Source: a virus | IMG/VR virus record: IMGVR_UViG_3300032116_000870 | Coordinates: 1 to 31,662 of that record | Direction: 5' to 3' (one strand) | DNA length: 31,662 bases | Shown here: piece after piece, positions 1 through 31,662 of the stretch | How positions within the stretch are numbered: the stretch's first letter is position 1 | Layout of the letters: every line of letters begins with the position of its first letter | Notes under the pieces: generated by a model | The model's database searches: none | Seen by the model: only the letters and a program-made list of their open reading frames with translations | What the model was told of the DNA's origin: nothing | Made by a program: the position numbers and the translations under genes

Positions 1-3000
1 TGCGGATGGGGCTCTCGTTGCCGATCACCAACTCGACGACACCTTTACGCTCACGATAGAACGGGATGTAATCGTCCTCTGCCACAAGCTTCTTGACAAG
101 CGCTTTAGACAAAGCGCCAGTGCTGGCCACAAAGTCCAAAAGGTCGCGATTGTACTTGTTGTACTCTGTGCGGGCTTCTTCAAAAATCTTCTTAAGCGGT
201 GCGTTTTTGTTAACTAAGTTAGTAACTTCATCAAGCATTTCCTGTGTCAACACCGGATTGCCGTCTTTGTCCTTACCAAAGTTGAGCGTTTCAATGCCTT
301 TGTTCTTGGCACGAATAGCCGCCATGTAAGTTGTAAAGACTTGGTTTACAGCTTCGCCGTTACCAATGTACTGGTTGGCTTCTTTCAGTTTGTTTACAAC
401 ACCGGCAATACTGGCTCCGCCTGTTGTCTCAACAAGACGCTCAACACGACCATCGTCACGAGTTATTTCTCGGATTGAAGGCGCTCCATCAGACACGGCC
501 TTAGACACAATGTTCATGCGTTGGTCGTACGAACGGAGGTAGTACAACATCTGGGTGCCTTTGAGCGGCTCCATGTACTTAGCCAAACGCTCAAAGCCTG
601 CAAAGCGGTCAACAAGCTGTGTCTCAAACGCAAGGCCAGTTAAGTTGACCTTGATGCTTTCCCACCAAGTCTTGTCCTGCGCCACTGTTCTAGTAACAGT
701 TGAGCTAACTCTTTCAAACTCAGGGTCTGCAAACTGTGGCTTGCGCGACAACAAGATGCCCTTGGCTTTACCAATTGGCTCAAGGTCTGTTGCAATAATT
801 TCTGCGCCTTCTTCTTTGTCAATATAGTCAACGTAGTTGTATGTAGACTTTGATGTAACCGGTCTGTCACGAGAATCATGGTCTAAGAACTTGTTGCCTG
901 AAACCCCGTAGGAAGCAAGAATCTCAGATGCTAAACGCCCGCTTTGAACAACTGTTTTAAGCGCTTGGTAAAACGTTGCGCCTGACGGTTCTTCTGCGTC
1001 AGCTGCAGCTAGTTTTTTACCAGCCGGTACTGCAAGCACAGGTTTAATTAAACGATCAAAATATCGTTTAGCTTCTGGGTTCATGTCACGAACAATATTT
1101 TTAAATGCTTCTGCCACAGGAGCCGGTTGTTTGTTAAGCGGCGCATCCCATAACAAATACGTGTCTTCCGGACGTGTGTGCAGTGTTCGTATCAATACAC
1201 CCGTGGGTTCAGGTATAGGCGACGTTGTTCTTGGGTTATATGTAAAGTCGCTTTTCTTTAGTTGTTTAATACCTTCTAAAGCAACTTTAGAACTTTTGTA
1301 TAAGGATTCGTCGGGAGTATCTTCAAAAAGAAAAATGTTTGCTTCTTGGTCTTTTTTTACATACGCTATTGCGTCGTCAAGTTGTTTTTCAAACGTGTCT
1401 GTTGACGTATCTATCAATCCGTAGGTTGTATCACTGTGTCGCAATACCCACAACACTTTTTCAGCAGCAAGCTGTGCCGGAGTTTTATTTTTTTGGGTGT
1501 GGTTAAGTTGGTATGTAACGTCGTACCAATCCATGCCACGATATGTAGGCGACCCAAAAGGCATAGACAGTTTTTCAAAGTCTATGTTTTCAACAAACAG
1601 TAACACAGGGGGGTCTAAAGGAAGAAGTCCTTCGTCCATGCCGTTTTTAAAACGTAGTATTGCATCTCTCCAACGTCTTGCAGGAGAGACTTTATAAGGG
1701 TCAGAAAACATAAAAAAATCTTCTGTGTTGGGGTCTGTAAACGACAACAACATAGAAAATTCCAACGCATATTTGTGCGGAACGCCACCCAACTCTTGGT
1801 CTTTAAATCTAGAGACTTGCGCAAACTTCATAAAATCGTCTGACGAATACCCGTTGTACTTTGGCTCCTGCGTTTTATGCCATGCAACAATTTCAGGGAG
1901 CTTTTTCCAAGCTTCCATTTGTTTTTCTTTACCTATTTCGCGATAGTGTTTAGCAACACCCTTTCTTTGAGCGCGGTACGTGCCCCAACTAAATGCTTGG
2001 AAACCTTCACCAGTCCCCATAAAGGCAAAGTCAAACATATCAAATATGCCGCCTGTGCCGTGCCATGTGCCACGAAGTTCAAGCTGGGCGCAACCGTGTG
2101 CAAAGTTAACCAAATCACCGGCAGTAAGTTCGCTGGTTGGAATGCCCAACTTGTTCAGCGCTTTCTTAAACGCGTCAATAATTGAGCTAAGCCAACCGTA
2201 TGCAGAACCTTTCTTAGTCCCAAGCACCCCAGCCTGCACAGCTTCCTCCACCGCATACGCTAACAATTCGTCGTTGATTTGGTCTTCAGGAGTCTCCGCC
2301 ATCTCAACACGTTGCACGGCTTTACGACCAATCTGCGCTTCAATAGAGTTGTCTGTGCGCGTAGCCCAGTTCTTAACAGTATCAGCCAGACGGTTAAATT
2401 GCGGCTCACTAAAAAAGTTACGGAAACCAACGTGCACGCCGATCTCGTGGAGCAATACGCCAAGGCCGTGGCCTTTACCAATATTGTTAGCAAACAGTAC
2501 TGCGCGTTCGTTCTCAGCAAAACCTTTGGCGTCTGAAGGAATCTTGCCAGCGTACTTTGGGTTTTCCTTTATAAAGGCTTCAACACTGTTATAGATTTTT
2601 ACGTTGCCGCGTGCAGTCACGTCGGTGCCCATGGCTTCGTCAAGCTCCGCCTTCAAGGTCTTGGCGTCTGTGCCTGTTGTCGACTCGCCGCGTGAGAAGT
2701 TAAAGTCGCCGCCAAAGTCAAAGCTGCCTTGTGTCTTACCTTCACCTGCACGGCCTATGTCTGCTTCTTCACGATCTATTGCACCAAAGTCAAACCGGTC
2801 AACAATTGTTTTAGCAGCAACAGGTTCAAACAGTCGTTCAATACTCTTCTCAGACATCGTGCCAGCACGCAAAGGTTTACCTCTTGCTTGACCAACGGAG
2901 CTTAATGTTGTTGCGGCTTTCTGTTTGCGTTTTGGTTTGCCTTCAAGGAACACGTCTGCCTGCGCTTCAATAGAAGCAATAGTCTGCAACACACCAACTT

Positions 3001-6000
3001 TTGCCTGTGCGTTGATGACATCTTCTAGTTCAGACTTGGGGTCGTTGATAATCTTTTTAAGTTCAGCTTCAGTGTCGGGGCCCGGTATGCCTTCCGCCTC
3101 AAACAGCAGATCGGCAATCTGGTCGCCGTATGTTTTAATTATCTGATCCTTCCGAGCAGTGCGCATAAACGCATCTTCTTCGCGCTCCATCGCTTCTGAT
3201 GCTTCTTTGCGCAAGCGCTCTGCTTCTTTATCAGCAGTTGTAGCAATCTTCGACACTTGCATAGCGCCCCTTAACAAAACGCTACGTCTTTCAACAGCCT
3301 CGTCAAGGTCTGCTTTAAGTGTGTCTACACTTTCTTTCAGTTCTGTTTTGGTTTTGCCTCGGGCTTTTAACAACTTGTCGCTAGCAGCGTCGTATTTCTC
3401 TTGAAGCGACTCGACTTTTTTATCTAGTGCTTCGTACTCTTTTCTTTCTTCTGGCAAGAACGCGCGTCGTTTGCTCTCAACACCCTCACCACCAAGCTTG
3501 TCTTTCCAAAACTCTTCCATCTGTTGTTGGTCAGATTTGGCAATTTCTTTAAACTCAGTAGCCCGTTTCTCAGCAGCTTTAACAGCGTCTTTCTGCGCCT
3601 TCAGGTTTTTCTCAGCCTGCCGGTACGCAAAAGGATAAGAGTTTGGATTGTCAAAAATGCTTTCCCCGCGCATGTTGGCAAGGCTAGCTTCTTGCATTTC
3701 TAAGTACTGACGCTCAAACTTGACATTGCCGTCAAGCATAGCTTGGACAACAACTGTTGCGCCATCAAACTCGTCGTGGCGTCTAAGAGTCAGTTTAGTT
3801 AAATCAAACGTTTGTGCTTTGATTTTCTTTTTAAGGTCGTCAATAACGTCCTTCTTTTCTTCGTAGCGGAACAACTCGTATGTGGCAAGCTCTGTGCGGT
3901 TAGCGCCCTCTTCTTGCGCCAACACATCATCAAAACGTTTCTTAATCTTGTCTAATTCCGCCTGCTCTTTGTTGAGCGTCTTCGTAGCAGCTTCAAGGCT
4001 CTTGCTTACTTCGGCAATTTGTGGGTCGAGTAGTGCGGCGCGAGCAGCTTCCATATCACCACGAGCTTTGGCAATTGCTTTTTCTACAGCAGCTTGATAT
4101 TCACTGCGCTGTTTTTGAACAGCTTTCTCAGAGTTAATTAACGCTTTCTGTTCAGGAGACACAACTAAAGAGCCTTGCATAACATCTTTAAGTTGTTCAA
4201 GGACTTTGCGCAGTGGGGCTATACGATCGTCCAGTGCTTTTGCAGCCGCCCGAACATTTTCATTGGTGTCCTGCATGAACGCCAATAACTGATTGTCGGC
4301 ATCTTGAAGACGGCGTCCTTGAGCCAACAGCTGCATGGCTTCATCAAACTGCTGTTTGTACTGAGTTAGTTGTTTTGTGTTGAACGCCGTTACCAAACGC
4401 GAAGCGGTCTGTTCTTCTTTTTTGGTTAAGGGCTGGCCCCTGCGATATTTTTCTAAAATAGCTTTTTCTTCTGCGGTTGTACCTGCTTCTGGCATACCTA
4501 CAAATATTTTTGCCAACTGCTCATCAGTCCAACGACTAGTGTCTTTCCAAAAGTATTGCGTATCTTGGACAATGCTGTCCATGCGGTCTTTGACTTTTTC
4601 AATAAACTGCAAGCGTCTAGCCAGTGTTATTTTTTTGCCAAGCCGTTGTTGTTCGGATTTAGCAAACAGCGCCCGCGCTTTATCAAGAGCTGCCCACACG
4701 GTTTTCATGCGTGGAGAGTTGGCAAAGTTCTTTGGAGTTGCGCGGATGTAGCCAATATCTTTTTCCGTCTCAGGGAACAGAGATTTCTGTCCTTCAGGCA
4801 CAGTCTCGGTTGCGCGAATAGCGTCATTGATAGCGCGGATGTCTACTTGCTTAACGTCGCGTCCTGCAACGATGGCGTCAACCACGGGCTCAACTTTGTC
4901 TAAAAGCTCACGAGTAGCTTTGCCTGCATCCATAATATCAACGGCAGCATTGAGCGCATCACGGGCACCGGGACGCATACGGCCCATCTTGGACATCTTG
5001 TTGCGTACAAATTCTGTACGGCGACGCAGTTCTCCACCAAGCGTTGTAGCTGTCTCGCCACGGGCTTCCGCAGTTTTCTTGGCTTCCTCTGAAGCAAACT
5101 GTGTATTGAGCGGCTCAGCTTCTACTTTCTCAACTTTGCGTGGGGCTTCGTCTGTCAGCTTGTTTCTGGCAGCGTTAATGATTGCTCTGAAGTGTTTGAT
5201 TTCAGCTTCGCTTAGTTTCCTTACACCACCACTGACAAGACGACGCTCGGTAACCGCAGAGCGCACAATCTTGTTGGCACGCATCTGGGCTGGTTCAATA
5301 ATTACATCCTCGTAAACAGGAGCCGCGCCTTTTTCTTGAGCACGCTCAATCCAATTGTTAAAGGTATCATGAAGTCTAGACGCGGCGGCAAGGGCTTCGT
5401 CTGTTGTCAATGCCGGTCTATTTAAAGCACGACGGTTGATTGCGGCTTCTTGCAAAGCGCCTGTAATGTATTGTGCGCGAGCTTCTTCTGCTTTTTTAAC
5501 CAAACTTGCTTCGGTTGTTTCTGCAACACCTTTACCAAAACCAACAAGTCGGGTTTCCATTTCTCCCGTTTCAGGGTTGCGAACTTGTTCAGTTTCTTTG
5601 CCAAGCGTTAGTTGAGACCTTACGTCAGATGTAGCATCTTCCAGTTTAGCCATGGCTTCTTGTTGCGCACGGCGTGCAGCAATCAATTCACGGGCGTAGG
5701 ATGCACGAGTGTCTTCTTCGGCAGGGCCGCGCTTTAAACCTTTGGTTTCTGTACCAGCAGGCTTTTCTTTAGCCATTGCGTTAAGCTGATCGTTTGCATT
5801 GTTCAGCCTTTGGAACGCTTCCATTGCTGCGTCTCTATTGCCTTGACGACGGAGTGCGCGGTAATCTCTATCGGCTTGCTCTACAACGTCAAACAACTGG
5901 TCTACAGTCTTACGTACTGTAGGCGCTTCGCGCAAAGGCATAAGGTTTTCATTGACCTTAACTGCGCCGGGCTGTCCTGACAAAGCCTTCTCAAACATTG

Positions 6001-7675
6001 GGTCAAGGTAGTCAAAGTTTGGCTCAGAAGTTCTCTTCTGTTCTTCAACCTGTTCTTCCGACGCACGCAACAGAGCAAACTGGTCTTTGGGCGTAGTAAG
6101 CTTCTGTTGGTCAAGCGCTTGTTCTTGCGTACGCTGTTGCATAGCTGTTTTGGCTTCTGCGGCTATGCGAGATTTTAAAGAGTCGTAAATTTCTTCGCTG
6201 CGCAACAAAGGCTTGTTGTCCTTTGTCATTGGCAGACCTTCTAGCGTAGGTCGTGTTTGCACAAGCTGTTGAGCCTTGGCAAAATCTTGCATCAAATAGT
6301 CTACATAGTCTCCAAGCGCTTCAGACTTATATTTGGGGCTGTAGCTTGCCGCAGTATTCATCTGCTCATTGGCCAAAGCAATACGCTGGTTGCCATACTC
6401 TGCAACTTGTTGTCGAGGAGTCAACTCAGCCGGTGGTCTTGGCGGTGTAGCAATCTGTTGCTCATACAACTCAGGGCCTTGTTCTTTTTTCTGCTCTTCT
6501 GTCTCAGGCTCCAGACCAAACGCATACTCTTGTGGCGTGAGCTTGGCAACGCGCTCTTGCTCTGCTATTTGACCAAGCACGCTCTTTGACTTGTAGTAGT
6601 CGTCCGCCAGAGGCTCAAGCTCTTTGCTCAACGCTTTAATCTGTACATTGAGGTCTCTGTTAAACGCACGGTCTGCGTCAACAGTAGGAGAACCTTTTTC
6701 AATCTTTTTAATCTGCGCAATTAGGTCTTGCTTTTGTTTAGCCAGTGCGTCGTACTGTTGCACAACTTCCTGCGCATACTCAGGTGTTGTTTTACGCTTA
6801 CGCTCTTCCTCAAGGCGCTTTTCTTCTTCTGCACGCAGCGTAGCAAACTCATCTTGTGCCTTAGGCCCACCCTTGGCACGACGACCTAGCGCCAGATCAA
6901 ACAAACCTTGGGCTAACGCACCAACCGCGCCACCGTAAGCAGCAGACTCGCCGACGCCTTCAATAATTTCTTGGTCAGGTTTGTAAATGCCTTTGGAGAT
7001 TAAGTTCTGCGCAGCCTGAGATGCGGCTTCCTGTGCGGCTTCTTCACCGCCAGCCAGCAGTGCACGTTTAACATAGGACACAGCGCCATCTTTAACAGGC
7101 TCTGATATACGTCCAAGAATACGGGCGGGAGCAAACATCTCGCTGATGCCGACCACTGAGCCCAAAGCGGTTGCGCCTGCACGTTGTCCTTCTGTGGCTC
7201 CGCCTTCTTCGGCACGAGTACGGGCTTCTCCAGCACCTGCGCCAGCACCAAGCGCAGCCATGATCCCGCGCCCTGCTACACCAAAAGGCCCTGCGGCCAA
7301 GAACGGAATGATTGAACCGGCAGCTTCGCCAAACTTACGCCCAACAGTATCCTCATAGCCCGCCGTAGCTTCAAACGGTTTCTTGGCAGAACCTGCAAGA
7401 CTTGCAATCCCTGTACGAGCAGCTTTTTCAGTTTCTTCAGGAAGTAGTGCGGATGCGCCAATAGCCGCGCTTTCCACCAAATTGATAGCGCCGGGGGCTA
7501 AACCTTTAAAGAACTCTTTGGCTTGACCGCCAACCGTAGTTTCTTGTCTAGGGGCTCCCTTAGAAGCAAAGGCTTCCGGATACATGCGCTGTGCCCGCTC
7601 CCACGTTTGTGCAGGAGTTTCGCCCTCCCTAATGGTTACAAATCTACCGTCTGGTAAAGGGAGTGCTTGTGGCAT
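1..7675 (-). CDS. Giant polyvalent-type protein with metallopeptidase and ADP-ribosyltransferase-like domains (partial, C-terminus outside window)
   Basis: The frame is open from the ATG at 7675 to the window edge (2558 codons, no stop). An AGGA lies 6 bases before the start. Residues 5-36 hold an LPDGRF...YPEAF segment, like N-termini of other phage internal proteins. Residues about 115-160 and 208-262 are Gly/Ala-rich and hydrophobic. About 270-1650 is charged, Lys/Glu/Ala-rich and helical, probably coiled coil. HEIGVH at 1743-1748 (bases 2449-2432) is a zincin zinc-binding and catalytic motif, with an acidic NDELLAYAVE segment near 1800 as a possible further ligand. WHGTG with H1872, then FMGTGEG and WGTYRA (Y1900), matches the ADP-ribosyltransferase domain of phage polyvalent proteins. 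Its C-terminal half, YLLWDAPLNKQ and LASYGVSGNKFLD, resumes after about 250 inserted residues. Such proteins are thought to enter the host with the DNA and disarm defences; that role is inferred here. It is the most promoter-distal gene seen in the structural operon. Confidence 0.85.
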   Translation of the reverse strand, partial: MPQALPLPDGRFVTIREGETPAQTWERAQRMYPEAFASKGAPRQETTVGGQAKEFFKGLAPGAINLVESAAIGASALLPEETEKAARTGIASLAGSAKKPFEATAGYEDTVGRKFGEAAGSIIPFLAAGPFGVAGRGIMAALGAGAGAGEARTRAEEGGATEGQRAGATALGSVVGISEMFAPARILGRISEPVKDGAVSYVKRALLAGGEEAAQEAASQAAQNLISKGIYKPDQEIIEGVGESAAYGGAVGALAQGLFDLALGRRAKGGPKAQDEFATLRAEEEKRLEEERKRKTTPEYAQEVVQQYDALAKQKQDLIAQIKKIEKGSPTVDADRAFNRDLNVQIKALSKELEPLADDYYKSKSVLGQIAEQERVAKLTPQEYAFGLEPETEEQKKEQGPELYEQQIATPPRPPAELTPRQQVAEYGNQRIALANEQMNTAASYSPKYKSEALGDYVDYLMQDFAKAQQLVQTRPTLEGLPMTKDNKPLLRSEEIYDSLKSRIAAEAKTAMQQRTQEQALDQQKLTTPKDQFALLRASEEQVEEQKRTSEPNFDYLDPMFEKALSGQPGAVKVNENLMPLREAPTVRKTVDQLFDVVEQADRDYRALRRQGNRDAAMEAFQRLNNANDQLNAMAKEKPAGTETKGLKRGPAEEDTRASYARELIAARRAQQEAMAKLEDATSDVRSQLTLGKETEQVRNPETGEMETRLVGFGKGVAETTEASLVKKAEEARAQYITGALQEAAINRRALNRPALTTDEALAAASRLHDTFNNWIERAQEKGAAPVYEDVIIEPAQMRANKIVRSAVTERRLVSGGVRKLSEAEIKHFRAIINAARNKLTDEAPRKVEKVEAEPLNTQFASEEAKKTAEARGETATTLGGELRRRTEFVRNKMSKMGRMRPGARDALNAAVDIMDAGKATRELLDKVEPVVDAIVAGRDVKQVDIRAINDAIRATETVPEGQKSLFPETEKDIGYIRATPKNFANSPRMKTVWAALDKARALFAKSEQQRLGKKITLARRLQFIEKVKDRMDSIVQDTQYFWKDTSRWTDEQLAKIFVGMPEAGTTAEEKAILEKYRRGQPLTKKEEQTASRLVTAFNTKQLTQYKQQFDEAMQLLAQGRRLQDADNQLLAFMQDTNENVRAAAKALDDRIAPLRKVLEQLKDVMQGSLVVSPEQKALINSEKAVQKQRSEYQAAVEKAIAKARGDMEAARAALLDPQIAEVSKSLEAATKTLNKEQAELDKIKKRFDDVLAQEEGANRTELATYELFRYEEKKDVIDDLKKKIKAQTFDLTKLTLRRHDEFDGATVVVQAMLDGNVKFERQYLEMQEASLANMRGESIFDNPNSYPFAYRQAEKNLKAQKDAVKAAEKRATEFKEIAKSDQQQMEEFWKDKLGGEGVESKRRAFLPEERKEYEALDKKVESLQEKYDAASDKLLKARGKTKTELKESVDTLKADLDEAVERRSVLLRGAMQVSKIATTADKEAERLRKEASEAMEREEDAFMRTARKDQIIKTYGDQIADLLFEAEGIPGPDTEAELKKIINDPKSELEDVINAQAKVGVLQTIASIEAQADVFLEGKPKRKQKAATTLSSVGQARGKPLRAGTMSEKSIERLFEPVAAKTIVDRFDFGAIDREEADIGRAGEGKTQGSFDFGGDFNFSRGESTTGTDAKTLKAELDEAMGTDVTARGNVKIYNSVEAFIKENPKYAGKIPSDAKGFAENERAVLFANNIGKGHGLGVLLHEIGVHVGFRNFFSEPQFNRLADTVKNWATRTDNSIEAQIGRKAVQRVEMAETPEDQINDELLAYAVEEAVQAGVLGTKKGSAYGWLSSIIDAFKKALNKLGIPTSELTAGDLVNFAHGCAQLELRGTWHGTGGIFDMFDFAFMGTGEGFQAFSWGTYRAQRKGVAKHYREIGKEKQMEAWKKLPEIVAWHKTQEPKYNGYSSDDFMKFAQVSRFKDQELGGVPHKYALEFSMLLSFTDPNTEDFFMFSDPYKVSPARRWRDAILRFKNGMDEGLLPLDPPVLLFVENIDFEKLSMPFGSPTYRGMDWYDVTYQLNHTQKNKTPAQLAAEKVLWVLRHSDTTYGLIDTSTDTFEKQLDDAIAYVKKDQEANIFLFEDTPDESLYKSSKVALEGIKQLKKSDFTYNPRTTSPIPEPTGVLIRTLHTRPEDTYLLWDAPLNKQPAPVAEAFKNIVRDMNPEAKRYFDRLIKPVLAVPAGKKLAAADAEEPSGATFYQALKTVVQSGRLASEILASYGVSGNKFLDHDSRDRPVTSKSTYNYVDYIDKEEGAEIIATDLEPIGKAKGILLSRKPQFADPEFERVSSTVTRTVAQDKTWWESIKVNLTGLAFETQLVDRFAGFERLAKYMEPLKGTQMLYYLRSYDQRMNIVSKAVSDGAPSIREITRDDGRVERLVETTGGASIAGVVNKLKEANQYIGNGEAVNQVFTTYMAAIRAKNKGIETLNFGKDKDGNPVLTQEMLDEVTNLVNKNAPLKKIFEEARTEYNKYNRDLLDFVASTGALSKALVKKLVAEDDYIPFYRERKGVVELVIGNESPIR

Positions 7676-7707
7676 GGTGCGTCCTAATTGTGCGGCTTGA
7701 GATTAAC

Positions 7708-7733
7708 CCCCGATAAGGCCGAACCTACCGGGG
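7708..7733 (-). other. GC-rich hairpin in the gap before the giant gene
   Basis: The transcript can fold CCCCG (7733-7729) onto CGGGG (7712-7708), continue through weaker GUA/UAU pairing and close with GG/CC around a UUCGG loop. It lies between the stop of the 588-residue protein and the start of the giant gene. On the minus strand it is followed by GTTAATCTC rather than a U-run, so it is not a standard intrinsic terminator. It could attenuate transcription or protect an mRNA end. The structure is visible; the role is a guess. Confidence 0.5.
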
Positions 7734-7749
7734 TGTTTGTATTATGACA

Positions 7750-9516
7750 TTAAGGCAATGCGCTGGCAACATTAACAGGTTTAAAGCCGCCTGCCAGTTG
7801 TTCTTTTTGTAACTGTCGGATAGTGGCAGCTTTAGCTCTTTCTGCGGGATCTTTGGACGCTTCCATCGACTTGAGCAAAGCTTCTCCAGCAAACCCAGAG
7901 TAGTCTTTTAGTAGCGTTTGTATGCCTTTACCCTCAGGCCCCATCACAGTCGAGTAAAACTCAAGACCTTTCTTGGGGTCTCCACCGCCAAGGTTGCCGT
8001 AAAACTTAGACTGCTGGTCGGGCGCATTGAGTTGCGTAATCAAGCGAGCATTAGCGGCAGCTTCACCCATCCCCGCAATTTTTTCACGCGACGTATTGGC
8101 TGATATGGTGTTGAAGATATCCGATGAAATCTTAGCACCTGCGTCGGTAATACTGTTAATAGCGGTAATGCCAAAACGCGCAGACGCCTGTCTAGACGCT
8201 TCAGCCTTTTCTTCAAACGATTGAGCCTTATCAAAATTACCGCGATCTTCTGCACGACGCGCTTGCTCAATGTATTGCAATTCTTTACCGCGTTCTTTGG
8301 CGGACTTCTTAAACTCTTTCATAGCGCCAGAGTAGTCGTCTAAGCCCAGCATGGCTCCTTTAGCAAGATTTACGGCAGCATTTGGTGATTCGCCTGCGGC
8401 AACGCCTAAGAAACCTTTGAATAACGCCATCAAACCGGCTTTTTCTTTGTCGGTTGCATCTTGCAGTTCTTCTTTTTTCAAGGTCTGCTCGTAGCCAGCA
8501 AACGCAGGGCCTTGTTTTTTATTAAATGCATCTAAAGCCGCAATGCTGGTTTCTTTGGCATTGGTTGCGTCCATCTGCTCTTGCAGTACTGTGCGTTTAA
8601 TATCGCCTATACGTTCTTTTGAGTTGGAGAACTTGTCGCCCAACGCTGTAGCGTCGTCAATGGTAGGCGCTTTTGGTGCCTTGTAGCTTGTAGGCAAGTT
8701 AACCACTGGGGGCACAGGAGGCTTGTCGGCAGGAGCTTTATCGGCGGTAGTTTTAAATTTGCCCGCTTTCTCATTAGCCATCAAAACTTCGTCTGGGTTG
8801 ACAACGTCTTTAGGAGCGCCCATGGGTTTCTGACTGGGCTGTTTAGTCATCTCAGCTTGGTAGAACGCTTTTTCTTGTTCCGTAGCAATGCCCGTGTGAA
8901 TGCGATAAGCAATCTCACTTAACGTGGCTTGCTTTTTCTTTTCTCCCATGTAGCCTGAGAACCGTTCAAACATTGTTTGATTCTCGGGAGAACCCTCTTG
9001 CGTAAACTCAGCACGCGGTTGTACAGCCGCCATGCCGGGGATGTTAAACATAGGGTTACTACTAACAACGCTGCCGTCGCCGCCGATAGATCTTGGCGTG
9101 CCTTGATAGCGAGGTACATGCCCACCACCAGACATACGAACCACAGGCTCGCTTTGCTGGGCAAAGTTAAACATACCGCCCATACCGCCTGTGGCCATGC
9201 CTTCTTCGTCGTCTTCGTAGCCTGCAATACCGCCATCAGCCAATGTTCGCATATTGGGCGTTGGGATCTGAGCAATGCCTTGGTTCTCTGGAAGCTGTTG
9301 CTGAGCCATTCCCGCAATAGCGGCATCGGCTACTTTAGGTTGAGGCATAGCACCGGCTTGTCCTTGGCCTGCCGCACGAAGCTGTTTGCGTTGATTGCTT
9401 TCTGAAATGGCAAGGGAGAGGATGTACGGGTCGCCCTTATGCATCATGGCGTATTTTTGCAACGCCTGATCTGGTAAACCCCGCAGAGTTGTTGTGATTT
9501 GGTTTACATCAATCAT
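7750..9516 (-). CDS. Putative internal virion (ejection-type) protein, 588 aa
   Basis: The N-terminus (MIDVNQITTTLRGLPDQAL, then YAMMHKGDPYILSLAISE) is helical and resembles uncharacterised phage internal virion proteins. A Met/Gly-rich stretch follows at about residues 75-150, with LADGGIAGY, an acidic DDEEG and MSGGGHVPRYQG. A Pro/Lys-rich linker is next, and from about residue 280 to the end the protein is charged and helical. I start it at the ATG at 9516, five bases after the upstream stop. An in-frame TTG at 9525 would add three residues and would overlap that stop. It sits directly before the giant gene and follows two other low-complexity virion-like genes, which suggests an internal or ejected protein. 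No enzymatic motif is visible, and the function is inferred from position and composition only. Confidence 0.7.
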   Translation of the reverse strand: MIDVNQITTTLRGLPDQALQKYAMMHKGDPYILSLAISESNQRKQLRAAGQGQAGAMPQPKVADAAIAGMAQQQLPENQGIAQIPTPNMRTLADGGIAGYEDDEEGMATGGMGGMFNFAQQSEPVVRMSGGGHVPRYQGTPRSIGGDGSVVSSNPMFNIPGMAAVQPRAEFTQEGSPENQTMFERFSGYMGEKKKQATLSEIAYRIHTGIATEQEKAFYQAEMTKQPSQKPMGAPKDVVNPDEVLMANEKAGKFKTTADKAPADKPPVPPVVNLPTSYKAPKAPTIDDATALGDKFSNSKERIGDIKRTVLQEQMDATNAKETSIAALDAFNKKQGPAFAGYEQTLKKEELQDATDKEKAGLMALFKGFLGVAAGESPNAAVNLAKGAMLGLDDYSGAMKEFKKSAKERGKELQYIEQARRAEDRGNFDKAQSFEEKAEASRQASARFGITAINSITDAGAKISSDIFNTISANTSREKIAGMGEAAANARLITQLNAPDQQSKFYGNLGGGDPKKGLEFYSTVMGPEGKGIQTLLKDYSGFAGEALLKSMEASKDPAERAKAATIRQLQKEQLAGGFKPVNVASALP

Positions 9517-9521
9517 GTTCT

Positions 9522-10529
9522 TCAACCCATGTTATAGATTGCTAAGTCAGCCAAACCTGCTGGGCGGCGTTCCAAGTCGCCGGTAGCTCCACCAGCCGCA
9601 CCAAACAATTTAGCGCCAGTCAGTGCCGCACCACCAAGACCTGCAACTTGAGACACGGCAGAAGGGGGCGTCTGATACACAGAGCTTGACTGCTGAGTCA
9701 ATGGCAAGCCGCGCAAGATGTCAGACATGAAGCCCAACTGCTTGTATGGGTAGTTCTGGTAGTTCAAGAAGTCTTGGTACTGGTTGTTCAGCACGTTCTG
9801 AACTTGCTGTTGCTGCTGGCCACCGAACTGGTTCTGCAGCCCCAAGATGCCCATGTTCTGCTGATACTGCGTGTTGCCGATGTTGGCCAAGTTACCTGCG
9901 GCAGTATTAGCTGTCTGCAAACCCTGAAGTCCCAAACCTGCGCCAAACTGTTGTTGCTGCGCGTTCAGCTGGTTCTGCGTATTGAACTGCTGCATAGCTT
10001 GTTGGTAAGCATTGTTCAGCCCCTGAGACTGAATGTCGTTCAGCTGCATACCAAGATTGCGCTCGCGCTCGGCTCGCATAATTGCGTCTCTGCCGCCACC
10101 AAAAGCACCGGCTTTAGTAGCTTGACCTTGTTGCTGAGTGCCTGCAATATCTGACTGGCGTTGGGCTTCCCGCTTCTGGATGTCCACCACATTCTGCATG
10201 TAGGGGCTCATCATGCTAGATGCCGCGCCGCTTGTAAAATTAGCCGGGTTAAATGTGTACTGCGTGTTCAGAGCGCCAAGACCTGCCATGCCTGAGAGCG
10301 CGGTTGCATCGCCCAACTGAGGAGCGGCCTGCATTGCCCCTGCGTTTTGATACGCCTGCTGTTGCAAAGGTGTGAACTGCGCAACGCGATCCCCCTGATA
10401 CTGCATGTAGGGGTTTTGCTCAGTGTCGGTAAAGTACTGCGCTTTACCTAGCATTTCCTCTACAAACGGCTTAGCGTAGTCGGGGATTGAGGTTTGCGAT
10501 ATCGTTTGTTGGGATTCTTGTAAAGCCAT
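9522..10529 (-). CDS. Glutamine-rich putative virion protein, 335 aa
   Basis: The N-terminus has TSIPDYAKPFVEEMLGKAQ and PYMQYQGDRVAQFTPLQQQA, a pattern common at the start of uncharacterised virion proteins of short-tailed phages. Residues about 90-290 are rich in Gln, Asn, Gly and Ala. They include GAFGGGRDAIMRAERERN and runs such as GGQQQQQVQNVLNNQYQ, giving a low-complexity, probably helical body. The C-terminus (VAGLGGAALTGAKLFGAAGG) is small-residue rich. The ATG at 10529 has an AGGA about 8 bases upstream. The gene lies 10 bases after the 808-residue gene and directly before the 588-residue gene. The three together look like an internal virion protein set. No catalytic motif is seen. 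Confidence 0.75.
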   Translation of the reverse strand: MALQESQQTISQTSIPDYAKPFVEEMLGKAQYFTDTEQNPYMQYQGDRVAQFTPLQQQAYQNAGAMQAAPQLGDATALSGMAGLGALNTQYTFNPANFTSGAASSMMSPYMQNVVDIQKREAQRQSDIAGTQQQGQATKAGAFGGGRDAIMRAERERNLGMQLNDIQSQGLNNAYQQAMQQFNTQNQLNAQQQQFGAGLGLQGLQTANTAAGNLANIGNTQYQQNMGILGLQNQFGGQQQQQVQNVLNNQYQDFLNYQNYPYKQLGFMSDILRGLPLTQQSSSVYQTPPSAVSQVAGLGGAALTGAKLFGAAGGATGDLERRPAGLADLAIYNMG

Positions 10530-10539
10530 GATCTATTCC

Positions 10540-12966
10540 TTACGCGGGAAGGTATTTGTCGGCACGCGTGTTGGCCGCTACTTTGTTTTTGCCTGTGGTC
10601 TTGCCCCGGGCTTTCTGAACTCGGTCCATCATGGCGTACAACTTACGAGCGCCAGCTTCTGTAGAGCCGTTACCCAGCTCAGACACGATGCGTGCAGGCA
10701 CTACGAACTCACCATCGGCAAGGCGTGCGGGTTGCTGCTTACGGCCAATGGTTGCTGGAATGCTGTCAGACACGCCGTCACCGGGACCACGAAGTAGTCG
10801 ACCGCCATCAGAGTAGCTACCCAAAGAACCCAGACCACCGCCTACGGCGTAGCCCATAGCGCCGCCCATAGCAGCCAGCTCTTTTCCTGAAGCGTCGTAG
10901 CGTTTGTTATTGTTGCCCAAGTAAGTGCCGTCGTCTTGCAACGTTGCGGTGATGGTTTCAGTGCTATAGCCTGACGAATCAACAACAGAAATTGTTGAAG
11001 GCTTACCTGCTTTAGCAGCGGTAGCAGCGGCTGTGGCTTTTTCGGCAGCGGTCAATGGTGCCACATACTTAGGGTTAAGTACCATTTTGCCATCAACATT
11101 GATATACTTTTTCTTGGTCAGATCGGTTGGATAGCCAAGAACGGCTTCTTCGTACGGTTTGGCAATCTCACTGGCTACAGACCTAGTTGGGTATTTGGCT
11201 GCGCCGGGAGTTCCTGCACCTTTGCCGATCAGGTAGTTGTATGCCGCCAACGAGTCACTGCCCTGCGTGTTATATAGTTTGTCATGCTCTTCAGGCGTCG
11301 TAGGAATGTAAGGCGTGTAGCCCAAGCTACCGCCGCCAGCGGTGTACGCATCTTTAAGCTGTTGGATGCCAATGAATCCGCCGTATGGACGACCGGGGAT
11401 GTTAGGTTGCACAGTGGTAGAACCGTCAGCGTTAAACGTCAAATCGCCGGGGTTGTTGACATTTCCATAAGGGTTAGTCGTGCCGGGAGGCGCATAGGTC
11501 TGTGGGGTTGTTTTTTCCGCTGCCTTGACTGCGTCATACCGGCGCTGAACTTCATTGCGAGACAATCCAAAAGCTTGGGCGGCATCATTGATGGAGTACT
11601 TGTTGTCATCCATAAACTTGACCCAGTCTTTGTCAGAGACGTTTCCACCCAGTTCTTTTGACAACGCGTACGCACCTTTGTCGAGGTTGTACCCGCGAGT
11701 AATGTCTTCTTTTGACCAACCCGCGTATTTGGGGTCATGTCTGATAACGGCGTTGTAGTATTCAGTAGGGTCAATACCTTCGGCTACCATGCGGTTGTAG
11801 ATGCCAAGCGTGCCAGAACCGCCAGTGGTGTCTGTTGAACCTACAAATGGACTCGCCAGACTAGCAATGTAACGGTTGACATCGGCGGGGTTAGCGTTTG
11901 TATCTATGATGGCTTGATCAAGGTTTATATCTTTGTTGGCGGGGTTTGATAAAAAACTGCCCATCTGTGCGTCTGTATAAGCAGTGTATGTAGGAGAAGC
12001 CTGATACGTGCCGTAGGCTTGCCCAATTGTGTCTTGTCCAATACCAAGGTTTGTAAGGTAGTCTATAGCGGCTTGTTGATTGGCTGCGGTGTCGCCGCCG
12101 CTAGCAGTGGTAAACTGTTTATAGGCCGATGCAATATCTTCGGCTGAACTGTCTTTTGTCAGCGTTGTGTAATCACCACCGCCAGCCAAGGCCACAATAC
12201 CACCGCCAGCCATGGGCGTGGCGTATGCGTCAGCGAAGTTACGTGCGCCCCACTCGCTGGCCAACACCGGAGCTAAAGCACGGGGGGCTTGAGGACGATC
12301 CCCCGTTACGTACTGTCGAATGTACGCGGGGTTGGTGTTGGTAGGCGCTTTAGTTGCCGTTGGCACCATCATGTCTGCCATGATTGGCGAAGCTGCTGCG
12401 GCTAGGGGCATCATGTTCTGTTTGGCAAAACTCATTGCCGCTGTTGGGCTAGACGTTGCTGCATTAAAACCGGCAGACAGCACGTCTGCTTTAGGGGCCG
12501 CCGCAATTGCTTGCGTAGCGCCAAACCCGCTTTCGGGAGAGCCAATCGGCCCCTGAAGACCTTCTGCTGCTGAACCAATAGACGCTGAACCCGCACCCAT
12601 CAAACTATCGCCCAAGCCCGCGCCACCATAAGCACCCAGCCCGGCCATGAGGCCCTTAGACAAACTGCCGGTAGCCAAACCCGTAACCCCACCAACCAAC
12701 AAGCCCGCAGAGGCCGCACTAGACAAACCACCAAAAGCTATGCCCATACCGGCAGGGCCAAGCGCAAAGCCTGCGATCATTGGCAACAACTTCTTCAGGA
12801 AGTTAGCTTCGGGTAAACCCGTATCTGGATTGATTGTCAGTGAGCCGCCATGCTTCATGGCCAAAGCCTGCAGACCGGCAACCTCGTGCGGGGTCATGTG
12901 AACAAGCATAGAGTCGCCGTTGCGACCCTTGGAGGACATGTGATTGGCTAAAACGTGCAGGCTCAT
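10540..12966 (-). CDS. Large Gly/Ala-rich putative internal virion protein, 808 aa
   Basis: The N-terminus reads LANHMSSKGRNGDSMLVHMT followed by EVAGLQALA and SLTINPDTGLPEA. A long hydrophobic Gly/Ala-rich region at about residues 55-130 could cross or insert into a membrane. The middle (about 300-560) is soluble, with many Tyr, Asp and Thr. MAGGGIVALAGGG occurs near residue 255. The last 120 residues carry GPGDGVSDSIPATIG, LADGEFVVPARIVSELGNGS and GARKLYAMMDRVQKARG, a C-terminal signature of many phage structural proteins of unknown role. I start at the ATG at 12966, with AGAGG 5 bases upstream. A TTG 57 bases earlier overlaps the upstream gene and has no good ribosome site. An internal or ejected virion role is inferred. 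Confidence 0.75.
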   Translation of the reverse strand: MSLHVLANHMSSKGRNGDSMLVHMTPHEVAGLQALAMKHGGSLTINPDTGLPEANFLKKLLPMIAGFALGPAGMGIAFGGLSSAASAGLLVGGVTGLATGSLSKGLMAGLGAYGGAGLGDSLMGAGSASIGSAAEGLQGPIGSPESGFGATQAIAAAPKADVLSAGFNAATSSPTAAMSFAKQNMMPLAAAASPIMADMMVPTATKAPTNTNPAYIRQYVTGDRPQAPRALAPVLASEWGARNFADAYATPMAGGGIVALAGGGDYTTLTKDSSAEDIASAYKQFTTASGGDTAANQQAAIDYLTNLGIGQDTIGQAYGTYQASPTYTAYTDAQMGSFLSNPANKDINLDQAIIDTNANPADVNRYIASLASPFVGSTDTTGGSGTLGIYNRMVAEGIDPTEYYNAVIRHDPKYAGWSKEDITRGYNLDKGAYALSKELGGNVSDKDWVKFMDDNKYSINDAAQAFGLSRNEVQRRYDAVKAAEKTTPQTYAPPGTTNPYGNVNNPGDLTFNADGSTTVQPNIPGRPYGGFIGIQQLKDAYTAGGGSLGYTPYIPTTPEEHDKLYNTQGSDSLAAYNYLIGKGAGTPGAAKYPTRSVASEIAKPYEEAVLGYPTDLTKKKYINVDGKMVLNPKYVAPLTAAEKATAAATAAKAGKPSTISVVDSSGYSTETITATLQDDGTYLGNNNKRYDASGKELAAMGGAMGYAVGGGLGSLGSYSDGGRLLRGPGDGVSDSIPATIGRKQQPARLADGEFVVPARIVSELGNGSTEAGARKLYAMMDRVQKARGKTTGKNKVAANTRADKYLPA

Positions 12967-13000
12967 AGTTGCCTCTCGGAATGGGGGTTGATTGAGTTTA

Positions 13001-13654
13001 TCATGTTGGGAGCGCAGACACAAATGACATGGTAGCTACCACCGACTGCGTAGAAGGCTTAGTGGGCGTGCCGGAAGCGGCAAGGTGTTGAATAGTTACA
13101 TCAGCGTTAGTTGGCGACCAGTAAATCTCAACGTAGTCATTTGCCGCCATACTTAAAAAATAGTTCCACCCAATAATAGAGTGTCCGGGCGTACCGCCGT
13201 GGCTGTTTGGAATAGAAAGAAACCCCGTTGAGCCAGTTATATCTGTGCCGTTTTGACGTAGCCAGATATACACGTCCTGCAGACCAACGTTTGCATTTGA
13301 AAACTGTGTGCTGAACTGTAAGTTGTATATACCAGCCGTTGCTACAGTAATTTGAGATGAGCTAATAGACACATCATTTGCAAAATCAGTAGTATTAAAC
13401 GTCATTAACGTAGCTGTATTAGCTGTCGTTGTTTGGTCTTGGTCGCTAGAGAATGCGCCGTAAGGAACGCGCAAACCCGCTGTATTTGAGGAAGTGTTTA
13501 ACTCTCTTGTGAAGTTATCAAGCTGGTTAAAGTACAAACGTAGGACGTTGTTAAGCTGCTCCTGATACCGCGAGTCGTACTGCCCCGGAGCAAGGGGTAA
13601 GTTAGGCGCAGCAACTCTATTAAGCTCATAGTTAGAAGTAACAACAAGAGTCAT
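13001..13654 (-). CDS. Virion protein with C1q/TNF-like jelly-roll domain, 217 aa
   Basis: Residues about 16-53 form LPLAPGQYDSRYQEQLNNVL and RLYFNQLDNFTREL, an N-terminal helical segment shared by many phage tail-associated proteins. Residues about 64-215 look like a C1q/TNF-type beta sandwich: VPYGAFSSDQDQT, an ITVATAGIYNLQFSTQF strand motif, VYIWLRQNGTDI, NYFLSMAANDYVEIYW and a closing VVATMSFVSAL. In phages this fold forms trimers on fibres or spikes and often binds ligands. The ATG overlaps the stop of the gp10-like gene as ATGA, so the two are probably translationally coupled. The fold is assigned by eye from strand motifs, without a structural search. Confidence 0.75.
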   Translation of the reverse strand: MTLVVTSNYELNRVAAPNLPLAPGQYDSRYQEQLNNVLRLYFNQLDNFTRELNTSSNTAGLRVPYGAFSSDQDQTTTANTATLMTFNTTDFANDVSISSSQITVATAGIYNLQFSTQFSNANVGLQDVYIWLRQNGTDITGSTGFLSIPNSHGGTPGHSIIGWNYFLSMAANDYVEIYWSPTNADVTIQHLAASGTPTKPSTQSVVATMSFVSALPT

Positions 13655-15789
13655 CGTCTGCCATCCGGTCTAATGTCAATACGAGTTGCGCCAAGCTGCC
13701 ACTGCGTACCAAGTGTGTCGGACGACGCTTTCAAAATCAACTGGCGACCGCGAAGGCGTGTGTTGACCTGCCCCGTGAAACCTTCAGTGATTGTGTACTG
13801 AACGCCAGTAAGTTGATCTACGTCCGCAGCAACGGGAGTGCTTGTGCCTGAACCCGAGTTCTGCATGGGGTACACGGTCAGCGTTAGCTGCGGTGTTGTG
13901 TTCTCGTCTGACCCTGCAAAGCTCAAGTCAGGCAACATGCGCCAAACAAACCCGAAGTTGTGGCCGTCCCCAATGTCAAACTCAGACGAGGAAATATATG
14001 CTTCGATAGGCAATGGTGTAGCGTTTTCTTCATCGTTAACGCCTAGTTCATGGCTGACAATCTTGCCTTCGCCGCCCGTGCCGTATGTGGCTGCAATAGG
14101 GTAGTTTTGTAAGCCTGAGTCCAACCACGCTGTTCGTGCCATCGTGCCGTAGTACCACACTTTTTCAAGATAGTTGTACACCACGTACTTGTCAATTGCA
14201 GTGCTGTCTTTAGAGCAGTAGAACCACCACACTTCATTAAAGCCTTCGTTGGTGCTACCAAACACTTGGTAGTTTTGGGTCAAGTTAATGTCTTGGTAAA
14301 TGAACTTGCGCAGATCACAGTTGAGCGTCTGCACGCGGCCATCGTATGAGTAGAACTTATCTACGCCCATCCAATACACAACACCAGAAGCTAGGGCTAC
14401 TGAGTTGGGGCCAAGGATAGAAACGTTGTCACCCAAGAGCTGTGAACTCCACACAAACGGAGCGCCCAAGTACTGAAGCGAATACACAGAAGCATCTGTG
14501 AACACCACAATCTCTTGACGGGTTTGGATAACAGACACAATCTTTGAGCCGTGCGACAAACGGATACTACCTGCTTGGTTTGTAATTGCGGGCGTCCACA
14601 TTGTGGGGTTTTCCTGATCCGACCAGCGAATCAGCATTGGGTCTTGTACGGTGCTACCAATATCATTGCAACCAAACGCAAACACAAAGCGACTCGCATC
14701 AGATACAAAAATGGAGTTTTGTATAGTAGGCACATCAGACGCACCGCCTAGACTTGACAGCAAAATACCACGAACCGACAAAGAATGAATTCCAGACTGA
14801 GTGCCCGTTGTGTTAATCGCCACACCGCCAAAGGTTGCAGCTAGGGTCACAGTCGTAGTAGTAAAAGATGTGGCTGTTACATAGTACGTCACATTAGGAA
14901 AAAGACCTGTAGGTAAAGCGCCTGTGGTTACAAGCTGTAGCGCGTCTCCTACAAGTAGGCCGTGCGCATCACCAAAAGTCAAAATCCCGGGGCTTGCAAT
15001 GCTGATGGTAAATGTCTGACCGGGTAGCTGGACGCTAGCGTTCCAGTAATAAATAGCGCCGCCAACGGAGGCAAAGATCAAGTCTTCACCAAAGTTAGAC
15101 TGCGTCCATAGCTGCAAGGGTGCGCCAGTAACTTTATTAGTACCCCAACCGCCAAGACCCCAGCCACCACCGCCCCAACCCACCGACGGTGTCTGCACCT
15201 CAGAAGCCACGTTAACTAAATAAGTTGCAACTACGCTTGCGCCGCCACCCGTACCAGAGCCGTTTGATAGCGTGTTACCAAAAGCAGTAATTGTGTACGT
15301 GTTAAGGTCGACAACAGATACTTGGTATTCTCTGTTTAAAAGCAGAGCTGTAATGGTGGAGTTGATACCCGTAGCGCCGCTAAAGATCACAAAGTCGTTG
15401 GAGTTACAGCCGTGCGCTGCGTCATACACAGTAATTGTGGATGAGTTGTTTACAACCGTAAAAGGATCGCCTGTGCCGCTTGAACCCAGCATAGGGCGCA
15501 CAACTTTGCGAACAGGTGTGATGTCAAAGAACACACCACCTTGGTTAATGTAGAACTTAAGACTAGTACCAGCGCCGATCAAGTTCTGTCCAGCCAGTGT
15601 CACCCAGTTCCAAAGAGAGCGGCACACACCTAAGAACGTATCCGCAGAGAACTGAATCCAGCCGCCAATCTTCTCAGGCGTACCTTGACGAAAGCGTACC
15701 TTGTCACACTCGTACCAACCGCCTTCAGTGGTGTAGCGTGTATTCTCCCGGTTGACGCCCGGCTTAAACAGTACTTTTTGTAGTGGCAT
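13651..15789 (-). CDS. P22 gp10-like packaged-DNA stabilisation / tail protein, 712 aa
   Basis: The N-terminus (LFKPGVNRENTRY, EGGWYECDKVRFRQGTPEKI, then TFLGVCRSLWNWVTLAG) is the hallmark of a phage family that I recall as P22 gp10-like DNA-stabilising proteins. These sit at the tail hub and close the portal channel after packaging. The rest is beta-rich with repeated W- and Y-containing strands, as in a propeller. Two AAHG or DAHGLLVGD insert motifs occur near residues 130 and 275. The ATG at 15789 has an AGGA 7 bases upstream. It follows the endolysin gene by 8 bases and overlaps the next gene by 4. A tail location is likely; the exact gp10 equivalence is moderately sure. Confidence 0.75.
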   Translation of the reverse strand: MPLQKVLFKPGVNRENTRYTTEGGWYECDKVRFRQGTPEKIGGWIQFSADTFLGVCRSLWNWVTLAGQNLIGAGTSLKFYINQGGVFFDITPVRKVVRPMLGSSGTGDPFTVVNNSSTITVYDAAHGCNSNDFVIFSGATGINSTITALLLNREYQVSVVDLNTYTITAFGNTLSNGSGTGGGASVVATYLVNVASEVQTPSVGWGGGGWGLGGWGTNKVTGAPLQLWTQSNFGEDLIFASVGGAIYYWNASVQLPGQTFTISIASPGILTFGDAHGLLVGDALQLVTTGALPTGLFPNVTYYVTATSFTTTTVTLAATFGGVAINTTGTQSGIHSLSVRGILLSSLGGASDVPTIQNSIFVSDASRFVFAFGCNDIGSTVQDPMLIRWSDQENPTMWTPAITNQAGSIRLSHGSKIVSVIQTRQEIVVFTDASVYSLQYLGAPFVWSSQLLGDNVSILGPNSVALASGVVYWMGVDKFYSYDGRVQTLNCDLRKFIYQDINLTQNYQVFGSTNEGFNEVWWFYCSKDSTAIDKYVVYNYLEKVWYYGTMARTAWLDSGLQNYPIAATYGTGGEGKIVSHELGVNDEENATPLPIEAYISSSEFDIGDGHNFGFVWRMLPDLSFAGSDENTTPQLTLTVYPMQNSGSGTSTPVAADVDQLTGVQYTITEGFTGQVNTRLRGRQLILKASSDTLGTQWQLGATRIDIRPDGRR

Positions 15790-15797
15790 TGGCAGTC

Positions 15798-16304
15798 CTA
15801 GGATAGAAACAGTGCTTTTTCAGCGTCCCTGCGCTTTTTTAGCCCTGCCAGTATTTTGCCACCACCCATGCAATACAGCAAGAGCGCATCGGCTGCGCCT
15901 TCCCAATCTCCACGGTTTATTTTCATCCGAATAGACGAGCGCTGAAACCCACCCAGTCCGGCATTGAAGGAAAAGCTGACGCACGCATCGAAAGCGCCTT
16001 GACGACCAGATACAGCGGGAGCAAGTCTAAGAACACCACGTTCAAAAATAGCGATGTCATTGTCGAATATCTTATAGATTTCTTCTTTTGTCCAGACACG
16101 GTTGTCCTCCGGTTTTAATGGCATTTCTTTGCGGATCATGGGGGTTTCTTTGCCTTCCACCCTTGCCACGGGCAGACGGATTTGGTCTTGGTACAGCACA
16201 TGCCCATAACCAATCGTCCAGATCTGAGCAGGGCACAGGTACGGTTTAGTCCTGTACCCCTCCCATTGGTGCATTAACTTAGCGCCAGCTTCGCCCAGTT
16301 TCAT
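15798..16304 (-). CDS. Endolysin, T4-type lysozyme (GH24 muramidase), 168 aa
   Basis: The protein should cleave the glycan strands of peptidoglycan at the end of infection. The family signature is clear: QWEGYRTKPYLCPAQIWTIG followed by YGH, with E15 as the general acid, C24 at the second catalytic position and T30. The spacing E-x8-C-x5-T fits the known E/D-or-C/T variants of GH24. The C-terminus has the usual GLKKRRDAEKALF. The length is normal for the family. There is no signal peptide or N-terminal anchor segment, so it is probably a cytoplasmic enzyme released by a holin. Its ATG overlaps the holin stop (ATGA). An insert at about residues 40-65 between the catalytic loop and the helical lobe lengthens it slightly. 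Confidence 0.93.
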   Translation of the reverse strand: MKLGEAGAKLMHQWEGYRTKPYLCPAQIWTIGYGHVLYQDQIRLPVARVEGKETPMIRKEMPLKPEDNRVWTKEEIYKIFDNDIAIFERGVLRLAPAVSGRQGAFDACVSFSFNAGLGGFQRSSIRMKINRGDWEGAADALLLYCMGGGKILAGLKKRRDAEKALFLS

Positions 16305-16804
16305 TTCTTGCTCCAGCTTCTTGAGCCAAACCAGAAGCCAATGATCCCGCCCAACATGGCCATCTCATCGCTAGAGAAGATGATGTCAGACAAACGAATT
16401 AGGTCTTCCATGCTCATCACCAAACTTGGGCGGCTGTACACGTAGTAGGCAATCCAAGCGTTAATGGCACACAGTTCCAGCACAAAAATGTACGTCACCA
16501 TCGGGCGAACCGTGCCCACAAAGTTCACCACCCATGTGCTGGCATTGTCCATAATCTTCTTGTCATGGTCATAGGCTGCAACAGTCATCTGGGCATCTGT
16601 CTCCATTGCAATCTGGTCGGTGCGAATTTCTTCCATGCGTTCTTGAGCCGCAAAGCCTTGAGCCGCCATTTGAAGCTGCATCTGCATTTGGATATTAGCC
16701 AGTGCCAGCTCGTGCTTCTGGTCAGCTTTGTTCTGGAAGTAATCCAGCAGTTTGGGCAAGCCCGATATGAGCAAACCGCCAAGTGTTGAGAATAGTGAAA
16801 GCAT
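16301..16804 (-). CDS. Holin, 3TM type (gene-transfer-agent holin family), 167 aa
   Basis: The order of segments fits the 3TM holin family. There is a hydrophobic N-terminus (about residues 3-22) and a Gln/Met-rich amphipathic helical middle (30-80). One long or two short membrane spans lie at about 91-123 (WVVNFVGTVRPMVTYIFVLE onward). A last short span at 146-161 ends GIIGFWFGSRSWSKK, the characteristic family ending. It would form membrane lesions that release the endolysin encoded immediately downstream, with a 4-base ATGA overlap. Its own ATG overlaps the stop of the 57-residue gene. I am fairly sure of the family; the timing role is known for holins in general and not shown here. Confidence 0.85.
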   Translation of the reverse strand: MLSLFSTLGGLLISGLPKLLDYFQNKADQKHELALANIQMQMQLQMAAQGFAAQERMEEIRTDQIAMETDAQMTVAAYDHDKKIMDNASTWVVNFVGTVRPMVTYIFVLELCAINAWIAYYVYSRPSLVMSMEDLIRLSDIIFSSDEMAMLGGIIGFWFGSRSWSKK

Positions 16805-16977
16805 TACAGTCCTATCATTCCAAGAAGTTTATCGACAATTTTCCCCGCCAACTCGTCAGGCAAGAAGCGGAGCAGACCAAGCACCCACCACGCCACACAG
16901 AGCCTGACGAACACCTTGAAGAAGAGGTCAGCTTGTTTTTGGTACTCATTCACCGACCACACCTTGCTGTAGCGCAT
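16804..16977 (-). CDS. Small membrane protein, 57 aa, in the lysis cassette
   Basis: This short gene fills the gap between the 164-residue gene and the holin. It starts MRYSKVWSVNEYQKQ, has one strong hydrophobic span at about residues 18-38 (containing LFFKVFVRLCVAWWVLGLL), then PDELAGKIVDKLLGMIGL, an amphipathic tail. Its ATG lies inside the end of the 164-residue gene (28-base overlap) and its TAA overlaps the holin ATG (TAATG). A GTG at codon 9 with AAGG upstream is an alternative start. Tight coupling to the holin suggests a lysis accessory role such as an antiholin or second pore protein. That is inference from position and topology. Confidence 0.7.
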   Translation of the reverse strand: MRYSKVWSVNEYQKQADLFFKVFVRLCVAWWVLGLLRFLPDELAGKIVDKLLGMIGL

Positions 16978-17444
16978 AGTTCGTTAATTTGTGTAAGCCC
17001 CCAGCCAACAGCACCAACAAACATCACAATAATTACAATGGCAATTGCCCACTCCATCTGTTCGGCCTCGGCCTCTTTGCGCTTTTTCTCTTCAGCGTGT
17101 AAGGCCGCCATCTCTTTGGCATCATCCCTGTCCAGTTCAGCTTGACGGGCTTTAGCCGCATTCCATACATCTATGCGCCCAGCTTGCATAAACAACATTT
17201 TTAACTGCTCTTCAAACCGTTTGGCTTCATCCAAAGCCATCTCAATCTGTAACGCCGCACCAAGGTTAGACTTACCGCCCGTACGCTTGGCGTGAAGCAT
17301 GGCCTTCGTAGCGGTTGACTTGGCATCAAAAAGCTTGGCTATTGACGGCGTTAGGCCTGCCAGATCACTAGCCACTTTACTAGCTTTTTTAACGACACTG
17401 ATTGCAGTTTGCAATCCTTCTAGCGCCGTGATTGGATCAATCAT
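16950..17444 (-). CDS. C-terminally anchored coiled-coil membrane protein, 164 aa
   Basis: No named family is recognised. Residues 1-45 are moderately hydrophobic and helical. About 65-130 is a highly charged helix likely to form a coiled coil, ending KKRKEAEAEQMEW. Residues 132-150 (AIAIVIIVMFVGAVGWGL) are a clear membrane span, with a short 14-residue tail holding two Cys. The positive and acidic helix next to a single span recalls inner-membrane lysis proteins, but the orientation is opposite to a classical i-spanin (Rz), whose anchor is N-terminal. Its ATG overlaps the stop of the 150-residue gene (ATGA). A lysis accessory role is a guess from context. Confidence 0.75.
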   Translation of the reverse strand: MIDPITALEGLQTAISVVKKASKVASDLAGLTPSIAKLFDAKSTATKAMLHAKRTGGKSNLGAALQIEMALDEAKRFEEQLKMLFMQAGRIDVWNAAKARQAELDRDDAKEMAALHAEEKKRKEAEAEQMEWAIAIVIIVMFVGAVGWGLTQINELCATARCGR

Positions 17445-17893
17445 CTAAATTCAAAACTTAAATTTGCATGACGAGGGTACTGTACAACGCGCTCCCCTTC
17501 AGGACACTTGTACTTGATCGTCGCCAGCAAAGTGGCTTTGCCGTTAGTAACCTTCTCCTTGCCTACCATCGTAAGTTCGTAGGTGAACGTATCAATCTCT
17601 GGCCCGGCTGGGCCGCTAAACTTGCTTGCGGTGGTGGTTGCCTCATGCACCATACCAGCCGCATCACGGATGCTTGGCGTAAAACTCTCGACAGAACAGT
17701 CGTCCCGCTTCTTTATTCTTGCAACCGTGACGTTGATGGGCTTGCCAGCTTCTGCCACAATCTTAAAGTTTTCAGGCGACCACTCAATGATTGCGCGGTC
17801 AAACCAACCAAACTTGTCGGCAAGCGTGTAACTACCGCCTAAAGCGGCAACGGTAGCGGCAACGGCTCCAATTGCTTTGGTAATGTCAACCAT
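17441..17893 (-). CDS. Putative exported or membrane-anchored beta-rich protein, 150 aa
   Basis: The N-terminus (ITKAIGAVAATVAALGGSYT) is hydrophobic and could be an uncleaved signal anchor. The rest looks like a beta sandwich, with alternating strands such as PINVTVARIKKRDD, TFTYELTMVGKE, ATLLATIKYKC and HANLSFEF. Two cysteines, C66 and C130, could form a disulphide in the periplasm. I chose the ATG at 17893, one base after the 30-residue gene, with GGGG 5-8 bases before it. A TTG at 17914 would overlap that gene. No family is recognised. Its position ahead of the holin and endolysin suggests a periplasmic lysis or superinfection function, which is not proven by sequence. Confidence 0.7.
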   Translation of the reverse strand: MVDITKAIGAVAATVAALGGSYTLADKFGWFDRAIIEWSPENFKIVAEAGKPINVTVARIKKRDDCSVESFTPSIRDAAGMVHEATTTASKFSGPAGPEIDTFTYELTMVGKEKVTNGKATLLATIKYKCPEGERVVQYPRHANLSFEFR

Positions 17894-17894
17894 T

Positions 17895-17987
17895 TCATCC
17901 CCAAATCCAAACAAGGGTGAACGTTCCCCAGATTATAAAAATAACCAAAAAGGCCGCAACGATGAACGCTTCGACCCAGTCCCACAT
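17895..17987 (-). CDS. Tiny hydrophobic protein, 30 aa
   Basis: The frame encodes MWDWVEAFIVAAFLVIFIIW plus ten more residues ending WIWG, almost wholly a single membrane span. It exactly fills the space between the 68-residue gene (2 bases after its TGA) and the ATG of the 150-residue gene (1 base before it). The exact fit and the clean span support a real gene. The ribosome site is weak, so translation may depend on coupling. Small single-span peptides in this position are often holin-like or lysis regulators. That role is inference. Confidence 0.55.
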   Translation of the reverse strand: MWDWVEAFIVAAFLVIFIIWGTFTLVWIWG

Positions 17988-17989
17988 GG

Positions 17990-18196
17990 TCAGGCAGGAG
18001 CGCTAGGCTCTTCTGGAGGGGCTTCAGGGGCGGCAAACGAGCCGTCCTCTTGCCTGACCCAGTTGACTTGCACCTCATCTTCGACCGTTTGGCACTGGGC
18101 CAAAATGCTTGGGTGGAAACATTGGTCAATTGTAAAACCCTCAACAGGTACAAGAATCTCTGCGACTACGTTGTTTTGAATTCGTGCTGTTTTCAT
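17990..18196 (-). CDS. Small tail-associated protein, 68 aa
   Basis: The core reads MKTARIQNNVVAEI, then CFHPSILAQCQTV and VQVNWVRQEDGSF, with an acidic proline-rich end (PEAPPEEPSAPA). The FHP...V..W...DG.F pattern is common in small proteins encoded next to phage tail fibre genes, some of them fibre assembly factors. I start at the ATG at 18196, which has GGAG 8 bases upstream. An in-frame GTG at 18205 would overlap the preceding gene and has no better site. It follows the glycine-rich gene by two bases. The exact job is unknown. Confidence 0.75.
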   Translation of the reverse strand: MKTARIQNNVVAEILVPVEGFTIDQCFHPSILAQCQTVEDEVQVNWVRQEDGSFAAPEAPPEEPSAPA

Positions 18197-18198
18197 TT

Positions 18199-18963
18199 TT
18201 ACCACTCCACAATAACCATACCACCGCCAGCAGGGTAAGAGGTGGACGCACCTGCACCGCCACCGGGGTAGCCGCCGCCTGAACTATTGCCACCACCACC
18301 ACCGCCGTTTATGCCACTCTGTTGTGGGCCACCGCCACCGCCAGTGCCAATGAAATCTATTGAAAATCCACCTTGCATTCCAGATGTTGGCATTGGTGGG
18401 CTTCCGTTTGTGAAGTAAGTGCCACCACCTGAACCCATAATGCCATTGCCGCCAGTAAAGCTAGCGTTACTTCCTGACCCGCCACCTGACGCGCCAGTTC
18501 TTCCGTTGTCACTAGCGGTGATAGCGCTTTTTCCGCCATTCCCAAAAAGGTTGCCAACGCCACCACCAGCGACTGCCTGATAGCCTTCGCCGCCAGAAGT
18601 GTTTATATCGCCACCTACGCCAACGCCACCAGACACTACCTGCGCACTAGACGCAGAGCCTCCGCCTGTCGCAGAGCAGTACAAGCCGAACGAGGAAGTC
18701 CCCCCAGTAGAACTGTTGCCCAAACCAGCGGAGCCAACGGTTACGGCAATAGATGTCACTCCCGTCAATTCGTATATGGCACGCATTGTGAAGCCGCCAC
18801 CTCCACCTCCAGCGCCGCCGCCGCCACCAAAACAACGGGCGCGAACTTTAGCAACGCCCGGTGGTACATACCATGTGCCCGAGTAAGGGAAGATTTGAAC
18901 CTGTCCAGTGCCAAAGACACCAGAGAGGGGGTTGGACGCCTGAGATTGAATAGGAACAGCCAT
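18199..18963 (-). CDS. Glycine-rich tail fibre or adhesin-type protein, 254 aa
   Basis: Residues 29-48 read GTWYVPPGVAKVRARCFGGG, a beta strand entry found at the start of glycine-rich domains in phage tail proteins. Most of residues 45-250 is made of glycine runs broken by Ser, Asn and small strands (GGGGAGGGGGGF, SGGVGVGGDINTSGG, PGGGAGASTSYPAGGG). It ends in a short hydrophobic strand, MVIVEW. Polyglycine stretches of this kind can pack as polyglycine-II sandwiches, as in the S16 gp38-type host-recognition adhesins. That comparison is about composition, not homology. The ATG overlaps the stop of the 970-residue gene (TAATG), with AAGGA about 9 bases upstream. Confidence 0.75.
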   Translation of the reverse strand: MAVPIQSQASNPLSGVFGTGQVQIFPYSGTWYVPPGVAKVRARCFGGGGGAGGGGGGFTMRAIYELTGVTSIAVTVGSAGLGNSSTGGTSSFGLYCSATGGGSASSAQVVSGGVGVGGDINTSGGEGYQAVAGGGVGNLFGNGGKSAITASDNGRTGASGGGSGSNASFTGGNGIMGSGGGTYFTNGSPPMPTSGMQGGFSIDFIGTGGGGGPQQSGINGGGGGGNSSGGGYPGGGAGASTSYPAGGGMVIVEW

Positions 18964-21875
18964 TATGAATTTCCTTGTAAATTGACGCTTCGTCCGTTGA
19001 AGGTTCCTTTGACGCCATTCACCGCCGCGCCAGTGCTGTCAAAAGCGCCAGTTGCCGTGCTTGTGTATGACGCTCCTAACAAAACCTGTCCGTTGTTTGC
19101 CAGCTGGCCTGTGGAGCCTGCTGTTGCGCCTGTAATGGCAACCCCAGCAAAAACGCCTGCGATGTTTGAAGAAGTAGTTGTTGGCGCAATTGGCGTCAAC
19201 GCCGAAGGAGTTACGCCCGCGACGATGGGGTACGAATTTGAAACGCTAGTGCCGTTGATAATCAGGAAAGTTGGGAAACGGCTTGTGTTTAAAAAAGTAA
19301 GGACGCAGTTATTTCCCACTCCAGAAGTGACTCGGGGTTGGGCCGCAAGGCCGTACGAACCACTCACGCTGTATCCATTGTTTGAGAACATGGGGACGTT
19401 GCTAGTGCCAGTTATTTGGTATGGCAGTTGCTGACCACTGCTGAACGTCATTTGTGCTGGCAGGCAGGCAATACCTATTTGCGTGCTGTCGTATGCCGTT
19501 GCTATAACTACATTGCCGTTGCCAGTCAAACCTATGCCCATCATAGGGTTCGAAATTGGGCCGTTTGTTGAACCCAAAGGCCAAGAGCTCAATGCGGCGG
19601 TTGACCCAACGGTTGCAGCTCCACTGTCTGTGAACATAAAATAATCAGGGTATCCAGACTCATAGCTTGTATAAATATACATACCAGACTCAGTAGCACA
19701 CAGTTGCGGACTTTGAATGGCCGCACTCATGCTAAATGACACTACAGCCGAACTTGTCCATGTGTTTGGCGCTGTTGGAACAAAGGTTTGAGAGTACCCC
19801 GGTCCCCCGCTGCTATACCACCCGCAAACAGCAAATCCACCGTGATTGTTTCCTGCGGCAGTAAGAGATTGCGCGAGGGAAGTAGTGGTAATTTGACTTA
19901 AAAGCGTTAACGATGAGTCATATACTCTTGCATATACGAGGCTACTGCCGTCCACGCTATAAACAAACACAAAATTGTTGTCTGTCATGCCAGAAATGTC
20001 AAAAACCAAGCTTGTGGAGTAACCTGTAATGGTGACGTTGACGCTGGATGTAGGCGAATAACCAGAACTAAAAACTTGCAAAGTAGCAACGGTGTTACTT
20101 GTTGAGGTATATGCCACAACAAATCCGCCACCAGACAGCGCCCCAACTCTTACAGAAAAATCTGTACCGTTACCAGAAGTTGAAACAGTTGCGGTGGTTA
20201 TCAATAAACCTGTTGGCGAATATACGCTTGCGTAAACCGGGTAAGGTGCACTGGAAGATTTCCATGCCACAACAAAGTTACCATTTGGCAACGTGCAACT
20301 AGCAATCGAATTAGCACTTGAACCAGAAACAACTGTAGGCCCAGATACCGTAGATGGAGTATTTGTGACCACTGTTGCCGAGTTGACTGTTGAATAAAAC
20401 GACAACGAGTTAGGATTAACTGTAGACGGAATGAACGCCCCGGCAGGCTGACCCGTAACAACGACTGAAGGGCCAGTTGTAGAAGAAACTGGCTGAATCG
20501 CATAGTTTGAAGTGCTTATTTTGCAAAACACTTGATTTACAGGTTTCTGTTGATTGGTTGCCGAAACCCAATACGCATTGACAAAACCGCCAGATTCAAT
20601 CAAAGTAATTTTGCTGTACCTACCCGCAAAACCACCAGTCACCTGAATAGGTATTGCGCCAGTGACGTTTGAGCCGCTCACACTAACCCCAGAAGAGTTA
20701 TAGAACGCATACTGCATATTCCCATAACCATCTGAAAAATACATAATAAAATTGCCAGAACTAAGGCATTGGAGGCTTAAATAACCGCCCGCATAGTTGG
20801 TCTGGTAAAAGCTGTTTGCTATAGGAATCGCAATATTCTCTGCGCCCATCGTATTGCTTAGTGGCAAAAAACGGAATGCTGGGTATCCATATGTTCCGTT
20901 GCTTGAGTAATAACCAATAACAATTGTTGTTCCATCAGCCTGCACAGAGGCGTCTGGGTTTCCAGCGCCTTGAGCGCTTGAGGATATACCAGAGGGAGTT
21001 GTAAATTGGGTTATGCCAATAATTGCCGCCCCTGCCGAGTTGTAAAGCCTGTAGTAGTAGGTTGTGGTGTTAAATCGGTCGCAAACAAACAGGGAACTGT
21101 CGCTCCTTGATGTGAAAGCAAACGAATTTTCAACAGCAGCTGCAATTATTCCAGTGGCAATAGTTGCGTATGCACCAACACCAGTAGCGTTGTATGCACG
21201 CAAAAATATCTGACTTGATGTATTTTTTGCGGCAATAGCGAAGCCGCCGTTTGCCAGACTCGTCATCTCGATAGGAACGTAAGACGCACCGAGGGAGAAC
21301 GAGGTGTCCTGCGTAGCCGCTGTGACAACGGTTCCGCTATTGTCGTAAATTGCATAGTTGACGGAGTTTGCTGTTCCGCCAGTGTTGTTTATCCAACCTA
21401 CAGCAAATCCGCCACCAATCAAAGCGACAACAGAAACAGCAGAGTAGCTGGCATTTGTAAATGTTGCAGAAACAGATGTTGGCGCGACCACAACAGTGTT
21501 AGTTGAGTCAACAATTCTAAAATAGACTTGGTTTGGAGTTGATGGCGATTGGGTGTAATTTGTCCAAACCTGAACAATATTACCGTCGGTCAAAACAGCC
21601 GCAAACTTCCGAGATGTCCCGCCAGAAATTCCAGTTTGCATCTGAGCAAATGAAAATGCTGGAGAAATAATTCCGCCTACCCCGTTAGGATTGATTGCGG
21701 CTGGAAGCGCAAAATTAAAATTTACAGTGCTAGGCGGCGTCAAATTGGCAGGATTCTTGTAGTCGCCATTTTGAAAGTACACAGGGTCGCCAGCATTAAA
21801 GCCAGTGGCTGTGTAGACCTCAGTAACGCTTGCTGTGCCTGAGTTGTTTGGAAGCTGTTGAATAGAACGTGACAT
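18963..21875 (-). CDS. Large repeat protein, putative beta-propeller receptor-binding tail protein, 970 aa
   Basis: About 13 repeat units of roughly 45-60 residues can be seen. Each is centred on a strand such as GGFAVGW, GGFAIAAK, GNFIMYFS, GNFVVAWKSS, GGFVVAYTS, NNFVFVYS or GNVVIATAYDS and is usually followed by a turn into VYASVYS or VYARVYD. This pattern suits a multi-blade beta-propeller. The last 80 residues (AGVFAGVAITGATAGSTGQL onward) form a separate small domain that resembles capsid or fibre decoration modules. The N-terminus (residues 1-60) is a different attachment-like segment. A GAGG lies about 7 bases before the ATG. Size, repeats and place between fibre genes point to host recognition; no ligand can be named. 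Confidence 0.75.
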   Translation of the reverse strand: MSRSIQQLPNNSGTASVTEVYTATGFNAGDPVYFQNGDYKNPANLTPPSTVNFNFALPAAINPNGVGGIISPAFSFAQMQTGISGGTSRKFAAVLTDGNIVQVWTNYTQSPSTPNQVYFRIVDSTNTVVVAPTSVSATFTNASYSAVSVVALIGGGFAVGWINNTGGTANSVNYAIYDNSGTVVTAATQDTSFSLGASYVPIEMTSLANGGFAIAAKNTSSQIFLRAYNATGVGAYATIATGIIAAAVENSFAFTSRSDSSLFVCDRFNTTTYYYRLYNSAGAAIIGITQFTTPSGISSSAQGAGNPDASVQADGTTIVIGYYSSNGTYGYPAFRFLPLSNTMGAENIAIPIANSFYQTNYAGGYLSLQCLSSGNFIMYFSDGYGNMQYAFYNSSGVSVSGSNVTGAIPIQVTGGFAGRYSKITLIESGGFVNAYWVSATNQQKPVNQVFCKISTSNYAIQPVSSTTGPSVVVTGQPAGAFIPSTVNPNSLSFYSTVNSATVVTNTPSTVSGPTVVSGSSANSIASCTLPNGNFVVAWKSSSAPYPVYASVYSPTGLLITTATVSTSGNGTDFSVRVGALSGGGFVVAYTSTSNTVATLQVFSSGYSPTSSVNVTITGYSTSLVFDISGMTDNNFVFVYSVDGSSLVYARVYDSSLTLLSQITTTSLAQSLTAAGNNHGGFAVCGWYSSGGPGYSQTFVPTAPNTWTSSAVVSFSMSAAIQSPQLCATESGMYIYTSYESGYPDYFMFTDSGAATVGSTAALSSWPLGSTNGPISNPMMGIGLTGNGNVVIATAYDSTQIGIACLPAQMTFSSGQQLPYQITGTSNVPMFSNNGYSVSGSYGLAAQPRVTSGVGNNCVLTFLNTSRFPTFLIINGTSVSNSYPIVAGVTPSALTPIAPTTTSSNIAGVFAGVAITGATAGSTGQLANNGQVLLGASYTSTATGAFDSTGAAVNGVKGTFNGRSVNLQGNS

Positions 21876-21877
21876 TT

Positions 21878-22186
21878 TTAACCCTCGTATCCGTAGACGT
21901 TGACATTTACACCAGCGACAGTGGCATAAGCAACTACCAATTTGCCAGCAGTAGCGACCAAGCCGCCCCGCTCCAAAACACTGTTTGGCGGAATCACGGT
22001 CTCAAACTCCAAGTATTCAGCCGCTGTTGGTGTTGATGTTGCGGCAATTGCCAAGTTGACAGCAACAGGAAAACCGCTCGTGTTGTTCATCGAGACATTG
22101 AACACAGACGGAGTTACTGCAACCGTGTATACGGTGGTGTTTGTTGCGGCGGCGAGTGACGCCTGACCTAGTGTGCCTGATGCCAT
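21878..22186 (-). CDS. Small tail or fibre-associated protein, 102 aa
   Basis: This protein is beta-rich and has no cysteine. It starts MASGTLGQASLAAATNTTVY and continues with VFNVSMNNTSGFPVAVNLA, EYLEFETVIPPNSVLERGG, and a final NVNVYGYEG. Short proteins of this type, with a PPN..LERGGLV core, are encoded beside fibre genes in many aquatic phages, but I know of no assigned function. The ATG at 22186 has AAGGA 7 bases upstream. Two bases separate its stop from the next gene's start. A structural role at the tail tip is inferred from position. Confidence 0.75.
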   Translation of the reverse strand: MASGTLGQASLAAATNTTVYTVAVTPSVFNVSMNNTSGFPVAVNLAIAATSTPTAAEYLEFETVIPPNSVLERGGLVATAGKLVVAYATVAGVNVNVYGYEG

Positions 22187-22195
22187 GTTCGTTCC

Positions 22196-23263
22196 TTAAA
22201 ATTGGGCCATGAAATATGTTTTGGCGGTTGTTGGACCTGTGACTGGCAAATCATTCCAACTAGGGGCTGCGCCAGCATTTGCCGTCAATACCTGTCCGGT
22301 CGTACCGTTGGTCAAATACGCAGTTGTACCTACTGAGGACTGATACACCACCGTATACGCACCGCCACCAGCTAAGTTTGAAGCCGTTGTAGCAGCAGGG
22401 CCTGCGCCCCACACAAGGTTTGTACCATCCCAAAGCAAAGCATTACCAGCGGTTACTGGGGCAGCTACAAAGCCTGTGGTGTTTAAACCTGTTTGGTATG
22501 CAACTCGATTAGCTGCACCGCCAGCAATGTTAGTTGCTGTGCCCACCGACAAGGTAGACTGCGCCACATACTGAGGGGCTGTAGCACCGGCAGTAAGTAC
22601 TTGGTTTGTTGCACCAAGGGGGAGGAATGTGGTTGTGCTGGCCGCGCTCTGATAGGGCAGTGAACCTGTTGCGCCACCAGAAAGGTTAGTCACTGGAATT
22701 GTAGAAGGGGCCACCCAAGTCATTGCTGAACCTGTAGAGGACAGCAGGTATGTATTAGCGCCAACAGCGTTTAAGCCCGTACCGCCGGAAGTAATAGGCA
22801 ACGCAGTACCCAGATCCAGTGTGGGCAGGTAGTCCATCGCCACGCCAACGTCTGTACCATTGTTATAGAGCCAAGCTTTCTTGCCGTTGGGAACACTCAC
22901 ACCGGTCTGGCCAGCAACCTTAACGGTAACTGCAAAGCCACCAACCGAGTTGTTGAATACCAGATATGGTTTGAAAATAGCTGGTACGTTAATTGTGCCC
23001 GGAGCAGACAACGTAGCCGTAACGTTCAAAACAAACGCGCGAGCAACTTGGTATGCAGGATCATCAATCAGTGTGTATGTGGCAACGTTGGCGGTGAAGT
23101 CGCCCGTAGCGCAAACAGCTGTACCAACAATCGCTTGCTCCAAACCGGATGCAGCCGAGCTTGTGCTACCAAGGTTAGAGTTGGTAATAGAACCCCACAC
23201 ACCCGACTTATCGCCGGTGGTCATCAGTTCTATTTTTAGATTGGCACTGTATAAACTTGGCAT
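22196..23263 (-). CDS. Tail fibre protein with tandem 51-residue repeats, 355 aa
   Basis: Residues 1-40 (MPSLYSANLKIELMTTGDKS, then GVWGSITNSNLG) are the typical N-terminal attachment module of phage fibres. Residues 50-145 form a beta-rich domain with NGKKAWLYNNGTDV. Residues 193-338 hold three tandem repeats starting at 193 (NLSGGATGSLPYQS), 244 (NIAGGAANRVAYQT) and 295 (NLAGGGAYTVVYQS). Each ends in a QVLTA or ALLWDGT turn, and a degenerate unit occurs at 151-187. Repeats of this sort build trimeric shafts. The C-terminus (TTAKTYFMAQF) is very short, so the host-binding tip is probably supplied by another protein. An AGG lies 6 bases before the ATG. Confidence 0.8.
   Translation of the reverse strand: MPSLYSANLKIELMTTGDKSGVWGSITNSNLGSTSSAASGLEQAIVGTAVCATGDFTANVATYTLIDDPAYQVARAFVLNVTATLSAPGTINVPAIFKPYLVFNNSVGGFAVTVKVAGQTGVSVPNGKKAWLYNNGTDVGVAMDYLPTLDLGTALPITSGGTGLNAVGANTYLLSSTGSAMTWVAPSTIPVTNLSGGATGSLPYQSAASTTTFLPLGATNQVLTAGATAPQYVAQSTLSVGTATNIAGGAANRVAYQTGLNTTGFVAAPVTAGNALLWDGTNLVWGAGPAATTASNLAGGGAYTVVYQSSVGTTAYLTNGTTGQVLTANAGAAPSWNDLPVTGPTTAKTYFMAQF
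22250..22687 (-). repeat. Three tandem 153-bp coding repeats in the tail fibre gene
   Basis: The repeats encode units starting at residues 193, 244 and 295 of the 355-residue fibre. The period is exactly 51 residues. The copies have diverged at the protein level but keep the pattern N-(L/I)-(S/A)-G-G-(A/G) followed eight or so residues later by YQ. Such arrays can change copy number by recombination. Confidence 0.7.
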
Positions 23264-23272
23264 GATCTACCT

Positions 23273-23704
23273 TTAATACGAACTGCGGATCAACGCTGTT
23301 GTTGATGTGTTGGCAGGCATCGTGATCGTGAAGTTGGATGACGTCTTGTCGCTTCCAAAGTCTAGCACGGCAATGGATTTATTACCTTGCGTTTCGTTAT
23401 AGATCAATGCACACCGCGCTGTGATTGTGCCAGTCCACGAGATGTTTGGGAAGCCCACATACGCAGTATAGTCAGATGAAGACGAAGAAACTGTAATAGG
23501 CGTGAGTTGTGCACCGCCTGCAGCGTACGGAGACGCCCCCGTTGTAGCTGGCACTTCGTTTGCGGAAGAGTACACAGTTGTGTCGGCATTCAAATTTGCG
23601 TCTGCCGTGTACAAAGCGATCTTGATAACGTCTGTAGTCAGGTCGTGAATACCTTGATACAGCTCCGCCTTGAAGCTCGTTGTTTGGGTTTGAACAATAC
23701 TCAT
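23273..23704 (-). CDS. Putative tail protein, 143 aa
   Basis: The sequence begins MSIVQTQTTSFKAELYQGIH and continues with VIKIALYTADANLNADTTVY, a start seen in many uncharacterised phage structural proteins. The remainder is beta-rich, with YTAYVGFPNISWTGTI, ARCALIYNETQGNKSIAVL and a closing NTSTTALIRSSY. There is no membrane span or enzyme motif. Its ATG overlaps the stop of the 220-residue adaptor-like gene (ATGA), and the fibre gene follows after 9 bases. A tail tip or fibre-attachment role is plausible from that position only. Confidence 0.75.
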   Translation of the reverse strand: MSIVQTQTTSFKAELYQGIHDLTTDVIKIALYTADANLNADTTVYSSANEVPATTGASPYAAGGAQLTPITVSSSSSDYTAYVGFPNISWTGTITARCALIYNETQGNKSIAVLDFGSDKTSSNFTITMPANTSTTALIRSSY

Positions 23705-24363
23705 GAGACGGGTATCCTTGGCTCACGACGATAAGTGTCGGTTTGCTGTTTGCCCTCACCCAAGTTCTTCAGAAGCGCCAATGCCTCCATGTACTTCTGG
23801 TTGTACATAGCCGTCATGTCCTGCTCACCCTTCATGTAGGTGTTAGCCTCAACCAAAGTGCCGTACAGCAGCACAGAGCTGAAGTTTTCGCTTAGCCATG
23901 TTGTCGTTGCAGTGACAATGGACTCAGGCATGTAGAAGTAACTTAAGTTGGTGGTCAGCGCAGCGCTGGGCGTAGGTCCCAGAATGAACTGCAACTGCGT
24001 CACAGGTGTGGCAGGGCCATTGATTGCGTAGTACTTTGGCGTGCCAGTAGTGGCTGGATTGGGGTACGCCTCCTGCATGAACGCAGGGTCTTTGTTAAGC
24101 AAGTAAATGTAGTTGCCACTTGCATCAATCACGGCAAACGAATACACGGACAGCAAGTCTGTTGGCGCATTAAACGTATTCACGCTTGGCGTTAAAGCCG
24201 TAGTCGAGGTCTTACGTAAATTGGCCAGCTGCACCGAGTTGTAGATGCGCTGCTCCGCCTGCTGAATCATGGTGTTCATGTCAGTAGTGTCGAAGGTGTT
24301 CTGCGTGTAATCAGATACCGCAGTCACCAATTGGGAGTAAGTCAGCGCACCTAGTGTTGCCAT
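23701..24363 (-). CDS. Putative tail adaptor protein, 220 aa
   Basis: The N-terminal third is helical: LTYSQLVTAVSDYTQNTFDT, then MIQQAEQRIYNSVQLANLRK. A beta-rich centre follows, with VNTFNAPTDLLSVYSFAVID. The C-terminus is helical again (LYGTLVEANTYMKGEQDMTA, then YNQKYMEALALLKNLGEGKQ). This helix-beta-helix layout matches head-tail adaptor proteins that ring the portal in short-tailed phages. A GAGG lies 6 bases before the ATG at 24363. The 233-residue gene further upstream has a similar layout, so the phage may use two stacked adaptor-type proteins. The assignment rests on pattern, not on a search. Confidence 0.65.
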   Translation of the reverse strand: MATLGALTYSQLVTAVSDYTQNTFDTTDMNTMIQQAEQRIYNSVQLANLRKTSTTALTPSVNTFNAPTDLLSVYSFAVIDASGNYIYLLNKDPAFMQEAYPNPATTGTPKYYAINGPATPVTQLQFILGPTPSAALTTNLSYFYMPESIVTATTTWLSENFSSVLLYGTLVEANTYMKGEQDMTAMYNQKYMEALALLKNLGEGKQQTDTYRREPRIPVS

Positions 24364-24370
24364 ATAAACC

Positions 24371-24622
24371 TCAAGCCATTGGGCCGCGAGCCATCACCCC
24401 TTTGGTAGCTGCGCCAGTACCACGGATTTTAATACCGGTTTCTTTTACAGACTCTTTGCCTTGTGAGTTGTTGTACATGCCAACACTCATACGTGGCTGC
24501 ATAGCGGCCAGCGTCTCCAGACCAGAATCTTTACCGGGCGTTGTGGAAGCCCTAACGGTTTTGCCGCTCATTGTGTGCGGCTTTGCGTAAGCTGAAGCGG
24601 GAAGATTGTTAACTTTAGCCAT
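24371..24622 (-). CDS. Small basic protein, 83 aa
   Basis: The sequence is polar, lysine-rich and rich in Ser, Thr and Gly, with no cysteine or membrane span: KVNNLPASAYAKPHTMSGKT, then TTPGKDSGLETLAAMQPRMS and a Gly-rich end. It looks largely disordered. The ATG at 24622 has a strong GGAGG 6 bases upstream, two bases after the 61-residue gene. No family is recognised. It is one of a series of small basic genes between the adaptor-like genes and the 817-residue virion gene, and may be a virion or assembly component. Confidence 0.7.
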   Translation of the reverse strand: MAKVNNLPASAYAKPHTMSGKTVRASTTPGKDSGLETLAAMQPRMSVGMYNNSQGKESVKETGIKIRGTGAATKGVMARGPMA

Positions 24623-24624
24623 GA

Positions 24625-24810
24625 TTAGCCTCCGCGTTGGTTGTTCACACGCGCCATGTTGCGGCCAACCGCTTTCATCGCTTCGCTCTTAACGCCCAAA
24701 GATTTCTTGCCACCCTTGTCAGTCCCTTTGGTGGGGCCGCTGTTGGGGAAAACTTGAACGTCTGTCTTACCGCGTTTAGCGACGCCGTCCGCTGCTTTTG
24801 TGTATGCCAT
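24625..24810 (-). CDS. Small lysine-rich protein with N-terminal ADGxAxxGKT motif, 61 aa
   Basis: The N-terminus MAYTKAADGVAKRGKT carries the motif that three neighbouring proteins have at or near their C-termini. The rest is Lys/Gly-rich and probably disordered (NSGPTKGTDKGGKKSLGVKS, EAMKAVGRNMARVNNQRGG). The charge is strongly positive, which would suit binding to DNA, RNA or an acidic protein surface. The ATG at 24810 has AAGGAG 6 bases upstream. No family is recognised. Confidence 0.75.
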   Translation of the reverse strand: MAYTKAADGVAKRGKTDVQVFPNSGPTKGTDKGGKKSLGVKSEAMKAVGRNMARVNNQRGG

Positions 24811-24820
24811 GATTAGCTCC

Positions 24821-25204
24821 TTAAGATACCGTTACTGTACCAACATTTGCTCTAGCCACCAAGTAGTTTGGTGTTAAAGCTGCATCAAAACTGCTGGCAC
24901 CCCCAACTGGATTCCAGCCCCACTGAATATCACGACTGCCGCCTGTGGGATCGCCCCCTGCATTTGGCCCTGCAGTCACATAAGTTGTGTCTCTACGCGG
25001 GTTGCGTACAGCCTGCGGGTCATCCACCGGATACATACCCAACTGCAACTGCGGTTGATCGGGGTCCCAGCAAGTGTCGCACACCAACAGGTTGTACGTC
25101 TTGGTCTTGATGACCTCTTTGCGCAGTGCCGTTAATTTGAACTGGAAGCCACAGCGATCGCATATCGCGATACTGTTCTTACCAGAAGCAAATCTGTTGC
25201 CCAT
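24821..25204 (-). CDS. Zinc-ribbon protein, 127 aa
   Basis: Two CxxC knuckles are clear: C15-DR-C18 followed by GFQFKLTALRKE, and C42-DT-C45 followed by WDPDQPQLQLG. This is a rubredoxin-like zinc ribbon. The second half has RNPRRDTTYVTAGPNAGGDP and a beta-rich tail. Zinc-ribbon proteins of this form occur in structural operons of many aquatic phages with no defined function. Its ATG overlaps the stop of the 233-residue gene (TAATG). The ribosome site is weak, so coupling probably matters. Zinc binding is inferred from the four cysteines. Confidence 0.8.
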   Translation of the reverse strand: MGNRFASGKNSIAICDRCGFQFKLTALRKEVIKTKTYNLLVCDTCWDPDQPQLQLGMYPVDDPQAVRNPRRDTTYVTAGPNAGGDPTGGSRDIQWGWNPVGGASSFDAALTPNYLVARANVGTVTVS

Positions 25205-25905
25205 TATGTACCACTACCAATAAACATTTGACGAGGAACAAACCGCACAGATGCCTTCTCGCGGTCTTCCGTAGATGCCAACTCCCAAGCCTCATCGTAC
25301 TGTTGTTTCAGCACGGGCAAACGCTCCGCACCACCGGGAACCTTAAGCGCCAAGTAGTAAGCCAAACCTGCAACCATGCAGGGTAAGAACCGGAACGGCA
25401 CGTCCATCGTGTTCACGCCATTACCCGCATCATCAATGCGGCGCAAGCGCCAATATACAAATGTATAAGTCTGTGAGTTGTCCGGCACAGGCCAAACGGT
25501 AATCGTAGGGATTTCCTGACGGCGCTCAATCCACACCTGAATAGGTCTGGCTTGCTGTAATTTGTTTGGAATGGTTGCGTAAGTAGAAACACTGATACGC
25601 GTGATGGTCAAGTCCGCTTGAGTCGAGGCGCTCCCCGCGCCCGTGCGTATGACGTGCTCCATCAAGTCCACAGTGTCCGCAGGCAGGTTGTATGTGGCCG
25701 TACCGGGAACAAGAGGAATCGTCCCCTGCTCAAACGTCCACATGTTCAAACCACGGTTAGCCCAGTCAGCAAATAGAAGATTCAAACTTCGTCTTGCAGT
25801 GCGCAGGTCGTAGCCCGTGCGCATCTCAGAACCAGCGCGTTCAAACGCTTCCTCAACAACTTCCGTGAGGTCAAGATTAAATGCAGTGGTTCCAGAGACG
25901 GCCAT
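25204..25905 (-). CDS. Putative head-tail adaptor / tail tubular protein, 233 aa
   Basis: The N-terminus, FNLDLTEVVEEAFERAGSEM, then GYDLRTARRSLNLLFADWAN and RGLNMWTFEQG, is a familiar signature of phage adaptor proteins. A beta region follows (YNLPADTVDLMEHVIRTGAG; QVWIERRQEIPTITVWPVPD; YTFVYWRLRRIDD). It ends with a helical FLPCMVAGLAYYLALKVPGG, then VLKQQYDEAWELASTEDREK. The order resembles P22 gp4-like or T7 gp11-like adaptors that attach to the portal ring. A GAGGAA lies just before the ATG at 25905. I am confident that it is a virion gene and less sure of its exact position in the tail. Confidence 0.7.
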   Translation of the reverse strand: MAVSGTTAFNLDLTEVVEEAFERAGSEMRTGYDLRTARRSLNLLFADWANRGLNMWTFEQGTIPLVPGTATYNLPADTVDLMEHVIRTGAGSASTQADLTITRISVSTYATIPNKLQQARPIQVWIERRQEIPTITVWPVPDNSQTYTFVYWRLRRIDDAGNGVNTMDVPFRFLPCMVAGLAYYLALKVPGGAERLPVLKQQYDEAWELASTEDREKASVRFVPRQMFIGSGT

Positions 25906-26153
25906 TATTTCCTCGCAGTCTTAGCGGAATCAATAAACGCTTGGGCAGTGGGAGCACCCTTCTGTCCGGGCTTACGCATCTTTTCTTTAGACCCAGCGGC
26001 TATGCGTTTTTTCTTTGCGTGGATGTTGGCATACAAGCCAACAGGCCCACCCTCTTTGTACTGGGTAAAGTCAGTGTCATCCCTTCGGGCAGTCTTCTTA
26101 CCCTTGGGCATTTTAGAGGGGGAGATGTCCCCCATCCCACGGCTAGCCATCAT
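25905..26153 (-). CDS. Small lysine-rich protein, 82 aa
   Basis: This protein is strongly basic: SPSKMPKGKKTARRDDTDFT, then YANIHAKKKRIAAGSKEKMR and a C-terminal PTAQAFIDSAKTARK. It is probably disordered with one short helix near the end. There is a weaker echo of the KGKT peptide (KGKKTARR) near residues 16-23. The start is uncertain because two adjacent ATGs (26153 and 26150) lack a good ribosome site. Its TAA overlaps the ATG of the 233-residue gene. The role is unknown; a DNA- or capsid-associated role would fit the charge. Confidence 0.7.
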   Translation of the reverse strand: MMASRGMGDISPSKMPKGKKTARRDDTDFTQYKEGGPVGLYANIHAKKKRIAAGSKEKMRKPGQKGAPTAQAFIDSAKTARK

Positions 26154-26156
26154 GGT

Positions 26157-26522
26157 TTAGCACATCTTTCCACGGGTCTTGCCTTTAATGGCAATACCGT
26201 CTGCACGTTTAGAAGCAGTCATACCGCCTTTGGCGTAGCCCATGTCGCTAATTTTCTTACGATCTTTAGCGTCTTTAGCGTCTTGTTTGGCTTCTTGAAC
26301 TGCATCGAAATTAGCTGGTTTTTTAACACCGCGCGACTCACGCTTCATTTCAGCAGCGGCTTCGCTTTTGTCCTGCTCTCTTTGTTTTGTAAGTTTGTAG
26401 TCGGCATAACCAGCCGCACCACTCCCCGCTAACAAAGCTGGCCCTGCATTGTTTTCAAGAGCTTTAAAAACTTTGCCGCTTCCGCCACGACCTTCGTCGT
26501 ACTCGTTAACGCTACGTTTCAT
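26157..26522 (-). CDS. Small basic protein ending in ADGxAxKGKT peptide, 121 aa
   Basis: Residues 1-45 include a Gly/Ala-rich semi-hydrophobic stretch (AGPALLAGSGAAGYADYKLT). About 50-95 is a charged helix (REQDKSEAAAEMKRESRGVK; FDAVQEAKQDAKDAKDRKKI). The C-terminus is GGMTASKRADGIAIKGKTRG plus KMC. The last 16 residues match the shared peptide of its neighbours. The ATG at 26522 has AAGGA 6 bases upstream, in a context (AGGACGCACCATG) identical to that of the giant gene at 7675. No family is recognised. The repeated tail suggests a common partner or destination with the other two proteins. Confidence 0.75.
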   Translation of the reverse strand: MKRSVNEYDEGRGGSGKVFKALENNAGPALLAGSGAAGYADYKLTKQREQDKSEAAAEMKRESRGVKKPANFDAVQEAKQDAKDAKDRKKISDMGYAKGGMTASKRADGIAIKGKTRGKMC

Positions 26523-26531
26523 GGTGCGTCC

Positions 26532-26921
26532 TTAACAGGCTTTGCCGCCCATGTTCATCTTAACCATTGAGCCTTTGGTTTTACCTTTTGAAGCAACACC
26601 GTCAGCACGACTAGAGGCAGAGCCGCCAGCTTTTAAACCCGCGTGGGCTTTGGAAGCGGGTTTACCGGCATGTTTTGCCAATGCAGCGGGCATACCGCCA
26701 CCAGCCATTTTGCTAGTGCCTTTTTTCTTAGCCATCATTGCCATGAAGCCAGCATTCATTTTAGAAGCCATAGTATCACCACCTTTTGAAAATTTGCGGC
26801 CCTTGTCCGCAGTTGTAAAATCCTTGCCCACAGATTGCGGGACTCCTACTTTCTTAGCAAACGCTGGGTTGTTAGCCACCGCCGCCATGAAATTGTGTTG
26901 CTTCTTACTCGTCGACGGCAT
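26532..26921 (-). CDS. Small basic protein with ADGxAxKGKT peptide, 129 aa
   Basis: The N-terminus, MPSTSKKQHNFMAAVANNPA, then FAKKVGVPQSVGKDFTTADK, is a pattern seen in many small phage proteins of unknown role. The middle is Met/Lys/Gly-rich (MASKMNAGFMAMMAKKKGTS; GGGMPAALAKHAG). The C-terminus has SSRADGVASKGKTKGSMV followed by nine extra residues, KMNMGGKAC. So the shared peptide is not quite terminal here, but a second short terminus ending in Cys follows it. AAGG lies 6 bases before the ATG. Its first 17 bases overlap the 64-residue gene. The function is unknown. Confidence 0.75.
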   Translation of the reverse strand: MPSTSKKQHNFMAAVANNPAFAKKVGVPQSVGKDFTTADKGRKFSKGGDTMASKMNAGFMAMMAKKKGTSKMAGGGMPAALAKHAGKPASKAHAGLKAGGSASSRADGVASKGKTKGSMVKMNMGGKAC

Positions 26922-27099
26922 CTTTAGCCTTAGTACGTTTAGTTATTTCACGAACAGTATCAGACTCCCAGATACGAAGACCAAGGTAAATAATCGTGAA
27001 CAAAGAGGCCAGAGGCGGGAGCCACGTAGCCATAACGCCAACAGTTGTCAAGACTGCTGCGCCATCTGCAACTGCTTTAGCTGTGTCGTGCTGAGTCAT
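26905..27099 (-). CDS. Small two-span membrane protein, holin-like, 64 aa
   Basis: After a short polar N-terminus (MTQHDTAKAVADG), residues about 14-26 and 28-44 are hydrophobic (AAVLTTVGVMATWLPPLASL; FTIIYLGLRIW). A polar charged tail follows (SDTVREITKRTKAKDAVDE). The WLPPLASLFTIIYLGLRIWE pattern is common in small phage proteins annotated as putative holins. The ATG overlaps the stop of the 104-residue gene (ATGA), with AAAGGA about 9 bases upstream. It would be a second holin candidate, far from the endolysin. A simple virion or membrane-anchoring role is the alternative. Confidence 0.75.
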   Translation of the reverse strand: MTQHDTAKAVADGAAVLTTVGVMATWLPPLASLFTIIYLGLRIWESDTVREITKRTKAKDAVDE

Positions 27100-27410
27100 A
27101 CCATACGTCCTTTAGTCTTGCCTTTTGTAGCGCAGCCATCAGCCGCAGTTACATAGCCACCATCCTTACAATTCCAAGCCCTCAAAGACTTATTGATCCG
27201 TGAATCCGGATCGTTGGCTGTCTTTGCGCTGGTTAGCTTCTTTTTCATCCCTTCCATCCTCGCACAGAAAGAGTCTCGCCGGGAGCCGCCTTCTGGCTGG
27301 GGCGGTTTCAAATTCATACCTTGCGCTTTCGCGGAGGCTCGTCCCTTGGCGTTTAAACCGCCCTTGGGGTTCTTGCCTTCCTTCCTTGTCCATGCAGGTG
27401 ATTTTGCCAT
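27096..27410 (-). CDS. DUF6321-like basic protein ending in ADGxAxKGKT peptide, 104 aa
   Basis: Residues 1-50 read AWTRKEGKNPKGGLNAKGRA, then MNLKPPQPEGGSRRDSFCAR. This matches a widespread family of phage proteins of unknown function that I recall as DUF6321 (GGLNAKGRAS...NLK.P). The C-terminus, GGYVTAADGCATKGKTKGRM plus V, is the shared peptide of the small basic gene island. The start is chosen at 27410, where AGGAG is 7 bases upstream. The adjacent ATG at 27413 makes an ATGA overlap with the 50-residue gene but leaves only 4 bases. A TTG at 27428 is unlikely. No catalytic motif is visible. Confidence 0.75.
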   Translation of the reverse strand: MAKSPAWTRKEGKNPKGGLNAKGRASAKAQGMNLKPPQPEGGSRRDSFCARMEGMKKKLTSAKTANDPDSRINKSLRAWNCKDGGYVTAADGCATKGKTKGRMV

Positions 27411-27562
27411 CATTCGGCTCCTGTGCAAACATGTTCTTCAGCGTGGTACTGCTCGGCTGTTAACTGCTCATCCCAGTCTGTTCCTTCTTCATTCAAGATT
27501 TGCCACTGCTTGCCGCAGAGGTTGCAGGAGATGTGGGCGATGGATTCGTTTATTTCAGACAT
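27410..27562 (-). CDS. Small CxxC protein, possible zinc finger, 50 aa
   Basis: The frame fills the gap between the 817-residue gene and the 104-residue gene. It encodes MSEINESIAHISCNLCGKQW followed by an acidic stretch and YHAEEHVCTGAE. C13 and C16 form a CxxC knuckle. H40, H44 and C46 could supply the other zinc ligands. The protein is acidic overall, unlike its basic neighbours. GGAG lies 8 bases before the ATG, which overlaps the upstream stop (TAATG), and its TGA overlaps the next start. These junctions and the compact motif make a real gene likely. Confidence 0.75.
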   Translation of the reverse strand: MSEINESIAHISCNLCGKQWQILNEEGTDWDEQLTAEQYHAEEHVCTGAE

Positions 27563-30015
27563 TATTGGCTCTCCACCTGTGCATCAAGGGCAAATGAAGT
27601 TTGGGCTACCGTGCCGTTAATGTACACAATACGTGCGTATCTAAGAAACAACGAGGCGTTCAGTGTGGTGTATGTTGACGCAACCACAGCCACTTGAGCC
27701 GCAACACGCCAATTTGTACCATCTCGGCTAACTTGAATCTGTAACCCGTTCGCCGCGCTTGCTTGGTCAGCAAACACAATTGCGTTAATGGATTGGTACA
27801 CGCTCATCGTATCGCCAAAGTCCAACGTAGCACTTGTAAATGTTGCGCTGATAGCCAAGTTGGTTGTGGATAATGCGTACTGTAGGTTAACTGGAAACGA
27901 GTAAGCGTTTGACAGCGCACCGCCGTTGTATGTCAAGAAAGTAGATATACGGAAATTGGTCTGCGCTGTTGCGCCGTTGACAAAACGCAAGCGGTAGTAG
28001 CGAGTTGAAATTGGTACGCTGAACTGTTGCCAGTTGGCGTTTGATGGGATTGCAACAGCCAAGGCTTGGTACCAGACCGTAGGCGTTGTGGAAGTCGTCT
28101 CAGTTCCAAGGTCAAGGTATAACTGGCCGGGAACCAAACCAGCGGTGTGGTTAACGCCAATCACAAGTTGCGTGTTGTAGACAGTGCCAGATGTGGTGCT
28201 TGACGCAATGTTTTGCGATGTACCTGTAAAGGTTGCACCTGCCGCCAAGTTGGTGCTTGATTGCAGGGAATAAGTGTTGCTGTTAGTTGGAACAACACTT
28301 GAACCAGACACTGACACGCTTCCGCCGTTAACAGCCACTGGAACAGATGCAGAGTTTGCGCCGTTTGCTTGGACCTCTACACGCTCACGCAGGTATTCAT
28401 AGATGCGAACAAACGAGATGCGTGCGTCAGTGCGGCGAATGACTGCTCCGCCCGTGTTTGTCAAAGTGAGGGGTGCTGGCAGAGTTGTACCAGTCAAAGG
28501 CTCTAAAACAAGTGTGGACGTGACTTGATCTACAACTTTGTAAGCCCCATCAAAGCCAAGATCAGCGCCTGTTGCCCTGTTGCGTAAACCATACACATTG
28601 ACATAGTCGCCAATGACCAAAGACCAAGACGCGCTACCTCCCAACGTTAATTGAGTGGTTGTGCTTGATGCGTTTCCTATGACTGGGGTTGCAATACCTT
28701 GAATATTCAACGAACCTTGGGAACGAGAAACAAGGCCACCAGCAGATGTCGCACTTACAGAAGCTCCAAACGTCACAGTTAATGTTGTGCTTGTCGGTAC
28801 AGAGGCAACTGGAACTTGCGCTGTTTGGTTTGCAAAGTTTGTGGAATCACCAATGCCGTATATGGTTATATAGTCGCCAGTTGTCAACCCGTGAGCTGCG
28901 GCTGTAGTGATTGTTGCGACTGAAGATCCTGTTTTAACCGCCGACACAATCTTGCCATTGGGAATTGGCAAAGAATCCACGTTGGTAAAGCGAAAGCGAA
29001 GCGTGTACTGTTTTGTTGGATCTGGAACAACCTGAGTGCGCAATACTCGGGAGGCTGGCATACTTGTTGAGTCAACGTTGGCATCAAGAGCCTGCGCCAT
29101 GTCAGACTTCAGAATAAAACGATATTCTGTAGTGGGCAAAAATGAGTAGGTGTACGGAGAGGCAATTGCTTGAACCGAGGCCGTTGAACCAGCCGTAACA
29201 GACTGATTGCCACCACCCGTTCCTGTTGGGAGCGAGTCACCCGCCGCCGATCTCAAATAAATAGACGCATTGGTTGTTGTTGCATTCTCAAAAATCTCCG
29301 ACATGCCGTTTTGCGCGTACCCAAGCGCTGAACGTAAATACACAAAGCCTTGGCTTGTGTAAGGTCCGACAGTAAGAGTTGGGATAGTGCCACCGGGGCC
29401 AGCAGCGCAATAAAACTGCGTAGCGCTAACAGTGTAAGAAACTACCACTGATGGGTAGTTCATCCGACTGTCACTTGTAACGCCCTTAATGCCAATACGC
29501 TTGCCCGGCACTAGGCCATGCGGCCCGGTTGTAGTAACAATTAAGGTTGTTCCGTTTTGAGAAATACTTGAAATCGCAATATCCGCAACAGGAGGGAGCG
29601 GTGTCTCGGTGCTCACCAACTCCATCGACAGCTCTTGGCCCAGTGTGCGCTGAGACATTGACAGTCCCACCGATGTCTCAATAGGCATTGGAAAACTGCC
29701 AATGTAGGTCAGAATTGTCTCTGTGGCTGTCTGCAACGGGTCTTTGGAAATGACCAAGTAGCTGGCGGAGACGGCGTTACCGTCGGTCTGCACGATGTCG
29801 CCACTGCCCGTGGTCAGGTTCCAGTTAACGCCGGGTATGAAGTTCTCAAACGACTCGCGGAACTTACCTGTGATGTTTGCAGGAACAACTGGCAGACCAT
29901 CAGGCTGCGCAATCGTAAACCCATCTATTGATACAGGCAACGGATTGGACGGAGTCACGGGGGAACCCCCCGTGTTGATCGTCAATAGTTCCGTCAGGGC
30001 GACTACTGATGCCAT
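27562..30015 (-). CDS. Large beta-rich virion protein with tandem C-terminal domains, 817 aa
   Basis: The N-terminal 140 residues form a conserved-looking phage domain (FRESFENFIPGVNWNLTTGS; LGQELSMELVSTETPLPPVA). Two PHGLVPGK / AHGLTTGDYITIYG modules at about 160-200 and 370-410, with a third VIGDYVNVYGL near 467, are small beta domains common in phage structural proteins. The C-terminal 230 residues contain a tandem pair: STNLAAGATFTG (587) versus TTNLAISATFTS (717), and YYRLRFVNGATAQTNFRIS (673) versus YARIVYINGTVAQTSFALD (793). The pair looks like galactose-binding or discoidin-type beta sandwiches. The ATG overlaps the upstream stop (TAATG). It lies near the capsid genes, so it may be a head fibre or tail component. 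Confidence 0.75.
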   Translation of the reverse strand: MASVVALTELLTINTGGSPVTPSNPLPVSIDGFTIAQPDGLPVVPANITGKFRESFENFIPGVNWNLTTGSGDIVQTDGNAVSASYLVISKDPLQTATETILTYIGSFPMPIETSVGLSMSQRTLGQELSMELVSTETPLPPVADIAISSISQNGTTLIVTTTGPHGLVPGKRIGIKGVTSDSRMNYPSVVVSYTVSATQFYCAAGPGGTIPTLTVGPYTSQGFVYLRSALGYAQNGMSEIFENATTTNASIYLRSAAGDSLPTGTGGGNQSVTAGSTASVQAIASPYTYSFLPTTEYRFILKSDMAQALDANVDSTSMPASRVLRTQVVPDPTKQYTLRFRFTNVDSLPIPNGKIVSAVKTGSSVATITTAAAHGLTTGDYITIYGIGDSTNFANQTAQVPVASVPTSTTLTVTFGASVSATSAGGLVSRSQGSLNIQGIATPVIGNASSTTTQLTLGGSASWSLVIGDYVNVYGLRNRATGADLGFDGAYKVVDQVTSTLVLEPLTGTTLPAPLTLTNTGGAVIRRTDARISFVRIYEYLRERVEVQANGANSASVPVAVNGGSVSVSGSSVVPTNSNTYSLQSSTNLAAGATFTGTSQNIASSTTSGTVYNTQLVIGVNHTAGLVPGQLYLDLGTETTSTTPTVWYQALAVAIPSNANWQQFSVPISTRYYRLRFVNGATAQTNFRISTFLTYNGGALSNAYSFPVNLQYALSTTNLAISATFTSATLDFGDTMSVYQSINAIVFADQASAANGLQIQVSRDGTNWRVAAQVAVVASTYTTLNASLFLRYARIVYINGTVAQTSFALDAQVESQ

Positions 30016-30569
30016 TACAAGCTTTCAATAAAGGCTTGGTGCTTTGCCAAAATACTTGCTTTGGTAGCTTCTGCGTCTTTCTTGGCGGCTTCAGCATCAG
30101 CTTTGGCTTGTTCAGCAGCGGCGTTTAAACCTTCTGCTGCGGCCAATGCTTTTGTAGCTTTATCCTGTGCAGCAACCGCTTCGTCCATCAACTTTTGAGC
30201 AGCTGCAGTAGAGGCGGCGGCATTAGTTTCAGCAGTTTTAGCCTTGGCAGTGACATCCTTAGCCTTGGTTTGAGCCGTAGAAACAATGTCAGCAGCTTGC
30301 GTTTTAGCATCGGCCACAATGGTTGTAGCGTCTGCATTGGCCTTAGCGACCAGTGCATCTGCCTCTTCCTTTTGAGCCGCAGCCTTATCACGCAAAGCAA
30401 CAATCTCAGTAGCGGGGCCAATGGCCTCCACGTACTTTTTGTTCTCTGCTGTAGCCGCTTCTAGTGCATCAACTTTGGCTTTGTAAGCGTCTGGGTTTGA
30501 GACTAACGCCAATAAATCCAAAAGTTGATTGCCGCTACCACTCCCAGTAATATCGGTAGAAATGCTCAT
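30015..30569 (-). CDS. Alanine-rich coiled-coil protein, 184 aa
   Basis: After a Ser/Gly-rich start (MSISTDITGSGSGNQLLDLL) nearly all of residues 30-180 is Ala/Lys/Glu/Asp helix with heptad character (AAAQKEEADALVAKANADAT; TAAAQKLMDEAVAAQDKATK; AEQAKADAEAAKKDAEATKA). It should form a long coiled coil. GGAGG lies 6 bases before the ATG, which also overlaps the preceding stop (ATGA). Proteins of this composition near capsid genes can be scaffold-like, head-fibre or structural spacers. Scaffolds normally precede the capsid gene, so that option is weak here. No family can be named with confidence. Confidence 0.75.
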   Translation of the reverse strand: MSISTDITGSGSGNQLLDLLALVSNPDAYKAKVDALEAATAENKKYVEAIGPATEIVALRDKAAAQKEEADALVAKANADATTIVADAKTQAADIVSTAQTKAKDVTAKAKTAETNAAASTAAAQKLMDEAVAAQDKATKALAAAEGLNAAAEQAKADAEAAKKDAEATKASILAKHQAFIESL

Positions 30570-30898
30570 GCGTTACCTCCGCCACCGGCTTGGATAATTG
30601 TCAATGTAGCAGTGCCCGAACCAGCAGAAGAACTAATCCTAATGCCTCGCACGGGGTATGCAATGTTGGAGTTAAGCGAAGCTGAACCAGTCAAGGTAGG
30701 ATGGTCAAACCATGTACTTGTACCGGCTGTTGGGCTGTAACCAGCCGCAAAAATATCGTCAAAAGTGTATTGCACTTTGTACGTGATAGTCCCAGAGACA
30801 ACCACAGCCAACCCCATGTTACTGGGGGAGATGTAGGTGTCTACTGGGTAGACAGGGGAGTTGTTAATCCCCGTAACAGAAAGTACGACAGCACGCAT
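30566..30898 (-). CDS. Small beta-rich virion protein, 110 aa
   Basis: The protein starts MRAVVLSVTGINNSPVYPVD and has strands such as GLAVVVSGTITYKVQYTFDD, VRGIRISSSAGSGTATLTII, and a glycine-rich end (QAGGGGNA). The YPVD...G..V.VSG..TY.VQYT.DD pattern recurs in short phage proteins encoded just after the major capsid protein. There is no membrane span. AGGAG lies 6 bases before the ATG. A capsid-associated or minor structural role is inferred from position. Confidence 0.75.
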   Translation of the reverse strand: MRAVVLSVTGINNSPVYPVDTYISPSNMGLAVVVSGTITYKVQYTFDDIFAAGYSPTAGTSTWFDHPTLTGSASLNSNIAYPVRGIRISSSAGSGTATLTIIQAGGGGNA

Positions 30899-30910
30899 TT
30901 TGCGCTCCTA

Positions 30911-31387
30911 TCAAGAAGAAGCGGGAACACTTGAGCCATCAGAATCACGAACAGCGTAAGCCATTACCAAAGTACCAGCGCCAGCACTTAAAGTACCGCT
31001 GCTTGCCATTGTGTAGGTAATGATGTCATCAGTTGAACCTGAGTTAACCCATGAAGACATTTGAGCAGCAGTGCCAGTGAAAGTGATCACGCCAGCAGTA
31101 CCGCCGGTAATAGCCGCGCAAGTGGCGATAGCTGTACCGTTTGCATAAATGGTGATAACACCGGATGTACCAGTGAATGTGGTGGTCTGCAAGAGCTGAA
31201 TTGAAGTAATCAATGAGCCAGCAGGGATTGTGAATGCAGAAGATGCGGCGGTGTCGTTGTACGCTACGCCGTTTTTACTCTGGCAAACAATGGTGTTGCC
31301 CAAGTTGCGGATAGTGCCAGCAGTTGTGCCAGTAGTGTTTTTGACTGTGCCCAAGAGCCAAGGGCCAAGGTGAGTTGCGAATCCCAT
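30911..31387 (-). CDS. Putative capsid decoration or minor head protein, 158 aa
   Basis: The sequence is Thr/Gly/Ala-rich and beta: MGFATHLGPWLLGTVKNTTG, then SAFTIPAGSLITSIQLLQTT, GVITIYANGTAIATCAAITG and LVMAYAVRDSDGSSVPASS. The GFATHLGPWLLGTVKNT start is frequent in small proteins next to the major capsid gene of aquatic phages, and decoration is the usual guess. Two Cys are present. AGGA lies 7-8 bases before the ATG. It is the first gene after the terminator, so it must be expressed by read-through or from its own promoter. Confidence 0.75.
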   Translation of the reverse strand: MGFATHLGPWLLGTVKNTTGTTAGTIRNLGNTIVCQSKNGVAYNDTAASSAFTIPAGSLITSIQLLQTTTFTGTSGVITIYANGTAIATCAAITGGTAGVITFTGTAAQMSSWVNSGSTDDIITYTMASSGTLSAGAGTLVMAYAVRDSDGSSVPASS

Positions 31388-31492
31388 GATATGTCCTTAC
31401 ATACAAGTTAAGTACATCAATCGGTATGTCGTCAGCCGGGACTGTTTGATGTACCGGAAAGCCCGGATTAAAGACAATATACAGCAAAAGAA

Positions 31493-31513
31493 AAAGGGGC
31501 ACAAGGCCCCTTT
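31493..31513 (-). terminator. Intrinsic terminator after the capsid gene
   Basis: Read on the minus strand, AAAGGGGC (31513-31506), a five-base loop CTTGT and GCCCCTTT (31500-31493) form a perfect 8-bp stem, followed by TTCTTTT. It lies about 20 bases after the probable capsid stop codon and fits a Rho-independent terminator. It would lower, not abolish, expression of the downstream genes and keep the capsid message abundant. Confidence 0.85.
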
Positions 31514-31533
31514 CAAATATTTCCGAAGAAATA

Positions 31534-31662
31534 TCAGGATGTACCGGGTGAACCGAAGATACCCAGAGGATCAGACCAGCCGAAGCTGTAACGCTCACGA
31601 GCCTTGTAACGGACGTTGCCAGTGTCAAAATCACCATCCATGGAGTTTTGCAGAGGAGTACG
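31534..31662 (-). CDS. Probable major capsid protein, C-terminal 42 residues (partial)
   Basis: The frame enters from the right window edge and ends with a TGA at 31536-31534. The visible end contains GNVRYKARERYSFGWSDPLG followed by IFGSPGTS. An RYKARERY-FGW-DP-GIFGS ending is characteristic of major capsid proteins in many short-tailed phages. A terminator follows at once and putative decoration genes come next, which supports the call. The 5' part of the gene, and so the capsid family, is outside the window. Confidence 0.7.
   Translation of the reverse strand, partial: RTPLQNSMDGDFDTGNVRYKARERYSFGWSDPLGIFGSPGTS

Follow-up and report, generated by a model that had tools for sequence, protein, structure and literature searches.

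At one end of IMG/VR virus record IMGVR_UViG_3300032116_000870 lies a giant gene in which a metallopeptidase and an ADP-ribosyltransferase (ART) domain share one reading frame, raising the question of what kind of protein this is and what its enzymatic domains would do on a chain encoded among phage structural genes. The window, that is, the whole stretch of DNA analysed here, comprises the 31,662 bases of the record, which is probably a fragment. The reading that we favour, with moderate confidence, is a phage-type polyvalent protein, probably the large protein of the ejection core in a podovirus-like particle, with a constant zincin and an exchangeable payload.

Extent and architecture of the giant gene

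The gene occupies the minus strand, where the frame opening with an ATG at position 7675 stays free of stop codons for 2,558 codons up to the contig end at position 2; a random frame of the local composition would remain open over this length with a probability of about 10^-62. Relative to homologues, dN/dS is 0.07–0.38 where it can be estimated, being highest in an insert of the ART domain and low in the N-terminus, the zincin and the C-terminus. These values bear out the single frame of at least 2,558 codons reported in the initial annotation, with the correction that the contig end cuts the gene short. Close relatives occur at ten IMG/VR loci, where the complete genes encode 2,827–3,140 residues, and complete relatives in a wider set span about 2,500–3,400 residues. 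By this comparison the window protein would be the N-terminal 2,558 residues of a chain of roughly 3,100, with about 600 residues lost at the contig end. In relatives the giant is followed by a convergent gene of the primase/helicase type, encoding about 973 residues (14101–17022, minus strand, in the relative L003), and by a gene for a DNA helicase. The missing end of the window would therefore probably border a replication block. At the other end of the gene, a GC-rich hairpin lies in the 74-base gap before the start codon (window positions 7676–7750); its stability is not above that of shuffled sequences (z = −0.97).

The chain is made up of a conserved N-terminal region, a long spacer, an exchangeable cassette holding both enzymatic domains, and the start of a conserved C-terminal region (Table 1). 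The N-terminal region is 69–99% identical among relatives and contains no strong transmembrane helix (hydropathy maximum 1.42). The long charged helical region noted at first reading is confirmed at residues ~281–1600, where D, E, K and R make up 27–45%, and Gly plus Pro 5–13%, of each 128-residue block; residues 281–1603 gave no confident family match. The last 238 residues present in the window protein are 95–99% identical to those of L003, a complete relative with an LPD38 domain (PF18857) in its C-terminus (E = 2e-30, 106.7 bits against a cut-off of 27). LPD38 is therefore assigned through complete relatives, as the contig stops before the equivalent stretch of the window gene. The conserved C-terminus of complete relatives matches 152 phage records in tblastn searches, and a scan of GTDB genomes with it found no relatives. 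Whole-protein scans against Pfam, PHROG and NCBIfam returned matches at chance level only; DrmE_C (E = 0.052), Phage_integrase (E = 0.27) and DksA (E = 0.0012; 19 bits against 289) were rejected as far under their cut-offs.

Table 1. Features of the giant gene and its upstream neighbours in the window
Feature	Positions	Strand	Residues	Basis or remark
Giant polyvalent-type gene	2..7675	−	1–2558	ATG start; 3′ end missing; complete homologues known
Conserved N-terminal region	6836..7675	−	1–280	begins 'MPQALPLPDGRFVTIREGETPAQTWERAQRMYPEAF', continues Ala/Gly-rich and moderately hydrophobic
Charged helical-type spacer	2867..6835	−	281–1603	low Gly/Pro; kept in relatives
Exchangeable cassette	686..2866	−	1604–2330	metallopeptidase and ART here; other metallopeptidase without ART in L006-type relatives
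Zincin-like metallopeptidase domain	2075..2662	−	1672–1867	45-sequence alignment; AlphaFold2 model; hhalign
HEIGVH (HExxxH) motif	2432..2449	−	1743–1748	
Predicted third zinc ligand, in DELLAYAVEEA	2267..2269	−	Glu1803	invariant in 45 sequences; own helix in model
ADP-ribosyltransferase domain	776..2074	−	1868–2300	sub-threshold PF18760 matches, model, fold matches
ART strand 1	2060..2062	−	His1872	invariant in 30 relatives; HGTG starts here
ART strand 2	1976..1978	−	Tyr1900	invariant in 30 relatives
ART strand 5 (NYVDYID)	818..820	−	Asp2286	invariant in 30 relatives
Start of conserved C-terminal region	2..685	−	2331–2558	85–99% identity; ~600 more residues in relatives
591-residue gene directly upstream of giant	7750..9525	−		no confident family; place of T7 gp15 by gene order
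DNA ejection protein, phrog_4287	9522..10529	−		E = 1e-16; same place in L003, E = 6.7e-15
Virion structural protein, phrog_3287	13651..15789	−		E = 4.6e-66; several homologues annotated 'stabilization protein' (tblastn)

Zincin-like and ART domains

The metallopeptidase motif had been placed exactly in the initial annotation; its form is HExxxH, with three residues between the Glu and the second His, and not HExxH. Residues H1743, E1744, G1746, H1748, E1803, Y1807, E1810 and E1811 are invariant in the 45 aligned sequences, which reach down to 25% identity, and this conservation rules out a chance motif. In the AlphaFold2 model (pLDDT 89.2, pTM 0.80) an N-terminal helix is followed by three strands and by the motif helix, which ends just past H1748, and E1803 lies in a later helix, giving the combination of motif and downstream Glu in a second helix that is typical in form of HExxH/HExxxH zincins. 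The predicted model agrees with the polyvalent metallopeptidase set of Iyer et al. (2017; PMC5512222), which is described as having an HEXXXH form and a possible bend of the helix.

Structural comparison of the zincin gave weak matches. VIA-align of the zincin alone reached Z scores of at most 4.6. The rows that span the whole domain are mostly M34-type zincins and Pro-Pro endopeptidases, and these score Z up to 4.0 with the domain alone and as high as 5.0 with the two-domain model; Foldseek against the PDB returned nothing at E ≤ 0.001 for either the 663-residue model or the zincin alone, and the cassette profile had no match among PDB sequences. A GTDB scan with the zincin found five relatives at 28–36% identity, too weak for naming a host. 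Weak zincin relatives (29–36%) at two loci, L227 and L229, lie on Parasutterella and Duodenibacillus genome contigs, perhaps in prophages.

For the ART domain, the boundaries first proposed (about residues 1870–2295) proved right. H1872, Y1900 and D2286, which are invariant among 30 relatives with 35–70% identity to the window protein, lie on or beside the first, the second and a late predicted strand of the model, and an H-Y-D active site has been published for polyvalent ARTs (PMC5512222). A fast-evolving helical insert of ~255 residues separates strand 2 of the domain from the strand that follows. The ART-PolyVal family, PF18760, matches window residues 1871–1928 (E = 0.003, 18.8 bits) and 17 of the 30 members, always below its gathering cut-off (16.9–18.8 against 31.2 bits); vir555 (DBA35080) and Rhodobacteraceae phage LS06 (WBK39883) share the ART motifs and likewise miss the cut-off. 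Because the gathering score is missed, the domain is filed as an H-Y-D ART of the Tox-ART-HYD2 type and not as a member of PF18760. The predicted model has the fold of the ART superfamily: its top PDB row in VIA-align is the catalytic domain of PARP1 (Z = 6.2, a moderate score; rmsd 5.0, 123 residues aligned), and its matches among BFVD viral models include ART-PolyVal-like proteins (E = 2e-9 and 1.5e-8). Of the structural matches anticipated in the initial annotation, that of the ART is thus clear and that of the zincin weak.

Pfam scores under curated cut-offs, together with the large insert in the ART, could also indicate a structural or ejection protein whose enzymatic domains have decayed and serve only as folded modules. 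We regard such decay as highly improbable, since no predicted catalytic residue varies across 30–45 sequences while the ART insert drifts. The polyvalent reading, with a metallopeptidase and an ART as two unlike functional domains with invariant sites in a single frame, is retained.

An exchangeable cassette and its zincin slot

The region holding both domains is exchanged at the DNA level. Between the window gene and L006, identity is 75–85% in matching pieces up to gene nucleotide 4808 and 92% from nucleotide 6991 on; from 4808 to 6991 there is no DNA identity and the cassettes are unrelated, that of L006 having an HELVH motif without an ART. Between L006 and L011, identity is 83% on one side of the cassette and 89% on the other.

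The equivalent slot was surveyed at 80 loci fetched with the C-terminus as the sole query, which provided 64 distinct slots with at least 200 residues upstream. An HExxH or HExxxH motif occurs no more than 700 residues before the C-terminus in all 64, against 0.71 expected from shuffled sequences, and no zincin-type motif was found elsewhere in the same proteins (80,041 residues). Profile comparison of the slot types yields an HExxxH group (T1–T3, 97%) and an HExxH group (T2, T4, T6 and T7, 95–99%), with values of 0.4–45% across the groups and type T5 joined weakly to T3, which places the slot zincins in at least two clades. The accompanying payloads include the window-type ART, a second ART-like type and an L,D-transpeptidase-like domain; in other slots nothing was recognisable. 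We infer from these comparisons that the ART is an optional payload and the zincin the constant part, because the latter is replaced but hardly ever lost. The new element would be a constant zincin slot with an exchangeable payload; a zincin beside this C-terminus in 64 of 64 cases was not found in the parts of PMC5512222 consulted.

The second ART-like type (GTWHGSDA.F..FD...GEG.FDRRF...LG.GPY) follows the same zincin and takes the place of the window-type ART at L048, L051, L057, L060, L063, L066, L080 and other loci. At L169 (8372–10051) a YkuD-like L,D-transpeptidase (Pfam E = 0.0053) precedes an HEGVH zincin, making a cell-wall enzyme the payload. Pfam scans of ten alternative slots gave nothing noteworthy beyond this domain and the toxin-like zincin of L209 described below. 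The sequence 'GMSRRAFLRGAVAAVGGMHLPAV' stands directly after the HExxxH zincin at L077 (ORF residue ~1730) and L082 (~2095), and also at L088 and L093, both of which are cut by the contig end. It resembles an internal twin-arginine export signal, which cleavage at this point would turn into an N-terminal one. Further along, L077, which shares its contig with L181, carries another zincin, HELTH.

The zincin might itself act as an effector, cleaving host proteins once inside the cell rather than processing the chain, a reading compatible with the rest of the favoured explanation and one that we hold to be rather doubtful. It is among the possibilities listed by Iyer et al., and the N4 virion RNA polymerase is described as a giant packaged protein with a zincin-type domain that is packaged uncleaved (both in PMC5512222); in addition, the slot zincin of L209 matches the toxin metallopeptidase model Tox-MPTase4 (E = 7.7e-4). 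Yet the zincin is present in every slot while the other payload varies, and more than one clade occupies the same place, which together suit a fixed task on the chain more than changing host targets.

Genomic setting and related giants

The initial annotation had the giant directly behind putative internal virion genes. The second gene upstream encodes a member of a DNA ejection protein family, and the immediate neighbour has no confident family. The order of ejection-protein gene, gene of ~600 residues and giant is the same in L003, and with the phrog_3287 gene also upstream the surroundings are those of late structural and ejection genes. Pelagibacter phage HTVC034P encodes, in this order, tail tubular proteins A and B, acetyltransferase, internal virion protein B-like protein, gp45, giant gp44 and tail fibre. 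If the acetyltransferase gene is disregarded, the arrangement is similar to that of T7, with the giant in the place of gp16 by gene order and not by sequence. T7 gp16 carries a transglycosylase and, unlike the window protein, is not known to carry an ART; the window protein has no match among PHROGs. HTVC034P gp44 lacks a zincin motif, so the zincin rule is not universal.

The protein probably travels in the virus particle. In the papers searched there was no proteomic proof of packaging and no virion proteomics showing LPD38 giants in particles, a result that speaks for a late protein acting in the infected cell at assembly or lysis and not packaged; the place in the operon beside the ejection protein and the equivalence in order to T7 gp16 make such a protein very unlikely, and we continue with a packaged one. 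Identity with an N4-type virion RNA polymerase was set aside, as no polymerase module was seen in the window protein with Pfam, PHROGs or NCBIfam, searches that a strongly diverged module could escape; the likeness to that polymerase includes a weak match of the L006 slot to phrog_2206 (E = 2e-5).

The giant resembles the phage-type polyvalent proteins of PMC5512222 in having unlike enzymatic domains in one giant chain, an HEXXXH metallopeptidase, an H-Y-D ART, LPD38 (in complete relatives) and a late structural operon; it differs from them in that its zincin and its ART share a cassette swapped at the DNA level between near-identical flanks. The finding of LPD38 in the relatives' equivalent of the missing part makes the label 'polyvalent protein', already given in the initial annotation, the right one.

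Among cultured phages, the zincin motif is also present in the giants of PTXU04, Pondi, Vibrio 1.232.O, D274, phiARM81mr, CF418P1 and Pag-Yong1. Distances were measured for six of these: the motif precedes the C-terminal region by 145–185 residues in five and by 414 residues in CF418P1, and the window zincin profile aligns with that of the PTXU04 gp25 group over the HExxxH motif and the Glu (hhalign 97.7%, E = 2e-12). The giant of Vibrio phage 1.232.O (AUR96762, 3,292 residues) has LPD38 (E = 1.3e-43) and an HExxxH zincin in the same place as that of the window protein, with a helicase, a methylase and a GNAT domain as payload where the window protein has an ART. Escherichia phage PTXU04 gp25 (PTXU04_00025, 2,198 residues) is encoded late in a structural operon and has a C-terminus distantly homologous to that of the window protein (22% identity, E = 8e-33), with a homologous HExxxH zincin, whose motif reads HEIIVH, ~175 residues before it; the protein is shorter, only distantly related, and no ART motif was found in it. 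Its authors named it a putative polyvalent protein and classed the gene as 'Fit': knock-down by CRISPRi-ART caused a large drop in plating in laboratory E. coli, and the authors' list of genes whose expression in E. coli was toxic or disturbed infection includes it (PMC11879866). This is the only genetic evidence found in the family.

These observations bear on the predicted role of polyvalent proteins in counter-defence (PMC5512222), according to which the giant would be an accessory effector, packaged and injected mainly to disarm host defence and dispensable in a defence-free host. The payload differs between close relatives, as in an arms race, and the ART insert is the fastest-evolving part. 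However, conservation is strong in both terminal parts of the chain, the gene holds the position of an ejection-core gene, and the distant homologue gp25 is needed for plaque formation in laboratory E. coli. Such a need is more in keeping with a core protein of ejection than with an accessory effector against host defence. This essentiality may stem from the C-terminus alone, where identity to the window protein is just 22%. On balance the accessory role appears unlikely, and an ejection-core protein with an exchangeable payload remains our preferred reading.

Proposed mode of action

The chassis of this ejection-core protein would have an essential role in ejection, its N- and C-terminal parts placing the chain in the particle and sending it into the cell with the DNA, in the manner of T7 gp14–gp16. 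The zincin would have a processing role, cleaving the giant chain during assembly or after entry, and the freed ART would modify one or more host molecules early in infection with NAD+ as the donor. More generally, and tentatively, LPD38 giants could be self-processing payload carriers in which an obligatory zincin by the C-terminus frees interchangeable enzymes from a constant injection chassis.

The window protein itself belongs to a class described in 2017. What the comparison adds is a testable rule, that the peptidase is constant and the payload variable, and through this rule the reason for the metallopeptidases of polyvalent proteins becomes testable in PTXU04, an E. coli phage in culture with a homologue of established essentiality.
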